From Lachnoanaerobaculum orale (GTDB lineage: Bacteria > Bacillota > Clostridia > Lachnospirales > Lachnospiraceae), in NCBI RefSeq assembly GCF_003862485.1, contig NZ_RRCM01000001.1, positions 1,729,734 to 1,793,733 on the forward strand: DNA of 64,000 bases, in the 5' to 3' direction. The translations under genes were made by a program, and so were the position numbers. This document shows positions 1 through 64,000 of this stretch, one piece after another (positions within the stretch are counted from its first letter, which is position 1; each line of letters starts with the position of its first letter). A model generated the notes under the pieces. The model was given only the letters and a program-made list of their open reading frames with translations. It was not told where the DNA came from and made no database searches.

Positions 1-37
1 GGTAATATCACTAAACCATAACTATTGCAAGCAAAGA

Positions 38-1522
38 TTACTCTATCTTCACACTGCTTCCGCTTTTAATTTCGGCATCTGTCTGTAAAGATTCGTTACC
101 TTCCACAACTTTTACATTTGCACTGTTGCTTATCCAAGTATTCGGCAATATCTCATAGGAATATTTTACAGTGTAGTCGCCCTTTTTCTTTGTATCCACA
201 TTGCTTTCAACCTTTATCTTACTTCTATCTATGTCGGTAAATTCACTACCGCTTTGAATTTTTGCAGATATCAGGTTGTCAAATTCATTCCACTCTTTAC
301 CAAGTATCACTTCACTGTCATTGCAATCCAGCACTTTTTGAAATTCCACATATACCTTTGAAAGTATATGTCCGTATTTGTCCTTTTTTCCAAGGTTCAG
401 TTCAAGTCCGTCTTCATAAATATGTTTTTTTTCGCCCACTATAAAATCATATTTATTCTCCAATGCAGCATCTTTTATAAGCAGTGAATATCCTCTGTTC
501 TTTACCAAATCCTGTAATCCGTTTGTATCCACACTTACAAAGGTGTAGTCATTTACAAAAGCATCTTTTCTTTCATCCTTGTAAAACATTGAAAAGGAAG
601 CGGTATTAGCATCGCCGAATTTATCTATTATATCACTTGGCAGTATATCATAGCTTTCCTCGTCTCTTTTTGCTATACCTACTATTTTACCGTTTGCAAA
701 ATCTTCAGTTTTCTCACTTCCGTGGCAGGTTGCAATGCTTATGTCAAGGTTCTTTTTGATAGGGTATCTGTAGTTTATCTTAAAATCAAAATTATTGTCG
801 GTATTTATCTCTTCAATAGTCTTTAAATCATCTACAAACTCATCTTTTTTCTCAGGTAATGATTTATTTTCAATGATTTCCATAGGTAAAACACCTTCAA
901 ACTTCTGTCCTGCAGATATCTTACCCTCTATTTTGATTGTCTTTACTTTATTGAAGTCAAGGCTCTCTCCTGATTTTCTTTGTGCCTCTGTAACGCTGCC
1001 TTTATCTGTCTCATACTTGATATCCACACCTGTCAAATCTCCCTTAAAGATATCAAGATTCGAGTTGATAAGCCTTATTGTGGACACACTGCCGTCCGTA
1101 CCTGGCGGCATTACTATGTCCACGCTTATATCTCTGTCCACATTTGAACCGTTTTCTATATTCGCACAAAAACAAAGGTTGCTGTATATATCCATATCCA
1201 GTATATCCGCAAAGTTCTTTATCGTACTTCTTTTATTGTCCTCATCACTTACCGATATAAGTGACATTGCATTGGATCCGTACTCAGCCTCTCCGCTCAG
1301 ATTATTGAGTGCTCTTAATCTGAACGATGTCTTTACTCCGTTATCATTGCTCTCATAATCCGGATTGACAGGATTTTTAAATATAGCACTTCTTCCTTCT
1401 CCATAAGCCCCGGCGTCATCTCCGATCAGTAAAGAAGTAAGTAAGATAACAGCACATACAAAAAGGCAAAAATATCTGACAAAAGCTTTACTCTTTTTTT
1501 TCCTTCTCCTACTTCTACCCAT
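38..1522 (-). CDS. Hypothetical cell-surface or secreted protein with Ig-like C-terminus
   Basis: This 494-residue protein was not recognised as a named family. It starts with a very basic stretch (RRRKKKSK) followed by one hydrophobic segment at about residues 15-34, which suggests a signal peptide or N-terminal membrane anchor with the rest outside the cell. The C-terminal region, about residues 420-480, has the alternating pattern of a bacterial Ig-like or DUF5011-type domain (KKKGDYTVKYSYEI). There is no LPXTG motif or other sorting signal, and the protein ends naturally at a TAA near the window edge. The start has only a weak GAG motif ahead of it. It lies 51 bases downstream of pheT on the same strand and may be read through from there. 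Function unknown. Confidence 0.6.
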   Translation of the reverse strand: MGRSRRRKKKSKAFVRYFCLFVCAVILLTSLLIGDDAGAYGEGRSAIFKNPVNPDYESNDNGVKTSFRLRALNNLSGEAEYGSNAMSLISVSDEDNKRSTIKNFADILDMDIYSNLCFCANIENGSNVDRDISVDIVMPPGTDGSVSTIRLINSNLDIFKGDLTGVDIKYETDKGSVTEAQRKSGESLDFNKVKTIKIEGKISAGQKFEGVLPMEIIENKSLPEKKDEFVDDLKTIEEINTDNNFDFKINYRYPIKKNLDISIATCHGSEKTEDFANGKIVGIAKRDEESYDILPSDIIDKFGDANTASFSMFYKDERKDAFVNDYTFVSVDTNGLQDLVKNRGYSLLIKDAALENKYDFIVGEKKHIYEDGLELNLGKKDKYGHILSKVYVEFQKVLDCNDSEVILGKEWNEFDNLISAKIQSGSEFTDIDRSKIKVESNVDTKKKGDYTVKYSYEILPNTWISNSANVKVVEGNESLQTDAEIKSGSSVKIE

Positions 1523-1573
1523 TTTTTCTCACTTTTCAAAAAACAATACCGCTAAAAGACTCATGTAAAAGAC

Positions 1574-3994
1574 TTAAGATCTGATTTTTATATTCTTAGC
1601 CTCAAGCTTATTTAAAATTTTATCCATAACCTCATTCACTTCAGTATCAAGAAGAGTCCTCTCCTTGTTTCTGAATGTCAGTGAATAAGCAACGGACTTA
1701 AATCCTTCATCTATCTGGTCACCCTCGTATATATCAAATAATTTGAATGACTCAAGATTGCTTCCGCCGTTTTGCTCGATAACATCCTCTATCTCGCCGA
1801 CTAAGATATTTTTCGGTACTACAAGCGAAATATCTCTTGATGTTGCAGGGTATTTTGCTATTCCGGTATACTTTATATCAAAGTTTACAAAAGGAATAAT
1901 ATTCGGCAAATCAAGCACTGCAATATATGTTCTCTCACCCAGCTTATAATTCTCACAAACGCTCGGATGTACCTCACCCAAGTATCCTAAGCGTACACCG
2001 TCAAGTATTATATCGGCCTTTCTTCCCGGATGCAAAAACTCTTCCTTACAGCTTGGGTCATAGTGAAGTTTTGAATCAATTCCTATAGTTGTAAGGAATT
2101 CCTCCACAACTCCCTTCATATCAAAGAAATCTTCTTTTCCGTAGAATCCGAGTACAAACTGCATTCTCTCGTCAGGTAATTCCTTTAGCGGAAGTTCCTT
2201 AGGAATATAGATGTTTGCAAGTTCGAAAAGATGAACATCCTTATTTCTTCTGTTGTAGTTGGTTGATAAAGAATTCAAAATGCCGTTTACAGCCTGCGTT
2301 CTCATCATCCTGAAGTCCTCACCGAGAGGATTTGAAATCTCAATAGCGTTTCTGTAGTGACTGTCCTTTGAAAGGTTCAGCTTATCAAAGACCTTGGCAC
2401 TTTCAAATGAATAGTTCATTGCTTCCGAGAATCCCAAGAATTTTGCAACTTCTCTTGCAATCTCTTCTATCTCAAGTTTTAAATTGATTCCGCCTATAGT
2501 TGCACTTGATTTCGGCAATGTGGTAGGTATCTTGTCGTATCCGAAGAATCTTGCCACTTCCTCTGCAAGGTCCGCCATAAAGTGAATATCCTGTCTGAAG
2601 GTCGGAGCCACTATCTCATCAGTCTCTTTATCATATTTTAACTCAATTCTGTCAAAGATTTCAAGCATATCTTCCTTTAATATGTTTGTTCCAAGTAACT
2701 TGTTAATCCTGTCAGGCTCAAATTTCACCCTTGATTCCACAACCTTTACAGGATATACATCAACACATCCTCCTACAACCTCGCCTGCACCCAGTTCTTC
2801 CACCAAAGAACAGGCTCTCATCATTGCATCATATGCATTGTTTGGATCAAGTCCTTTTTCAAACTTACCTGACGAGTCTGTACGAAGTCCAAGTCTCTTT
2901 GATGAAAGTCTGATATTTGTACCGTCAAATGTAGCACACTCAAATACCATTGTAGACACATCATCTGTAATCTTTGAGTTTTCACCGCCCATGATACCTG
3001 CAATTGCCACAGCCTTTTTGGCATCATTTATCATAAGAATGTCTTTATCAAGCTTTCTTACAACTCCGTCAAGTGTCTCAAACTCTTCCCCGTCTTTTGC
3101 TCTGTCAACTACTATTTTATGTCCTTCAAGCAAGTCGTAGTCAAAGGCGTGCATAGGTTGTCCGTACTCCGCCATTACATAGTTTGTAATATCCACTATA
3201 TTGTTTATAGGTCTTATACCTACGGCACGAAGTCTCTCCTGCATCCATGCAGGTGATGGCGCAAGCTTGATATTTTTTACAACTCTGGCAACATATCTCT
3301 TGCAAAGCTCATTATCTTTTACTTCAACACTCAGATAGTCGGCTACATTTTCACTGTTTCCTGTTTCATTTACCTTCGGTAATACAAACTTTTTCTTAAA
3401 TGTAGCTGCCGCCTCTCTTGCAATTCCTATTACACCGTAGCAATCCACTCTGTTTGATGTTATCTCATACTCAAATACGGTATCTCTAAGTCCCAAAAGC
3501 TCTATAGCATCGCTTCCTACCTTTGCATCCTTTGACAGAATATAGATTCCGCTCTCAGGTGCGTCAGGGAAGTAGTTTTTGTCCTGTCCCAGCTCGTCAA
3601 TAGAGCACATCATTCCAAATGACTCCACTCCGCGAAGCTTACCTTTTTTTATCTTTATTCCGTTCTCAGGTAAAGGACCGCCGTCATGTCCTCCTGCAAC
3701 TTTTCCGCCGTCCAAAACTACAGGTACCTTATCACCTACCGAAACATTAGGTGCTCCTGTAACTATCTGTATTTTCTCATTGCCTACATCCACCTGACAT
3801 ATAATAAGTTTATCCGCATCAGGATGTTTTTCTATTGAAAGTATCTCACCTACTACTATTTTCTCAAGATTTTTATCTAATTCTTTATAACCCTCTACCT
3901 TGGTTCCGGTTAGAGTCATTGCATCTGTATATTCACTTGGTGTCACATCCAAGTCAGGCACATATGCCTTTACCCATGATAATGCTGTATCCAT
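1574..3994 (-). CDS. pheT: Phenylalanine-tRNA ligase beta subunit
   Basis: This is the beta subunit of the heterotetrameric cytoplasmic enzyme that charges tRNA-Phe. At 806 residues it has the full bacterial length. In order: an EMAP/Trbp-like tRNA-binding domain at about residues 40-150, the B3/B4 editing domain at about 210-380, B5 at about 410-480, the catalytic-like core, and the C-terminal ferredoxin-like anticodon-binding domain from about residue 712 (PATSRDISLV to the end). An AGAGG motif precedes the ATG. It follows pheS after a 31-base gap, and the two subunits are evidently co-expressed. Confidence 0.97.
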   Translation of the reverse strand: MDTALSWVKAYVPDLDVTPSEYTDAMTLTGTKVEGYKELDKNLEKIVVGEILSIEKHPDADKLIICQVDVGNEKIQIVTGAPNVSVGDKVPVVLDGGKVAGGHDGGPLPENGIKIKKGKLRGVESFGMMCSIDELGQDKNYFPDAPESGIYILSKDAKVGSDAIELLGLRDTVFEYEITSNRVDCYGVIGIAREAAATFKKKFVLPKVNETGNSENVADYLSVEVKDNELCKRYVARVVKNIKLAPSPAWMQERLRAVGIRPINNIVDITNYVMAEYGQPMHAFDYDLLEGHKIVVDRAKDGEEFETLDGVVRKLDKDILMINDAKKAVAIAGIMGGENSKITDDVSTMVFECATFDGTNIRLSSKRLGLRTDSSGKFEKGLDPNNAYDAMMRACSLVEELGAGEVVGGCVDVYPVKVVESRVKFEPDRINKLLGTNILKEDMLEIFDRIELKYDKETDEIVAPTFRQDIHFMADLAEEVARFFGYDKIPTTLPKSSATIGGINLKLEIEEIAREVAKFLGFSEAMNYSFESAKVFDKLNLSKDSHYRNAIEISNPLGEDFRMMRTQAVNGILNSLSTNYNRRNKDVHLFELANIYIPKELPLKELPDERMQFVLGFYGKEDFFDMKGVVEEFLTTIGIDSKLHYDPSCKEEFLHPGRKADIILDGVRLGYLGEVHPSVCENYKLGERTYIAVLDLPNIIPFVNFDIKYTGIAKYPATSRDISLVVPKNILVGEIEDVIEQNGGSNLESFKLFDIYEGDQIDEGFKSVAYSLTFRNKERTLLDTEVNEVMDKILNKLEAKNIKIRS

Positions 3995-4025
3995 TCTTTA
4001 CCTCTGCTCTATGTATATTTGTTGA

Positions 4026-5045
4026 CTAAAACTGCTTTAAAAATCTGATATCGTTCTCATATAAGAGTCTCATATCATCTATCTCATACTTTAAGAGTGC
4101 AATTCTCTCAAGTCCGATACCGAATGCAAATCCGTTATACTCATTCTTATCAACTCCACACATATCAAATACATGAGGATGTACCATTCCACAGCCAAGT
4201 ATCTCTATCCAGCCGCTGCCCTTACAGAACCTGCATCCGCTTCCGTGACATTTAAAACATGTCACATCCATCTCCGCACTGGGCTCTGTGAAAGGGAAAT
4301 GGTGAGGTCTGAATTTAACCTTTGTATCTTCTCCGAAAAGTTTCTTTGCAAATACTTCAAGTGTTCCCTTAAGATCTGCAAATGTGATGTCCTTATCTAC
4401 GATAAGTCCCTCTATCTGGTTAAATGTAGGTGAGTGTGTAGCATCCACCTCGTCAGAACGATATACTCTTCCCGGGCTTAACATCTTTATAGGAAGCTTA
4501 CCTGTCTCCATAATTCTTGCCTGTACAGGTGATGTCTGTGTACGAAGTACTATATCCTTTGATATATAGAAGGTATCCTGTTCATCCTTTGCAGGGTGAT
4601 TTGCAGGTATATTAAGCTTGGTAAAGTTGTACTCGTCAAACTCTATCTCAGGTCCTTCGACAACTTCATATCCCATATTTGTAAATATTTTTTCAACTTC
4701 ATGTAATGCAATTACATTCGGATGGCTGTGTCCGAACTCTCTTTTGTTGGCAGGTAGTGTAACATCTATGGTCTCAGCCTGCAGTCTTGCCTTAAGTGCA
4801 AGCTTTGAAAGCTCGTTTCCTACATTTTCAAGTGTATTTTCAATAGCCTCTCTCGCCTCATTCACTACTTTACCGAACTCGGCCCTGTCCTCAGGAGCTA
4901 TATTCTTCATATTTTTAAGAAGTGCTGTAAGCTCTCCCTTTTTACCGAGATATGCTACTTTGAGTTCATTTAATCTTTCTTTATTCTCCGCACTGTTTAT
5001 CTTCTCTAAAGCTTCTTTTTGAAGCTTCTCTATTATGTCTATCAT
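4026..5045 (-). CDS. pheS: Phenylalanine-tRNA ligase alpha subunit
   Basis: This is the catalytic alpha subunit of phenylalanyl-tRNA synthetase, 339 residues. An N-terminal coiled-coil arm (about 1-85) is followed by the class II core, with motif 2 around FRPHHFPFTEPSAEMD and motif 3 around GFAFGIGLERIALLKY. A cysteine-rich insertion (CFKCHGSGCRFCKGSGW) follows motif 2 and looks like a small zinc knuckle. The start is supported by AAGGAG seven bases upstream of the ATG. pheS follows purA after only 76 bases, so a purine gene and a tRNA synthetase appear to share a transcript. No T-box leader fits in that gap. Confidence 0.97.
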   Translation of the reverse strand: MIDIIEKLQKEALEKINSAENKERLNELKVAYLGKKGELTALLKNMKNIAPEDRAEFGKVVNEAREAIENTLENVGNELSKLALKARLQAETIDVTLPANKREFGHSHPNVIALHEVEKIFTNMGYEVVEGPEIEFDEYNFTKLNIPANHPAKDEQDTFYISKDIVLRTQTSPVQARIMETGKLPIKMLSPGRVYRSDEVDATHSPTFNQIEGLIVDKDITFADLKGTLEVFAKKLFGEDTKVKFRPHHFPFTEPSAEMDVTCFKCHGSGCRFCKGSGWIEILGCGMVHPHVFDMCGVDKNEYNGFAFGIGLERIALLKYEIDDMRLLYENDIRFLKQF

Positions 5046-5073
5046 TATTTCTCCTTACTTAATGCATAGTCAA

Positions 5074-5103
5074 GCCCCATATCAGTCTATTCTGATATGG
5101 GGC
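5074..5103. repeat. Perfect 12-bp inverted repeat between purA and pheS
   Basis: Two perfect 12-base arms (GCCCCATATCAG and its complement) enclose a 6-base loop and fill most of the 76-base purA-pheS gap. The RNA hairpin would be very stable. It has no U-tract on either strand, so it does not look like a classical terminator. It could be a processing or stability element separating purA from pheST, or a protein-binding site. Confidence 0.7.
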
Positions 5104-5121
5104 AAATCACCATTCAGGCTT

Positions 5122-6399
5122 TTATCTATAGATAATATCGTCTCTGCCCGGTCCGTTGCTTACCAATTTTACAGGCACTTCAAGTTCTTTTTCTATAAAC
5201 TCGATATATTTCCTACAGTTCTCAGGCAGCTTGTCATATTCCTTTATACCTCTGATATCACATTTCCATCCCGGAAGATATTCATACACAGGCTTTGCAA
5301 GCTTTAACTTGTTTGTTGTAGGGAAGTCCTTTGTAATCTCGCCGTTTATATCATAGCCCACACATACAGGAATCTCATCAAGATATCCGAGTACATCAAG
5401 TACTGTAAGTGCAACCTCTGTAGTACCCTGTATTCTTACACCGTATCTTGAGGCAACCGCATCAAACCATCCCATTCTTCTCGGTCTTCCTGTGGTGGCA
5501 CCGAACTCACCGCCGTCTCCGCCTCTTCTTCTAAGCTCGTCGGCTACAGCTTCATCCAAAATTTCACTTACAAACTCTCCCGCTCCTACTGCAGATGAGT
5601 ATGCTTTAACAACTGTTGTTATATCACTTATTTCATATGGCGCTATACCTGCACCGATTGCACCGTATGCCGCCAATGTGGATGATGATGTAACCATAGG
5701 GTAGATTCCGTGGTCAGGATCTTTAAGTGAACCGAGCTGACCCTCTAAAAGAATATTCTTTCCCTCTTTGATTGCCTTATATAAATATGTACTTACGTCA
5801 CATACAAAAGGCTCTATCATATCTCTGTACTCGTGAAGTGTATTCATAAGTTCACTTTTGTCAAGCTCAGGCATATGATAAAGATGCTTGAACATTACAT
5901 TCTTAAGTGTGCAGATTTTTTCCACTTTTTCTTCAAGTATCTCATCGTCAAAGAGTTCGCTTACCTGAATACCGATTTTTGCAAACTTATCTGAATAAAA
6001 AGGAGCTATTCCCGACTTGGTAGAGCCATATGCCTTTCCGGCAAGCCTTGCTTCCTCATAGGTATCTTGCAAAATATGATACGGCATCAAAAGCTGTGCT
6101 CTGTCGGATACCAAAATCTTAGGCCTCGGAACACCTTTTTCTACTATTTCATTTATTTCCTTAATCAAATACGGAATATTAAGTGCAACTCCATTGCCTA
6201 TAACACTTGTTGTATGATCATAGAATACTCCTGAAGGCAACAAATGCAATGCAAACTTACCATAATTGTTTATGATTGTATGGCCTGCGTTGCTTCCGCC
6301 TTGGAAACGGATAATAATATCTGCCTTTGCAGCCAGCATATCTGTAATTTTACCTTTACCCTCGTCTCCCCAGTTAGCACCTACTATAGCTCTTACCAT
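5122..6399 (-). CDS. purA: Adenylosuccinate synthase
   Basis: It catalyses the GTP-dependent joining of IMP and aspartate to adenylosuccinate, the first committed step from IMP to AMP. The protein is 425 residues, the usual bacterial length. The N-terminal phosphate-binding loop GANWGDEGKGKITD is intact, followed by the GGSNAGHT and QLGSLKDPDHGIYP motifs and a GRPRRMGWFD motif in the second half. AAGGAG lies 11 bases before the ATG. It follows purB by 15 bases, so the two enzymes that convert IMP to AMP are encoded together. Confidence 0.97.
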   Translation of the reverse strand: MVRAIVGANWGDEGKGKITDMLAAKADIIIRFQGGSNAGHTIINNYGKFALHLLPSGVFYDHTTSVIGNGVALNIPYLIKEINEIVEKGVPRPKILVSDRAQLLMPYHILQDTYEEARLAGKAYGSTKSGIAPFYSDKFAKIGIQVSELFDDEILEEKVEKICTLKNVMFKHLYHMPELDKSELMNTLHEYRDMIEPFVCDVSTYLYKAIKEGKNILLEGQLGSLKDPDHGIYPMVTSSSTLAAYGAIGAGIAPYEISDITTVVKAYSSAVGAGEFVSEILDEAVADELRRRGGDGGEFGATTGRPRRMGWFDAVASRYGVRIQGTTEVALTVLDVLGYLDEIPVCVGYDINGEITKDFPTTNKLKLAKPVYEYLPGWKCDIRGIKEYDKLPENCRKYIEFIEKELEVPVKLVSNGPGRDDIIYR

Positions 6400-6414
6400 T
6401 TAATTCAATTCTCC

Positions 6415-7845
6415 TTACACATTTATATCAGCCTTTAATCCCAGAATATCCTTGTATTCATCTAAGATAGGCTTGATATTTCTTTTTATAAAATCTTCCA
6501 CCTGAACACTGCTTCTGCCGATGTATTTTTCAGGCTTCATAGATTCTTCCAACTCTTCCTTTGAAAGATTGAACATAGGATCGTTTGCAATCAAATCAAG
6601 CAGATTGTTGTCTTCTCCAAGTTCTTTTACATTTTTTCCGGCGATCATTGAAAGTTCTCTTATTCTTTCATGCAGCTCCTGTCTGTCGCCGCCCGCTTTC
6701 ACGGCATCCATCATTATATTCTCTGTAGCCATAAAAGGCAATTCCGCCATCAAATGTTTTTCTATAACTTTCGGATATACTACCAGTCCGTCCACCACAT
6801 TCAAATATAAGTCAAGTATACCGTCTATGCATAAAAATCCCTCAGGCACGGACAGTCTCTTGTTTGCGGAATCATCCAATGTCCTCTCAAACCACTGTGT
6901 GGAAGCCACCATCATCGGATTCATAACATCGCTCATAACATAGTTTGAGAGCGATGCAATTCTTTCACTTCTCATAGGATTTCTCTTATATGCCATTGCC
7001 GATGAACCTATCTGTGATTTTTCAAAAGGCTCTTCAATTTCTTTAAGGTGTTGTAAAAGTCTGATGTCATTTGAAAACTTATGTGCGGAAGCCGCAATTC
7101 CCGCAAGGACATTCAATACCTTTATGTCCACTTTTCTGGAATAAGTCTGTCCTGAAACCGGATAACATTCTTTAAATCCCATCTTGTCTGCAATCATAGG
7201 ATCTATTTTATCTATCTTTTCATTATCTCCGTCAAAAAGCTCCACAAAAGAGGCTTGAGTACCTGTAGTACCCTTGCATCCCAAAAGCTTCAGATTATCA
7301 ATGGTGTAGTTTATATCCTCATAGTCAAGCAAAAGCTCATTTATCCAAAGCGTGGCTCTCTTTCCGACTGTAGTCGGCTGTGCAGGCTGAAAATGAGTGA
7401 ACGCCAAAGTAGGAAGGTCTTTATACTTTAGTGCAAACTTTGAAAGCTCATTTATTACATTGACAAGTTTTTCTCTTACAAGTTCCAAAGCCTCTTTCAT
7501 AATTATAATATCTGTATTATCACCTACATAGCAGCTTGTAGCCCCGAGATGTATAATTCCCTTTGCCTTCGGGCATTGTACTCCGTAAGCATATACATGA
7601 CTCATTACATCATGTCTTACCTGCTTTTCTCTCTCAAGTGCCACATCAAAGTTTATATCATCTTTGAATTTTTTCAGCTCTTCTATCTGTTCGTCGGTTA
7701 TATTAAGACCGAGTTCCTTTTCGGTCTCCGCCAGTGCAATCCACAGTCTTCTCCAGGTTTTAAACTTCTTATCCTGTGAAAAAATATACTGCATCTTTGC
7801 ACTTGCATATCTTTCACAAAGCGGGCTTATATATCTGTCTCTCAA
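6415..7845 (-). CDS. purB: Adenylosuccinate lyase (TTG start)
   Basis: It splits both SAICAR and adenylosuccinate, releasing fumarate, and so acts twice in purine synthesis. The protein is 476 residues and has the fumarase/aspartase signature GSSAMAYKRNPMRSERI and an internal THFQPAQPTTVGKR motif. The chosen start is a TTG with GGAGG five bases upstream. The next ATG would remove the conserved N-terminal segment SPLCERYAS, so the TTG is preferred. It lies 9 bases after purC and 15 bases before purA. Confidence 0.95.
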   Translation of the reverse strand: MRDRYISPLCERYASAKMQYIFSQDKKFKTWRRLWIALAETEKELGLNITDEQIEELKKFKDDINFDVALEREKQVRHDVMSHVYAYGVQCPKAKGIIHLGATSCYVGDNTDIIIMKEALELVREKLVNVINELSKFALKYKDLPTLAFTHFQPAQPTTVGKRATLWINELLLDYEDINYTIDNLKLLGCKGTTGTQASFVELFDGDNEKIDKIDPMIADKMGFKECYPVSGQTYSRKVDIKVLNVLAGIAASAHKFSNDIRLLQHLKEIEEPFEKSQIGSSAMAYKRNPMRSERIASLSNYVMSDVMNPMMVASTQWFERTLDDSANKRLSVPEGFLCIDGILDLYLNVVDGLVVYPKVIEKHLMAELPFMATENIMMDAVKAGGDRQELHERIRELSMIAGKNVKELGEDNNLLDLIANDPMFNLSKEELEESMKPEKYIGRSSVQVEDFIKRNIKPILDEYKDILGLKADINV

Positions 7846-7854
7846 ACCTGCCTC

Positions 7855-8562
7855 CTAATTTATTCCAAGTCTTCTGAATACTTCGGCATATGCGTCTTCC
7901 ACTCCGCCAAGGTCTCTTCTGAATCTGTCCTTATCAAGCTTTTCATGTGTTTGCTTGTCCCAAAGCCTGCAGGTATCAGGAGAAATCTCATCAGCAAGAA
8001 TGATATCTCCTTTATATCTTCCGAATTCAATTTTAAAATCTATCAGGTCTATCCCTAAATTGTCAAAGTAATTTATCAATGTCTCATTTACCTTGAAAGC
8101 ATATGAAGCAATCTTATCTATCTCTTCCTGTGTGGCAAGATCAAGTGCAAGTGCGTAATATCCGTTGATGAAAGGATCTCCAAGTGCGTCATCCTTATAT
8201 GAAAACTCAAGAGTAGGCGTCTTTAACTTAATTCCCTCTTCCATTCCAAGCTTCTTTGCAAAGCTTCCTGCAGAATAGTTTCTTACTATAACCTCAAGCG
8301 GAACTATCTTTACGGCTTTTACAGCGGTCTCTCTGTCATTCAGCTCTTTAATATAGTGAGTAGGAACCCCCTTCGTTTCCAAAATCTTAAACAAATGATT
8401 TGTCATACGATTGTTAATCGCACCTTTACCGACTATAGTTCCTTTTTTCTCTCCGTTAAATGCCGTGGCATCATCCTTATAAGAAACTATCAGCACATCC
8501 GGGTCGGCAGTTTTGAACACCTTTTTTGCTTTTCCTTCATATAACTGCTCCAACTTCTCCAT
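7855..8562 (-). CDS. purC: Phosphoribosylaminoimidazole-succinocarboxamide synthase
   Basis: SAICAR synthetase joins CAIR with aspartate using ATP in de novo purine synthesis. The protein is 235 residues from [16 protein letters not shown], the conserved family N-terminus. GGAGG six bases upstream fixes this ATG; a longer reading frame extends 17 codons upstream but contains the ribosome binding site. Conserved motifs include [14 protein letters not shown] and [10 protein letters not shown]. It is the first gene of the purC-purB-purA-pheS-pheT series and has a good promoter about 80 bases upstream. Confidence 0.97.
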
Positions 8563-8639
8563 TGTATACCTCCATTTGCTTTCAAAATGCAACATTTCTC
8601 TGTCCGCTGTCACATAAAGCGGGCAAACACCACGACTGT

Positions 8640-8668
8640 ATTATATACTACTCTATTGAATGTGGCAA
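8640..8668 (-). promoter_or_regulatory. Sigma-A-type promoter of the pur-phe operon
   Basis: On the minus strand TTGCCA is followed after exactly 17 bases by a perfect TATAAT (complement of 8640-8645). It points at purC, whose start codon is about 80 bases downstream. No purine riboswitch or clear PurR box was recognised between them. Confidence 0.75.
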
Positions 8669-8712
8669 TATATTAGGGAAAATACTTGCATCCTGTCACA
8701 TATTTACACATT

Positions 8713-8757
8713 AAAAAAGATACTTCCACTTACCCTAAGGTAAACGGAAATATCTTT
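8713..8757 (-). terminator. Rho-independent terminator of the ECF S-component gene
   Basis: A roughly 19-base hairpin with a few mismatches and a CTAA loop is followed on the minus strand by six T residues. It lies just after the stop of the gene ending at 8771 and separates it from the purC promoter. Confidence 0.85.
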
Positions 8758-8770
8758 AAAATGAAGTATG

Positions 8771-9367
8771 CTATTTTATCTTCAGGAATAATCCTGATTT
8801 GATAAGTACGGGCCTTAGTGCTGTGTACAGTATCACTATAAGTACTGTACTGACAATCGCATTTATAAGAGTGGTTCCTGCCGCCCATGTAGCCATTATC
8901 TTGGCCGCATCGGCCTGAACTCCCAATATATATGTCTTATACAGATATCCTACGATCGGATCGAATATAACATTAAATCCAAGTCCGCATATTGAAGATA
9001 TTGCAGTCCACTTTATAATGTACTTTGTATCATGGCTCTCTGTGATATGAGCAATCTTATGTGCAACAAAACCTGCTATAAGTCCTATACAAAGCTTCAG
9101 TATAAATGTCTTCGGTGCCGATGTAATGTATACAGGATCCAAAACATCCGCTATCGTCATTCCGAGGCTTCCGGCCACTCCGCCATATACACCGCCAAGC
9201 AATATTGCCGCTATAACACAGAATGCGTTGCCTATATGCAGTGCCGTCATATCGCCTGATATTGTAGGAATCGGAATCTTCAAATATGTAAAGCTGACAT
9301 AACATAATGCCGCCATAAGTGCCGTTACCACAAGTTTAAATACTGTACTGTCTTTAATTCTCTCCAT
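8771..9367 (-). CDS. Putative ECF transporter S component
   Basis: This hydrophobic protein of 198 residues has about five or six membrane segments. It looks like the substrate-binding S component of an energy-coupling factor vitamin transporter. The stretch GNAFCVIAAILLGGVYGGVAG followed by the DVLDPVY region is typical of this superfamily. The start at MERIKD is chosen because GGAGG lies eight bases upstream; an earlier ATG overlaps that ribosome binding site. No ECF ATPase or T component is nearby, so it probably shares a module encoded elsewhere. The substrate cannot be read from the sequence. It stands alone between two terminators. Confidence 0.75.
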   Translation of the reverse strand: MERIKDSTVFKLVVTALMAALCYVSFTYLKIPIPTISGDMTALHIGNAFCVIAAILLGGVYGGVAGSLGMTIADVLDPVYITSAPKTFILKLCIGLIAGFVAHKIAHITESHDTKYIIKWTAISSICGLGFNVIFDPIVGYLYKTYILGVQADAAKIMATWAAGTTLINAIVSTVLIVILYTALRPVLIKSGLFLKIK

Positions 9368-9404
9368 TACTCTTTCCTCCATGTCTTAAACTGTCATCAT
9401 TATA

Positions 9405-9459
9405 TAAAAATAGTGGTATGATTAAAACATCCAATTCAGATAATTTCAATCATACCACT
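9405..9459 (-). terminator. Hairpin with T-run downstream of the ABC permease
   Basis: Perfect 12-base arms at 9412-9423 and 9448-9459 (AGTGGTATGATT and its complement) enclose a 24-base loop. On the minus strand ATTTTTAT follows directly. It lies 47 bases past the permease stop and 44 bases before the S-component start, so it could terminate the former or attenuate the latter. Confidence 0.6.
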
Positions 9460-9506
9460 TATAAGTTTTAAATATATTTTCAATTAAATCAATAAAATTT
9501 TATTTA

Positions 9507-10340
9507 TTATTCCAGGTTTAATTTTTTGCTTATAATGTAGTAATTGAGTACATATGATATAATAATCACTCCTATATTTATAATTGCAATAAAAATGAGA
9601 TTGATTATTACACCTGTTCCTCTACTGTAGTAATTCGCTTTGGCCACTTCAGTAACTATCATATTTATAACCCATTCAACAGCCGCAATTATTCTATCTA
9701 TAACTATAAATGATACAACTCCCATAAGTATTCTGTGTGAATTAAACAGCTGGCCTATGGATGCAGCTAAAAGCAGTATAAATGTTACGGAAACTGTTTG
9801 TATAACTGCAGATATTCCGAACATAGTTACCGCCAATACAATTCCGAAACCTGTATAAAAGTATCTGCCCTCAAATATTTGTAACAGACTTGAAATATTA
9901 TATATCGCATTATCAAATCCGTCTTTTGCCACATAATATCCTAAAAATATAATCACTGCCGATATTATGACCATTAAATCAACTGATATCTGTACCGCTA
10001 TGGCAGGTATTGTCTTGCCGAGAATAAGCTCATTTGTACTTAAAGGCAATGTATGTGTTAAATATCCTGTAGACGAATACATACTTTTATAGAATCTGTA
10101 GCCTATAAATATATTCATCCCTATTGCTATAACCATCAGTATAAAGACATAAGCTAAAAATGAAATGCTCGCCACAAATATAGACCATATGCCTGTTTCC
10201 AAATTTTCACCGCCGAAAATTAAAATAGGCAGTACGCCAATCAAAAGTCCTATCAGAGTAACACAAAATAATGCTATAAAAGCGACAAGTAAAACGTGAC
10301 TCATTTGCTTAAATTCGTACTTTATCATTTTGACTGACAT
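9507..10340 (-). CDS. ABC-2-type transporter permease
   Basis: This membrane protein of about 277 residues has roughly six hydrophobic segments and is probably the permease half of an ABC exporter. The N-terminal MIKYEFKQ and the segment FYKSMYSS...NELILGKTIPAIAVQI are shared with the permease-like protein encoded at 12104-12940. Two ATG codons stand together after GGGAGG; the second (MSVKM) has the better six-base spacing. It overlaps the end of the ATPase gene by about 32 bases, which implies coupled translation. The cargo is unknown; relatives act in antimicrobial peptide or lipid export. Confidence 0.75.
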   Translation of the reverse strand: MSVKMIKYEFKQMSHVLLVAFIALFCVTLIGLLIGVLPILIFGGENLETGIWSIFVASISFLAYVFILMVIAIGMNIFIGYRFYKSMYSSTGYLTHTLPLSTNELILGKTIPAIAVQISVDLMVIISAVIIFLGYYVAKDGFDNAIYNISSLLQIFEGRYFYTGFGIVLAVTMFGISAVIQTVSVTFILLLAASIGQLFNSHRILMGVVSFIVIDRIIAAVEWVINMIVTEVAKANYYSRGTGVIINLIFIAIINIGVIIISYVLNYYIISKKLNLE

Positions 10341-11031
10341 CATACACCTCCCTAAAGTACTCATCTACAGAGCATCCCTTTTCATTTCTTATGGCAGCCG
10401 ATGTCTCATGCAGTATTATTTCTCCATCCTTTATAAAAATTACATCATCAAGTATCTTTTCAACATCTGCAATAAGATGTGTTGATATAATCACCGTAGC
10501 TGTTTTGTTGTAATTTCCCACAATTGTATTTAATATGTAATCTCTTGCCACAGGGTCAACTCCTGCTATCGGCTCATCAAGTACATACAACTTGGCTCTT
10601 CTGCTCATCACAAGTATAAGCATAAGTTTTTCTCTGTTTCCCTTTGACAATGCCTTTATCTTAAATTTATAAGGTACCTGCAAATCTTCAAGCAATTTAT
10701 ATGCTATGCCTATATCAAAATCAGAATAAAAACCGGCAAACATCCTCATAGTATCTTCAATACTCATATTTATATCCAAAAAGTCTTTATCCGGCAGATA
10801 TGATACATATGACTTGGTTACCTTACCGGGCTCCTGACCGTCTATTGTTACTATGCCGCTGCTTGGCTTTATAAGTCCTACAATAAGCTTTATCATAGTG
10901 GTCTTTCCGCTTCCGTTCGGACCAAGCAATCCCACTATCTTTCCGCTCTCTATGTTAAGATTGATATTTTTGAGTGCCTGTTTTACACCGTAACTCTTAT
11001 TTACACTTTTTAAATTCACCGAATCAAACAT
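10309..11031 (-). CDS. ABC transporter ATP-binding protein
   Basis: This is an ATPase subunit of about 240 residues for an ABC exporter. It has Walker A GPNGSGKTT and Walker B LYVLDEPIAGVD. The signature motif is the degenerate LSKGNREKL, common in ABC-2 export ATPases. The H-loop is ISTHLIADVE. The ATG at MFDSVN is chosen because GGGGAG lies upstream; an ATG ten codons earlier precedes that motif. It lies 26 bases after the PD-(D/E)XK nuclease gene and overlaps the permease that follows. Confidence 0.9.
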   Translation of the reverse strand: MFDSVNLKSVNKSYGVKQALKNINLNIESGKIVGLLGPNGSGKTTMIKLIVGLIKPSSGIVTIDGQEPGKVTKSYVSYLPDKDFLDINMSIEDTMRMFAGFYSDFDIGIAYKLLEDLQVPYKFKIKALSKGNREKLMLILVMSRRAKLYVLDEPIAGVDPVARDYILNTIVGNYNKTATVIISTHLIADVEKILDDVIFIKDGEIILHETSAAIRNEKGCSVDEYFREVYDVSQNDKVRI

Positions 11032-11057
11032 AAAATTACCGTCTCCCCAATATAATA

Positions 11058-11921
11058 TCATTCCAAATATTTTTTGAAGTCTTCCTCACTCATATCGGCT
11101 CTTTTTGCCGCTTCACTAACACTTATTAAGCCGTCTTTAACTAATGAAACCAGACTGCTTAACACACCTTTTGCTATACCTTCTTCTATACCCCTTGCTC
11201 TTCCTTCTTCTATACCCCTTTCCATTCCTTCTCTCATGGCCGCTTTCATAGACTCCCTGTCGACTTCTTCTCGCAGCGCTTCATATACTCCTCTTAATGC
11301 CTCTGTCATCTTTTCTCCCTTCGTTTCTCTGTTAAATCTAAGTTTCATCTCCGATGTTACAGGAAATTTTAAATTGTATACATCACTTTCTGTAAAAACT
11401 CTCATCAGCTCAGCTATGAGACTTCCATCGTTTACCGGGCTGATATAAATTTCCTGTAAGCCGTTATCCAACTCAACCTCAGTCTTATCAATAATTCTTT
11501 TTATTACATATAGACTCTTATTAAGTCCAAATATATCAAAATTACAGACATATACTATACAAATATTTGGAACTTTATCAAAACTGTCCCCTTTTTTCAT
11601 CAGGCTTGTTGTCAACACACTGCCGTAGTACCTGACTCTTCTTTGATGATCTGTATTGTTTGCATTTTGTACCTCTACATTAACTTTCCGTCCATCCTCC
11701 AACTCACAATATGCATCCAGTATAACCGATCTGCCTTCTATGCTTGTTACAGAGTGCTGTGAATGATTACTGACAACTCTCAGTTTCGGTTCCTGCAAAA
11801 ATACCCTCAAAATCTCTTCACAAAACTCTATACTTTCCGCCATCTTTCTGAACACGGCATCTTCTATAGGATTCAATGTTCCTATAGCCTCCATAAACCT
11901 TTGCTTTGACTTTAATTCCAT
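11058..11921 (-). CDS. Rpn/PD-(D/E)XK nuclease family transposase-like protein
   Basis: This 287-residue protein belongs to the recombination-promoting nuclease or PD-(D/E)XK transposase-like group. The N-terminal half carries the family pattern LDAYCELEDGRKVNVEVQN, with the Asp and the E-x-Q pair as likely catalytic residues. The C-terminal half is a charged helix with repeated EEGxxRGIEEG-like units and ends in a short helical domain. The ATG has GGGGGAGG just upstream; a TTG seven codons earlier is less likely. Relatives occur in many copies and can move horizontally. Here the gene sits directly upstream of an ABC exporter ATPase. Confidence 0.8.
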   Translation of the reverse strand: MELKSKQRFMEAIGTLNPIEDAVFRKMAESIEFCEEILRVFLQEPKLRVVSNHSQHSVTSIEGRSVILDAYCELEDGRKVNVEVQNANNTDHQRRVRYYGSVLTTSLMKKGDSFDKVPNICIVYVCNFDIFGLNKSLYVIKRIIDKTEVELDNGLQEIYISPVNDGSLIAELMRVFTESDVYNLKFPVTSEMKLRFNRETKGEKMTEALRGVYEALREEVDRESMKAAMREGMERGIEEGRARGIEEGIAKGVLSSLVSLVKDGLISVSEAAKRADMSEEDFKKYLE

Positions 11922-12045
11922 AGACCTCCCCCTAATTAACAATATATAGAATAAAATATTACACAGATAACTTAAGAAATATAAATATTACCTACAAATA
12001 TAATACAATTTTTAATCTGAAAAAACAATAAATTTTATATTAATT

Positions 12046-12086
12046 AAATCAAAAAGCAGACTGATACCTTGTATAATCTGCTTTTT
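12046..12086 (-). terminator. Rho-independent terminator after the second ABC permease
   Basis: Ten-base arms AAAAAGCAGA and TCTGCTTTTT (12051-12060 and 12077-12086) flank a 16-base loop. The A and T runs make it usable on both strands. It lies 17 bases past the stop of the gene ending at 12104 and closes the long housekeeping series. Confidence 0.8.
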
Positions 12087-12103
12087 ATTTAAAAGTGTAA
12101 AAG

Positions 12104-12940
12104 TCAACTTTTACGTTTCAGTCGTGTTCCGATAATACGACAACTTAGTAAATAATAGGTTATTGTCAATACTGCATTTTTTAATATTGATGCCGTTGCA
12201 TAGATATGGCTGTCAAGTTCACCCCATCGGATACCTTCTGGGGCTTTTATACCACCTAAAATCACCTGTCTTACCAAATGTCCTGTAAAATTCTCAGCTA
12301 AGAGCAAATTACAAATAACTATAAAAAGTATCATTGCAATTGCACCACCTGCTTTTTTAAAAGATTTACCTATAGAGACACACAACCACAGAAGCAGTGT
12401 AGTAGTAAAAATACCGACTATTTTAGCTATAATAACTTCAAATGCAAGTAACCCGGTTACTGATTCTCCATTATTGATTTCCATAAAATAAAACTCCGAG
12501 TAATTTACTATATCACTGAAAGATATTCCATATCCATACCCGTATCTTATTGAATCAAATTCACCCATTATCAGTGCTGCAGCTACAAACATTTCAACTC
12601 TTACCGCTATTTGAAATATTACCATAGGTATGAATTTACTTAAAATCAGTTTATTTGCAGATGATGTATCTGTAGAATACATACTTCTATAAAATACATC
12701 TCCACCATATATATACATAAGTAATGTAAAAACAGGGTATATAAACTCACAAAATAAATTAACAATACCGCTAATTATATACCACAATATTATTGCTGAC
12801 GTACTCTTTATACCTGAGATTAAGAATATTAATCTTATAAACAAAAAAGCTGTTACTGTCATTATAGCTATTATCGTCGATACAAGTTTCAGCGGTTTTT
12901 GTAATTGTTTAAATTCACACTTTATCATTTCTGTAAACAT
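12104..12940 (-). CDS. ABC-2-like permease, paralogue of the 9.5-kb permease
   Basis: This 278-residue polytopic membrane protein has about six hydrophobic segments. It shares MIK-EFKQ at the N-terminus and the FY(R)SMYS...NKLILSKFIP segment with the permease at 9507-10340. This suggests the two form the membrane part of one exporter or arose by duplication. It has no ATPase gene directly next to it: the nearest lies about 1.1 kb downstream, past a terminator and the nuclease gene. AAAGGAAATATT precedes the ATG. It follows thiN by 19 bases. Confidence 0.65.
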   Translation of the reverse strand: MFTEMIKCEFKQLQKPLKLVSTIIAIMTVTAFLFIRLIFLISGIKSTSAIILWYIISGIVNLFCEFIYPVFTLLMYIYGGDVFYRSMYSTDTSSANKLILSKFIPMVIFQIAVRVEMFVAAALIMGEFDSIRYGYGYGISFSDIVNYSEFYFMEINNGESVTGLLAFEVIIAKIVGIFTTTLLLWLCVSIGKSFKKAGGAIAMILFIVICNLLLAENFTGHLVRQVILGGIKAPEGIRWGELDSHIYATASILKNAVLTITYYLLSCRIIGTRLKRKS

Positions 12941-12959
12941 AATATTTCCTTTGTGTCAA

Positions 12960-13610
12960 TTAATCTCTGCTCTCCACTACCAGTATTTCACCGTCAAATA
13001 TCACACTCATATAGTCATCCACTATCTCATTACTGATAAAAAGGCTTGGATTTTCTATATTGTCAAGATATTTGTTTTCTACAGGATATGCAACTCCTGT
13101 AAGAGATTCTATAAAGACCTTTTCTTTCACGGCAAAAAAGCTTATATACTTGCCCCACACCAAGCGCTTTTCCAAAATAAAAGGATTTGACTTTACATAT
13201 ATCCTGTTGCATCTGTCAACGACCGTTATATCCACTCCTAACTTTTTGTACTTTCTAAGCATTAAAATATTTGCAAATGTGTGGTCAAACCTTCTGCCCA
13301 GTGCTCCGAAAATTACTATTTCAGTTATATTTCTTTTGTATGCCCAGTCTATTGCAAGCTCAGTATCGGAGAAATCTTTAACCGGATTATGTCTTACTAT
13401 TTCAATGCCCAAACCGGCATAGTACTCAAGTCTCTTTTCATCCGCCAATGTATCAAAATCTCCGACCATTACATTTGGCAACTTACCTGTCTCTTCAAGC
13501 TTTTTGACAGCCGCATCAACACTTATAACAGTCGTATATTTATTTTTACTTATATATGACTCAAGCAGTGATAAATCAATATCACCGCCTGTAACAATTA
13601 TTGCATTCAT
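12960..13610 (-). CDS. thiN: Thiamine diphosphokinase
   Basis: It transfers pyrophosphate from ATP to thiamine to form the cofactor thiamine diphosphate. The 216-residue protein has the family motifs SVDAAVKKL, VMVGDFDTL (acidic metal-binding residues) and KDFSDTELA, and GALGRRFDHTFAN in the middle. The C-terminal half would be the small beta-sandwich thiamine-binding domain. Its ATG overlaps the rpe stop by one base (TAATG). The rsgA-rpe-thiN order is conserved in Firmicutes. Confidence 0.93.
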   Translation of the reverse strand: MNAIIVTGGDIDLSLLESYISKNKYTTVISVDAAVKKLEETGKLPNVMVGDFDTLADEKRLEYYAGLGIEIVRHNPVKDFSDTELAIDWAYKRNITEIVIFGALGRRFDHTFANILMLRKYKKLGVDITVVDRCNRIYVKSNPFILEKRLVWGKYISFFAVKEKVFIESLTGVAYPVENKYLDNIENPSLFISNEIVDDYMSVIFDGEILVVESRD

Positions 13611-14275
13611 TAAACTTTATGCCTTCCCATTGCATTTCTCAAATCAAGTATGTTCTTTAAAATATCTCCTTTAAACACGGAAGAACCTGCAACAAACTCA
13701 TCCACACCGGCGTCTGAAAGTTCCTTTATATTGTCAACTCCGACACCGCCGTCCACCTGTATTATAAGATTCTTATTTTTTTCATCCCTAAGTTTGGACA
13801 GCTCTCTTACCTTGTCAAGGCTGTAAGAAATAAACTTCTGTCCTCCAAACCCCGGATTAACACTCATTATAAGCACCATATCCACTTCACTGATGATATT
13901 TTGTAAAAGTGAAACCGGTGTTGCCGGATTTATAGCAATACCGCTTCTAAGTCCGAAGGACTTTATCTGTGAGATACATCTGTCTATATGCTTACAGGCC
14001 TCAAAGTGTATTGTAATGCCGTTTGCACCGCTTTTATAAAAATCCTCTATATACCTCTCAGGATTTTCCACCATCATATGCACATCAAAGAAAAAGTCTA
14101 CAGACTTTCTGAGTGAACTTATAACAGGCATACCGAATGAAATACTCGGCACAAACATTCCGTCCATTACATCAAGGTGCAAAACCTCTATATCTCCTTT
14201 TTTAAGCAGTTCAAGCTGTGACGACAAATTAAAAAAATTTGCTGCAAGCAGTGACGGTGCGATATTCTTTTTCAA
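13610..14275 (-). CDS. rpe: Ribulose-phosphate 3-epimerase (TTG start)
   Basis: It interconverts ribulose 5-phosphate and xylulose 5-phosphate in the pentose phosphate pathway. The 221-residue TIM barrel has IAPSLLAANF at the N-terminus, LHLDVMDGMFVPSISFG, a DVHMMVENPE motif and MSVNPGFGGQKF, all typical of the family, with metal-binding His and Asp residues in place. The start codon is TTG with AAGGAG six bases upstream, and it overlaps the rsgA stop by four bases. Confidence 0.96.
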   Translation of the reverse strand: MKKNIAPSLLAANFFNLSSQLELLKKGDIEVLHLDVMDGMFVPSISFGMPVISSLRKSVDFFFDVHMMVENPERYIEDFYKSGANGITIHFEACKHIDRCISQIKSFGLRSGIAINPATPVSLLQNIISEVDMVLIMSVNPGFGGQKFISYSLDKVRELSKLRDEKNKNLIIQVDGGVGVDNIKELSDAGVDEFVAGSSVFKGDILKNILDLRNAMGRHKV

Positions 14276-15189
14276 TATTTTCTCCTTTCAGACAGTTCCT
14301 CATACATTTTTTTATAACTCTGATATCTTATCCTGCTTATACTCGTGATTTCTAAAGCTTTTTTAACCGCACATTCAGGTTCGTTGATATGTACACAGCC
14401 TGCAAATCTGCACTTTCCCTCATACTTATCAAACTCATGAAAATGAAATCTGAGTTCTTCTTTATCAAAGGTAGGAGATTCAACACTTGTAAATCCCGGC
14501 GTATCAAAAACAAATGTGTCATCATCGATCATAAAAAGCTCGGAATGTCTGGTTGTATGTCTGCCTCTTTCTATCTTCCTACTGACGGTATTTGTATCCA
14601 TATTTGCCTTAGGCGCAAGGATATTGGTTATAGACGACTTTCCTACTCCCGACGCTCCGGCAAGTACACTGACTTCACCCTTTAGAGCCTCTCTAAGCTT
14701 ATCAAGTCCGCCTTCGGTCTTAGTTGATGCCATAATATTTTTAAATCCTGCATTTTCATAAACTTTTGCATATTCTATAGCCTTGGCTTCATTTAAATCG
14801 GTCTTATTCCAACATATATCCACTCTTATACCGGCATTTGACATATTTATCAAATACTTGTCCAGATAGTAGAATGCCGGCGATGGAGATTCCACCGCCA
14901 AAACAAGCACTACCTTATCAATATTTGCCACCGCCGGCCTTATCAGGGCATTTTTTCTTTTATGAATCTTCACAACATTTCCTTCAAGATCCTCGGTATC
15001 TGTAATCTCAAAATCCACATTGTCACCGACAAGCGGTTTCATACCTATATTTCTGAAAATACCCTTCGCCTTACAGGAAAAAATCTGCCCTTTTCTCTCA
15101 CACTCATCAAGTATTATACAGTAATAAAAACCTGCAATTCCCTTTATTATCTTCGCAAAATAAACTTTGCCTTCATCCAAATTACTCAA
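14272..15189 (-). CDS. rsgA: Small ribosomal subunit biogenesis GTPase RsgA (TTG start)
   Basis: This circularly permuted GTPase is involved in 30S maturation and is 305 residues. An N-terminal OB-fold (about 1-75) is followed by the permuted G domain with G4 (WNKTDL) before G1 (GASGVGKSSITN) and G3 (DTPGF). The C-terminal zinc domain has CRFAGCVHINEPECAV, with Cys and His ligands. The start is a TTG overlapping the last codons of the kinase gene; the preceding GTGGAG is the likely ribosome binding site. No ATG in the N-terminal region would keep the OB-fold whole. Confidence 0.95.
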   Translation of the reverse strand: MSNLDEGKVYFAKIIKGIAGFYYCIILDECERKGQIFSCKAKGIFRNIGMKPLVGDNVDFEITDTEDLEGNVVKIHKRKNALIRPAVANIDKVVLVLAVESPSPAFYYLDKYLINMSNAGIRVDICWNKTDLNEAKAIEYAKVYENAGFKNIMASTKTEGGLDKLREALKGEVSVLAGASGVGKSSITNILAPKANMDTNTVSRKIERGRHTTRHSELFMIDDDTFVFDTPGFTSVESPTFDKEELRFHFHEFDKYEGKCRFAGCVHINEPECAVKKALEITSISRIRYQSYKKMYEELSERRKY

Positions 15190-17317
15190 CTCTAAAGAAC
15201 TCCACCGTATATGATTTCAATACTTCTCCGCTATCCACATTTACAATCTCAACCTGTCCCTGATCGACTCCGTTTGCACCTACAATGGTTCTGAATCTTA
15301 CAGGAAGTATGGTATCACCTGTTACGGTTCTTGCATCCATAAGTGTTGAATATACATCGCTGCCGTTTACAGTCTGCTTAAGTCTTATCATAACTTTTAC
15401 ACTGGTGAGTCCCGAGCTTGGTCCTATCACATCCTGCAACGAATAGTTAGTATCGATTGAACCTACATATCTGTAATTTGCCGCTACACTGGTAGGTGCT
15501 ACAGTTGCCTTGGTAGGCTGTGTCTGCTGCTGTTCATTTGTACTTTGACTTAACTGTTCACTGCTTGCCTGAGTTGTTTCAGGCGCAACACCGTTACTTA
15601 CCGCATAGTCTACACTGCTTCCGCTGTCCACGCTTGAACCTGCCGCAGTCGACTGACCTATTATAATTCCCTTTGCTACGGTCGCACTGTGTTGTTCGGC
15701 CTTATTTCCAAGCATAAGACCGTTTGTCTCAAGCAATGTCTTAGCCTCAGACTCACTCATGCCTGTGATATTAGGAACCACCACCTTTGTTACCTTCTTG
15801 CCGCTGCTGACGGTAAGAGTCACTCTTTCACCGTTTTTCGGCTTTGTAGGTGTATACGATATAACTGAGCCCTTCGGAACCGTATCTGAAGGTTCTTCTT
15901 TAGTATCTGTAGAGAATCCGTTTTCCTTTAACAAACTTTCCGCACTCTCCTTTGTCTTACCTACAAGATTTAACTTGGATATATCAAAAGCGTCCGAACC
16001 CAGACTTATTACCACACTTACCTTTGAATACTTTGATACCACTTCATCGGCCTTCGGCTCCTGTGATATAACATTTCCCTTTTCCACGGTATCCGAGTAC
16101 TCACTTGACTTTACCTGCATCTGAAGATTGTTATCTGAAAGCTTCTTATCAGCCATCTTCTCGGACAGTCCCACTACATCAGGCATTTTTGTCTGTGTGG
16201 AGTCAAGCTTACTCTGTGAAGTATCTGAACCCTTACCTCCGAATACTCCTGTAAATCTGCCAACAAAGAACACCAAAAGTACCACAATAATTACCGCTAT
16301 GATAACACCCGCAACGGACATAATCTTATCCATCTTTTCATCTTCCTCATCATAGTCGTCATCGTCGTCTTCTTCCTCTTTGTCGTCTCTTTCGTACTCA
16401 TCATCACTCATATCGTCGATAGGCTCCACCTGACTGAGCATTGCGGTATCCTCAGCCTTAATTATCTTTGTTGAACCGCTTATCTCATACGGCGTATCAG
16501 GGTTTAAAAGCACATTTTCAAGGTCGTCAAGAAGCTCAGTAATATTTTGATATCTGTTGGCAGGGTCCTTCTTTGTACACTTTAATATAATTCTTTCCAG
16601 ATTCGGTGAAATTTTATTATTGTATACACTCGGAGGTGTCATAGCCTGCTCAAGATGTGCAAGCGCCACCGCTACAGTCGATTCACCTGTGAAAGGAACT
16701 CTTCCTGTAAACATCTCATACATTGTAATACCCAAAGAGTATATATCACTTCTGGCATCACATCTTCCGCCCCTTGCCTGTTCAGGCGAAATGTAATGTA
16801 CCGAACCTATTGCATTCGCATTTACAGTCTGCTCGGATACGGCTCTTGCTATGCCGAAATCCGCAACCTTTACTTTACTGTCATCTGTTATAAGTATATT
16901 CTGAGGCTTTATATCTCTATGCACTATATGCTGAGCATGAGCCGTCTTAAGCGCTCTTGCCACCTGTATGGCTATACTTACACCCTCCGTTATATCAAGC
17001 TTTCCCTTTATCCTTATATATTCTTTCAGGGTTATACCGTCTACAAGCTCCATTACTATAAAGTGGTATCTACCCTCATCCACTACATCATAGATATTTA
17101 CTATATTTTCACCCAAAAGACTTGCCGCCGCCTGTGCCTCTCTTTTGAACTTTTCAACAAAGTTTAAGTCGGTACAAAACTCATCCTTTAAAACCTTTAT
17201 AGCGACCATTCTTCCAAGTTTTAAGTCTTTGGCTCTGAATACATTGGACATACCGCCTGAGCCTATCTTTTCTATGATTTCATATCTTCCTTGCAAGACA
17301 ACTGATTCAAGATTCAT
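15182..17317 (-). CDS. prkC: Serine/threonine protein kinase with PASTA domains
   Basis: This transmembrane Hanks-type kinase is thought to sense muropeptides or lipid II and to control growth and division. It is 711 residues from MNLESV, chosen for the GAGG seven bases before the ATG. The kinase domain (about 1-275) has VAIKVLKDE, HRDIKPQNI and DFGIARA, with HYISPEQARGG in the activation region. A very acidic juxtamembrane stretch (about 300-330) leads into one membrane helix at about 335-360. Three PASTA repeats follow at about 380-580. A Thr/Gln/Ser-rich linker then leads to an extra C-terminal domain of about 95 residues that I do not recognise. It follows its phosphatase gene by four bases. 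Confidence 0.95.
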   Translation of the reverse strand: MNLESVVLQGRYEIIEKIGSGGMSNVFRAKDLKLGRMVAIKVLKDEFCTDLNFVEKFKREAQAAASLLGENIVNIYDVVDEGRYHFIVMELVDGITLKEYIRIKGKLDITEGVSIAIQVARALKTAHAQHIVHRDIKPQNILITDDSKVKVADFGIARAVSEQTVNANAIGSVHYISPEQARGGRCDARSDIYSLGITMYEMFTGRVPFTGESTVAVALAHLEQAMTPPSVYNNKISPNLERIILKCTKKDPANRYQNITELLDDLENVLLNPDTPYEISGSTKIIKAEDTAMLSQVEPIDDMSDDEYERDDKEEEDDDDDYDEEDEKMDKIMSVAGVIIAVIIVVLLVFFVGRFTGVFGGKGSDTSQSKLDSTQTKMPDVVGLSEKMADKKLSDNNLQMQVKSSEYSDTVEKGNVISQEPKADEVVSKYSKVSVVISLGSDAFDISKLNLVGKTKESAESLLKENGFSTDTKEEPSDTVPKGSVISYTPTKPKNGERVTLTVSSGKKVTKVVVPNITGMSESEAKTLLETNGLMLGNKAEQHSATVAKGIIIGQSTAAGSSVDSGSSVDYAVSNGVAPETTQASSEQLSQSTNEQQQTQPTKATVAPTSVAANYRYVGSIDTNYSLQDVIGPSSGLTSVKVMIRLKQTVNGSDVYSTLMDARTVTGDTILPVRFRTIVGANGVDQGQVEIVNVDSGEVLKSYTVEFFRVE

Positions 17318-17321
17318 AATA

Positions 17322-18050
17322 TTACCTCGCACTCACATCTACAAGCAAAATTGATATATTATCACTTCCGCCTGACAGATTTGCCTCCTCTATTAGTCTT
17401 TTTGCACTTGACTCTACACCGGCTCCTGAAGATATTATATTAAAAATCTTCTTATCATCAACCATGTTTGTAAGTCCGTCCGAACATAATAACACATACT
17501 CGTTTCCCAAAAGTTCCACCTCAAAGCTGTCAATAAGCACCTTTGCTTCCGCCCCTACAGCTCTGGTTATCTTACTTTTGTTCTCTTTGTACTCGTCGCT
17601 TTCTCTTGTAATTTCGCCCTTGGATACAAGCATCTCTACAAGAGAATGATCCTTTGTTATTTGAGCTATTCCGTTCTCATCCAATATATAGCATCTGGAA
17701 TCACCGACATTGAAAACATACAATGTATTATCTATTATACTTGCCGCCACTACGGTGGTTCCCATACCTGTAAGGTTAGGATTTTTAATACCTTCAGCAT
17801 ACAAATTTTCATTTGCATACTCTATGGCTTCTCGGATAGCCACCACAGGCATTTTCATTGTATTTTCAATATATGTTATCATATATCCGATAAGAGACTT
17901 TGATGCATAATCTCCTGCCTTTTCTCCTCCCATGCCGTCAGCCACAATATATAAATTCGGCAGTACCCCTATCGGTACATCACTTACATATACTGTATCC
18001 TGATTTATGAGTCTGATCCTGCCTACATCGGTCAATGCAACCGAATACAT
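17322..18050 (-). CDS. stp: PP2C-type protein serine/threonine phosphatase
   Basis: This metal-dependent phosphatase of 242 residues is expected to reverse phosphorylation by the PASTA kinase encoded next to it. The PP2C motifs are intact: an N-terminal GRIRLINQD, VADGMGGEKAGDYAS with the metal-binding Asp-Gly pair, TGMGTTVV, VGDSRCYIL, and LLCSDGLTNMV with SGGSDNISILL near the end. GGAGG lies seven bases upstream of the ATG. Three bases separate it from rlmN upstream and four from the kinase downstream. It is cytoplasmic. Confidence 0.94.
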   Translation of the reverse strand: MYSVALTDVGRIRLINQDTVYVSDVPIGVLPNLYIVADGMGGEKAGDYASKSLIGYMITYIENTMKMPVVAIREAIEYANENLYAEGIKNPNLTGMGTTVVAASIIDNTLYVFNVGDSRCYILDENGIAQITKDHSLVEMLVSKGEITRESDEYKENKSKITRAVGAEAKVLIDSFEVELLGNEYVLLCSDGLTNMVDDKKIFNIISSGAGVESSAKRLIEEANLSGGSDNISILLVDVSAR

Positions 18051-18052
18051 AT

Positions 18053-19108
18053 TTACACCTCCAAGCTTTCAGATCCACCGTTTGTCTCGATAAATCTTCT
18101 TCTCAACTGTCCACAGGCACCATCAATATCTCTGCCCATCTCTCTTCTGACTGTGGCATTGACACCCTTTTTTTTCAAAAACTCTCTGAAAGCCTTTATT
18201 TTAAGCTTATCCGACTGCTTAAAATCCCTCTCTTTTATCGGATTTACAGGTATCAAATTGATGTGTATGTTTCTTCCGTTTACAAGTTTTACAAGTTTTT
18301 TTGCCTCCTCTATGTTGTCATTCACTCCCGCCACCAAAGAGTACTCATATGATACTCTTCTGCCTGTCTTTTTAAAGTAGTAATCACAGGCGGAAATAAC
18401 ATCTTTTAACGCGTATTTATTGGCTACAGGCATTATAGTCTTTCTTATCTCATCATTCGGTGCATGCAGCGACAGTGCCAATGTGATATTAAGTCCCTCA
18501 TCTGCAAGCTGCCTTATCTTCGGTACAATACCGCAGGTTGAAACTGTAATATTTCGTTGGCTGATATTTAACCCCATATCACTGCTTATAATCCTGACAA
18601 ATTTTACTATATTTTCATAGTTGTCCATAGGCTCTCCCGAACCCATCACCACTATATTTGATACTCTCTCTCCCAAAAGTCTTTGAATGCTGTACACCTG
18701 ATCAAGCATCTCACCTACAGTAAGATTTCTTACAAGTCCGTCCAGTGTGGAAGCACAAAACTTGCATCCCATTCTGCATCCCACCTGTGATGAAATACAT
18801 ACAGAGTTGCCGTGTTCATACTTCATTCTCACACTCTCTATAATATTTCCGTCAGACAGTGCAAACAAATACTTTCTTGTATCGTCTATCTTTGATTTAA
18901 AGACCTCCACCGGCTTAAGCTCTGTAAGTTTCGCCTCTGAATTCAGCCTTTCTCTGAACGCCTTTGAAAGATTCGTACACTCATCAAAGGACTCTATAAG
19001 TGACTTATGCATCCATTCAAACAACTGTTTTGCTCTGAATGCCGGTTCACCCATATCTTTTATGAAGGTCTTTAACTCATCCAAATCCATTGACTTTATA
19101 TCAGTCAT
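18053..19108 (-). CDS. rlmN: Dual-specificity 23S rRNA/tRNA adenine C2-methyltransferase
   Basis: This radical SAM enzyme methylates A2503 of 23S rRNA and A37 of some tRNAs. The 351-residue protein has the iron-sulfur CxxxCxxC motif in QVGCRMGCKFCAST and the SAM-binding GSGEPMDN segment. The catalytic cysteine near the end lies in DIDGACGQLR. The ATG at MTDIKS is supported by AGGAG five bases upstream; an in-frame TTG seven codons earlier is less likely. It overlaps the end of rsmB by eight bases. Confidence 0.96.
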   Translation of the reverse strand: MTDIKSMDLDELKTFIKDMGEPAFRAKQLFEWMHKSLIESFDECTNLSKAFRERLNSEAKLTELKPVEVFKSKIDDTRKYLFALSDGNIIESVRMKYEHGNSVCISSQVGCRMGCKFCASTLDGLVRNLTVGEMLDQVYSIQRLLGERVSNIVVMGSGEPMDNYENIVKFVRIISSDMGLNISQRNITVSTCGIVPKIRQLADEGLNITLALSLHAPNDEIRKTIMPVANKYALKDVISACDYYFKKTGRRVSYEYSLVAGVNDNIEEAKKLVKLVNGRNIHINLIPVNPIKERDFKQSDKLKIKAFREFLKKKGVNATVRREMGRDIDGACGQLRRRFIETNGGSESLEV

Positions 19109-20435
19109 TATCTCTCCTAAATACTGCAATGAAAAAACCGTCGCAGTCGTCTCTTCCGGGTATCAACTTAAGATACCCCTTCTTTAATTCCTCCGTATCA
19201 AAATGTTCAAGCAATTTGCCTGTCAGTCTGTCAGTCAGATCCACAGGCTTAAAATCACTGTGATTTTTCAAAAAATTTGACACGTTCTCTTCGTTTTCAG
19301 CCCTGTTTAATGTACAGGTTGAAAATATAAGTTCTCCACCCTTTTTTACATACTTTGATACATTATCAAGTATTTCTTTTTGTAAAGCGGAAAGCAATTC
19401 CGTTCCCTCAGGATCAAGTCTGTATTTTATATCAGGTTTCTTTCCTATAATACCTATACCGCTGCAGGGAAGGTCGGCCAATACCAAATCACTTTCTGCA
19501 AATCTTTCGTCAAATACTCTTGCATCCGCCACCACAGGATTTATATTTTTAAAGCCCTGTACTTTTACATTCTCTATTATCAAATTGACCTTATTTTCAC
19601 TGACGTCACAGGAATAAATCACAGCTTCACCGTCTGCTTTATCAGCCAGCAAAAAGCTCTTTCCTCCGGGCGCCGCACATACATCTACAGCCTTTTTTAT
19701 ATTATCAGGTATTATAAGCTTTGATATCATTGAGGATGAAACATCTGTAATATAACACTTCCCCGATTTTATTGCAGGAATATCATCCACTTTATCAAAT
19801 CCGCTTATATACAAAACAGAATCGTTAAGCTTTGAATTTTCAACCTTGATATTGCCATCTTCCAGTTCCTTAATCACATCAGTAACATCTGACTTTGATG
19901 TATTCACTCTTACGGATAAAGGTCTGTTTGAGAGAAAGTACTCCAAGGTTTTATCAAAATACTCACCGGTATTTTCTTTTATTATATCAAGTAAAAATTC
20001 GGGCATGGAGTACTTAATACCTATATCATCAAAACTTATAGATTCTTTTTCAGCGCTTATCTTTCTTAATATACCGTTTACAAAGCCTGTAAGTGCATTA
20101 AGCCTCCTTTGTTTTACAAGGTTTACGGCTTCATTTATTATTGCTCTGTCAGGTACTCTGTCCATATAAAGCATTTGATAAATTGCCATTCTCAGTATTT
20201 CTCTGATTACAGGCTTAACACGCTTGCCGTTATTATATTTTTTTATAATAAAATCAAGTTGCAACCTGTACTCCACAACTCCGTGAACCACCCTTGAAAA
20301 GAAGCCTCTGTCCGCCTTTGACAGATATGAATACTTTTCAAGTGCCATATCTATGACCTTGTGGCTGTACTCGCCTTCAACATCTATAAGCATCAGAGCT
20401 TCCAAAATAAGAGCCCTTATATTTGTTTTTTCCAT
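19101..20435 (-). CDS. rsmB: 16S rRNA (cytosine-967-C5)-methyltransferase
   Basis: It modifies C967 of 16S rRNA using SAM. The 444-residue protein has a NusB-like N-terminal RNA-binding domain (about 1-140) and a C-terminal Rossmann methyltransferase domain. Visible motifs are VDVCAAPGGKSFLLA (SAM loop), LADLPCSGIG with one catalytic Cys, and FSTCTLNRAENE with the second. It begins two bases after the zinc peptidase stop and overlaps rlmN by eight bases. Confidence 0.95.
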   Translation of the reverse strand: MEKTNIRALILEALMLIDVEGEYSHKVIDMALEKYSYLSKADRGFFSRVVHGVVEYRLQLDFIIKKYNNGKRVKPVIREILRMAIYQMLYMDRVPDRAIINEAVNLVKQRRLNALTGFVNGILRKISAEKESISFDDIGIKYSMPEFLLDIIKENTGEYFDKTLEYFLSNRPLSVRVNTSKSDVTDVIKELEDGNIKVENSKLNDSVLYISGFDKVDDIPAIKSGKCYITDVSSSMISKLIIPDNIKKAVDVCAAPGGKSFLLADKADGEAVIYSCDVSENKVNLIIENVKVQGFKNINPVVADARVFDERFAESDLVLADLPCSGIGIIGKKPDIKYRLDPEGTELLSALQKEILDNVSKYVKKGGELIFSTCTLNRAENEENVSNFLKNHSDFKPVDLTDRLTGKLLEHFDTEELKKGYLKLIPGRDDCDGFFIAVFRRDND

Positions 20436-20437
20436 TG

Positions 20438-21148
20438 TCAGTCTCTTCTTCCTCTACCGTTAAATAATAGCAAAAGTCTCAGTAACTGCAATACTCCCGA
20501 AGCTGCCGCCGCCACATATGTCATAGCTGCCGCAAAAAGCACCTTTCTTGCACTCTTATCTTCATTTGACGGTAATATATTGTTGCTTTGCAGCTCTATC
20601 AACGCTCTTCTTGAGGCGTCAAACTCTACAGGCAATGTTATTATCTGGAATATTACCGCAAGCAAAAACAGTCCTATTCCAAGCTGTATAAGTATATTTG
20701 ACATATTTCCGTAACCAAGTAATATACCTATAAATATCATAGGCCAAGACAGTCTGCTTCCCCAACTTGCTATAGGTACAAATGCACTTCTTAAGTTTAG
20801 CGGAACATAGCCTACATTGTCCTGTATGGCATGACCGCATTCATGTGCCGCCACAGCGATTGCAGCCACTGATGTTGAATTATAGATAACCTCACTGAGG
20901 CTGACTGTCTTATCTCTCGGATCATAGTGGTCTGTAAGTCTGCCTGATACCGGTCTTACTCCGACATCGTAGATTCCGTTTGCTCTAAGTATTCTCTCAG
21001 CCACCTCTCTTCCTGTAAGATTTGACTCCGATCTCACTCTCTCATACTTTGCAAATGTCGCCTTCATTCTCCATGAAGCAAGCAATGTGATTACCATTCC
21101 GATTATTACAAATATGTATGTTATATCAAAGCCGTAACCGTAGTACAT
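20438..21148 (-). CDS. Membrane zinc metallopeptidase (YugP-like)
   Basis: This 236-residue membrane protein of the neutral zinc metallopeptidase family 2 has the HExxH active-site motif in AAHECGHAIQ at about residue 110. A first hydrophobic segment at about 8-26 and two more at about 140-185 suggest that the catalytic part lies at the membrane. The third zinc ligand is probably in the FDASRRA region. The substrate is unknown in the family. AAGGAGG precedes the ATG. Its place between fmt and rsmB is common in Clostridia. Confidence 0.88.
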   Translation of the reverse strand: MYYGYGFDITYIFVIIGMVITLLASWRMKATFAKYERVRSESNLTGREVAERILRANGIYDVGVRPVSGRLTDHYDPRDKTVSLSEVIYNSTSVAAIAVAAHECGHAIQDNVGYVPLNLRSAFVPIASWGSRLSWPMIFIGILLGYGNMSNILIQLGIGLFLLAVIFQIITLPVEFDASRRALIELQSNNILPSNEDKSARKVLFAAAMTYVAAAASGVLQLLRLLLLFNGRGRRD

Positions 21149-21158
21149 AAGCCCCTCC

Positions 21159-22100
21159 TTATTTTCCTAATACATATCCCTGCTTTATCTCTCTGCCAAG
21201 CAAAAAGTCCTTTGCAGACATTCTTTTCTTACCTTCAAGTTGTAAAGACAGCACCTTTAAGACGCTGTTATTACATATTATAAAAATGTCTTTATTAAAG
21301 CTATATATTTTGCCGTAATTTTCGCTTAAATTTATATTTGGTAATTCCGATATATTTTCAGAAACCTTGACTTCCCAAATCTTTAATACCTTACCCTCAT
21401 ACTTTGTATATGCACTTGGCCAAGGATTCATTCCCCTTATAAGTCTTTCAATCTCTGTGGCGGATTTATTAAAGTCTATCTCGCCCATCTGTTTTGAAAT
21501 CATCTTTGCGTACTCTGTGGTCGCATTTCCCTGAGGTGTAGGGTTAATACTGTCAAAATTTGCTATAGTATCCACTATAGCCTCACCGCCAAGGATTGCC
21601 AACTTGTCAAAAAGCGATCCTCCGGTTTCATCATCTGCGATAGGCAGTTCATACTGCTTTAAGATATCTCCGGTATCAAGCCCTTCATCCATAAGCATTG
21701 TGCTAATACCGGTCTTTTTCTTACCGTCTATAATCGACCACTGTATAGGTGCCGCACCCCTGTACTCAGGCAAAAGTGATGCATGAATGTTGATACAACC
21801 AAGCCTCGGAATATCAAGTATTTCCTTAGGTAAAATCTTACCGTACGCCACCACCACAAAAAAATCGGCATTTTCAGACTTAAGTCTTTCAATCAACGCT
21901 TCATCTTTCATCTTTGAAGGGGTAAGCACCGGAATATTTAATTCCTGTGCCAGCTCCTTTACAGGTGTAGGGCTAAGTTCTCCTCTGTTTCTTTTCTTAT
22001 CCTCTCTTGTAAGTACCAGGCTGACATCATGTCCCGCTTCTACCAAGCTTTTAAGAGGCTGTAGTGAAAAATCGGGAGTTCCCATAAAAACTATTTTCAT
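21159..22100 (-). CDS. fmt: Methionyl-tRNA formyltransferase
   Basis: It formylates initiator Met-tRNA using 10-formyltetrahydrofolate. The 313-residue protein has the N-terminal formyltransferase fold with IVFMGTPDFS, the active-site SLLPEYRGAAPIQW and MDEGLDTGDIL motifs, and the C-terminal OB-like tRNA-binding domain. Its ATG overlaps the def stop (ATGA), so deformylase and formyltransferase are translationally coupled. The folate donor can be supplied through fhs in the same gene series. Confidence 0.96.
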   Translation of the reverse strand: MKIVFMGTPDFSLQPLKSLVEAGHDVSLVLTREDKKRNRGELSPTPVKELAQELNIPVLTPSKMKDEALIERLKSENADFFVVVAYGKILPKEILDIPRLGCINIHASLLPEYRGAAPIQWSIIDGKKKTGISTMLMDEGLDTGDILKQYELPIADDETGGSLFDKLAILGGEAIVDTIANFDSINPTPQGNATTEYAKMISKQMGEIDFNKSATEIERLIRGMNPWPSAYTKYEGKVLKIWEVKVSENISELPNINLSENYGKIYSFNKDIFIICNNSVLKVLSLQLEGKKRMSAKDFLLGREIKQGYVLGK

Positions 22101-22597
22101 TCTTCATCTTCCTCTTCTTCATACATTTTTTCAAGCTCCTCATTGTCTATAAGCTCACCCTCTACAAGGTCGACATACAGCTCTCCGTCAAGATGTGCGC
22201 ACTCATGACAGACAGCTCTTGCAAGCAATCCCTCTCCCTCTATGGTGTACTCATTCATATCAAGGTCAAATGCCTTTGCAACCACATGGTTAGGTCTTTT
22301 TACTATACCGCTCTTTCCCGGAACACTGAGACAACCCTCATATCCTACCTGCTCTCCGTCCTGCTCAAGAATAACAGGATTTATAAGAACATGTACATTT
22401 TCAGGTTCAGTCTCTATTACCACTATTCTCTTTAAAACACCTACCTGAGGAGCTGCAAGTCCTACACCGTTAGCCTCTCTCATTGTGTCAATCATATCTT
22501 CCACCAAAACTCTTGTTCTGTCGTTTACTTCTTTTACTTCTTTGCACTTCTTGTTTAAAACATTGTCTCCCATTACTCGTATTGCTCTTATTGCCAT
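22097..22597 (-). CDS. def: Peptide deformylase
   Basis: This iron or zinc enzyme removes the N-formyl group from new proteins. The 166-residue protein has all three family motifs: GVGLAAPQVG, EGCLSVPG with the metal-binding Cys, and HECAHLDG with HExxH. The ATG at MAIRAI is fixed by AAGGAG six bases upstream; the longer reading frame of eight more codons includes that site. The C-terminus is a strongly acidic tail of Glu and Asp. Confidence 0.96.
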   Translation of the reverse strand: MAIRAIRVMGDNVLNKKCKEVKEVNDRTRVLVEDMIDTMREANGVGLAAPQVGVLKRIVVIETEPENVHVLINPVILEQDGEQVGYEGCLSVPGKSGIVKRPNHVVAKAFDLDMNEYTIEGEGLLARAVCHECAHLDGELYVDLVEGELIDNEELEKMYEEEEDEE

Positions 22598-22607
22598 ATC
22601 TATCTCC

Positions 22608-24833
22608 TTAATTAAAGTCATATACCGCTCCTACATTCCTGTAAGAGACAAGACTTTCTTCTATTTTTTTTTGTATATCTAAAAGTATATCATAATTAGC
22701 ATTTTTTATGTATACCAGTTTTCTGTAATAGTCCTTTACCTTCACAACACTTGGATCTGTAGGGCCTATTATCACAGATTTTTTGAAAATATTGTCTGAT
22801 TTTAATGTATTAACTATAGCAGTTGCACATTTATTCAGTTCTTCCTCTCTTATACTGCTAATCATCACTGTAAGCATATGACAGACCGGAGGGTAACCTC
22901 CAAGTTTCCTGTAGGCAATCTCATTTTCAAAATATTTTTTATAGTCCTGCGCCGCCGCAGCCACTATCGCGTAGTTTTCAGGCTTATATGTCTGTATCAC
23001 GGCTTCACCGCTCTTTGCTCTGCCCGCCCTGCCTGCAGCCTGTGTAAGCAGCTCAAAAGTTCTCTGTGCACTGTTATAATTACTCACATACAGTGAGGTG
23101 TCTGCCGCCATTATTCCCACAAGCGTCACATTGTCAAAATCATGTCCTTTAACAATCATCTGTGTACCGATTAAAATATCCGCATCACCCCTTGCAAAAT
23201 CTCTTATCATATCATTTGCACTGTTCTTCTTTGAAACACTGTCCGTATCCATTCGTAAAACTTTAGCATTTGGAAATACTTCCCTTGTCATGGCTTCAAG
23301 CTTCTGTGTACCTGTTCCGAAGTTTGCAATATACCTTGAGCCGCAACTTGGACAAACCTTCGGCAAATCAATACTGTAGCCGCAGTAGTGACATACAAGT
23401 TTATTGTTGTTGTGCAAAGTCATAGTCACATCACAGTGCTTACATTTTATGGCTTCTCCACATGAGCGGCAGGATACGAAGCTTGAATATCCTCTTCTGT
23501 TCATAAAAAGCATTACCTGCTCATGTTTTCTTAATCTGTCTTCTATCAAGGTTTTCAACTTGTTGCTGAAAATGCTCCTGTTGCCCATTTTCAACTCATC
23601 TCTCATATCGACTACACTGACTTTAGGCAGTGTAGTATTTCTTGCCCTTTCTTTCAGCTCCAAAAGTTTTATCTCCCCCGTCACAGCCCTGTTATAAGTC
23701 TCAGGTGTCGGGGTCGCAGATGCCAAAAGCAGTGAAGCCCCTGCTATATTTGCAAGTTTGCCTGCCACATCTCTTACATTAAAAGTAGGCACATTCTCAT
23801 TTTTGTAGGCGGAGTCATGCTCTTCATCTATTACTATAAGCCCCAATCTTTTTACAGGGGCAAATATTGCCGACCTGGGACCTATTATCACATCGGCATC
23901 ACCGTTTTTTATTCTGTCAAACTGATAGAACCTCTCATTTTTTGAAAGCTTTGAATTGATTATGGCCACTCTGTCTTTAAAATGCTCAGCCATTCTAAGC
24001 ACAGTCTGATAAGTCAATGAAATCTCAGGTATAAGTACTATAGCCTGCAACCCCTTACTTATCACATATTTAATCATATTTATAAATACAAGAGTCTTAC
24101 CGCTGCCTGTAATACCGTGCAGCAGATAGGTATTTTTATTTCCGGAATCAAAGTCTTTTTTGAAAATATCTACTGCAAGCTTTTGCTCCTCATTTAAAAT
24201 ATATTCATTGGTCGCCTGTATCTCATTAAAATCTTCCACTCCCAAGGACTTAAGTATAGGCAAAAGCGGATTTGATTTTCTCTGTTTATTTCCTACCGTG
24301 ATATATCCCTCTTCTGCCATCCTCTTTATTGTGGCGGAATTTACTTTAAGCTCTTTATTTACATAACTTTGTGGCAGACTTTCAGTTTTCTTAAGCTCTT
24401 TTAAAAGCCTTACCCACGCAACTTTTCGCTTCTTTGTAAGTTCTTTAAGGATATCCTCTCCGATATCTTGATTTAAAAAAATTTCATTGGTTGTCTTTTC
24501 TTCCACATTTGACTTTACAGGCATTACAGTGGAAATAGCTTTATCAAAAGTCACACCGTATCTGTGCTTTATCCATATGGCCAGACGCAGAAGGTTTTCA
24601 TCTGTGCTAAGCTCTCCATTTTCTATATCCTTAATATATTTTAACTTGGATATATCTACATCACTTTCTTCTTTTATATCTATTATATAACCCTTTTTGG
24701 TCAATTTTCCAAATTCAATCAAAACAGGACAGCCCGGAGTAACCTTATCCCTCAAATTCATGGGGATAAGGTATGTAAACGGTCTGTCCACATTTGTATT
24801 TGCTACAATTATATCAGCGAATAAATTTTTCAT
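22608..24833 (-). CDS. priA: Primosomal protein N', replication restart helicase
   Basis: This DNA helicase reloads the replisome at stalled forks. The 741-residue protein has an N-terminal 3'BD domain, a winged helix at about 150-200, Walker A in LHGITGSGKTLVF and a DEEH box in VIDEEHDSAY. The zinc-binding insertion has paired Cys motifs (CRSCGEAIKCKHC, CHYCG, CPSCGS). The C-terminal helicase motif region TQAAGRAGRA is intact. The start overlaps the end of murF by 20 bases and has little ribosome binding site of its own. Confidence 0.96.
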   Translation of the reverse strand: MKNLFADIIVANTNVDRPFTYLIPMNLRDKVTPGCPVLIEFGKLTKKGYIIDIKEESDVDISKLKYIKDIENGELSTDENLLRLAIWIKHRYGVTFDKAISTVMPVKSNVEEKTTNEIFLNQDIGEDILKELTKKRKVAWVRLLKELKKTESLPQSYVNKELKVNSATIKRMAEEGYITVGNKQRKSNPLLPILKSLGVEDFNEIQATNEYILNEEQKLAVDIFKKDFDSGNKNTYLLHGITGSGKTLVFINMIKYVISKGLQAIVLIPEISLTYQTVLRMAEHFKDRVAIINSKLSKNERFYQFDRIKNGDADVIIGPRSAIFAPVKRLGLIVIDEEHDSAYKNENVPTFNVRDVAGKLANIAGASLLLASATPTPETYNRAVTGEIKLLELKERARNTTLPKVSVVDMRDELKMGNRSIFSNKLKTLIEDRLRKHEQVMLFMNRRGYSSFVSCRSCGEAIKCKHCDVTMTLHNNNKLVCHYCGYSIDLPKVCPSCGSRYIANFGTGTQKLEAMTREVFPNAKVLRMDTDSVSKKNSANDMIRDFARGDADILIGTQMIVKGHDFDNVTLVGIMAADTSLYVSNYNSAQRTFELLTQAAGRAGRAKSGEAVIQTYKPENYAIVAAAAQDYKKYFENEIAYRKLGGYPPVCHMLTVMISSIREEELNKCATAIVNTLKSDNIFKKSVIIGPTDPSVVKVKDYYRKLVYIKNANYDILLDIQKKIEESLVSYRNVGAVYDFN

Positions 24834-26187
24834 AATTTTTTATTTTGTCTACTACATCAAAAAGCCTCATACTGTTTGAACCCTTTAAAAGGCATACATC
24901 GCCTTCCTGTAAATATTCAAGCAGATAACTTTCCAGTTCTTCATTATTATCAAAACTTTTGTTGAATGTATTTAAACAGCCTGTAATCTCTTTTGCCAAA
25001 TCTCCCACGGCAAATACGGCATCAAGCTTAAGATTTTTTACTATAAACTCTCCAATCTCTTTATGAAGTTTGATTTCATCAACTCCGAGTTCTTTCATAT
25101 CCGCCAAAACCGCCAATTTTCTTTTTGCATCAAAGTCCTTTAATATAGAAAGCGACGCCTTCATAGAGTCGGGAGAAGCGTTGTAGGTGTCATCTATCAC
25201 AGTGATATTCTTAAGCTTTAAAAGTTCCTGTCTGTGTGCGAAACCTCTAAAAGATGCCAGATGTCTGCTTGCAGATTCAAGGTCCAGATTATAGTGATCT
25301 GCTACAGCCAGCGCCGCAAGCGCATTTGATATCTGATGTTCGCCGAATACATTCAAAGCCACCTTTACACTTTTACCGCAGATATGTGCCACAAATTCAG
25401 GAAGTGCATTGTGAAATACAATATCGCTTGCATAATAATCACAATCCGTATTTCCCTTAGCACTGAAAAACTTATATATTATGCCCTCTTTTTTGGGAGG
25501 ATCACAAAGCATATCATTGTCGGCATTTAAAAACATCACACTGCCTGACTTCATTCCGTCAGTTATATGGAACTTTTCAGACCTTATATTCTCTCTTGTA
25601 TGAAGATTTTCAATATGTGCGGTGCCTATATTTGTGACTATGGCACAGTCACATTTGACTATTTTTGCGATACGCTCCATCTCACCGAACATACTCATTC
25701 CAAGTTCTATAACACCTATCTCTTCATCATTTATTCTGCTGATTGTGACAGGTACGCCAAGCTGTGAATTGAAATTGTTAGGAGTCTTAAATACCTTAAG
25801 ATCTGAGAGTGCAAGTGCCACCATCTCTCTTGTGGTTGTCTTTCCGACGCTTCCTGTTATTCCTACAAGCGGCAGTGAGAGTTTGCTTCTAAGATATATG
25901 CCCAGATCCTGCAATGCCTTTGTAGTATTCTCTACAAGTACTATATTAAAGTCGGGTTTTAAGAAAATATCTTTTCTTGAGCTTATCGCCACTTTGCATC
26001 CGGCAGTATATACAGCTTCCAAAAATTTATGCGCATCGTTTCTTTCACCCACTACAGGTACAAAGAGGCTGTTTTTATTTGCCTCTCTTGAGTCGATCAC
26101 AATATTTGAAAATACGGCATCTTCACTTCCTGAGATAAGAACTCCGCCTGTCGCAGCTATAAGCTCTCTTACACTAGTTTTTTTCAT
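24814..26187 (-). CDS. murF: UDP-N-acetylmuramoyl-tripeptide-D-alanyl-D-alanine ligase
   Basis: It adds D-Ala-D-Ala to the UDP-MurNAc-tripeptide, the last cytoplasmic step of peptidoglycan precursor synthesis. The 457-residue protein has an N-terminal uridine-binding domain, the central ATP loop GITGSVGKTTTREM, and a C-terminal ligase domain with IDDTYNASPDSMKA. The ATG is preceded by GGAGAAGATGA and overlaps murE by 14 bases. Confidence 0.96.
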   Translation of the reverse strand: MKKTSVRELIAATGGVLISGSEDAVFSNIVIDSREANKNSLFVPVVGERNDAHKFLEAVYTAGCKVAISSRKDIFLKPDFNIVLVENTTKALQDLGIYLRSKLSLPLVGITGSVGKTTTREMVALALSDLKVFKTPNNFNSQLGVPVTISRINDEEIGVIELGMSMFGEMERIAKIVKCDCAIVTNIGTAHIENLHTRENIRSEKFHITDGMKSGSVMFLNADNDMLCDPPKKEGIIYKFFSAKGNTDCDYYASDIVFHNALPEFVAHICGKSVKVALNVFGEHQISNALAALAVADHYNLDLESASRHLASFRGFAHRQELLKLKNITVIDDTYNASPDSMKASLSILKDFDAKRKLAVLADMKELGVDEIKLHKEIGEFIVKNLKLDAVFAVGDLAKEITGCLNTFNKSFDNNEELESYLLEYLQEGDVCLLKGSNSMRLFDVVDKIKNYEKFIR

Positions 26188-27664
26188 TCATCTTCTCCAA
26201 GCATTCTTCTACAACTTCCCTGTCAAGGAAATGATGTCTCACCCCGTTTATCTCCTGATAGTCCTCATGTCCTTTACCTATTATCGCAATGATATCTCCC
26301 GGCTTAGAGTTTTCTATAGCGTAGAATATCGCTTCTTTTCTGTCGGGAATAGTGATATACTTTCCGCCTGTTGCAGATAATTTCTCAACAATATCCGCAA
26401 TAATGTCCTCTGTCTTTTCATATCTTGAGTTATCTGCTGTAACTACGGAAAAGTCCGCCATCTTTCCGCAGATTTCGCCCATTGAATATCTTCTGTCCTT
26501 AGACCTGTTTCCTCCTGAACCGAAGACTACTACAAGTCTCTTCGGCTTATACTGACGAAGTGTATTTATCAGACTTTCGGTACTTATTGCATTATGTGCA
26601 TAGTCAATAATTATCTTTATATCGTGTGATGAATATGCCACTTCCATTCTGCCGTTCACCTTGATATCTTTTAAGGCACTCTGTAATACCTTAGGCTCTA
26701 CCTTACAGATAATTGCGGCACTCAGTGCGGATAATGCATTGTATACATTAAACTCTCCGGGAATTCCTACAAGTATATCGCCAACGCTTTCTATACCGTA
26801 CTTATCCTTTATCACATCTGAGCAACTTATACAAAAGCTTGTACCTAAAAAGTCCTTATCTGAAATATAATTGATATGATTTATAACAAAATCTCCGGTC
26901 TTTCCGAACTTATACTTCTCATTTGATGTTGACTGCTTTAACACATAGTCTGAGTGTTCGTCATCTGCATTTACAATTGTCTTTTCACACTGTTTAAAGA
27001 AAAGCGATTTGTACATAAGATACTCTTCAAAGTCCTTATGCTCGTCAGGTCCTATATGGTCAGGTGAAATATTTGTAAAGATACCTATATGGAAGTTTAT
27101 TCCCTCTATTCTCTTTAACATTACAGCCTGTGAAGATACCTCCATCACCACATATTCACAGCCTGCATCCAAACATTCTTTAAAAGTCTTTTGTAATTCA
27201 TATGACTCAGGTGTTGTATTCAGTGTGCTTCTATGTATATCACCTATAGTTATACCGTTTGTACCTATAAGCCCTACCTTGGCATTTTGCTCCAAGAGTT
27301 TTTTCAACATATGAGATGATGTTGTCTTACCCTTTGTTCCCGTGATACCTATTATCTTCATCTTTTTTGAAGGGTGATTAAAGTATGCTGCTGAGAGTCT
27401 TGCAAGTGCGGCTCTTGTATTATCCACCTTTATAACACAGATATCATCTCTTTTTATATCCTTTTCCACTACCACAGCCTTGGCACCCAGCTTTACAATC
27501 TCATCTATTGCATCATGCGTATCAAAGTTTCTTCCCTTAATACATACAAATAAGCAATCCTTAACTACCTTTTTTGTGTTGAATACCAAATCTGAAAAAT
27601 TATCATCAAGTTCTCCCGATATTATATCAATATCAAGACCTTCCGTATTTTCTATAAGTTTCAT
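26174..27664 (-). CDS. murE: UDP-N-acetylmuramoyl-tripeptide synthetase
   Basis: It adds the third residue of the peptidoglycan stem peptide, normally meso-diaminopimelate or L-lysine. The 496-residue protein has the ATP loop GITGTKGKTTSSHM, the NISPDHIGPDEH region and IIDYAHNAIS. The amino-acid selectivity site that reads DNPR in mDAP enzymes reads DNSR here; the Arg is kept, so meso-diaminopimelate is the better guess. The ATG at MKLIEN has GGGAG upstream; a TTG four codons earlier overlaps that site. Confidence 0.93.
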   Translation of the reverse strand: MKLIENTEGLDIDIISGELDDNFSDLVFNTKKVVKDCLFVCIKGRNFDTHDAIDEIVKLGAKAVVVEKDIKRDDICVIKVDNTRAALARLSAAYFNHPSKKMKIIGITGTKGKTTSSHMLKKLLEQNAKVGLIGTNGITIGDIHRSTLNTTPESYELQKTFKECLDAGCEYVVMEVSSQAVMLKRIEGINFHIGIFTNISPDHIGPDEHKDFEEYLMYKSLFFKQCEKTIVNADDEHSDYVLKQSTSNEKYKFGKTGDFVINHINYISDKDFLGTSFCISCSDVIKDKYGIESVGDILVGIPGEFNVYNALSALSAAIICKVEPKVLQSALKDIKVNGRMEVAYSSHDIKIIIDYAHNAISTESLINTLRQYKPKRLVVVFGSGGNRSKDRRYSMGEICGKMADFSVVTADNSRYEKTEDIIADIVEKLSATGGKYITIPDRKEAIFYAIENSKPGDIIAIIGKGHEDYQEINGVRHHFLDREVVEECLEKMNEKN

Positions 27665-27681
27665 TTTTTCTCCCAAGTCCT

Positions 27682-29352
27682 TTAGAAAAGCCCTACTATA
27701 TTTCCGTTTTCATCCACATCCACAGCCTCGGCAGCAGGTACCTTAGGAAGTCCAGGCATTGTCATAATGCTGCCTGTGATTGCAACCACAAAACCTGCAC
27801 CGGCATTTACATAGGCTTCTCTTACATTTATATCGAAGTTTTCAGGTCTTCCAAGCTTTTTTTGGTCATCTGAAAGTGAATACTGATTCTTTGCCACACA
27901 TACAGGCAAATTTCCATAACCAAGTAACTTCGCCTTTTCAATAGCCTTTTTTGCGGCAGGAGAATATGTCACATTCTTTGCGCCGTATATCTTTGTCGCG
28001 ATAGTGTAGAGCTTATCTTCAATGCTCATATCGTCAGGATATAGCGGTGTAAAATGACTTTCTTTGTTTTCAAGTGTATAAAGAATCTTCTTTGCAAGTT
28101 CGACTCCGCCCTTGCCGCCTTCTTCCCATACCTTTGAGATTGCAAACTCACAGTTTCTGCTTTCACAAAACTCTTTTATAAAGTTAACTTCAGCTTCACT
28201 GTCGGTTACAAAGTGATTTAATGTAACCACCACAGGTACGCCGAAAAGTTTGATATTTTCGATATGCTTTTCAAGGTTTACAATTCCTTTTTTAAGTGCT
28301 TCAAGATTTTCTTTTGAAAGCTCGTCCTTTGCAACTCCTCCGTTGTACTTTAAAGCTCTTACGGTAGCCACAAGCACTACACAATCAGGCGCAATACCGG
28401 CCTTTCTGCACTTTATATCAAAGAATTTCTCAGCTCCGAGGTCCGCACCAAATCCCGCCTCTGTAAGTGCGATATCCGCCATACCCATAGCAATCTTTGT
28501 GGCTCTGACAGAGTTACATCCGTGTGCAATATTTGCAAAAGGTCCTCCGTGAACCAAAGCAAGCGAATGCTCAAGTGTCTGCACGATATTAGGCTTTATT
28601 GCATCCTTTAAAAGTGCGGCCATAGCACCCACAGCCTTTAAATCTTTAGCAAATACAGGCTCACCGTTAAAATTGTAGGCCACGATAATATTTGAAAGTC
28701 TTTCCTTCAAATCATTCATATCGTCAGCCAGACAAAGTATTGCCATTATCTCCGAGGCCACCGATATTACAAAGTGGTCTTCTCTCACCACGCCGTCAGC
28801 CTTGCCTCCGATACCTACCACTATGTTTCTGAGCACTCTGTCATTCATATCTATACATCTTTTGTGGATAATCGCATTTGTATCTATTCCGAGTGCATTA
28901 CCCTGCTGTATATGATTGTCAAGCATTGCCGCCAGAAGGTTGTTTGCGGATGTTATAGCATGAAAATCTCCTGTAAAATGGAGATTCAGCTCATCCATAG
29001 GTACTACCTGAGAAAGTCCGCCACCTGCAGCTCCTCCCTTTATACCGAAACAAGGTCCCAGCGAAGGCTCTCTAAGTGCTATCACAGCCTTTTTGCCCAG
29101 CTGTTTAAAGCTTTGTCCAAGTCCTACAAGTGTAGTGGTCTTACCCTCTCCTGCAGGTGTCGGATTGATAGCTGTAACAAGTACAAGCTTGCCTTTTTTG
29201 TTTTCTTTGCGGGATTTTAAAAACTCCTCACCAAGTTTTGCCTTATATTTGCCGTACATTTCAAGGTCGTCAAAGCCTATCCCGTACTCACTTGCCACAT
29301 CTGCAATATTTTTCATCTCAACGCTTCTTGCAATTTCGATATCACTACGCAT
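27682..29352 (-). CDS. fhs: Formate-tetrahydrofolate ligase
   Basis: It makes 10-formyltetrahydrofolate from formate, ATP and tetrahydrofolate, feeding purine synthesis, Met-tRNA formylation and the methyl branch of acetogenic metabolism. The 556-residue protein is full length, with the P-loop-like [14 protein letters not shown] and conserved [19 protein letters not shown] and FTGDFHAIT motifs. AAGGAGG lies six bases before the ATG. It sits between ftsK and murE in the same series. No folate riboswitch fits in the 20-base gap upstream. Confidence 0.97.
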
Positions 29353-29372
29353 ACATCCTCCTTAGGACAAAT

Positions 29373-32300
29373 CTATAACACATCCAGGAATTCGTCCATA
29401 TTCATTAGTATTTCTCTTCTCTTTGTTCCTGCTTCATCACCTACCACACCTGCACTTGCAAGCTGATCCATAATCCTTGCGGCTCTGTTAAAGCCAATCT
29501 TAAAATTCCTTTGAAGATTGCCTATTGAAGCTCTGTCTTTTTCTATAATATATCTGCCTGCAGCCTCGAAAAGCTCATCTCTTTCAGATACCTCTCCTGA
29601 CGCTCCTGCAGTCTTTTCACTCTCTTCTATATGCTTTATGGTGTCTTCGTCATACCTTGCCTGCATACCTTGATTTTTTAAAAAGTCCACTACGGCGGAC
29701 ACTTCCTCATCCGATACAAAGGCGCCCTGTACTCTTATAGGATTCGGCGATCCGTACGGAGCGAACAGCATATCACCCTTTCCGAGAAGCTTTTCGGCAC
29801 CGTTACTGTCAAGAATAGTTCTTGAGTCCGTACCTGATGATACAGCGAAAGCGATTCTTGAAGGAATATTTGCCTTTATTATACCTGTTATGACATTGAC
29901 ACTCGGCCTTTGTGTAGCGATAACCAGATGTATACCGCAGGCTCTTGCAAGCTGAGCAAGCCTTACTATAGCATCCTCAACCTCCGCATTTGCCACCATC
30001 ATAAGATCTGCCAACTCGTCAATAATTATAACAATCTTAGGCAGCTTCTCAGGAAGCCCCTCGATATTTCCTCTTCTTTTCGCCTCATCTATTCTCTTAT
30101 TGTATGCGGTCAAATCTCTGACACCTGTAGCCGCAAACTTCTTATATCTCTCACCCATCTCTGCAACAGCCCAGTTAAGTGCCGATGCGGCCTTCTTCGG
30201 CTCCGTCACTACAGGAATAAGCAGATGCGGGATACCGTTATAGACTGAAAGTTCCACCACCTTCGGATCCACCATAATAAGCTTCACTTCATCAGGTGAA
30301 TACTTATATATGATGCTCATAATCAATGTGTTGATACATACCGACTTACCCGAACCTGTAGCACCTGCAATAAGTACATGAGGCATCTTTGCAATATCCG
30401 CAACAATAACCTTACCCGAAATATCCTTACCTACCGCAAAGCCTATGCTCTCTCCACCGTTTCTGAATGCTCTGCTCTCGAAAAGATCGCGTAAAAATAC
30501 GGTCTGCTTTTGCTTATTGGGAACTTCTATACCGATGGCCGATTTTCCCGGAATAGGAGCTTCTATTCTTATATCACTGGCGGCAAGCGCAAGTTTTATA
30601 TCGTTTGCAAGCGACAATACCTTGGATACCTTAACTCCCTGCTCCGGCTTAAGCTCATACAGTGTAACAGACGGTCCTATACTTATATCTTCCACAGTCA
30701 CATTTACATCAAAGCTTGCCAAAGTCTCCTGTAATGTGATGGCGGTCTGTCTGTACTCACTGTCTGAAAGTACCTGATTGTTATTGTTGCTCTTCTTTAA
30801 AAGATATGTGCCCGGATATGCGTAAGGTCTTATGGCGGCCTTTTTCTTTTCAATCTCAGACCTTATCTTGCCCTGCGGCGTGGCCGCCCTTTGCTCTTCC
30901 ATCTTCTTTTGAAGTGCGGATGTGTCTGAAACTATCACCTTACCTGCAGCTGTAACTAAAGTTCTCTCACCGTCACTGCTTACCAATGAATTGTTCCCTT
31001 CCGTATCCGAATTAACAGACTTTTCATTATCTGTATAATTATTGTATATGGTTTCGTTATGATTTTCGTTATAAGGCTTTTTATAACTGTCGTCTTTTTG
31101 ATACGGTGCATCATAAGCAGAAGTGTTTTGATGAGTATAGCCCTCATCATCACCGTATTCTTTTCTGAATTCTATATCATTGTTTATGTTTGCCACACCT
31201 ACAGGTGTATTGTCATTTATATAGCTGAAATCCTCATGTGCATCATCCTCGGTGATACTTATAGTGGAAACCGGCTGTGAATAGATATCTATCTCATCTT
31301 TTCTGGCAAGTATCTCATTGGCTCTTCTTAGAGTCTCCTCATCTATATCATTTTCAAACCTTGAATCGTCATTGCCTCTGTTTATATTGCCGTAGAAGGT
31401 ATCGGCCCTCTTATTCATTATTATAGAATCCTGCACAGACTCCTCAGCTCTTTCATTTGAAAAGTTATAGTTTGTATCTATTACTCCGTCGTCGGCATCC
31501 GTTTTCTCAAAGTCTACATTGTTCTTACTGTCAAAAAGTCCGCCTATAGCTTCATTCTTTTTTGCACCTGAATTTGAAGGAGGCAAATCCACTCTGTGCC
31601 TAACCTTTCTCTTTGAAAAGTCTATCGCACCGAGGTCTATATTCCCTCTGTTCGGTCTTTTATTGTAATCAAGAAGTTCTTCTATATAACCGTCTTTTTT
31701 ATTGTCAATGTCAAGCTCTTCAAAGTTGTCCTCATCGTAATCTTCATAATCGTCTTCATACTCGGCTTCTTTTCTTTGCTTCCTTTGCTCCATCACTCTT
31801 GCCACATCACTTTTTGCCTTTGATATGGTCATCTGTCCGCCTGTCTTTACCATGGACACGAATGACTTACCTGTAAGTATGACAACGGATACTATAAACA
31901 TTGCCAAAAAGAATATAATTGCACCGATCTTACCAAGTACTAACGATATAATAAGGCCGAGACTTCCTCCTATAAAGCCTCCATACCAGCCTTCAGTATA
32001 AAATTTCAAAAATCCGACTGCCTTCAGGCTCGGAATACCTATCAGTGATATAAGGGTATCCACCGCCAAAACAGCCAATACCACTCCGATAAACTTTGTT
32101 TTTGCGACACTTGAACCTACATTTGACAGAAGGAATGCACCGCCTATAAAGACAAACATAGGCACCGCATAGCCAAGTATGCCGAACAGTCCCATCTGCA
32201 ATGATCTGAAAAACTTTCCCACTACTCCCATAAGTCCGAAATGGCTCAAAAAAAGCACCAAGGACACGACAAAAAGGGCAATCATAAGAATTTCGGAATT

Positions 32301-32399
32301 CAAAAATTCCAATTGCTCATTGTTCTCCGCCTTTTTGCTCACTCTATTTGTACTACTACTCTTTTTTGTTTTTTTGGTTGTTTGTTTTCGACTTGCCAC
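29373..32399 (-). CDS. ftsK: DNA translocase FtsK/SpoIIIE (GTG start)
   Basis: This membrane-anchored motor pumps chromosomal DNA through the division or sporulation septum. The 1008-residue protein has four or five N-terminal membrane segments (about 35-185) and a long acidic, low-complexity linker (about 190-540). The RecA-like motor has Walker A GATGSGKS at about 679-686 and Walker B IVIIIDELADLMM at about 789-801. A C-terminal winged-helix gamma domain (about 938-1005) reads KOPS-type sites. The start is a GTG with GGAG seven bases upstream. A promoter lies in the 89-base gap ahead. Confidence 0.96.
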   Translation of the reverse strand: MASRKQTTKKTKKSSSTNRVSKKAENNEQLEFLNSEILMIALFVVSLVLFLSHFGLMGVVGKFFRSLQMGLFGILGYAVPMFVFIGGAFLLSNVGSSVAKTKFIGVVLAVLAVDTLISLIGIPSLKAVGFLKFYTEGWYGGFIGGSLGLIISLVLGKIGAIIFFLAMFIVSVVILTGKSFVSMVKTGGQMTISKAKSDVARVMEQRKQRKEAEYEDDYEDYDEDNFEELDIDNKKDGYIEELLDYNKRPNRGNIDLGAIDFSKRKVRHRVDLPPSNSGAKKNEAIGGLFDSKNNVDFEKTDADDGVIDTNYNFSNERAEESVQDSIIMNKRADTFYGNINRGNDDSRFENDIDEETLRRANEILARKDEIDIYSQPVSTISITEDDAHEDFSYINDNTPVGVANINNDIEFRKEYGDDEGYTHQNTSAYDAPYQKDDSYKKPYNENHNETIYNNYTDNEKSVNSDTEGNNSLVSSDGERTLVTAAGKVIVSDTSALQKKMEEQRAATPQGKIRSEIEKKKAAIRPYAYPGTYLLKKSNNNNQVLSDSEYRQTAITLQETLASFDVNVTVEDISIGPSVTLYELKPEQGVKVSKVLSLANDIKLALAASDIRIEAPIPGKSAIGIEVPNKQKQTVFLRDLFESRAFRNGGESIGFAVGKDISGKVIVADIAKMPHVLIAGATGSGKSVCINTLIMSIIYKYSPDEVKLIMVDPKVVELSVYNGIPHLLIPVVTEPKKAASALNWAVAEMGERYKKFAATGVRDLTAYNKRIDEAKRRGNIEGLPEKLPKIVIIIDELADLMMVANAEVEDAIVRLAQLARACGIHLVIATQRPSVNVITGIIKANIPSRIAFAVSSGTDSRTILDSNGAEKLLGKGDMLFAPYGSPNPIRVQGAFVSDEEVSAVVDFLKNQGMQARYDEDTIKHIEESEKTAGASGEVSERDELFEAAGRYIIEKDRASIGNLQRNFKIGFNRAARIMDQLASAGVVGDEAGTKRREILMNMDEFLDVL

Positions 32400-32432
32400 A
32401 TCAATTCTCCACTTCCATAAAGTCTACCCTAG

Positions 32433-32461
32433 AGTATACCTAATATGGATATTATTTGCAA
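32433..32461 (-). promoter_or_regulatory. Sigma-A-type promoter ahead of ftsK
   Basis: TTGCAA, a 17-base spacer and TATACT lie on the minus strand between nnrE and ftsK, about 35 bases before the GTG start. This suggests that the long housekeeping series from ftsK onward has its own promoter. Confidence 0.7.
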
Positions 32462-32488
32462 TAAGCTTAAAATATTCAGACATATCAT

Positions 32489-33640
32489 TTACTCTTCAAT
32501 AATAATACCTATATCCATATTTACAAGCTTTCCTATATGCTTTTTGCCCTCCTCGCTTACAAGCCCCTTTTTTAGGAATCCTATACTTACCGTAAGGTCG
32601 GAATTTACACAAATATTCGACTCTCCCGTATCTCCGTTCATGCCTGAGTTGATATCCGCACTGACTACAAAAGCTTTTGAGTCGTTTAAAGCTTTTATAA
32701 GTGAATATACAGGTTCTCTCACCTCACCTCTAAATCCTGTTCCGTATATGCAGTCCAGAACATAGTCGTATGAATCGAACTTTCCTCGCAAAGTATCATA
32801 ATCCGTGTTCTCATCCAATACGGTGTACTTAATATCTTTTTGAAGGCATCTGTTAAAATAATATTTTCCGTCCTCAGAGAATTTATCCTTGATAAGCAAA
32901 ATCTCGACTTCAATTCCTTCAATATTCAATAAGTCGGCCACAACATATCCGTCACCTGCATTGTTGCCGCTGCCTGCCACTATAAGAACCCTGTCTCCTA
33001 TATTCCAATCACCTACATAAAATATAGCCTCTCCGGCTCTGTACATAAGTTCCTTACTGTCAACAAAGTTTTTTATTGTGTAGGCGTCCGCATCCCTCAT
33101 CTCCCTTACGGAAAGCACTCTCTTATCCTTATCAAAGGAGTCGAAGAACTTCTTTACAAGTGATTTGTAGTCGTTCTCTTTTATTTCCATGCCCTTTGCA
33201 CCCATAAGCTCAAACTCAACTCCCATCTCTACAACTCTTGTATCCAGAGTCTCAAATCCGTTCTTCTCATAGAATGCAAGTCTTTTCTTTCTCTGTTTTA
33301 TATTGTCACTGTCCTCTTCTATAGGTTCTATAGCAAGCGAAAGTTTAGGATGCATCTTCTTATATTCACGTATTATCTTGCTTCCGTATCCGCTCTGTCT
33401 GAGACTGCCGTCTATAGCAAAATAAAAGATATATGAAAGCTTTTCTCCCACCAAGGTATGTATAAATCCAAGCCAGGTATCGTCATCGTAAATTGATAAG
33501 AATTCAACACCTCTGTCATTTCCTACCGATACCATAATATAAAAAGGTATTCGCTCATCAAAAGGAAAGGCATCCATATATAACTGTTTTATATCTTCCA
33601 AGTTCTTCGTATTTTCGTCTATCTTCTCAAATCTTATCAT
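32489..33640 (-). CDS. nnrE: GNAT acetyltransferase fused to NAD(P)H-hydrate epimerase
   Basis: This 383-residue two-domain protein has an N-terminal part (about 1-165) resembling a GNAT acetyltransferase, with an IDGSLRQSGYGSKII acetyl-CoA-loop-like segment and RLAFYEKNGFET near its end. The C-terminal part (about 175-383) is a YjeF_N epimerase that repairs damaged NAD(P)HX. It has GSGNNAGDGYVVA, DCIYGTGFRG and SADINSGMNGDTGES motifs. The usual partner is the ADP-dependent dehydratase (YjeF_C), which is missing here. The ATG at MIRFEK is supported by GGAG; the longer reading frame adds nine codons. It is divergent from the repeat lipoprotein gene. Confidence 0.88.
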   Translation of the reverse strand: MIRFEKIDENTKNLEDIKQLYMDAFPFDERIPFYIMVSVGNDRGVEFLSIYDDDTWLGFIHTLVGEKLSYIFYFAIDGSLRQSGYGSKIIREYKKMHPKLSLAIEPIEEDSDNIKQRKKRLAFYEKNGFETLDTRVVEMGVEFELMGAKGMEIKENDYKSLVKKFFDSFDKDKRVLSVREMRDADAYTIKNFVDSKELMYRAGEAIFYVGDWNIGDRVLIVAGSGNNAGDGYVVADLLNIEGIEVEILLIKDKFSEDGKYYFNRCLQKDIKYTVLDENTDYDTLRGKFDSYDYVLDCIYGTGFRGEVREPVYSLIKALNDSKAFVVSADINSGMNGDTGESNICVNSDLTVSIGFLKKGLVSEEGKKHIGKLVNMDIGIIIEE

Positions 33641-33797
33641 AATACTCCAATCTGTAATACCGCACAATAATATACCAAGCCGATATTTTATACCATATCA
33701 AAATGCCGATTCGGTCATCTTAAAAACTTATCTCTTATTTTTAATTCATTCTTTCGAAAGTTTTTCCGTTTTTTTTAGATACAAAGCATAATTTCAT

Positions 33798-33826
33798 TTG
33801 ACTTTTTTGATGAATAGGTATAAAAT
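33798..33826 (+). promoter_or_regulatory. Sigma-A-type promoter of the repeat lipoprotein gene
   Basis: TTGACT, a 17-base spacer and TAAAAT lie about 50 bases before the lipoprotein start codon. The -35 element differs from consensus by one base, which suggests strong expression. Confidence 0.75.
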
Positions 33827-33877
33827 CGGTTTTTGTTAAAGGACATAGGAAAGTGTCTATTAAGGGAGGTATTAAAA

Positions 33878-34195
33878 ATGTTAAAATTTAAATTATTCGC
33901 TGTTGCTGCTGTAGCTATGCTTGCTTTCACTGCTTGTGGTTCAAGCGCACCTAAGGCTGACGCTTCAAGTGCTGTTGAGTCTGCTGCTAAGGATGCTTCA
34001 AGTGCTGTTGAGTCTGCAGGTAAGGAAGTTTCAAGTGCTGCAGAGTCTGCTGCTAAGGACGCTTCAAGTGTTGCAGAGTCTGCTGCTAAGGATGCTTCAA
34101 GCGCTGTTGAGTCTGCAAAGGACAACGCTGCAAGCGAGGCTTCAAGTGAGTCAGGTGCTGAGACAACAGCTGTAGAGTCTACAACTGCTAAATAA
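33878..34195 (+). CDS. Small lipoprotein with 11-residue tandem repeats
   Basis: This predicted lipoprotein has 105 residues. The signal peptide ends in a lipobox (AFTAC) with the modified Cys at position 20. Five contiguous 11-residue repeats of the type ASSAVESAAKD fill residues 29-83, followed by a Ser/Thr/Ala-rich tail. The period of 11 suggests a long amphipathic helix, as in other hendecad-repeat proteins. The ATG is fixed by GGGAGG upstream; 15 in-frame codons before it are not needed. Codon use is strongly biased (GCT, TCA, AAG), unlike its neighbours, as expected of an abundant protein. It has its own promoter and terminator. No function was recognised. Confidence 0.85.
   Translation: MLKFKLFAVAAVAMLAFTACGSSAPKADASSAVESAAKDASSAVESAGKEVSSAAESAAKDASSVAESAAKDASSAVESAKDNAASEASSESGAETTAVESTTAK
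33962..34126 (+). repeat. Five 33-bp tandem repeats inside the lipoprotein gene
   Basis: The five 33-base units match the five 11-residue protein repeats in phase. They differ at scattered positions, so they are old enough to have diverged or were corrected unevenly. Such arrays can change copy number between strains. Confidence 0.85.
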
Positions 34196-34212
34196 TTATA
34201 CAAACACCTTTA

Positions 34213-34240
34213 GGTCAGCCTTCCGGCTGACCTTTTTTTA
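34213..34240. terminator. Bidirectional Rho-independent terminator
   Basis: GGTCAGCC, a TTCC loop, GGCTGACC and seven T residues follow the lipoprotein gene directly. The convergent proC gene ends at 34238, inside the T-run. The minus-strand reading of the hairpin has only a weak T-run, so it serves mainly the plus strand. Confidence 0.9.
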
Positions 34241-35020
34241 TTTCATGGATTTTAATGTCGCTTTTGATACCGCTTCTATCACACCGGCCCTGAAACTGTA
34301 ATCTTCCAATACCTTTACTCCCTCTATAGTAGTGCCTGCAGGTGAACAGACCATATCCTTTAAAACTGCAGGATGAATATTTGTTTCAAGAATTTGTGCA
34401 GCACTTCCAAGTACCGTCTTTGCAGCCATCTTTAATGCCACATCCCTCTTTAATCCGTGAAGCACACCCGCATCCGCCAACGCCTCTATAAACATAGCAA
34501 CATATGCAGGTCCGCCGCCTGAAAGTCCTGTGACTACAGGGAAAAGTCTCTCCTCTACCCATTCAACCGTACCTATCTTAAAAAAAGCGTCCTCAAAAAT
34601 CTTTTTTTCTTCATCTGTAGCGTTTGAATCACTGTCAAGTGCAAACACACCCTCACCTACAAGTGCGGGAGTATTCGGCATAATCCTAAGAATCCTCTGT
34701 TCACCTATATATGACCTTATAACTTCGCTTTCAAGTCCTGCGACTATAGATACCACAAGCTTACCGTCAAGGTACTTTGAAATTTTTTCAAAGAGTGATT
34801 TTGCATGTATAGGCTTTACCGCCACAAGTACGGCATCACAGGATTTTACCAATTCCACCTCATCACTGTATACAAAAAAACCGTCTTCCTTTGCCTTTTC
34901 TCTTGATTTTAAGTATGTATCAAAAATACCTATATCTTTAATATCCATTGCATTTTTGTTTACAAAGCCCTTTGCAATGGCTGAACCCATATTTCCGAAA
35001 CCTATTACTCCTAATTTCAT
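34238..35020 (-). CDS. proC: Pyrroline-5-carboxylate reductase
   Basis: It reduces pyrroline-5-carboxylate with NAD(P)H, the last step of proline synthesis. The 260-residue protein has the Rossmann motif GVIGFGNMGSAIAKG, VKPIHAKSLF and a C-terminal helical dimerisation domain with the family signature LKDMVCSPAGTTIEGVKVLE. AGGAG lies six bases before the ATG. It follows the LysR gene by eight bases in a three-gene operon with an SGNH hydrolase. Confidence 0.95.
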   Translation of the reverse strand: MKLGVIGFGNMGSAIAKGFVNKNAMDIKDIGIFDTYLKSREKAKEDGFFVYSDEVELVKSCDAVLVAVKPIHAKSLFEKISKYLDGKLVVSIVAGLESEVIRSYIGEQRILRIMPNTPALVGEGVFALDSDSNATDEEKKIFEDAFFKIGTVEWVEERLFPVVTGLSGGGPAYVAMFIEALADAGVLHGLKRDVALKMAAKTVLGSAAQILETNIHPAVLKDMVCSPAGTTIEGVKVLEDYSFRAGVIEAVSKATLKSMK

Positions 35021-35028
35021 AAATACTC

Positions 35029-35940
35029 CTATTCTAAAGTCTTATCCTTAAACTTTGCCACTTCTTCCAAATATTTCTTACCGAGTTCGCTGATAGATAT
35101 ATCTTTTCTTATGATATACCCTATAGTCATCTTTTCATTTGAATCAAGCTTTATCGCCTTATACTTTTCACCGTTTAGCTCCTCACAGATTATACCTGAA
35201 CAAAGTGTATACCCGTTAAGTCCCACCATGAGATTGAGTAATGTCGCTCTGTCATTTGCCTTTATCAGTCTGTGGTACTCATAAGTGGAAAGCACCTCCT
35301 CCGCAAAGTAAAACGAGTTATATTCGCCCTGCTCAAACGACAGACAAGGATAGTCCATAAGCTCTTCCATCTTTATCTTATCATGATTTGCCAAAGGATG
35401 ATCTTCGTAAAGATATACATAGATGCTACATTCCATCAACGGAGTAAATAAAAGATTTGAATCCTTAAAAAGCTTAGTCAAAATATTTTTATTAAAATCA
35501 TTTAGATAAAGTATACCAATCTCACTTTTAAAGGTCTTTACATCATTTATAACATCATATGTCTTTGTCTCATTTACCGCAAACTCGTACTCGTCCATTC
35601 CGAACTGCTTTACAAGATTTACAAAGGCACTGACTGCAAATGTATAATGCTGCATGGACACACTGAACTTCTTTTTTAAATTCTGATTTGAGATATACTT
35701 TGCTTCTATAAGATTAAACTGCTCCACAACCTGCCTTGCATATCCTACAAACTCGCTTCCTGCAGGCGTCAAAAATATACCTCTGTTGTTTCTTGAAAAA
35801 AGCTTTATACCTATCTCGGCCTCAAGTTCGGCAATGGCCGACGAGAGACTGGGCTGTGTGATAAAGAGATTACCCGCAGCCTTATTTATAGAACCGGCAT
35901 TTGCAACCTCTATAGCGTATTTCAGTTGTGTTAATGTCAT
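35029..35940 (-). CDS. LysR-family transcriptional regulator
   Basis: This 303-residue regulator has an N-terminal winged helix-turn-helix (about 1-60; MTLTQLKYAIEVANAGSINK, then LFITQPSLSSAI) and a C-terminal periplasmic-binding-like effector domain (about 90-295). It overlaps the upstream SGNH hydrolase gene by four bases (ATGA) and precedes proC by eight. Its effector and targets cannot be read from the sequence. Being inside the operon rather than divergent from it is less usual for this family. Confidence 0.92.
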   Translation of the reverse strand: MTLTQLKYAIEVANAGSINKAAGNLFITQPSLSSAIAELEAEIGIKLFSRNNRGIFLTPAGSEFVGYARQVVEQFNLIEAKYISNQNLKKKFSVSMQHYTFAVSAFVNLVKQFGMDEYEFAVNETKTYDVINDVKTFKSEIGILYLNDFNKNILTKLFKDSNLLFTPLMECSIYVYLYEDHPLANHDKIKMEELMDYPCLSFEQGEYNSFYFAEEVLSTYEYHRLIKANDRATLLNLMVGLNGYTLCSGIICEELNGEKYKAIKLDSNEKMTIGYIIRKDISISELGKKYLEEVAKFKDKTLE

Positions 35941-36587
35941 ATCTTTACTTCTTTATTATCCAATGTGCTTTTTATAACTTCACTTACTTTTTTTGCAAGC
36001 ACCCTATGTGAATCCTCCGTCAAATGCATAAAATCAATGTCATTCATCTCTACATAAGGAGCGGCATCCAAAAATCCAACATTAAGTTCCTCGGCCACAA
36101 GCTTGTACTCCTTGGCAAGCTCATATGATTTATCCGAACACTTACCCATATTTTTGCCCACATCCGAGAGCTCACATTCCTTTAATATAGGACCCGGTGC
36201 AATTATAAGTATATTCGGCTTATCTCTCCATACATCAGCCACTAAAGCTTTCATAACAAGTCTTCTCATTCCAAGTGCAATATTTGCACCTGTCAGTGAA
36301 AATCTTTCCTTACAGTCGTTGGTACCAAGCATTATCACCAACATATCAAGAGGTGAATGACTCTGAAGACATGGTAAAATATAGCTAAGCCCTGAAAGTC
36401 CCTCATTAAAAGGGTCGTCAAGACAGGTGGTTCTGCCGCAAAGCCCCTCTTCATAGACTCTGTAACTCTCTCCAAGCAGCTTTGCCGCTACCATTGGCCA
36501 TCTGATTTCTTCATTAAACCTGCCTCCGCTCTTTGCGTCATAACCCCATGTATTTGAATCTCCAAAAATAACTATTCTCTTTTTCAT
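35937..36587 (-). CDS. SGNH/GDSL-family hydrolase
   Basis: This 216-residue esterase-like protein has the block I motif IVIFGDSNTWGYD with the catalytic Ser, a block III-like MLGTNDCKE, and a C-terminal DFMHLTEDSHRVLA with the likely Asp and His. There is no signal peptide, so it should be cytoplasmic. The ATG at MKKRIV is fixed by AGGAAAA seven bases upstream; the longer reading frame has 21 more codons without support. The natural substrate is unknown. Relatives act on aryl or acyl esters. Confidence 0.88.
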   Translation of the reverse strand: MKKRIVIFGDSNTWGYDAKSGGRFNEEIRWPMVAAKLLGESYRVYEEGLCGRTTCLDDPFNEGLSGLSYILPCLQSHSPLDMLVIMLGTNDCKERFSLTGANIALGMRRLVMKALVADVWRDKPNILIIAPGPILKECELSDVGKNMGKCSDKSYELAKEYKLVAEELNVGFLDAAPYVEMNDIDFMHLTEDSHRVLAKKVSEVIKSTLDNKEVKI

Positions 36588-36614
36588 ATATTTTCCTATC
36601 TCGTTTTTCTTTCT

Positions 36615-36643
36615 ATTATATAAATAAATAAAGGGATTGGCAA
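36615..36643 (-). promoter_or_regulatory. Promoter of the SGNH-LysR-proC operon
   Basis: TTGCCA, a 17-base spacer and a perfect TATAAT lie on the minus strand about 30 bases before the SGNH hydrolase start. The -35 element lies inside the hairpin that ends the xanthine dehydrogenase gene. Confidence 0.7.
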
Positions 36644-36654
36644 ATGCCAACCCC
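36621..36654 (-). terminator. Terminator of the xanthine dehydrogenase gene
   Basis: A GC-rich hairpin (arms GGGGTTGGCA and TGCCAATCCC on the minus strand, with one G-U pair) is followed by TTTATTTATTTA. It lies 14 bases past the stop of the gene ending at 36668. Confidence 0.7.
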
Positions 36655-36667
36655 TCTTAAATATAAA

Positions 36668-39247
36668 TTATTTTTTCTTCTTATTTGAATAGTAAGTATC
36701 GTCCATAGGAAGCTTCGGTCTGAGCTTGCCGTCTCTCTTATAGTAAGCATTCTGTACAGCAGGAGCTGTAGGAATGGTAGCAATCTCTCCGATACCCTTA
36801 GATCCGTATGCAACTCCTAAGAGTTCCTTCTTCTCAACATAAATAGCCTGAATTTCAGGTATATCAACAGATCTCATAAGAACGAGTGTACCGAATTTTG
36901 ACTTAGGTACACAATCCTGAAGCTTAAAGTCCTCAGTAAGTGCATAACCGAGTGACATAAGTACGCCGCCTTCAATCTGACCCTGTATAGAAATAGGGTT
37001 TACAACCTTACCTGAATCATGTGCCGCAATAACCTTTGAAACCTTGCCCTCATCATCAAGTACGACAAGGTGTGTGGCATATGCATAGGCTACGTGAGAC
37101 TTAGGGAAAGGTACATCTGCACCAAGCTTATCTGTAGGTTCAAAGTACTCTGCATAGAACTCTCTGCCGTTAAGCTTGTCAAGGTCACCGCCTGCTTCAT
37201 CAAGTGCCGCCTTAACTTCAACGGAAACTCTTCTGATAGCCTCACCGCTTATAAGTGTCTGTCTTGAACCTGAAGTAGTACCGGAATCAGGATCCACCTC
37301 GGAGTTGCTGCCCATATTCTTAATCTTGGACTTAGGAAGTCCAAGTGACTCTGAAACCATCTGTACAAATACTGTTGCACATCCCTGACCTATATCTGAA
37401 GCACCGCAGTATATCTCTATCTTACCGTCATTTATCTTCAGTCTCGCACGACCGGTATCCGGAAGTCCGACACCTACACCTGCATTCTTCATGGCACAGG
37501 CAAGACCTACATTCGGGTAATACTTTTCATAGTAAGGCTTTACAGCTTCCAAAGTCTCTTTAAGTGCTGTAGAGCAGTCCGCTATCTGACCGTTCGGAAG
37601 TACTTTCTCAGGCTCAATGGCATTTCTGTATCTTATTTCCCATGGTGAAATACCCACCTTTTCGGCAAGCAAGTCGATAATTGACTCAAGTGCAAACTCA
37701 CTCTGACAAACACCGAATCCTCTGAATGCACCTGCAGGCGGATTGTTGGTATAGTAACCGTATCCTCTGATATCGTGGTTCTGATAGCAATAAGGTCCGA
37801 CCGCATGTGTACAGGCACGCTCAAGTACAGGACCGCAAAGTGATGCATAAGCACCTGTATCAAAATAGATATCGCAGTCAAGTCCTGTAAATATACCGTT
37901 TTCATCACAACCGAGTGTAAATGTACCGTGCATTGCATGGCGCTTCGGGTGGAAGGCAAGTGACTCGTCTCTGCTAAACTTAGCCTTTACGGTTCTTTGT
38001 AGCTTATATGCACAAAGTGCAGCTATATGCTGAGTTGTAACATCCTCTTTTCCTCCGAATCCGCCACCTACAAGCTTGTTCTCAACAACCACCTTTTCAG
38101 GATCCCAACCGAACATGATTGCCACTTCTTTTCTTGTATCAAATACACTTTGGTCTGAACTGTATATCTTTACTCCGTCCTTATACGGGAATGCTATAGC
38201 ACACTCAGGTTCAAGGAATGCATGCTCCGTAAAAGGTGTATCAAAAGTCTCTGTAATTACATACTTTGAATTCTTGATTGCAGCCTCTGTATCGCCTCTT
38301 CTTACATGCCTTGACTGGCACAGATTGCCGTTAGGATGAATACTCGGTGCATCCTTTGCCATAGCTTCAGTAATATTTCTTACAGGCTCAAGTACTTCAT
38401 AATCCACCTTCACCAAAGCCTTAGCCTTCTTTAATATATCTTCACTCTCTGCTACAACAAGACATATTGCATCACCTACGAATCTGGTAATCTCGCCCTT
38501 CGGAATCATTACATCCCAATCCTGCTGTAAATGTCCGACTTTATTGTTCGGTACGTCCTCAGATGTATAAACTGCAACCACACCGTCCATTGCCAAAGCT
38601 TCTGAAAAGTCGATATCAAGTATTCTTGCTCTCGGGTACTTACTTCTGACAGCAGATACATGAAGCATATCATCCATCTCCACATCATCACAGTACTCAC
38701 CGTATCCAAGTACTTTCTCTCTTACGTCAATTCTGAAAGCATTTGAACCTACACCGAACTTATCACCCTTTTCAAGTTCCTTATCTATCTGCTTTTCACC
38801 TCTTTTTATCTGTGCAACCAAATCGATAGCTTCGATAATCTTCTTATATCCGGTACATCTGCAGATATTTCCCTTGATAGCCTCTTTTATTTCAGCTTCG
38901 GTAGGGTTAGGATTCTTATCTACAAGAGCCTTGCCGGCCATTACCATTCCCGGGATACAAAAACCGCACTGTACCGCTCCCTTTGAGCCGAATGCATATA
39001 CAAAAATTTCTTTTTCCTCGTCACTTAGTCCCTCTACCGTAACGATGTTCATACCCTGAGCTCTCTTGGTAGTCATAACACAGGCTCTGGTAGCCTTACC
39101 GTCAATAATAATAGTACAGGTACCGCACGCTCCCTGGCTACATCCGTCCTTTATAGATTTGAGCTTTAAGTCGTCACGCAAAAACCTTAACAGTGACACC
39201 TCTTTTTCAGTTTCAACCAATTTTCCGTTTACTGTAAAACTGTACAT
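36668..39247 (-). CDS. xdh: Selenium-dependent-type xanthine dehydrogenase
   Basis: This 859-residue molybdenum hydroxylase probably oxidises xanthine or another purine. Two [2Fe-2S] domains lie at the N-terminus (CSQGACGTC at about 37-45, then QCGFCIPG and GNICRCTGY). The aldehyde-oxidase-type molybdopterin domains follow directly, with GGGFGGKED, GAFRGFG and a C-terminal YGSKGIGEIATIP containing the expected active-site Glu. There is no FAD domain. This single-chain layout matches the selenium-dependent xanthine dehydrogenase group, in which selenium is a labile ligand and not selenocysteine. The ATG at MYSFTV is set by GGAGG eight bases upstream. No cofactor genes are adjacent. Confidence 0.85.
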   Translation of the reverse strand: MYSFTVNGKLVETEKEVSLLRFLRDDLKLKSIKDGCSQGACGTCTIIIDGKATRACVMTTKRAQGMNIVTVEGLSDEEKEIFVYAFGSKGAVQCGFCIPGMVMAGKALVDKNPNPTEAEIKEAIKGNICRCTGYKKIIEAIDLVAQIKRGEKQIDKELEKGDKFGVGSNAFRIDVREKVLGYGEYCDDVEMDDMLHVSAVRSKYPRARILDIDFSEALAMDGVVAVYTSEDVPNNKVGHLQQDWDVMIPKGEITRFVGDAICLVVAESEDILKKAKALVKVDYEVLEPVRNITEAMAKDAPSIHPNGNLCQSRHVRRGDTEAAIKNSKYVITETFDTPFTEHAFLEPECAIAFPYKDGVKIYSSDQSVFDTRKEVAIMFGWDPEKVVVENKLVGGGFGGKEDVTTQHIAALCAYKLQRTVKAKFSRDESLAFHPKRHAMHGTFTLGCDENGIFTGLDCDIYFDTGAYASLCGPVLERACTHAVGPYCYQNHDIRGYGYYTNNPPAGAFRGFGVCQSEFALESIIDLLAEKVGISPWEIRYRNAIEPEKVLPNGQIADCSTALKETLEAVKPYYEKYYPNVGLACAMKNAGVGVGLPDTGRARLKINDGKIEIYCGASDIGQGCATVFVQMVSESLGLPKSKIKNMGSNSEVDPDSGTTSGSRQTLISGEAIRRVSVEVKAALDEAGGDLDKLNGREFYAEYFEPTDKLGADVPFPKSHVAYAYATHLVVLDDEGKVSKVIAAHDSGKVVNPISIQGQIEGGVLMSLGYALTEDFKLQDCVPKSKFGTLVLMRSVDIPEIQAIYVEKKELLGVAYGSKGIGEIATIPTAPAVQNAYYKRDGKLRPKLPMDDTYYSNKKKK

Positions 39248-39608
39248 CAAAATTCCCTCCATGATGCATTTATATACCTAAATCTTTTTTAGATAAGATA
39301 TACAATATAATTAGTAAATCTAATTGCATAAACAACATTTACTATTTCGAAATTTATTTATTGAAATTATCTATATATGATAATGTTAACAATGTAACAT
39401 TGGTAGTTCTATATTATTTCAAAAGTAAATTTCATAAATTCATTCACATTTTCAAACAATGTAATAACATTATTATAACACAACTATCTCAATAAATAAA
39501 CTCATTTTTATTTAGGTTCTCAATAATTTATTCTCTATAAACACAACTTTCCTTTATTTTTGCTATATGTTAGCTGTATAAAGCCTAAATATTTTTTATA
39601 TGATTTAT
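39248..39608. other. AT-rich intergenic region upstream of xdh
   Basis: About 360 bases without a credible gene lie between xdh and the transposon remnant. A short inverted repeat (AATGTTA and TAACATT at 39382-39401) lies here and could be part of the xdh control region. No convincing promoter was found. Confidence 0.5.
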
Positions 39609-39760
39609 ATACCCGGGTCTTTGACAGTTTGTTTACATAAATAAGCCTAAAAAAAATCTCACAACCCGCATATAGCCTACATTTCTTGGTTGAAAAATTT
39701 GTCAAAATTTTCGTTTTATTATATAGTATTGTATGATGTAATGGGGCTTTGAGGTTCCCT

Positions 39761-40277
39761 ATGAAAGTTACTACATCTTATTATTTTGAGATTGAAGATG
39801 AAGACGGAATTAAGAAATACGGCAGTAGTAGATTTGGCAGAAATATCAAAGGATGACGGTATGTATGCCATCTCAACAGACCTACTTGACGATAATGTAA
39901 GTGAAATACTAAGTATAAGTGAAAAGTGATGGCAAATCGAAGAGTGCTTTAGAATTATGAAAACCGAGTTTGAAGCAAGGCCTGTGTACTTACAAAGAGT
40001 TGACAGAATTACAGCTCACTTCTTAACTTGTTTTTTAGCATTGATTATTTACAGATATCTTGAGAAAGCTTTAGAACACAAATATACATGTAAAGAGATT
40101 CTAAAAACCCTAAAGGATTTTAATTTTGCATATGTAAAAGAGCAAGGTTTTATACCGCTATATAAAAGAACGGAGCTTACAGATAAGCTACATGAAATTT
40201 GTCATTTTAATACAGATTTTGAATTTATAACAAAAAGTCAAATGAGAACAATTAAAAAACAAAGTAAGGGAAAATAA
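39761..40277 (+). pseudogene. Degenerate IS1634-family transposase
   Basis: A first fragment (TTSYYFEIEDEDGIKKYG) matches the central part of the catalytic domain. The reading frame then shifts across a deletion into a second fragment (AEISKDDGMYAISTDLLDDN). An in-frame TGA interrupts that fragment just before WQIEECFRIMKTEFEARPVY, and the C-terminal part runs on to a normal TAA at 40277. The apparent 106-residue gene from 39957 is only the tail after this stop. The N-terminal third and most of the catalytic core are missing. Confidence 0.8.
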
Positions 40278-40311
40278 AATACTATTTTTTTAGTTTCAAA
40301 ACGAAATGTAA

Positions 40312-40352
40312 ATACCCTCCAAAGCCGCTAAAACACAGGGCTTGAAGGGTAT
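40312..40352 (+). terminator. Terminator-like hairpin within the IS remnant
   Basis: ATACCCTCCAAAGCC pairs imperfectly with GGGCTTGAAGGGTAT, followed by TTTTATATTT. It lies 35 bases after the transposase stop and before the right inverted repeat. Confidence 0.5.
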
Positions 40353-40473
40353 TTTATATTTCAAAACTGTCAAAGACGGGACTATACTACTTTTGCAGGA
40401 ATTTGAGTAATTTGAGTAATACTTTTTAAGAAATCTCAGCAATTTATCAATCACAATGTGATAAATGATATAA

Positions 40474-41667
40474 CTACTTTAAAGCCGCCTCAATGTTTGC
40501 ATCATTAATGTCCGTATCAATATCCGACTCACGAAGTTTTATAGGCTTTTTGAGAAGCTCTCTCAAATAATCTCTGTCACCGTTTCTGTATTGACCTTCT
40601 TTTACCAATGTAAATCGTGATATATCCGGATCATAACTGTAATAATGGAATTCACTTCCATAGGTACCATATTCACTGAAATCTACGGACAACAGTGTAT
40701 TGTCATCAAAAACAAAGAAATCTCCTCCACTGTTGGTAACAAATCCGATAAGACGAGGCTTGTCATCTACAATACCGTAAATACCGTAAATCCCATAAAA
40801 ATCCTCCCCTTTTGGCATAACTTTAACTATAAGCTCATCACGGTTGTCACCTGTGATATCCATTAATTTGAATTTTGAAGTATCATCATGAAAGTCATGC
40901 AATATAGGTGAATATAAGCTTTTGTAGGAAGATGCAATGCCTTTAGACTCTTTAGTAATATTATGATATAGATCAATCCCCGGATCAGGCAGCTTTTCCA
41001 CCGCTTCAGCAATATTTTCCAAAGTTACAGGAAAATCCATAATACTGTCTGAACTCAGTTTTACTCTGTTATTTTGCAATGAGTCCTTTGCAGAGGCAAT
41101 CAATTCACTGTCTTTACCGTCATCTAACAATGTAAAATTGCAAATGGATGTATCATATGCCCAAATACCTATATCATCCCTATTGCATTCACTATAATCT
41201 TGAACGATGATATTATTATCAAGGAACAGATATGGACTATAGGATCCACTTTCAAAAATCTGTACAGCCTTACCGTTAAATATCTTGTAAATACGCATAT
41301 ATTGTACTACGGAATTAAAGAACCAATTTGTACGTCTTTTTAAAATTATTATTTCACTTTGTCCGTCACCTGTAACATCTGCAAGAGTAAAATAATAAAA
41401 ATTCAATATAGAGTCATCAATAGATTTGTAGGTATCTACATCCGGACTGTCATAAAACTCATCAACACTGCCTATTACACCTGTATTATAAAAATTTGTA
41501 AGGATATCTCTGTAAATTTTTTTATAATTATCATCACCGGTCACAGAATTTTGTGAAGCTTTTTGAACCCCGTCTTTTATAACACCGGCAGAAAAAGGTG
41601 TTTGCAGAAAACCTGCAAAAATCGAAAAAACAATGGCGAACGGAACACTTAAAAATCTTTTTCTCAT
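40474..41667 (-). CDS. Secreted protein with FG-GAP/calcium-loop-like segments
   Basis: The family was not recognised. The 397-residue protein starts with a signal peptide (MRKRFLSVPFAIVFSIFAG, cleaved perhaps around residue 27). Two segments, LADVTGDGQSEIIIL and LMDITGDNRDELIVKV, resemble the Asp-rich calcium loops of FG-GAP or VCBS-like repeats, each followed by beta-strand-rich sequence ending in FTLxxxG. This suggests two similar beta-propeller-like halves. A short in-frame repeat encodes GIYGIYGI. AAGGAGG fixes the ATG. It is monocistronic, next to the transposon remnant. Confidence 0.6.
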   Translation of the reverse strand: MRKRFLSVPFAIVFSIFAGFLQTPFSAGVIKDGVQKASQNSVTGDDNYKKIYRDILTNFYNTGVIGSVDEFYDSPDVDTYKSIDDSILNFYYFTLADVTGDGQSEIIILKRRTNWFFNSVVQYMRIYKIFNGKAVQIFESGSYSPYLFLDNNIIVQDYSECNRDDIGIWAYDTSICNFTLLDDGKDSELIASAKDSLQNNRVKLSSDSIMDFPVTLENIAEAVEKLPDPGIDLYHNITKESKGIASSYKSLYSPILHDFHDDTSKFKLMDITGDNRDELIVKVMPKGEDFYGIYGIYGIVDDKPRLIGFVTNSGGDFFVFDDNTLLSVDFSEYGTYGSEFHYYSYDPDISRFTLVKEGQYRNGDRDYLRELLKKPIKLRESDIDTDINDANIEAALK

Positions 41668-42097
41668 ACATACCTCCTTAAAGTACACTTTTACAATAGA
41701 GAATGATCAAATTAATTTTGCTCTAAACAATCAAAACATATACCACATCGCTATATTTTCATTGATATTTTAAATATTCTATTTTATCTATAATTTTTTC
41801 AATAATAACCTCTTACAATTATTATAAAATCACATACCGCTAAAAATAATATGAATTTTCATATATTTATTTTAATAATATTCTATCATAGTTTAATAGT
41901 TAGGTCAACTCTCACAAATAATTAATATAAATTTCTGCTTTTTATTTCTAAACATTTATAATTTTATATACACACAAAAATATCCACTATATCTCTTATT
42001 TCTTCCATTATAACAGTTTTCTTTTTTCTCCGGCTCAATGCATATTTAACTCACCAAAAATTTTCTTACAGTATAACAAATTTTATTAAAAATATCA
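41668..42097. other. AT-rich intergenic region
   Basis: About 430 bases between the secreted protein and the AraC gene hold no credible gene, RNA or strong hairpin. It must contain the promoter of the secreted protein and the end of the AraC transcript, but neither signal is clear. Confidence 0.4.
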
Positions 42098-42892
42098 CTA
42101 TTTCCTCCACGTCTTACTGGGCGGGATACCGAAATATTTTTTATACAACCTGCTGAAGTAAAGCGGATCCTGATAGCCTACATTTATAGAGGCTTCAGTA
42201 ACCGACATTCCGTCAAGCAACATCTTGGCCGCCTTTCTGAGTCGGAGCCTTATAAGATAATCAATAGGTCTAATATTGTAGATTTTATTGAATGTATATG
42301 AAAAATGTGCCTTGTTCATATCTGCGGCAAGAGCCAAATCTTCAAGTCTCAGACTCTTTTGATATGAGCTTTCCATCAATTCTATAGCATTTTCAATCTG
42401 CATTATTTCCTTATCAGGCATCGAATAACAAAAAGAACTCAGTATCAGCTGTCCGGCTATCATCCTGCTTCTGATTTGATCGTCAAAACTTACACTGTTT
42501 GCACATTTTTTGAGCTTAGAGAGTAATTCAGATGTATTTTCCTTATTAAATTCACTTATTTCATATGCCGTATTCATTATATCGCTGCATCCGTGCCAAG
42601 GATTTTCAGGATCGTAATAGATATTTAAATGCACAAAAGGCACATCCGAAACTACACTAAAATCTATTTTCTGATTACTTGCACCATGTACTATCGTATT
42701 TTCGTCCGCCGTAAAACTTTCATCATTAAATTGTACCAAGGCCTCTCCGGATAAAGTATAGATAAATGCCGAGTGAACTGTATCATATGAGATATGCATT
42801 CCCACATCCTTACTTTGTAGAGAAATCCCGGTAATAAAATATTTTCTTGCACTGTACTCCTTTTGACAGCTTATCAGGAAATCCTTTTCCAT
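42098..42892 (-). CDS. AraC-family transcriptional regulator
   Basis: This 264-residue regulator has an N-terminal cupin-like sensing domain (about 20-130) and a C-terminal AraC double helix-turn-helix (about 165-262). The second helix-turn-helix is marked by VTEASINVGYQDPLYFSRLYKKYFGIPPS. AAGGGG precedes the ATG. It is divergent from the iron-siderophore operon, with 136 bases between, so it most likely controls that operon, perhaps in response to the siderophore. Confidence 0.9.
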   Translation of the reverse strand: MEKDFLISCQKEYSARKYFITGISLQSKDVGMHISYDTVHSAFIYTLSGEALVQFNDESFTADENTIVHGASNQKIDFSVVSDVPFVHLNIYYDPENPWHGCSDIMNTAYEISEFNKENTSELLSKLKKCANSVSFDDQIRSRMIAGQLILSSFCYSMPDKEIMQIENAIELMESSYQKSLRLEDLALAADMNKAHFSYTFNKIYNIRPIDYLIRLRLRKAAKMLLDGMSVTEASINVGYQDPLYFSRLYKKYFGIPPSKTWRK

Positions 42893-42952
42893 AATACCCC
42901 TTTCTATGGATTATATTTTTAATAATAGTCCATGTCTTTATATTATACTATA

Positions 42953-42980
42953 TTGAAATTTAATTAAATTCAACTATAAT
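42953..42980 (+). promoter_or_regulatory. Promoter and overlapping operator of the iron uptake operon
   Basis: TTGAAA, a 16-base spacer and a perfect TATAAT precede the permease gene by about 50 bases. A near-palindrome (TTGAA ... TTTAATTAAA ... TTCAA, 42953-42973) covers the -35 box and spacer, a position suited to a repressor. A Fur-type or AraC-type site are both possible; the sequence is too AT-rich to decide. Confidence 0.6.
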
Positions 42981-43028
42981 TTATATGTTGTTAGGGGTAT
43001 CTAACTATTTTAAAAAGAAAGGATTCTT

Positions 43029-44060
43029 ATGACAAGGAATAAGACCGATATAAAGTTTAATATATTATTGATTGTACTTTTTATAACCTTGGTATTTTCA
43101 CTGCTGTCAGGTATATCTTTAGGCGCCGTAAGAATAAGCCTGAAAGATACCTACTCAACCATACAATCAAATCTGTTCCATATAAATGCGGCAAGTTTGT
43201 CAAAATCAACTATGGCTATTGTATGGAATATAAGAATACCCAGAGTGATTATGGGGCTTATAGTAGGTGCGGGGCTGGCACTCTGCGGAACTGTAATGCA
43301 GACCACTGTAAACAACCCTATTTCAGAACCGTATATTCTCGGTATCTCCGCCGGCGCTACATTCGGCGCTACATTCTTTATAATACTGGGCCTTAAATCA
43401 ATGACAGGAATAGGTGCATTCTTCGGCTCCGTTATATCCACAGCCATAGTTATGTTTATCGCATCCATAGGTAAAAATATTACTACAACCAGCCTGATAC
43501 TTTCGGGTGCTGTTGTAAACGCTTTATTCAGTGCATTTTCAAACTTTATCATATCAATAGGAGCAAACTCCGACAGTATGATGACCATCAAGTTTTGGAC
43601 TATGGGATCGCTGGCAAGTGCAACATGGGCAGATATTCTTCTTCCGCTTTTTGTGGTACTTATCTCACTTATATTTTTTATGACACAGTACCGCACAATG
43701 AATACCATGCTTATGGGAGATGAGGTAGCCATAACACTTGGCATAAATCTTCAAAAGTACAGACTTGTCTATATGCTGTTTATATCAATGATTACAGGAG
43801 TGCTTGTAGCAAAATGCGGAATTATAGGTTTTGTGGGACTTATCACCCCACATATATCCCGCATTCTTATCGGCACCGACCACAAAAAAATCATTCCGCT
43901 CTCAGCCTTGCTTGGAAGCCTGTTTGTGCTTTGGGCCGATATACTTGCCAGATGCCTGATAGATAAGGCGGAGTTACCTATAGGTATATTCACCTCACTG
44001 GTCGGCGGACCTTTCTTTATATATATTGTTATAAAAAATCAGAAAGGCGGTCAAAGATAA
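43029..44060 (+). CDS. FecCD-family iron-siderophore ABC permease
   Basis: This 343-residue inner-membrane protein has about nine or ten membrane helices and is the permease of a BtuC/FecCD-type importer for ferric siderophores, haem or cobalamin. Family motifs include RIPRVIMGLIVGAGLALCG, a conserved NPISEPYILGISAGA segment and GFVGLITPHISR. AAAGGATTCTT precedes the ATG. It overlaps the ATPase gene by one base (TAATG). Only one permease gene is present, so it probably works as a homodimer. Confidence 0.94.
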   Translation: MTRNKTDIKFNILLIVLFITLVFSLLSGISLGAVRISLKDTYSTIQSNLFHINAASLSKSTMAIVWNIRIPRVIMGLIVGAGLALCGTVMQTTVNNPISEPYILGISAGATFGATFFIILGLKSMTGIGAFFGSVISTAIVMFIASIGKNITTTSLILSGAVVNALFSAFSNFIISIGANSDSMMTIKFWTMGSLASATWADILLPLFVVLISLIFFMTQYRTMNTMLMGDEVAITLGINLQKYRLVYMLFISMITGVLVAKCGIIGFVGLITPHISRILIGTDHKKIIPLSALLGSLFVLWADILARCLIDKAELPIGIFTSLVGGPFFIYIVIKNQKGGQR

Positions 44061-44815
44061 TGGATTTAACTTGTAAAAATATATCCTATTCCATAAAGGA
44101 CAAGCAGATATTAAAAAACGTGTCTCTTAATGTTTCCGGAAACAAGTTTTTTACAATACTCGGTCCTAACGGCTGTGGAAAGACAACCCTTTTAAAGACT
44201 ATCTACAGAGTATTAAAGCCGACCTCGGGAGAGATTTTATTAAACAATAAAAATATTGAAAACATCAGGCTGAAGGACTCTGCAAAAGAGATGGCTGTGG
44301 TGGCGCAGTTCAATGAAATAAATTTCGACTGCAATGTGGAGGATATCGTTATGCTTGGCAGAAGCCCGCATATAAGTTTTTTGCAGTCTGAAAAGCAAAA
44401 CGATTTTGATATTGTAGAAGACGCCTTAAGAGATGTGGGAATGCTTGACAAGGCAAACCGCTCCTACTCCTCACTTTCAGGAGGTGAAAAGCAAAGAGTG
44501 GCTTTGGCCAGAGCTATAGCACAAAAACCTTCGTTACTTTTGCTTGACGAACCTACAAACCATTTGGATATCAAATATAAGCTTGAAATACTTCATATTA
44601 TAAGGGAGCTTAATATAAATGTACTTGCGGTACTTCACGATATTCAATTGGCATGTAAGTTTTCAGATTGTCTATTTCTTATGAAAGGGGGTGAAATAAA
44701 GTACGAGGGTATACCGAGACAAACTGTAACAGAAAGTTCAATGAAAGATGTATATGGAGTAAATTGTAAAATATCATGGACTGACGACAACCAAGCCATG
44801 ATTGAATATATTTAA
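44060..44815 (+). CDS. Iron-siderophore ABC transporter ATP-binding protein
   Basis: This 251-residue FepC/FecE-type ATPase energises the adjoining permease. It has Walker A GPNGCGKTTLLK, signature YSSLSGGEKQRVALARA, Walker B LLLDEPTNHLDI and H-loop AVLHDIQLACKF. It lies between the permease (one-base overlap) and the binding protein (17-base gap). Confidence 0.95.
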   Translation: MDLTCKNISYSIKDKQILKNVSLNVSGNKFFTILGPNGCGKTTLLKTIYRVLKPTSGEILLNNKNIENIRLKDSAKEMAVVAQFNEINFDCNVEDIVMLGRSPHISFLQSEKQNDFDIVEDALRDVGMLDKANRSYSSLSGGEKQRVALARAIAQKPSLLLLDEPTNHLDIKYKLEILHIIRELNINVLAVLHDIQLACKFSDCLFLMKGGEIKYEGIPRQTVTESSMKDVYGVNCKISWTDDNQAMIEYI

Positions 44816-44832
44816 AATGAAAGGAAAAAATA

Positions 44833-45882
44833 ATGAAAAAGATTCTAAACTTAACTTTAACAACTTGTATAGCACTTGCAATTGTAGGATGTGGAAGCAC
44901 CAATACTACAAAAGAAAGCTCCTCCACAGAGCAGGCTTCTACAACCGTTGAAAGCACTGCGGCACAAAGTAAATCCGAAAGCACAGCAGACGCTAAAGAG
45001 ACCACATATCCTGTCACAGTTACAACATATGATGCCGACGGCAAGGAGATATCACAGGTATTTGAAAAGGCTCCGGAGCGAGTAATCACAAACAACTTAT
45101 CTTCTACCGAAATGCTTATAGACCTTGGATTACAGGATAAAATAGTCGGAATGTTAAATCCCGACAATGAAGTAAGCTCCGACTATGCCGCAGCTATCTC
45201 TTCCATACCTCATATAGGTGATAAGAAGAGCGTATCCAAGGAAGTTGTGCTTTCAAACACTCCTGATATACTTATCGGAAGAAATATGATGTTCTTAGAT
45301 AAATCTCTGGGCAGTGTGGATACCTGGAATCAAAACGGAGTACCTGTATACACTCAAAAAGCTTCCGTTTCAAATATGAAGCAAAGTCTTGAAAGCGTTA
45401 TTGACGATGTGAAAAATATAGGTATCATCTTCAATATACAGGACAAGGCAAATGCTTATGCTGATGAATTACAAAAAAGAATCGACGCCGTAACAGCCGC
45501 AAACAAGGCTAATGCCGGTGAATTAAAGAACGCCCTTATTATGTGTGCATACAACGACCAGACCTTCGGTGCTTATAAGTCCGCATTGCAGGAGAGTATC
45601 CTTAATACACTCGGATATACAAATGTTGCAACAGGTACATCGGACCTCACTCTTGAAAACCTTGTTACCATGTCTCCTGAAGTTATAATCTATGTTACAA
45701 GTGACAGAAACAAGGAACTTGACGCCAAGGCAGTCGACCTTATGAAAGCCAATGCGGTAATCTCCGAGGTTCCTGCAATAAAGAACGACAAAATCATGAC
45801 CATCTCATATGATGAGTTTATGGACTACGGTACTTCTTCAATAAACGCGTTGGAAGATATCAACTCATTCTTAAATAAATAG
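44833..45882 (+). CDS. Iron-siderophore-binding lipoprotein
   Basis: This 349-residue extracellular receptor belongs to a BtuF/FepB-type importer. A lipoprotein signal peptide ends at IVGC with Cys at residue 20. A Ser/Thr/Glu-rich spacer (about 21-55) follows, then the class III binding domain, beginning around APERVITNNLSSTEMLIDLGL. AAAGGA lies upstream of the ATG. The ligand is probably a ferric siderophore, as the next gene encodes an esterase typical of siderophore systems; haem is less likely. Confidence 0.93.
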   Translation: MKKILNLTLTTCIALAIVGCGSTNTTKESSSTEQASTTVESTAAQSKSESTADAKETTYPVTVTTYDADGKEISQVFEKAPERVITNNLSSTEMLIDLGLQDKIVGMLNPDNEVSSDYAAAISSIPHIGDKKSVSKEVVLSNTPDILIGRNMMFLDKSLGSVDTWNQNGVPVYTQKASVSNMKQSLESVIDDVKNIGIIFNIQDKANAYADELQKRIDAVTAANKANAGELKNALIMCAYNDQTFGAYKSALQESILNTLGYTNVATGTSDLTLENLVTMSPEVIIYVTSDRNKELDAKAVDLMKANAVISEVPAIKNDKIMTISYDEFMDYGTSSINALEDINSFLNK

Positions 45883-45883
45883 T

Positions 45884-46534
45884 ATGTTCGATACAAAAAT
45901 ATCCTTGCCTGACAACTATAATGAAGAAAACAGATATCCTTTGATCCTTTTAAATGACGGCGAAATAAACTATCTGGGAGATTTAAAAGATAGAGCCATA
46001 TTGGTGGGGTTGATACCACAAAACAGATTGGATGCCTTCACACCTTGGAAGGCACACAATTTAAAACCCTCCACGCCTGATTTTGGAGGAAAACTGGATG
46101 AGTACCACAATCAGGTGTTTGAGCATCTGCTTCCTGAGTTATTGTGTAAGTACAGCATTGATGAAAGTAAAATCGCCTACGGCGGCTACTCACTTGGCGG
46201 ATTGGCGGCGGTATACAGTCTGTATACCGCCGGTGCTCCAAGTATTATATTTTCACTCTGTGGCTCGTTTTGGTATCCTCAATTCTTAGATTATTGTGAG
46301 AACCATGATGTACTTAATAAAAAAGCATCTCTTTATTTGCAAAACGGCAAGACTGAGGGCATCAAACACAACAATATACTTTCAAACGCACCGATACTTT
46401 CCGCCAGGCTCCACGAACTTCTAAGTGACAGATTGGATAAAGTCACATCTGTCTTTGATGAATACGGGCACCACGAAAATATCGCAGGAAGATATAAAAA
46501 TCTTATTGATTGGCTGAAAGAAAATTTAAAATAA
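45884..46534 (+). CDS. Alpha/beta-hydrolase, putative siderophore esterase
   Basis: This 216-residue member of the esterase D/Fes group has the nucleophile elbow AYGGYSLGGLAA (Ser at about residue 105). A likely catalytic His lies in the YGHHENI segment near the C-terminus. There is no signal peptide. It starts one base after the stop of the binding-protein gene, without a clear ribosome binding site, so translation is probably coupled. From context it may hydrolyse imported ferric siderophore to release iron inside the cell. Confidence 0.82.
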   Translation: MFDTKISLPDNYNEENRYPLILLNDGEINYLGDLKDRAILVGLIPQNRLDAFTPWKAHNLKPSTPDFGGKLDEYHNQVFEHLLPELLCKYSIDESKIAYGGYSLGGLAAVYSLYTAGAPSIIFSLCGSFWYPQFLDYCENHDVLNKKASLYLQNGKTEGIKHNNILSNAPILSARLHELLSDRLDKVTSVFDEYGHHENIAGRYKNLIDWLKENLK

Positions 46535-46571
46535 AAAAATGTAGCCTAAGAATCTCAAGTTCTTAGGCTAC
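46535..46571 (-). terminator. Terminator between the iron operon and the toxin gene
   Basis: Perfect 12-base arms (GTAGCCTAAGAA and complement, 46541-46552 and 46560-46571) with a 7-base loop are followed on the minus strand by ATTTTTTTATTTT. It serves the toxin-antitoxin transcript and may also stop the convergent iron operon. Confidence 0.85.
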
Positions 46572-46582
46572 AACTAAATATT

Positions 46583-46840
46583 CTAATCATAATGTCCTTT
46601 ACATGAAACTATATATATAATGCCCGACTGTTCATAGTATACAATTCTGTTAGTATCATCAATCCTTCTACTCCAAAATCCCGAAAGACTGTCCTTTAGA
46701 GGTTCAGGCTTACCAATTCCTTCAAATGTATTTCTCTTTATATCTTTTATAAGTTCGTTTATCTTTTTCAGCGTTCTTTTATCTTGTCTTTGCCAATACA
46801 AATAGTCATCCCATGCCCTGTCTTCCCATAGAATACCCAT
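46583..46840 (-). CDS. YoeB/Txe-family mRNA-cleaving toxin
   Basis: This 85-residue RelE-superfamily ribosome-dependent endoribonuclease is of the YoeB type. It has the family features WEDRAWDDYLYW at the N-terminus, PEPLKDSLSGFWSRRI in the middle, and the catalytic His-Tyr pair in the last residues (CKGHYD). Its ATG overlaps the antitoxin stop by one base, the usual toxin-antitoxin order with the antitoxin first. GAGGTGG precedes the start. Confidence 0.92.
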   Translation of the reverse strand: MGILWEDRAWDDYLYWQRQDKRTLKKINELIKDIKRNTFEGIGKPEPLKDSLSGFWSRRIDDTNRIVYYEQSGIIYIVSCKGHYD

Positions 46841-47109
46841 TATTCCACCTCAATCAAATCATGCTGTGAAAACTTTGCTTTACCGCTCTTTATATCGTCC
46901 ATCATTCCTTCAAGATAACGAATATTGCTTTCAGAATAGAACGGGTCAAGTGATAATTCAAAAGGAATGCGTTTTTCCCTTGCAACCTTTTTTGCAAAAA
47001 TAGTAAAGGCGGCACTCATAGAAAGTCCTAATTGTGAACATACCTGCTCCATGTCTTTTTTATCTGTTTCATCTAAATAAAAATTTATGTTTGTCTGTGT
47101 ATGTTGCAT
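46840..47109 (-). CDS. RelB/DinJ-family antitoxin
   Basis: This 89-residue antitoxin has a ribbon-helix-helix N-terminus (TNINFYLDETDKKDMEQVC, then LGLSMSAAFTIFAKK) that would bind its own promoter, and a C-terminal tail expected to wrap the toxin. The ATG at MQHTQT is chosen because GAGGAGG lies eight bases upstream; a longer frame adds six codons over that site. A YoeB toxin paired with a RelB/DinJ-type antitoxin rather than YefM/Phd is a fairly common mixed pairing. Confidence 0.9.
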   Translation of the reverse strand: MQHTQTNINFYLDETDKKDMEQVCSQLGLSMSAAFTIFAKKVAREKRIPFELSLDPFYSESNIRYLEGMMDDIKSGKAKFSQHDLIEVE

Positions 47110-47221
47110 TGATAAACCTCCTCTCATAACCTTAAAATAAGCTCAATACTTTATATAACCATATTACTTATATTTTTATACTATGTCAACATTATACAGA
47201 TACCCGCTTTTTCAACAACAC

Positions 47222-47250
47222 AAAAAACCTCCCGGCAAGCACCGGGAGGT
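47222..47250 (-). terminator. Rho-independent terminator of hcp
   Basis: Nine-base GC-rich arms (ACCTCCCGG and complement) with a six-base loop are followed by TTTTTT on the minus strand. It lies 13 bases past the hcp stop codon. Confidence 0.9.
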
Positions 47251-47262
47251 CGTTATATATTA

Positions 47263-49113
47263 TTATCCAAGCATATTTAATCTGTCGATAAGCTCATTTA
47301 CATCGATACCGTGTACCATAGCGGCCTCTGCAAGTGACTCCATCTGTGATGATGGGCATCCGAGGCAGTGCATACCGATATCCATAAGAACGCTTGCCGC
47401 TGCAGGATTCTCTGCAAGAACCTCACCGATAAGCATATCAGGATTGTACTTTCCCTCAGCTGCAGGCTTCTCAACCTTTCCGAAGAAAAGCTCGATATCA
47501 TCCTCAACTGTTCCGATACCTGCAATACCGAAGTTCTCAACCAAAACCTTAGCTACATTTGGTGAAAGGAATCCCGGAAGTGTAGGTCCCAGGTGAATAT
47601 TCTTTACACCTAAGTATAAAAGTGCAAGTAAAACGATAACAGCCTTCTGCTCATACCATGCAATGTTGAACTCAAGCGGAAGATCGTTGATATCGTCAAG
47701 TCCGAATACTTCCTTAAGCTTAAGTGCGATAACTGCAAGTGAGTAAGAGTCATTACACTGTCCTGCATCAAGAACTCTAGGAATACCGCCTATATCTCCA
47801 AGGTCAAGCTTGTTGTACTTATACTTTGCACAACCTGCTGTAAGGATAACCGCATCCTTCGGAAGAGCCTTAGCAAAATCTGTGTAGTAATTTCTTGCCT
47901 TTGAACGTCCGTCACAACCTGCCATTACAACAAACTTTGAAATAGCACCTGACTTAACAGCGTCAACTACCTTATCTGCAAGTGCAAGAACCTGTGCATG
48001 AGCAAAACCGCCTACGATGCTTCCGCTCTCAATCTCTGTAGGAGGTGCACACTTCTTAGCCTGTTCGATGATCTCTGAGAAATCCTTCTCCTCACCGATA
48101 TCACCTGCGATATGCTTACATCCCGGATATCCTGCAGAACCTGTTGTATAAAGTCTGTCGATGTAGCTTGCCTTAGGCGGAACGATACAGTTTGTAGTCA
48201 TAAGGATAGGTCCGTTGAAGCTCTCAAACTCTTCTTTCTGCTTCCACCAAGCATTACCGTAGTTACCCTTAAGGTTAGGATACTTCTTAAGCTCAGGATA
48301 ATACTGACCTGCAAGCATCTCTGAGTGAGTATAAACATCCACTCCGGTTCCCTGTGTCTGCTTTAAGAGCATCTCAAGGTCTCTTAAGTCATGTCCTGAA
48401 ACAAGGATACCGGGATTCTTACCTACACCGATATCAACTGTTGTGATCTCAGGGTTACCGTAAGCTGTTGTATTAGCCTTGTCAAGTAAAGCCATACCGT
48501 TTACACCGTACTTACCTGTCTCAAGTGTAAGAGCTACCAAGTCGTCTACGCTTAAGCTGTCATCAAGTGTTGAAGCCAATGCTCTCTGTAAGAACGCATC
48601 AACCTCACCGTCATCCTGTAAAAGTGCATTTGCATGCTTTGAGTATGCTGAAAGTCCCTTAAGTCCGTATGTGATAAGCTCTCTAAGGCTTCTTACATCC
48701 TCATCCTTTGTTGCAAGAACACCTACTGTAGATGCCTTGTCAAGGTACTCGCTTTCATCAAATGACTCCCAAAGAGCAGCCTCAGGAAGATTGTCCTTAT
48801 TTGAAAGTTCGTTTAAAAGCTCCTTCTTAACTTCAAGTGTCTTCTTAATTCTTGCTGTAATAGCATCATTGTCGAAGTTTGCATTTGTAATTGTGATGAA
48901 AAGGTTTAATGTAACAAGGTGGTTTACTTCCTTGCTTACTTCCTTACCCTCTGCACGAAGTCTTGTTGTTATAGCTGATATACCCTTACTTACATAGATA
49001 AGTAAATCCTGCATCTTTGCAACTTCCGGCTTCTTACCGCATACACCTACCTGTGTACATCCTGTATTACCTGCTGTCTCCTGACACTGATAACAAAACA
49101 TTTTGTTTTCCAA
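47263..49113 (-). CDS. hcp: Hybrid cluster protein with C-terminal DUF1858 domain (TTG start)
   Basis: Hcp carries a hybrid iron-sulfur-oxygen cluster and acts as a hydroxylamine or nitric oxide reductase in nitrosative stress. This 616-residue protein is longer than the usual ~550. N-terminal Cys 7, 10, 19 and 25 (Cx2Cx8Cx5C) hold the first cluster, and conserved [22 protein letters not shown] and DAGQCNDSY segments hold the hybrid cluster. Residues from about 550 form a DUF1858 domain with a CLGC pair (583, 586), usually found as a separate hybrid-cluster-associated disulfide protein. The TTG start has GGAGG six bases upstream; the ATG four codons later is too far from it. A palindromic site lies upstream. 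Confidence 0.95.
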
Positions 49114-49203
49114 TTTATACCTCCTCTTACTATGACTGAAATTCAGTCTATGAGCAATCTGATTAACAGATTTAATTTTTATTCTTCTGCATCACTGCAT
49201 GGC

Positions 49204-49248
49204 ATTATAATATCAGATTAAAAGTCTAAAAACTGTAACTTACATTAC
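49204..49248 (-). promoter_or_regulatory. hcp promoter with Crp/Fnr-type palindrome
   Basis: The palindrome GTAA-CTTACA-TTAC (49235-49248) lies upstream of a minus-strand TATAAT (complement of 49204-49209). An alternative TATTAT is three bases nearer. No -35 consensus is present at the expected spacing, as expected for an activator-dependent promoter. The palindrome centre is 32-35 bases from the -10 centre, close to the geometry of class II Crp/Fnr activation. The regulator encoded immediately upstream is the obvious candidate. Confidence 0.6.
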
Positions 49249-49263
49249 CGAGCGATGTTTTTT

Positions 49264-49935
49264 TTAAAGACTTTTAAGTCCTTCAAGATTTTTTACAATC
49301 AAATCTTTTCTAACCACCTTTATAAATCCGTCATCCTGCATCTTCATAAGTTCTCTTGAGAGTGAAGGCCTTGCAGCATTCAAAAAGTCCGCAAACTCTT
49401 CTCTGCTCATCTTTAAAGTAACTCTGTCTCTCTCATTCATATTTTGAAGTATGAATCTTGCAATCTTTTGCCTTAATGTTGAGCATGAAAGTACCTGTAA
49501 TCTGTTATTAAGATAAAAGGTTCTTTCGGCAAAAATTGTAATCATATTTGAGAGCATTCTGCTCTGTAATGCTGACGGATTTGCACCCGGCCTTGTAAGA
49601 TACTCCTTCGGTATCTCCAAAATCTTACTTGGTGAACTTGCATAGGCATAGTTCACATATTCATTATGATTTAAGAAAAGGAACACCTCACCGAAAAGCT
49701 CTCCCGGATTTGAGAACATTCCCATTATACTTCTCTTGCCGTTTACAGAGTCGTTACCTATAGATACACTTCCTTCCACAAGCATTGTAATATATCTGGG
49801 TGTATCTCCCTGATTAAATATTGTCTCACCTTTTCTGAATCCGACAATATCAGCCTTCGCTTCCTTTAAGCAAAGTTCTATCTCTTCTTCTGTCATTCCC
49901 CTAAAGAGTGGGGATTGTGTATAACTTCCTGACAT
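49264..49935 (-). CDS. Crp/Fnr-family regulator (HcpR-like by context)
   Basis: This 223-residue regulator has a cyclic-nucleotide-type sensing domain (about 15-130), a long dimer helix and a C-terminal helix-turn-helix (MSREEFADFLNAARPSLSREL). It lacks the N-terminal Cys cluster of classical Fnr, so it does not sense oxygen through that iron-sulfur cluster; haem-NO sensing as in HcpR proteins is possible. GGAG precedes the ATG. The start overlaps the ATPase gene by 43 bases, and a later ATG would cut off the conserved SPLFRGM region. It is the last gene of the operon and lies directly upstream of hcp. Confidence 0.9.
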   Translation of the reverse strand: MSGSYTQSPLFRGMTEEEIELCLKEAKADIVGFRKGETIFNQGDTPRYITMLVEGSVSIGNDSVNGKRSIMGMFSNPGELFGEVFLFLNHNEYVNYAYASSPSKILEIPKEYLTRPGANPSALQSRMLSNMITIFAERTFYLNNRLQVLSCSTLRQKIARFILQNMNERDRVTLKMSREEFADFLNAARPSLSRELMKMQDDGFIKVVRKDLIVKNLEGLKSL

Positions 49936-50927
49936 AATTCTCCTTCAAGCGTCATACCCGCACGCAGTCTCTTTCTAGCTTCTTGCATAATTTCATCAAT
50001 ACTGTTCAGTTGCACCAAAACTTCCTTTTCCTCTGCGGTTGTCTCTATGATTTTGTCAATTCCGCCGTTTTTGATAACTATTCTTCTATCGGCCATCAAC
50101 GCCAAAAGAGGATCATGAGTAGCCATAAGGACAATCTTGTCCTGTGAAACCAAAAGATCCAGTGCTTTCTTTCTGTCTATTCCGGCATTTTCTATCTCAT
50201 CTATCAAAACTATAGGTGAAGAGCTAAGCACTGCAGTATCTGCAATCATCAGCGCTCTGGATTGTCCTCCGCTTAGAGCCGTAACCGCAGTCTCAGGTGC
50301 AAAATTCTCACCTGCAAGCTTATTTGCCTCTTTCAATATCTTCTCAACTGTAGCCTCGATATCCTCAATCATTCTGCTTTCGGCATGCATAGTTATAAAT
50401 TCACGGGCTGTAAGATCCATAACAAAATTCATATTTTGTGAAAGTTGTGCAACCAATTTATTATTTGTCGAATATCGCCATTTGGGATCCGGTTTTCTAC
50501 CATTTATATATATGGTACGACCGGTAGGGGTATCATTTTGTGCTGCCCATTCAATATCAGCCAACAATCTACTTTTTCCGGACCCTGTAGCTCCAACTAT
50601 AGACACAATTTGTGAAGAAAATATGTCTAATTTTTGAAATCTTTCTTTTTCTCCACTTTTGTTATGACCGGGGAAAATAGTTAAACTTTCTATATTTTCC
50701 CTTTTATCACCAAGGAATTGTAACATTTGTTCGATGAATGTGTCAAGACGGTTTTTTATTTCTTTCTTATCTATTGCCTTATCTTCCAGCTCTTCTTGTG
50801 ATATATTATCCAAAAATTCTGAAAATGTAAGACTAAGACTGCTGTCTATACAAAATCCCGTACTTTCAAAAAAATCACTCACAAACGGATACTTTTCAAG
50901 TAATTCCCCAAGCTTTAATTCACTCAT
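49893..50927 (-). CDS. Soluble ABC-type ATPase with N-terminal DUF1858-like domain
   Basis: This 344-residue protein has a DUF1858-like N-terminal domain (about 1-65; LGELLEKYPFVSDFFESTGF). The ABC ATPase core has Walker A GATGSGKS at 112-119, signature LSGGQ at 218-222, Walker B IVLIDE at 239-244 and His 271 in the H-loop. It has no membrane segments, and no permease is encoded nearby, so it is probably not a transport ATPase in the normal sense. GGGAGG fixes the ATG at MSELKL, which overlaps the GTPase stop by eight bases. No family name was recognised. It may drive a conformational step on a partner protein. Confidence 0.8.
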   Translation of the reverse strand: MSELKLGELLEKYPFVSDFFESTGFCIDSSLSLTFSEFLDNISQEELEDKAIDKKEIKNRLDTFIEQMLQFLGDKRENIESLTIFPGHNKSGEKERFQKLDIFSSQIVSIVGATGSGKSRLLADIEWAAQNDTPTGRTIYINGRKPDPKWRYSTNNKLVAQLSQNMNFVMDLTAREFITMHAESRMIEDIEATVEKILKEANKLAGENFAPETAVTALSGGQSRALMIADTAVLSSSPIVLIDEIENAGIDRKKALDLLVSQDKIVLMATHDPLLALMADRRIVIKNGGIDKIIETTAEEKEVLVQLNSIDEIMQEARKRLRAGMTLEGELCQEVIHNPHSLGE

Positions 50928-51621
50928 TTTTATCCTCCCACTGCATTTTCTTTGTGTTTCCAAGCTGATAGTCCTCGCCTATCCTTGTCTCACCCAAACA
51001 ATAGGAACACATAGCCGAAGGCATTGCAAACCTAAGTTTCATTCCTTGTACCGATTTAATGTCTATATTATTGTCATATATTAAGGTGGAAAGTTCAAAA
51101 GCTCCCTGACCGCTAAGTCCGTTTACATTCATGACCATGGCCCTCGGATTTACCGCACAAACTCTACCGCTGAATACTTCCCTCTCCGCCTGGCTCACTA
51201 TATCACCCTTTGTAATAACCACTATATCTGCAGACTTAAGCATAGGACCTATCTTTTTAGGTGTATTGATACCTGAAAGATTGTCTATCACACATACTCC
51301 CTTTATATCGGTAATATACGGTGAACAACGATTACAAAGTCCTGCCGATTCGGTTATAAGTAAGTCCAGTTTTTGGTCATTTCCCCATTTTACCACATCT
51401 TCTATATTTGATGCAAAGAAATGATCCGGACAAAGTCCGCCTGAAAGTCCCTTTTTTACAGGAATATTTGCTTTTTCATATATCGCATCATCATCTGTAT
51501 ACAGGCAGTCAAACTTCACAACTCCCGCCTTTATCCCCCTGCCCTGCATGGCTTCAATAGTCTTTAAAATAACCGAGGTCTTTCCTGATGAGGGAGGACC
51601 TGAAAATATAACCAGATTCAT
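50920..51621 (-). CDS. HypB/UreG-like GTP-binding protein with CxxC motifs
   Basis: This 233-residue P-loop GTPase of the SIMIBI class resembles the nickel-insertion GTPases HypB and UreG. Walker A is GPPSSGKT (8-15). A metal-switch-like segment follows (KFDCLYTDDD), then an ESAGLCNRC segment with Cys 96 and 99 in the place of the HypB ENVGNLVCP-like motif, and a G4-type TKGD (137-140). A C-terminal CSYC pair (205, 208) may bind metal. It starts one base after the solute-binding-like gene. It is cytoplasmic. A role in metal or cofactor delivery is inferred from fold and context only. Confidence 0.8.
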   Translation of the reverse strand: MNLVIFSGPPSSGKTSVILKTIEAMQGRGIKAGVVKFDCLYTDDDAIYEKANIPVKKGLSGGLCPDHFFASNIEDVVKWGNDQKLDLLITESAGLCNRCSPYITDIKGVCVIDNLSGINTPKKIGPMLKSADIVVITKGDIVSQAEREVFSGRVCAVNPRAMVMNVNGLSGQGAFELSTLIYDNNIDIKSVQGMKLRFAMPSAMCSYCLGETRIGEDYQLGNTKKMQWEDKNE

Positions 51622-51622
51622 A

Positions 51623-52840
51623 CTACTCCTCTCCGTAAAACCACTTTTCGGTATTAGTCAAAATTTCACCTATATCATTTGAGCGTATAAAATCCCATCC
51701 CGCCCAAAGGAAATTTTGACTTTCTTCCAATTTATTGTCATACTCAGGATTCGTCTGTGGGAACTTACCGTCCGCACCCAAAACCTCAGCCACCTGTTTT
51801 GAAAATAAGAAATCAATAAGCGGCTTACTGTTTTCATAGTTTTTCTTCTTTGTCAAGAGAAATACCGGGCTTATAACGGCTCCGTCCTTTGGCCATACAA
51901 CCGAAAGATTTGAGTTTTCTTTGATAGTCTTTGAAAAGAAGTAAGGCATAATGCTGATTGCCGGAGTGTCAATGTCCTTTCTTCCTCCGCTCTTTACCAT
52001 CTGTGCAGGATGCATTGACTTAAGCAGTCCTCTTCCCAAAGCCTTTACACCTTCTTTTCCATACTTGGAATATATACCAAGCATTATAGCATTGAACATA
52101 TCAAGATCGGATGTAGGCAGCGCTATAGAATTTTCAAACTCTTTTTTAAACAGATCTTCCCAAGATGTCGGAGCTTTTCTATCACCTAATACAGCTTTAT
52201 TCACAATAAATATAGCCGGAACAACGCCTATTATAGAATATTCTCCCTCCGGATCTTTTACCGAAATATTTTCATTATCTAAAGATTTATTTAATTTTCC
52301 GATTCTGTGGTCTTTAAATACGCCTTTATCTCTAAATCTGCCCATATACTTATTATCAAAGAAAAGATTAAAGCCTGCAGACATATATATATCCGAGAGA
52401 TCGTCCTCAGTCTTTGCATTCATTATTTCAGCTTCTATAGCATCCATACCCATGCTTGCCGCATTAAGATTATAGTTTATCTTATAATCCTGACTCTCTA
52501 CAAACTTTTCAAAGCTTTCAATGAACTGCATCCTCACAGGACATGGCAAGATACCCTTTATAGATACTTTAGCATTTTCGTCAACATTTTTTACAATCCC
52601 GTTGTTGTCCGTCATATCCGACTTTCTCTCGATAGCCTCTACTAACTGCTTCTCGAAAACATCCACATTTATATTCTTACTCTTAAGTGCCGTCTCAATG
52701 CTCAAAAGCTTACCCATGGATTTTCTCATCATATCATTCTTCAGATTTTCAAATCCGGCATTTGCAAGCACCTCTATAAGCTCAGGATACTTCTCGGTAA
52801 CATCATACACTTTATCTTTTATATCAAAATACTTATTCAT
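51623..52840 (-). CDS. Solute-binding-like protein without signal peptide, DUF1858-like N-terminus
   Basis: This 405-residue protein begins with a DUF1858-like helical domain (about 6-70; VTEKYPELIEVLANAGF). It continues with a type 2 periplasmic-binding fold related to iron or anion-binding proteins (PCPVRMQFIESFEKFVESQ, then VPAIFIVNKAVLGDR and APTSWEDLF). There is no signal peptide, lipobox or hydrophobic N-terminus, so it should remain in the cytoplasm, which is unusual for this fold. AAGGAG seven bases before the ATG fixes the start. It is the first gene of a four-gene operon preceded by a palindromic site. Confidence 0.78.
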   Translation of the reverse strand: MNKYFDIKDKVYDVTEKYPELIEVLANAGFENLKNDMMRKSMGKLLSIETALKSKNINVDVFEKQLVEAIERKSDMTDNNGIVKNVDENAKVSIKGILPCPVRMQFIESFEKFVESQDYKINYNLNAASMGMDAIEAEIMNAKTEDDLSDIYMSAGFNLFFDNKYMGRFRDKGVFKDHRIGKLNKSLDNENISVKDPEGEYSIIGVVPAIFIVNKAVLGDRKAPTSWEDLFKKEFENSIALPTSDLDMFNAIMLGIYSKYGKEGVKALGRGLLKSMHPAQMVKSGGRKDIDTPAISIMPYFFSKTIKENSNLSVVWPKDGAVISPVFLLTKKKNYENSKPLIDFLFSKQVAEVLGADGKFPQTNPEYDNKLEESQNFLWAGWDFIRSNDIGEILTNTEKWFYGEE

Positions 52841-52891
52841 ATATTCTCCTTTACTATACAAACCCTAAGGGTATACCTGTAAATGTTTTTT

Positions 52892-52933
52892 ATTCTACTC
52901 TGTATACACAAAAAAGTCTGTAACTATTGTTAA
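52892..52933 (-). promoter_or_regulatory. Operon promoter with Crp/Fnr-type palindrome
   Basis: GTAA-CTATTG-TTAA (52920-52933) resembles the site upstream of hcp; both begin CTGTAACT on the plus strand. A TAGAAT -10 element (complement of 52892-52897) has its centre exactly 32 bases from the palindrome centre. The -35 region is poor, as in activator-dependent promoters. The operon it would drive encodes the Crp/Fnr protein itself, so it may be autoregulated. Confidence 0.55.
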
Positions 52934-53034
52934 ATGAGAAAGAAATTGTGGGGAGAGGGAATCCGATGTATATATTTCAAAGAAAATAGTCTATAATAAC
53001 ATAAGTAGGAAAATTTTAATATTTGGGGGATAAA

Positions 53035-53901
53035 ATGAAGAAAGAAAAAATACAAGCTTTTCTTGCACTGTTTACAGCAACATTTTTTTGGGCTTCCGCC
53101 TATATTTTTGTAAAACAGCTCTTAGACAATGTATCACCATATGTGATGTTGGTTGTAAGATTCGGCTTGGCATCTCTGATACTTATTACTATTTATAACA
53201 AAAGACTTTTACAAATAAATAGGGAGATTCTTAAAGCAGGTATTATAATGGGAGTATTCCTGTTCGGTGAGTTCTTTACCTTTACAGTGGGACTGCAATA
53301 TACCACCACATCCAGGTCATCACTAATCATCGCATCGTACATTATAATTTTACCTTTTGCATACCTTTTAATAATGAGAAAAAGGCCCTCACTCTCCGAC
53401 ATTATAGTCTCAATCATATGTATGATTGGAGTCTTTTTTATACTGGGCAATGACCTTGGCAGTTTTCACTTGGGTGATGTATACTGCATACTTTGTGCAC
53501 TGTCTTATGCACTTTATATTGTTATATCTTCAAAATATTCAAAGCGTTATGATTCGGGTATTTTGAATGTGCTGCAGGTATCAACTACCGCCATACTGTC
53601 TATAGTGATATTGCTCTTTGTCAAAGACCACAGATTCTATGTCACGTTTAGAGACGGATTCCAACTTATATATTTGATTATACTATGTACTACACTGCCG
53701 TTCTTCCTTATACTCTACGGTATGAAACATATCTCGGCAACAACAAGCGGTATACTGCTTTCATTTGAGAGTGTGATGGCGGCATTTATGGGCATAATGG
53801 TATTGCATGAGCCGTTTACACTGAATCTGTTTATAGGCGGTACTATTATCATATTGTCATTTATATTGTCTGAGGTATTGCCGAAGATATTGAAAAAGTG
53901 A
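53035..53901 (+). CDS. EamA/DMT-family transporter
   Basis: This 288-residue membrane protein has about ten helices in two EamA repeats (about 8-140 and 150-285) and belongs to the drug/metabolite transporter superfamily. FWASAYIFVKQLL at the N-terminus and PFFLILYGMKHISATTSG in the second half are typical. GGGGGATAAA precedes the ATG. It is divergent from the DUF1858 operon. The substrate is unknown; relatives export amino acids or nucleotides. Confidence 0.88.
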   Translation: MKKEKIQAFLALFTATFFWASAYIFVKQLLDNVSPYVMLVVRFGLASLILITIYNKRLLQINREILKAGIIMGVFLFGEFFTFTVGLQYTTTSRSSLIIASYIIILPFAYLLIMRKRPSLSDIIVSIICMIGVFFILGNDLGSFHLGDVYCILCALSYALYIVISSKYSKRYDSGILNVLQVSTTAILSIVILLFVKDHRFYVTFRDGFQLIYLIILCTTLPFFLILYGMKHISATTSGILLSFESVMAAFMGIMVLHEPFTLNLFIGGTIIILSFILSEVLPKILKK

Positions 53902-53912
53902 AAACAATTCTG

Positions 53913-53953
53913 AAATGACCTTAGTTTACTATATTTACTAACTAAGGTCATTT
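53913..53953. terminator. Hairpin after the EamA transporter
   Basis: Perfect 14-base arms (AAATGACCTTAGTT and complement) with a 13-base loop lie 11 bases past the transporter stop, between two convergent genes. There is no long T-run, only TTT at the right arm, so termination may be moderate. Confidence 0.6.
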
Positions 53954-53984
53954 ATGTTAAATATGTTTCTATATAATTCTTACC

Positions 53985-54899
53985 TTATTTCTCTTTACAT
54001 TCCATAGCATGTACCATATTTACAACAAATTCATGTGTAGGAACTTTTACACCAACTTTATTTGCCGCTCTAACTACTGAACCACTTATAGTATCTACCT
54101 CGGTTTTTCTACCTGCACCTAGATCTGCACATATAGATGTGACTCCTTCAGGTGACTTTATAGAAACATTCTCTACATCCTTTGTAATCTTTTCTTCATC
54201 TGCCTCAAGTCCCATTTTATGTGCTACTTCTACCGCTTCATGTATTAAGGCTTTTGTCATATTCCATGCATACTCATTGGATCTAATATACCCAATTTTA
54301 ACTTGTAAAATACCTGTTACAACACTTAATGAGACATTTGTAAATAATTTATTCCATATTAGTTGTTGAATGTTATCATGTATTTTAACATTAAAACCAC
54401 AGCAATCAAAAGTATCCTTCACTTTTAGTAGAAATCCTTCATTATCCTCCACCAGCATACCGATATTTGTATTACCGATACCACCTCTTCTAATATGTCC
54501 AACTCCAAGTACAGCACCATTATCCTCAGTAGTTCCTATAATAATGTGCTTATCATCTACAAACTCTCCCAATATATCTTCATGTCCCGAACCATTTTGA
54601 AGAGTCATCAAGTATGTGTTTTCTCCTATTAAATTCTTATTTCCTGCAAGCGCAACCTTTGAGTATAGTGATTTTACAAACAGTACAACCAAATCCATCT
54701 CAGGGAGTCCTTCACTATTGGTCACTGCCTTCGGTCTATACACATTACTTTTTCCATTTTCTTCTATTATCAATCCATTATTATTTATACTACTTATAAT
54801 ATCTTCATTTGTATCAATTAAATACACTTCATTTTTTAATGAAAGGTGTCCGCCGTAAATAGAACCCATAGCACCTGCACCAATTATAGCAATTTTCAT
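53985..54899 (-). CDS. Ketopantoate reductase-like oxidoreductase
   Basis: This 304-residue protein of the ApbA/PanE family has an N-terminal Rossmann domain (IAIIGAGAMGSIYGG) and a C-terminal helical domain with NKLFTNVSLS and the conserved Lys-Asn positions. AAGGAG precedes the ATG. Family members reduce 2-ketopantoate with NADPH, but many paralogues act on other 2-keto acids. Here no pantothenate genes are nearby and it follows a catabolic operon across a terminator-like hairpin, so a role in that pathway is at least as likely as pantothenate synthesis. Confidence 0.82.
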   Translation of the reverse strand: MKIAIIGAGAMGSIYGGHLSLKNEVYLIDTNEDIISSINNNGLIIEENGKSNVYRPKAVTNSEGLPEMDLVVLFVKSLYSKVALAGNKNLIGENTYLMTLQNGSGHEDILGEFVDDKHIIIGTTEDNGAVLGVGHIRRGGIGNTNIGMLVEDNEGFLLKVKDTFDCCGFNVKIHDNIQQLIWNKLFTNVSLSVVTGILQVKIGYIRSNEYAWNMTKALIHEAVEVAHKMGLEADEEKITKDVENVSIKSPEGVTSICADLGAGRKTEVDTISGSVVRAANKVGVKVPTHEFVVNMVHAMECKEK

Positions 54900-54941
54900 A
54901 AAACTCCTTTTTCGTATAAAATATAAACTCTACAATACCTA

Positions 54942-54979
54942 AAAGAGATAGTAATAAAACATTTTATCACTGTCTCTAT
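54942..54979 (-). terminator. Terminator-like hairpin after the cyclase-family gene
   Basis: Arms of 16 bases with two mismatches (AGAGATAGTAATAAAA and TTTTATCACTGTCTCT) are followed on the minus strand by TTTTAGG. It would separate the catabolic operon from the reductase gene, although read-through is possible. Confidence 0.6.
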
Positions 54980-54995
54980 CACTTTTAAATTTTAT

Positions 54996-55685
54996 TTAGC
55001 TAAAATCTGCAAGTCCTTCAATAGCATATGCACGAACAGGGCTTGAATCGAGTCCTATAATTGGAAGTGGAGAATATGACATAAAGAATATATTCTTCTC
55101 CAGCAATTCAAGATTTCTTAAAACCTCTAAGAATACAATATTCTCAGCTAACAGTATATCGTGGAACGGCTTAACATCTTCATTGCAATTTTCAATTGAT
55201 ACACCATCTCCAAAACCTACACATTTCACCTTATGATCACTAAACCACTTTGCAGTTTCTCCATTTACAAACAATCTCTTGTCTATCTCTGTATTTGTAT
55301 CTTTTGTAAACGGTGTAAGCTTATATGAAGAATCTATGATAACAATATCTCCCTCTCTTACCATACCTGCTTCCCTATCAAGATCTGCTGCTGTAATGTG
55401 TGAATTTGGAGCAACAGTCTCTTTAAAATCAACATAAACAGCTCTACCAAGAAATGTTGATAATGGCAATTCTGCAACACTTGGCCAATTATCATCATGA
55501 TGATATGGACACTCACAATGTGTTCCTAAATGACTCATTATATCTATATTTGTATGAAAATCCGGAATCGGACCACCTGTATTAAAACGGAACAAATGAC
55601 ATCTTCTCTTTTCTGTTTCCGGGTCCAGGATTTTTGATAAATCTATAAGTCTAAGACCATTACCTAAATCAAATACTTTTTCCAT
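54996..55685 (-). CDS. Cyclase-family (kynurenine formamidase-like) hydrolase
   Basis: This 229-residue metal-dependent hydrolase belongs to the group that includes bacterial kynurenine formamidase and several cyclic-amide or lactone hydrolases. The family metal motif HxGTHxDxPxH appears as HLGTHCECPYHH, with Glu in place of Asp. A conserved VIIDSSY and a C-terminal region with a Pro-rich PLPIIGLDSSP follow. AAAGGAAAATT fixes the ATG at MEKVFD; a longer frame adds 11 codons. It is the last gene of the catabolic operon. A hydrolytic ring-opening role is inferred. Confidence 0.82.
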   Translation of the reverse strand: MEKVFDLGNGLRLIDLSKILDPETEKRRCHLFRFNTGGPIPDFHTNIDIMSHLGTHCECPYHHDDNWPSVAELPLSTFLGRAVYVDFKETVAPNSHITAADLDREAGMVREGDIVIIDSSYKLTPFTKDTNTEIDKRLFVNGETAKWFSDHKVKCVGFGDGVSIENCNEDVKPFHDILLAENIVFLEVLRNLELLEKNIFFMSYSPLPIIGLDSSPVRAYAIEGLADFS

Positions 55686-55765
55686 AATTTTCCTTTCTTG
55701 TGGCATAACCACTAACAAAATTTATAATAAAAATCAAATAATTAATTCCTATTACTTTGCTTAAA

Positions 55766-56218
55766 TCAAATTTTCACCTTTATAACTACCTTTTTTACCT
55801 GTATAGGGCTATCTACACAGCAACCCGGCATATGTGCATCCTCAGGTGCAACCACTATAAAATCTCCCGGATTTAATATAACATAACCATATTCTTTTGG
55901 CATATCATAAAATTTAACATCTTTTTCAGGATTTGAAGATTTTTCAACCAATCCCTCCCTTTTACATACGCCAAAAAGTTCTATTCCCTCTACAAGGTAC
56001 TGAACATCAAAAAACAAGTCATGTGTTTCAAATCTTTTTTCTTCCACAGGAAGTGTACTGTACTCCTGCACATTCGCTACTACGTCATCATTAAGTATAG
56101 GATAACTTCCTACATCTAATGACTTTAAATCCTGTTTTTTAAGCCATTTATAGGCGGATAAAAATTTATCTTCTAAATAATCATATTTATCAGCTATCTT
56201 TATATCTGAATAAAACAT
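55766..56218 (-). CDS. YhcH/YjgK/YiaL-family protein
   Basis: This 150-residue cupin-like protein belongs to the family of E. coli YhcH (NanQ) and YiaL, which are sugar or sialic-acid anomerases or of related function. Family features are RFETHDLFFDVQYLVEG and a metal-binding-like VVAPEDAHMPG. GAGG precedes the ATG. It lies next to a YiaK-like dehydrogenase, as yiaL does to yiaK in E. coli, which supports a cyclic sugar-acid-type substrate. A second member of the family is encoded at 63650. Confidence 0.88.
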   Translation of the reverse strand: MFYSDIKIADKYDYLEDKFLSAYKWLKKQDLKSLDVGSYPILNDDVVANVQEYSTLPVEEKRFETHDLFFDVQYLVEGIELFGVCKREGLVEKSSNPEKDVKFYDMPKEYGYVILNPGDFIVVAPEDAHMPGCCVDSPIQVKKVVIKVKI

Positions 56219-56257
56219 ATTTTACCTCTAAACTCAGACGATAAATTGATCTATTTG

Positions 56258-57301
56258 CTACGAAATGTCTACTATATCCAAATCACCCTCAGCAATAGCT
56301 TGTATTTGACTCCATATCTTTTCATCAATATTAACGCCGTTTTCTATACTATATTTTCTTCTCTCTATTGTCCCTTCACCTGGAGACTTTACCGGATATT
56401 TAGGATCAGATGGATGTGCACTGTCTGCTCTTTCTACTCTATAATCCCATTTTTCTTGAATACTTTTTTTATCACCAAACAAATATGGATCGATGGCTAT
56501 AAAAACTTGTGAACATCCTGTGCAACTTCCTCTTCCCTCATCGTCAAGATCGGCACCTGATCTGCCATTGGCTAATGCCGCTGCAACCAAATCCAATATC
56601 AACGCAAATGAAGATCCTTTCCAATAACCTGTCGGCAAAATTCTTCGTGATTTTTCTATTTCACCCGGATCTGAAGTCAAATTCCCATTTTCGTCAAACC
56701 CTCCGGGATATGGTAATTTTTTTCCTGCTAATCTATATACTCCAAGCTTTCCATAAGCATACTGGCTCATTGCCATATCAAGAACTATTTCACCATTTTC
56801 TCTCGGTACCGCCATACAGAAAGGATTATTTCCTACACTAGGTTCATCACTACCCCACATAGGCATGCAACTCTCTGTCGCAATCCAACTAATACCTATT
56901 TTGCCACTTTCAGCCATTCTCCAAGCATAAGTACCACCGCGCATCCAATGAGTAGTATTCTTAAGTGTAACTAAACCTATACCATGTTCATTAGCCAGCT
57001 TGATTGCTCTATCTGTGCAAAAAATCGCATTACTTATCCCGGGACCCAGATTACCGTCATAATTTTCTGCCAAACCCTTTTGACAAACAAGCTCAGGTTC
57101 TCCTTTTGGGTTAACCCAGCCCTTTTTTACATAATCAATGAATCGTGGAACTCTATTTGCACCATGACTTTCCACTCCGTCTGCACTTGATTCTGTATGT
57201 ATTCTGGCACAAAGTGTAGCTTTATCTTCATTCAGCCCTGCATTCATCAAAGCTTTTCTTATAGTATTTTCCAATATATCAAAACCGACTTTAGTACTCA
57301 T
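56258..57301 (-). CDS. Malate/L-lactate dehydrogenase-family oxidoreductase (YiaK-like)
   Basis: This 347-residue NAD(P)-dependent oxidoreductase belongs to the Ldh/YlbC family and is closest in pattern to YiaK (2,3-diketo-L-gulonate reductase). It has an N-terminal ESSADGVESHGANRVPRF region with the catalytic His, TTHWMRGGTYAWRMAE, and SVGNNPFCMAVPR for cofactor and substrate binding. GAGG precedes the ATG, which overlaps the upstream gene's stop by one base (TAATG). It sits next to a YiaL homologue. The precise substrate is not evident. Confidence 0.87.
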   Translation of the reverse strand: MSTKVGFDILENTIRKALMNAGLNEDKATLCARIHTESSADGVESHGANRVPRFIDYVKKGWVNPKGEPELVCQKGLAENYDGNLGPGISNAIFCTDRAIKLANEHGIGLVTLKNTTHWMRGGTYAWRMAESGKIGISWIATESCMPMWGSDEPSVGNNPFCMAVPRENGEIVLDMAMSQYAYGKLGVYRLAGKKLPYPGGFDENGNLTSDPGEIEKSRRILPTGYWKGSSFALILDLVAAALANGRSGADLDDEGRGSCTGCSQVFIAIDPYLFGDKKSIQEKWDYRVERADSAHPSDPKYPVKSPGEGTIERRKYSIENGVNIDEKIWSQIQAIAEGDLDIVDIS

Positions 57302-58068
57302 TATATTTCCTCTAGCCTTCTATTAAATAACTCTATCATCTCCTCATAGAGACCGGATGCCTCATTTTGTGAATAACCATATACAAGTATCACATCTATA
57401 AGATACGGCGAAAACTTTATTCCTGAGTATCTATATGCAAATGCCATAGCGGCTATTTCGCTCAATGCTACTAAGCATGAATCATAATGGAAAAAACCGA
57501 TAGACCAGAGCTTTATCTTTTCAATCCTGGTATAAATCTCTTTTTTATGCTTTTCTTCTATACTATGAAAGAGTTCATGTAGTAATAAAATATCAGCAAT
57601 ATTTGTATCACCTATTATATCTTTTATACTATCCGAATTCAAAAATTCTTCCACTCTGTTTATAGCATCCATATAAACTCGTATATGATTAGGCTCTCTA
57701 AACTCGGCAAATAAAACTCTGTCTGTATTCTCCGGCATAGAAACATACTCTACTTCCATTCCCAATGCATTTGCAAATTTTTCGGCAGATAAGTTGCCAT
57801 ATTTTATTTTTGACTTATCCGCCCATTCTACACCACAGTCCCAAGCCTTTTGCATATATACTTGTCTTTGACTTGCAGAAATCCTTCCGTCAAGCGGTTC
57901 TCTTGAAAATACATATCTGTCCCATTGAAGTAGAGGAATCTTTGCTAATTCTTTTAGCATATCATCTAAATTTCGTCTTTCAAAGTCAGGCCTCTTGTAT
58001 AATACAGTTCTTTGCTTTCCAAATATACCATCAAATAATGGCCTCAAATCCATTGGTTGGTCACTCAT
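57301..58068 (-). CDS. Unrecognised protein with HExxH metallopeptidase-like motif
   Basis: I do not recognise this protein (255 residues from the ATG). It has a zinc-peptidase-like HELFH motif at about 164-168, preceded by hydrophobic residues (ADILLLHELFHS). A second acidic motif, ALSEIAAMAFAYR, follows 36 residues later; this spacing resembles ImmA/IrrE-like gluzincins, where a Glu completes the metal site. There are no membrane segments or signal peptide. Two starts are possible: a TTG at 58092, or this ATG with GGAGG 12 bases and GAGG 2 bases upstream. It is tightly placed inside the catabolic operon, so it may act on a pathway component or a regulator, but this is speculation. Confidence 0.65.
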   Translation of the reverse strand: MSDQPMDLRPLFDGIFGKQRTVLYKRPDFERRNLDDMLKELAKIPLLQWDRYVFSREPLDGRISASQRQVYMQKAWDCGVEWADKSKIKYGNLSAEKFANALGMEVEYVSMPENTDRVLFAEFREPNHIRVYMDAINRVEEFLNSDSIKDIIGDTNIADILLLHELFHSIEEKHKKEIYTRIEKIKLWSIGFFHYDSCLVALSEIAAMAFAYRYSGIKFSPYLIDVILVYGYSQNEASGLYEEMIELFNRRLEEI

Positions 58069-58103
58069 ACCCTCTATAGGCCTCCAATCCAAATATTTAC
58101 ACT

Positions 58104-60233
58104 TTATACACTAATTGTAGATGATACAATTATAATCTCCTCATTTCCGTCTCTGTCACCTAAGTCTAAATCCATCAACAGATAAATTTGCTCTAAATCA
58201 ACAGCTGAGTAATCACTAACTCTAGGTCCATAGCATACAAAGTAATCAGGTCTAATGACAGAGTCGGTTTTAAACTCCGCCTGTTCTTCCCACAATTCCT
58301 CTACAACTTGTTTATAGTCAGCTACCTTACACCTTCTTACAGATCCACTTGAACACTGAACCTTAATAAAGCCTTTTTTATCAACAATTCTTACGGCATT
58401 TTTATCTTTCTTTGTTGCCTCAAATACGAAAAATTTATCAGTCTTACTTGCCAGCCTGATGTTGGTTGCATCCTTACCCAAATCTCTCGTCGCCAGTTCC
58501 ATAGCCTCAGTCTCATCACATTCTTTTAGTAAGTCTGTTGATTTAACTTCTGTAGAACCTGTAGCAATTGCTGTTACTTTACCTGTCTGAGAATCTATCT
58601 CTACATGAACCTCTATAGAATCCGGAGCTGCTCCTGAATTTATAGCACTGTCAACAGCTTCTTGTTTTAATTCTCTTATATCATCCTGTGAAGGGTTTGG
58701 TATAACTCTTTCAACAACATCCCTTACCATTGCAAGTGCTACACCAATCGATGAAATAACCTCTGCATTTTCCGGAATATCATAATCAAGTCCCATCTTT
58801 TTAGCACAATATGGTACCAGTGCTGCAGCACCACCACCACAACCTACAAGTTTCATAGTATCATGGTCTAACTGATATTTATCTGCTAAAGTATTTATGC
58901 ATGAAGATACCTTCTCATAATCCTTATCCAGAATCTTTGTCGCCAACTCTTCTACAGTTATTCCAAGCTTATCTGCTACAGGCTGCATTGCTTTTCTTGC
59001 CGAATTTGCATTTCCATGTGCAAAATACTTTTCATCTACCAGTCCAAGTACATTTGCCGCACAAGTATTCGTAAAACAAATTTTCTTTCCGTTTTGAAGT
59101 TTGATTACACAATAGTCGGCAGGATCTCCTTTCTTCGGACTTACCAGTTCAATCTGAGGATTAACTATCTCTTCTTCCGGAGTAAAACAAGCGTACTCAC
59201 AACCTGCTATATGAGCGGAACGTGGTCCGACATCAATGACATCTTTATCACTTATTCTGACCATTGAACCGCCTGCACAACCGAGGATTCTAACATCAAG
59301 TGAATTTATATATGTATCATGTCCACCTATTTTGGCATAATCTACTCCGGGTCTTCCGTTTTTGATTACTCCAATATTGGTAGTAGTTCCACCAACCTCG
59401 AAATATATTGCGTTTGACGCTCTAAGATACATCAGTGAACCCATTACAGATGCTGCAGGTCCTGATAATGCTGTAAGTATGGGACGCTTTCTCATCTCAT
59501 TTATCTCCATAACACCACCGTCACCACGCATTATCATAAGCGGTACAGATACACCTGCTCCTCTTACAGATGATTCAGTAGCATTCGCTGTAGCCATCAT
59601 CTTTGGTAGTATAGATGCATTTATAGCAGCTGTTCTGGTTCTTCTTGTAAGTCCATACAGCTTAGTAATATCAGATGCCATTGTTACAGGTATATTCTTT
59701 TTTGAAGCCAAATCATGTATTTTTTGCTCCTCTTCCATACTGTCTACACCAAAAGCCATAGAAGCCACAATAACATCTGTTCCCTGACTTATGAGTTCAT
59801 CAATATTTTTATTTATGACTTCATCTGTCAGTTGCTTTTTCTTAATAAAAGTATTGAATACCTTTATCATTCTTCCAACCTTTTCATCAAGAACTATATC
59901 CTTCAATCTAAGTTGACGCTTTGCTAAGAACCCTTCCAGACCGCCTCCGGCAATACCGATAATACCTACATTTGCTACATCTCCCTCAATAAAGGCATTT
60001 GTGGCTTGGGTAGTAGAATGAGCTACAAAGACCACATCCGACGGATCTATATTAAAGTTTTTCAGACAATTTCTAAAACTTTGTACAACACCTGCTGCCA
60101 CTCCGGCTTTATCATCATGTGTTGTTTTTACCTGGTCTTTACCAATAATCTCATGCGTTTCATTATCCATTGCCACACATTTTGTATGTGTTCCGCCTAC
60201 ATCGATTCCCATTCGGACTTTTCTGTTTCCCAT
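58104..60233 (-). CDS. Hydantoinase/oxoprolinase-family protein
   Basis: This 709-residue HyuA-type protein has an actin-like ATPase fold. The N-terminal RMGIDVGGTHTKCVAMD phosphate loop, VAHSTTQATNAF, the central GDGGVMEINEMRKRPILTALSGPAAS and the FEVGGTTTNIGVI motif are characteristic. Family members open cyclic amides such as 5-oxoproline or hydantoins using ATP. The usual HyuB partner is absent. A C-terminal extension of about 170 residues is not part of the standard HyuA core and recalls diol-dehydratase-reactivase-like proteins. It lies between the transporter gene (26 bases) and the HExxH gene. The ring substrate is unknown. Confidence 0.85.
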   Translation of the reverse strand: MGNRKVRMGIDVGGTHTKCVAMDNETHEIIGKDQVKTTHDDKAGVAAGVVQSFRNCLKNFNIDPSDVVFVAHSTTQATNAFIEGDVANVGIIGIAGGGLEGFLAKRQLRLKDIVLDEKVGRMIKVFNTFIKKKQLTDEVINKNIDELISQGTDVIVASMAFGVDSMEEEQKIHDLASKKNIPVTMASDITKLYGLTRRTRTAAINASILPKMMATANATESSVRGAGVSVPLMIMRGDGGVMEINEMRKRPILTALSGPAASVMGSLMYLRASNAIYFEVGGTTTNIGVIKNGRPGVDYAKIGGHDTYINSLDVRILGCAGGSMVRISDKDVIDVGPRSAHIAGCEYACFTPEEEIVNPQIELVSPKKGDPADYCVIKLQNGKKICFTNTCAANVLGLVDEKYFAHGNANSARKAMQPVADKLGITVEELATKILDKDYEKVSSCINTLADKYQLDHDTMKLVGCGGGAAALVPYCAKKMGLDYDIPENAEVISSIGVALAMVRDVVERVIPNPSQDDIRELKQEAVDSAINSGAAPDSIEVHVEIDSQTGKVTAIATGSTEVKSTDLLKECDETEAMELATRDLGKDATNIRLASKTDKFFVFEATKKDKNAVRIVDKKGFIKVQCSSGSVRRCKVADYKQVVEELWEEQAEFKTDSVIRPDYFVCYGPRVSDYSAVDLEQIYLLMDLDLGDRDGNEEIIIVSSTISV

Positions 60234-60259
60234 TTTTCTACCCTTCCATTATTTTAATA

Positions 60260-61657
60260 TTATTTAACTGCTGACATAAGCCATGTCGTTCCAAGACTTC
60301 CAAGCAAAATAAATGTTGCAACGTATTGTAATATACCTGCAAAATATGCATTTGGAATTGATAGCTTTAAGAAATCTTTTGATTCAACCTTTGTATATGC
60401 CAGTCCCCAAGCAACCCATGACTGTGTAATACATGAACCGATATTTACTGTGATTGTAGGAATTGCAAATAACGCATATAGGAACGGTACTGAGAAATCA
60501 CCGATATGCATTACAACTCCAAGTGTTGCCGCTCCGCAACCTACAAGTGTCATAGGACCTCTGAATAATCCCATACAAAGCAATACTGCAAACATTATAC
60601 AAAGTACCAACTCATTCTTTGGGAATACCTCACCAAGTATTACCTTAAAGTAAGGTGCTGCATACGAAGCAACCTGATTGAACATAGGCAATGTCAAGAG
60701 GAATCCAACAAGTGGTGCCGTATCAACTACTCCATCATAATAGAGCTTATTAACAAGCTGACAGTTCTCTTTAAAACTTCCCTTCATCTTTCCACAAAGG
60801 AACAATGCTGCAAATCCTGCTATTACAAATCCACCAATAACAGAGAAATCTAACCAAATCTTTAAAACTACAGGTACTATAGGAAGTATAAGTGTATAGA
60901 AAGGAGCATTCTTTTGCTGTGCACCCCTATTTGTTGTAGCAGCCCATGCATGAGATGTTTTTGATTTTGCAAGATATATTCCTGATAAAATAGTTGTTGT
61001 TACAAGAAGTATAATAAGTGCTACATATCCCCATTTTGTAGCATACCATCCGAGAGTAAACTCAGGCATCTGCTCAGGTGTTATAAAAAATGCTCTATAC
61101 TGTGCAAAATTTACAGGATTAATAAATATACCTGCCGCCACTGAACCCATAAATGAGAACATTGCAATAGCCTTAGGTACTCCAAGCGACATAAGTATCG
61201 GTAATACAATAACTCCAATAGCAATTACAGGACCTGCACCGGTCATTGCTGTAAATATAATAGCGGTAACTATATTAAGAAGTGTAATAGTTACCATCGG
61301 TTTATCACCACCAAGCTCTACTGTCTTTCTGATAAGTGTTGAAGCAATACCGGTCTCCATAAGTACACGGCCAAACCATGCACCCCAACATACATTAACC
61401 AATGTAGTACCCCAACCTTCAGGTGCACTCTGGAAAATCTTGTTTAAAGCAGCCATTACTCCCTTTAATCCGTCAAACTTTAATGCTTCGTTTTGTGCCA
61501 AAAAATCTGCACTTGCACCAAGTGTTCCACCAAACGATAAAACAGTCCAAATAATAGTTATGATTAGGAAACCTATCATAAGGTTATTCCCGGATATACA
61601 ATACCATGCCAGTCCAAAGAATGTTAAAAGCAGTATTATACCAATAATATATTCCAT
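60260..61657 (-). CDS. Ion-transporter-superfamily permease (CitMHS/TRAP-DctM-like)
   Basis: This 465-residue integral membrane protein has about 11-12 helices. A GVLMETGIAST-like half-helix region and AMTGAGPVIAIGVIVLPIL resemble the hairpin loops of the ion transporter superfamily (citrate, gluconate and C4-dicarboxylate carriers). GGAGGAAAT six bases ahead fixes the ATG at MEYIIG; 16 further in-frame codons are not needed. As first gene of the catabolic operon it probably imports the organic acid or cyclic amide processed by the next enzymes. Its exact family is uncertain. Confidence 0.72.
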   Translation of the reverse strand: MEYIIGIILLLTFFGLAWYCISGNNLMIGFLIITIIWTVLSFGGTLGASADFLAQNEALKFDGLKGVMAALNKIFQSAPEGWGTTLVNVCWGAWFGRVLMETGIASTLIRKTVELGGDKPMVTITLLNIVTAIIFTAMTGAGPVIAIGVIVLPILMSLGVPKAIAMFSFMGSVAAGIFINPVNFAQYRAFFITPEQMPEFTLGWYATKWGYVALIILLVTTTILSGIYLAKSKTSHAWAATTNRGAQQKNAPFYTLILPIVPVVLKIWLDFSVIGGFVIAGFAALFLCGKMKGSFKENCQLVNKLYYDGVVDTAPLVGFLLTLPMFNQVASYAAPYFKVILGEVFPKNELVLCIMFAVLLCMGLFRGPMTLVGCGAATLGVVMHIGDFSVPFLYALFAIPTITVNIGSCITQSWVAWGLAYTKVESKDFLKLSIPNAYFAGILQYVATFILLGSLGTTWLMSAVK

Positions 61658-61822
61658 ATTTCCTCCAAAAAATGTTTTTTTAAACAAGAACTTCTTGCTT
61701 ACCATGAGTTATCCTCCTCTCTTCCTCACGGTATTTACAATATATAAACTATATATTTCCTATAGCTTCTTTAACAATAATCTATATACATATATTTACC
61801 CTATTAGATAACTTCGTCCAAA

Positions 61823-62494
61823 CTACTCAAAGTAATCTCCATATATACTTTCTAACGTATCCATGGTTACTAAAAAGCCATTGTACCTATTTGAACAAAT
61901 CATAGTCAATAATTCAAATTGGCAACTTTTTAATTGCTCTGTCATAAGTCTAATTTCTACCATAGTATTCTCCCAAGCATTTAATGATGAATTATATACA
62001 TTATAGTTATATGTACTATATTTTAATGAACTTAGCCTATACATATCGCAATCAATCTTGTCTAAGTACGAATACGCATATTCTCTACCACACTCTTTGG
62101 CTAAGCTATTATAGAAGCCCCACTCCAGCATCACCATCTCATATTCACTTTGAGGTTTTTTAATTGTCCTTAACTTCAGTACATAATTATTAACTATATT
62201 TAATTCTTCACCATTCTTTACTTTGTTTACAAGTTCAGAAAGTATTGCCTGTTCTATCACTAAGTGTGCATGTGTAGCCTCTCTTATCATATTTCTCTTT
62301 ATCTTGGTTACTACCGAGCCCTTCTGTGGCAAAGTTTCTAAATAACCTTCGTCTGATAGATTCGTCAATATCTTCCTTATATGCGGTCTGTTCATACCGG
62401 TTTCAGCTGATAAAGCATTTTCGCTCAACCTTTCTCCCGGCTTTAACTCTACAGCTATAAGCTTTCGCTTTAATTCTTCATACAATTGCTCCAT
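61823..62494 (-). CDS. GntR-family transcriptional regulator
   Basis: This 223-residue regulator has an N-terminal winged helix (about 1-65; LKPGERLSENALSAETGMNRPHIRKIL) and a C-terminal helical FCD-like ligand domain. The start ATG has only a weak ribosome binding site. It lies 165 bases upstream of the permease gene on the same strand, so it may head or control the catabolic operon. It is divergent from a second, similar regulator. Confidence 0.88.
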   Translation of the reverse strand: MEQLYEELKRKLIAVELKPGERLSENALSAETGMNRPHIRKILTNLSDEGYLETLPQKGSVVTKIKRNMIREATHAHLVIEQAILSELVNKVKNGEELNIVNNYVLKLRTIKKPQSEYEMVMLEWGFYNSLAKECGREYAYSYLDKIDCDMYRLSSLKYSTYNYNVYNSSLNAWENTMVEIRLMTEQLKSCQFELLTMICSNRYNGFLVTMDTLESIYGDYFE

Positions 62495-62861
62495 GTGCTA
62501 TACCAAAAGTAATACCCGTTTATGTTTACATTTATTGTACAAAACAATGCTTTAAAAATTGTTTACAAGTTTTGTATCACTTCCAAAATAATATCATGGA
62601 TAGCATTCAAAATCAATATTTTTTTAATCAAATCATAACTTTTATATTTATATATTATATATTGAAATACATATTTAAACTATGTTATACTTGAATTATC
62701 AGTTGATTTTATATTACTTAAAGTCAAAACTGTATATAACACTTATTCAATATTGTTTACAAGTATATAATAATATTGTATACAAGATTGATACAATTGA
62801 TATGCTACACTTGTATATCACAAGTATAGTTATAGTTTTATCACGAGATATTAGGTAGAAT
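62495..62861. promoter_or_regulatory. Divergent control region with GntR-type palindromes
   Basis: This AT-rich 367-base region between two GntR genes contains several related palindromes. TTGTACAA lies at 62535-62542, TTGTTTACAA at 62559-62568 and 62753-62762, the perfect TTGTATACAA at 62776-62785, and CTTGT-ATATC-ACAAG at 62810-62824. Two lie near the minus-strand regulator and three near the plus-strand one. They match the general form of FadR/FCD-subfamily operators. No clear -10/-35 pair was fixed. Confidence 0.65.
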
Positions 62862-63590
62862 ATGAGTTTAGAAAAACAGTTATCAAAATTTTCAAATAAA
62901 TTTATTTTAAAAAGGCCTTCGGAAGATACCAGACAATATGTCTATAGGATTTTAAGTACTCTAATACTTAATATGGTACTTATGCCCGGACAAAGAATGA
63001 ATGAACAAGAGCTTGCATCATTGATGAATGTTAGCAGAACACCACTTCACGACACTTTTCCTAAATTATCAAGGAACAGACTTGTAGACATTATCCCAAT
63101 GAAGGGAGCTTTTGTATCAAAGGTTAATAAAAACGGAATCAAAGATTCAATATGGCTTAATGAACATCTTTGTGTGTCAATTATACATGGAATCTTTATT
63201 TCAGATGCGAAAAAATCAGAACTTGATATATTACATGAAATACTTTCCCAATTGGAATATAATTATATTCATGGTGATTTTTTACGTGCTTCAAGATCTC
63301 TGGGACAGTTTTTCAATCATCTTTTTATTTTGGGTGGAGATTTTGAAAAACTATGGCGTTCATTGTATGAATATGAGGCGGATCTATTCAGATTATATTC
63401 TCTTGCTTTAAAGAATCCAATTCTAAGCAAAAGAATATATAAAACTTTATATGCACTTACTGATGCGTTAATAAATCGCGATAATGATTTAGCCTGCCAT
63501 ATTTTTTCTAAACATATGGAAGATGTATTAAACATGACAGATATTATTATATCTGAAGAACCAAATTTATTTATAGATGTAATAGCTTAA
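62862..63590 (+). CDS. GntR-family transcriptional regulator
   Basis: This 242-residue regulator has a winged helix at about 25-90 (MPGQRMNEQELASLMNVSRTP, with VDIIPMKGAFVSKV as the wing) and a helical C-terminal ligand domain. AGG six bases before the ATG supports the start. It is divergent from another GntR gene and lies 59 bases upstream of a second YhcH/YiaL-family gene on its own strand, so it may control that gene and the catabolic operon. The two regulators share overall layout but are clearly different proteins. Confidence 0.88.
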   Translation: MSLEKQLSKFSNKFILKRPSEDTRQYVYRILSTLILNMVLMPGQRMNEQELASLMNVSRTPLHDTFPKLSRNRLVDIIPMKGAFVSKVNKNGIKDSIWLNEHLCVSIIHGIFISDAKKSELDILHEILSQLEYNYIHGDFLRASRSLGQFFNHLFILGGDFEKLWRSLYEYEADLFRLYSLALKNPILSKRIYKTLYALTDALINRDNDLACHIFSKHMEDVLNMTDIIISEEPNLFIDVIA

Positions 63591-63649
63591 AAGGCTTTAT
63601 CATAAACATCAATAATATTATTACTGTATAACAGTAGAATGGAGTTTTT

Positions 63650-64000
63650 ATGTTTTATGGAAATATTAACAACGAATTTTTTGACAAACAATGTAACCTG
63701 ATGCCAAAGCCTCTGGCACTTTGTTTAAAGTACTTAAAAGAAAATGATATGGCAAAAGCTGAAGCAGGAGTATTTGATTTGAAATTGGGTAACAGTGATT
63801 GTATTCTACAGGTTCTTGATTTGCAAACTAATGAAAGACATAATCTGCGTCCTGAAATACACAGAAAGTATATAGATGTTCAATTTCTTGCTTCCGGAGG
63901 TCCTGAAGAAGCCGCATTTTGGAGTGACGACTGTTCTTTAGAAGTAGACGAGAACCTTCTGTCTACAAAAAGAGATATTTTATTTTATAAAAATTCCGAT
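63650..64000 (+). CDS. YhcH/YjgK/YiaL-family protein, partial at window edge
   Basis: An open frame of 117 codons starts at an ATG with GGAG six bases upstream and runs off the window without a stop. The segment RPEIHRKYIDVQFLASG matches the family core also seen in the gene at 55766 (THDLFFDVQYLVEG). The visible part would be about three quarters of a 150-residue family member. It is a divergent second copy, not a recent duplicate. It probably belongs to the same or a linked catabolic locus extending to the right. Confidence 0.82.
   Translation, partial: MFYGNINNEFFDKQCNLMPKPLALCLKYLKENDMAKAEAGVFDLKLGNSDCILQVLDLQTNERHNLRPEIHRKYIDVQFLASGGPEEAAFWSDDCSLEVDENLLSTKRDILFYKNSD

Follow-up and report, generated by a model that had tools for sequence, protein, structure and literature searches.

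Three adjoining genes of Lachnoanaerobaculum orale, which encode a solute-binding-protein-like protein (SBP), a CobW/HypB/UreG-family GTPase and a soluble ABC ATPase (together, the trio), constitute a conserved, probably cytoplasmic set that is linked to hcp, the gene for hybrid cluster protein. The window, by which we mean the whole 64,000-nt stretch analysed here (GCF_003862485.1, NZ_RRCM01000001.1, positions 1,729,734-1,793,733), carries the SBP, GTPase, ABC, Crp/Fnr and hcp genes in that order, all on the minus strand in its ORF listing (table 1). The GTPase and ABC frames overlap, as do the ABC and Crp/Fnr frames, and a single base separates the SBP gene from the GTPase gene. ORFs and Pfam together confirm the gene set of the original prediction, namely an SBP-like protein, a GTPase, an ABC ATPase and a Crp/Fnr regulator upstream of hcp; the interval it gave, 47263..52840, already takes in hcp. 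Neither a description of the trio nor an experiment on it was found in the literature searched.

Table 1. Features of the hcp-linked locus, in window coordinates.
Feature	Position	Strand	Remarks
HcpR2-type operator TTAACAATAGTTAC	52920..52933	-	differs from GTAACnnnnGTTAC at 1 position; SBP ATG follows after about 80 bases
SBP-like protein	51623..52840	-	longer ORF start 52861; DUF1858 without CxxC, then SBP_bac_6 fold
CobW/HypB/UreG-family GTPase	50920..51621	-	CPDH motif and two invariant CxxC pairs
Soluble ABC ATPase	49893..50927	-	longer ORF start 50963; DUF1858-like N-terminal helical domain
Crp/Fnr regulator, probably HcpR2	49264..49935	-	Pfam and by-eye alignment to E. coli CRP
HcpR2-type operator GTAATGTAAGTTAC	49235..49248	-	1 mismatch; upstream of hcp
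hcp, hybrid cluster protein	47263..49113	-	NF003658 858.9 bits; C-terminal DUF1858 carrying CxxC
Terminator-like hairpin	47226..47251	-	11 pairs, then TTTTGTGTTG; after hcp

Loci with related GTPases were divided into types I, II and III at 400 and 290 bits of the GTPase profile, limits that were set after gaps in the scores had been seen. Type I comprises 91 distinct loci (95 minus the duplicates L090, L155, L157 and L158), with the window standing outside this number; the SBP is present in all 91 and the ABC ATPase in 89, both misses lying at contig ends. Eighty loci were taken as the 80 best among 400 confirmed stretches, which weights the counts towards near relatives. Many loci span less than 20 kb, and gene starts are uncertain because gene calling relied on a simple script; an hcp cut off at the end of L069 was left uncounted, and L093 has its ABC gene in fragments. 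The hcp gene lies inside 44 of the 91 loci, in layouts that include trio-ZN-hcp (16), trio-Crp-hcp (10), trio-hcp (8) and hcp-crp-trio (7) among others. When 25 of the 47 hcp-less loci were followed up (L090 stood for its duplicate L034), 23 of the 25 genomes proved to have hcp elsewhere, one of these cases (G555) being a partial match at a contig end; hcp was not found in G552 (Parvimonas) and G554 (a MAG), both of which have the trio. A small zinc-ribbon gene, whose product has a weak HypA match below the cutoff, follows the ABC gene in 20 of the 91 loci, and in 18 of these hcp is next. Beyond the trio, hcp, Crp/Fnr and this zinc-ribbon gene, no other gene cluster was seen in over 10 loci of the 91-locus recurrence set, which included five type II loci.

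The set, which might have turned out to occur only in a few close relatives or among unrelated neighbours, is widespread, with hosts from Lachnoanaerobaculum through Lacrimispora, Tissierella, Pectinatus, Halanaerobium and Peptoniphilus to Treponema parvum; its position beside hcp (44 of the 91 loci) and the HcpR-type operators that the two share (below) bear out the linkage that the original prediction proposed. In less biased samples, type I was present in 7 of 148 genomes of the class, at 72% identity or more, and in 10 of the 398 genomes of the phylum, our own genome being in both, and hcp was in the locus in 3 of the 7 and 9 of the 10. PF03063 matches (CO dehydrogenase, CODH, included) occur in 322 of those 398 phylum genomes and are thus far commoner than the type I GTPase (10 of 398); E. 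coli, the control in the search for hcp elsewhere, has Hcp, and to our knowledge it has no such trio, so Hcp needs no trio in general.

The window Hcp has PF03063 (594 bits) and a C-terminal DUF1858 domain (74.3 bits) with its CxxC, and it is well above the cutoff of 367 for the hybrid cluster protein model NF003658. The second PF03063 protein of the genome was rejected as an Hcp; it is a partial protein that matches CODH (TIGR01702, 426.9 bits, cutoff 478). All 44 Hcps inside type I loci are of the CxxC-QE(T/A) form, a figure that stands without a background rate, and the link to this subtype is not strict, since three of the 23 unlinked genomes (L092, L096 and L100) show only the other form, EQT.

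The SBP consists of DUF1858 (PF08984, 63.9 bits, gathering threshold 32.2) and SBP_bac_6 (PF13343, 258.7 bits). It had been described as free of a signal peptide and, judged from hydropathy alone, it has no hydrophobic N-terminus: the best 12-residue value within its first 45 residues is 0.85, as against 2.38 in a lipoprotein SBP of the same window. Stretches of 19 residues reaching at least 1.6 elsewhere in the protein were seen in 26 of the 91 type I SBPs; these say little, because the window Hcp has one too (1.86). The CxxC that is the redox-disulfide hallmark of DUF1858 (TIGR03980) is absent from the first 80 residues of all 91 SBPs, and Cys100 is invariant in 41 aligned members. When the SBP model was submitted to Foldseek, ferric-binding proteins made up 12 of the 20 best matches; the top single match was a PLP-binding protein, and proteins that bind phosphosugars or polyamines were interspersed with the iron binders. 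Ferric-binding proteins of the FbpA type ligate Fe(III) with a pair of tyrosines, and at these positions the SBP has Phe-Phe, with Tyr300 adjoining, in a weak alignment judged by eye. Given these other matches and the Phe-Phe, the SBP ligand may not be iron.

The HypB/UreG-like GTPase with CxxC pairs that had been predicted is recognizable as such, in that it matches PF02492 (cobW; 47.8 bits, gathering threshold 20.7) and its CxxC pairs are invariant in 18 diverse members. Its profile matches solved HypB and UreG structures at 1.7e-11 to 1.1e-8, ranked among tandem RecA chains whose scores come only from summed weak pieces, and in these alignments Cys64 falls on a HypB cysteine that we take to be a metal ligand of HypB. 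It is neither HypB proper (TIGR00073, 50.6 bits, equivalog cutoff 121.2) nor UreG proper (TIGR00101, 29.4 bits, equivalog cutoff 204.2). The other GTPase match of the genome is a UreG-like gene within a urease operon, named by eye. The ABC ATPase (PF00005, 56 bits, gathering threshold 25) has intact Walker A, LSGGQ, Walker B and H-loop motifs, whose residues are invariant in 42 members. Its N-terminus resembles the DUF1858 of the SBP (hhalign 91% over 27 columns, with 0.1, 1.0 and 1.8% for three unrelated control segments), and its Pfam score for DUF1858 is 13.7 bits, below the 32.2 cutoff. The corresponding hhalign value against the Hcp DUF1858 is 7%, and that between the SBP DUF1858 and the Hcp copy, for which the alignment is shallow, is only 24%.

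The strongest evidence, which is also new, comes from HcpR-type operators shared by the trio and hcp, which suggest that the two are co-regulated. Passages of PMC1274295 give the HcpR2 operator consensus as the palindrome GTAACnnnnGTTAC, and the mark of HcpR2 as Pro in place of CRP Glu-181 in the recognition helix. The window regulator has the domains PF00027 and PF13545, and its recognition helix reads ARPSLSRELM. With E. coli CRP placed by eye, its Pro presumably stands at the Glu-181 position, and the regulator is probably HcpR2; in the window, sites of this type lie upstream of hcp (at 49235) and of the SBP gene (at 52920). Within one mismatch, GTAACnnnnGTTAC is found upstream of the SBP gene in 49 of the 91 type I loci and upstream of 17 of 969 other genes; Fisher values here count related loci as if they were independent. 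Where trio and hcp are unlinked, the two have one palindrome in common in 14 of 23 genomes. In five of those 14, all of the Lacrimispora group, it is GTTGTnnnnACAAC, a palindrome that was found by looking, the search for shared palindromes being open-ended; because these five genomes are relatives, their pairs may represent one event. One further exact shared pair, in L117, was taken as chance. Neither operator occurs within one mismatch at 20 of the 91 loci, and the HcpR2 site is missing from 11 of the 44 hcps located in the loci. In Halanaerobium, exact GTGACnnnnGTCAC was seen upstream of the SBP gene in 3 loci, and with one mismatch in 11; it was found upstream of none of the 44 hcps in loci.

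Diverged trios have other neighbours. FecBCD/NitT/Opp importer genes are neighbours of the type II trio in 20 of 27 loci, and in 5 the neighbours include DUF364 'heavy-metal chelation' genes (118 of 165 neighbour proteins scanned with Pfam). In one type II locus, L042, NifH and two Oxidored_nitro genes (NifDK-like) come after the trio. In type III a PF04060 Fe-S protein takes the place of the SBP in 20 of 21 loci, L192, L194 and L209 having been dropped for want of a GTPase in the gene calls; the remaining neighbours (94 of 134 type III neighbour proteins scanned) have no constant theme. A BLASTP search with the genome's CODH found no CODH among the called genes near type II trios.

Because the same DNA switch sites mark the trio and Hcp, the trio probably supplies or repairs a metal cofactor. 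Our preferred reading, to which we give slightly less than even weight, is that it is an NTP-driven metal-supply or repair module that serves Hcp under nitrosative stress. NO or other reactive nitrogen species would activate HcpR2, so that the trio and hcp are switched on together. Metal handling and NTPase action are suggested by the families of the proteins: the cleft of the SBP-fold protein would hold a metal, either as an ion or in a small complex, with Cys100 as a candidate ligand; the HypB/UreG-like GTPase would take the metal at its Cys/His sites; and an ATP-driven stroke of the soluble ABC dimer would open or release the SBP, as when an ABC importer unloads its SBP, though here with no membrane, or would remodel the client. 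We infer further that the metal is probably iron and passes from SBP to client, that the DUF1858 modules of the SBP, the ABC ATPase and some Hcps may be docking parts, and that the client is most likely Hcp, its iron-sulfur-oxygen cluster being loaded, or repaired after NO damage. A bolder form, which we think rather doubtful, would make the trio a membrane-free ABC 'importer', in which a cytoplasmic SBP-fold protein takes up a metal or metal complex and a soluble ABC dimer then passes this load to a G3E GTPase, from which it reaches a client enzyme. It would be a general intracellular cofactor-transfer machine of at least three branches. The branches of this putative machine would be the Hcp-linked, the importer/nitrogenase-like-linked and the Fe-S-protein-linked trios.

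Co-regulation requires no physical contact, and the trio may instead be a nitrosative-stress module under HcpR control whose target is not Hcp. It might trap or detoxify a small molecule, such as a nitrogen oxide product or the iron or iron-nitrosyl species that damaged clusters set free, or it might repair other Fe-S enzymes alongside Hcp. G552 and G554, with the trio and no hcp found, fit such a module, as does a Bradyrhizobium DUF1858 gene that appears in a table of NnrR-dependent genes in PMC6710368; the adjacency of hcp in several layouts and the presence of DUF1858 on both the SBP and the window Hcp speak against it, and we consider it somewhat unlikely.

That the SBP, ABC ATPase and GTPase are the soluble part of an ordinary importer whose permease is encoded elsewhere seems very improbable. 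The importer genes beside type II trios and a FecCD-ABC-SBP set near the locus on the other strand of the window (named by eye) are in its favour, as is a same-strand multi-span membrane protein within two genes in 19 of the 91 type I loci. However, genes of the four importer families tested lie within six genes in only 4 of these loci, that nearby importer of the window has its own ABC protein and lipoprotein SBP, and a hydrophobic N-terminus was flagged in only 3 of the 91 SBPs; two of these flags, in L034 and L098, are probably artefacts of the gene start or the contig edge, and the L082 stretch lies inside DUF1858. An ordinary transporter is thus not the best reading, as hydropathy gives no export signal and no recurrent permease was seen near the type I trios. 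It is also improbable that the trio is a sensing module, in which the cytoplasmic SBP would bind a signal ligand and the NTPases would gate the Crp/Fnr regulator: regulator genes of the window type do occur no more than six genes away in 20 of the 91 type I loci, and those of the type II kind in 5 of these and in 8 of the 27 type II loci, but a Crp/Fnr gene stands at the trio in only 24 of 91 type I loci. C. difficile, moreover, presumably lacks the trio. Its hcp is controlled by HcpR (PMC12915319).

The preferred reading, a metal module for Hcp, has likenesses to several known systems. With the HcpR2 regulon of anaerobes (Rodionov 2005) it shares the operator, the hcp target and probably the regulator type; hcp, frdX and some others are the targets named in the available text of PMC1274295, and the trio is not among them there. 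The HypB-like NTPase CooC loads CODH (PMC6006190, PMC9164220), an enzyme that has PF03063 in common with Hcp, and is a case of a P-loop metal-loading NTPase that serves an enzyme of this family. CooC is a MinD-type ATPase that acts alone or with CooT/CooJ, for nickel, whereas Hcp would be served by a G3E GTPase together with an ABC ATPase and an SBP. The G3E GTPases HypB and UreG, which insert Ni, resemble the trio GTPase in PF02492, in the solved-structure matches and in Cys64; the trio GTPase differs in falling far below their NCBIfam cutoffs, in its invariant CxxC pairs and in its SBP and soluble ABC partners. SufBCD/SMS also has a soluble ABC ATPase without a permease (SufC/SmsC), although its partners differ from those of the trio and no scaffold like SufB/SufD was noticed there; SmsC chains of M. 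jannaschii take 3rd and 5th place among the Foldseek matches of the ABC ATPase, a weak ranking since many transporter ABC domains score alike. Importers with ferric-binding SBPs of the FbpA/FutA class share the SBP fold and the ABC ATPase, whereas the trio has no recurrent permease or sign of export, and has DUF1858 and a GTPase.

We know of no dedicated assembly or repair factor for the iron-sulfur-oxygen cluster of Hcp, and a conserved three-protein module under an NO-linked operator is a concrete, testable candidate for one. If the SBP does work inside the cell, the parts of an importer would be reusable for cofactor transfer without a membrane. That diverged branches stand beside importer genes, nitrogenase-like genes and genes for heavy-metal chelation suggests that anaerobes have a wider, uncharacterised metal-handling family.

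The original prediction placed five genes side by side in the window, and this arrangement holds: all are on the minus strand, their reading frames abut or overlap, and Pfam agrees with the domain assigned to each. A terminator-like hairpin lies 3' of hcp. A GTPase scan of a collection of species genomes confirmed 400 related stretches; the best 80 of the 400, together with genomes from class and phylum samples, gave 95 loci with close (type I) GTPases, or 91 distinct loci once four duplicates were removed. The proposed genome search thus shows the trio of solute-binding-like protein (SBP), GTPase and ABC ATPase to be a real module, with the SBP in 91/91 loci and the ABC protein in 89 (both misses at contig ends), recurring across genera from Lachnoanaerobaculum to Treponema parvum, including Lacrimispora, Tissierella, Pectinatus, Halanaerobium, Peptoniphilus and Peptostreptococcus. 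The T. parvum GTPase (L052) is ~82% identical to Lachnospiraceae copies, which suggests horizontal transfer of the gene among mouth bacteria.

Features in the window and in related loci (L-numbers)
Feature	Location	Strand	Remarks
SBP-like protein	window 52840-51623	-	
GTPase	window 51621-50920	-	
ABC ATPase	window 50927-49893	-	
Crp/Fnr regulator	window 49935-49264	-	
hcp	window 49113-47263	-	
RelB/YoeB toxin-antitoxin pair	window 46583-47127	-	Pfam; immediately downstream of hcp
FecCD-type permease, ABC ATPase, lipoprotein SBP, possible esterase beside AraC-type regulator	window 43029-46534; 42098-42892	+; -	named by eye; resembles a set for siderophore uptake, near the trio yet separate
CO dehydrogenase of the window's genome	L044:4230-6395		N-terminus very His-rich
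Zinc-ribbon gene	L076:11697-11936		
Diverged GTPase-ABC-SBP, then NifH-like, two Oxidored_nitro (nitrogenase-component-1-like), SBP-like gene	L042:9612-16231		uncharacterised nitrogenase-like cluster

The suggested tie to Hcp is borne out both by gene position and by operators, and we state linkage and operator sharing as observations. The hcp gene is in 44 of the 91 type I loci (each side up to ~10 kb), and 38 of those 44 have it no more than 5 kb from where the GTPase gene starts. The commonest layout is trio-zinc-ribbon-hcp (16), followed by trio-Crp-hcp (10), trio-hcp (8) and hcp-crp-trio (7), with the remainder in less frequent arrangements. With the window's own genome included, hcp was in the locus of 9/10 type I genomes in the phylum sample, which was chosen regardless of hcp, and of 3/7 in the class sample. 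Among 25 genomes checked that lack hcp in the trio locus, 23 carry it elsewhere, and it was not found anywhere in G552 (Parvimonas) or G554 (a MAG).

The HcpR2 operator consensus published in PMC1274295 is GTAACnnnnGTTAC. Allowing up to one mismatch, it precedes 49/91 SBP genes, 33/44 hcp genes and 17/969 other genes of the same loci (exact matches: 38/91, 26/44 and 11/969); the Fisher value at the SBP, 2e-44, is inflated by kinship of the loci. In the window one site precedes the SBP gene and another hcp, with one mismatch apiece, and the Crp/Fnr protein appears, by eye, to carry Pro-181, an HcpR2 mark according to the same paper. Where trio and hcp are unlinked (n=23), nine genomes have the HcpR2 operator at both genes. 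Five of the 23, from the Lacrimispora group, have the exact palindrome GTTGTnnnnACAAC (GTTGT) at both SBP and hcp, a sequence present in exact form upstream of 18/91 SBPs versus 15/969 other genes. That the operator has changed in the same way at both unlinked loci suggests a common regulator in that group; since the five are relatives, the pairs may represent one event. Among the other nine unlinked genomes, L100 carries an HcpR2 site at the SBP but not at hcp, L111 combines an HcpR2 site at hcp with the GTTGT palindrome at the SBP, and the palindrome stands at the SBP exactly in L121 and with one mismatch in L092 and L117; neither is found at the SBP of L077, L090, L095 or L096. Neither operator was found in 20/91 type I loci.

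The GTPase, best conserved of the trio (72-97% identity to the window copy), is a PF02492 member (Pfam) that misses the NCBIfam cutoffs for both HypB and UreG, and was rejected as either of these proper. Eight residues are the same in all 18 members compared: Cys39, Cys64, His67, Cys96, Cys99, Cys110, Cys205 and Cys208. Of these, Cys64, part of the CPDH motif, is aligned to a cysteine of HypB. An alignment of members shows the catalytic motifs of the ABC protein to be intact, and its predicted structure (pLDDT 91.5) retrieved many ABC domains in Foldseek, with Fe-S-assembly SmsC within the first five. For the SBP (pLDDT 90.2; Cys100 invariant in 41 members) the top Foldseek hit was a PLP binder, 12 of the 20 best were ferric-binding proteins, and phosphosugar binders were among the others. 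Beyond the predicted description, Pfam finds a DUF1858 domain at the SBP N-terminus; the window Hcp has one at its C-terminal end. The SBP copy probably serves for docking or has a structural role, because its CxxC is missing in all 91 type I proteins. By hhalign the ABC N-terminus, which scores under the Pfam DUF1858 cutoff, matches the SBP copy at 91% (27 columns; 0.1-1.8% for three controls) and the Hcp copy at only 7%. After the ABC gene, L076 and 19 other loci encode an ~80-aa zinc-ribbon protein with two CxxC pairs and a weak HypA-like match below the Pfam cutoff.

The 27 loci with a type II GTPase (295-383 bits) also encode the ABC protein and, in 18 cases, a detected and mostly shorter SBP; some have a DUF364-methyltransferase-NTPase set in its place. 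FecBCD, NitT-like or Opp-like importer genes lie within six genes in 20/27 type II, 4/91 type I and 0/21 type III loci. A GTPase-ABC-DUF364/DUF4213-methyltransferase-NTPase_1 set recurs in L165, L167, L168 and L041, adjoined by FecB/FecCD in the first three and near two ThiC-like genes in L041. In type III (L186-L208; ~190-220 bits), 20/21 loci combine ABC and GTPase with a PF04060 Fe-S protein; by eye, the L199 trio adjoins Mrp-like and NifU-like genes. Neighbours linked to metals are therefore found repeatedly in distinct branches, in support of a putative metal-handling role for the GTPase-ABC pair.

Full-text searches of open-access papers found no published account of the trio; its genes may be listed in an HcpR regulon in supplementary tables or in RegPrecise. 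For the trio as a whole we infer metal handling from family membership; which metal is handled, in what order it is transferred and whether the client is Hcp are matters of guesswork. Against the reading we favour, three unlinked genomes have Hcp in the EQT form alone (Hcps of type I loci have the CxxC-QE(T/A) form), 26 SBPs of the 91 type I loci contain a hydrophobic stretch, and membrane proteins lie within two genes of some type I trios. Hydropathy reveals no export signal in any trio protein, as predicted. PF03063 proteins occur widely without the trio in the phylum genome sample, so that a strict need of Hcp for it is doubtful. The closest working analogy is CooC, which loads CO dehydrogenase, an enzyme sharing the PF03063 family with Hcp (PMC6006190 and PMC9164220). 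In the window's genome, the CO dehydrogenase gene follows acyl-CoA dehydrogenase and Etf-like genes, with a urease operon downstream (by eye). Our favoured reading, held tentatively and at slightly less than even weight, is that the trio would be an NTP-driven module supplying or repairing the metal cofactor of Hcp during nitrosative stress.
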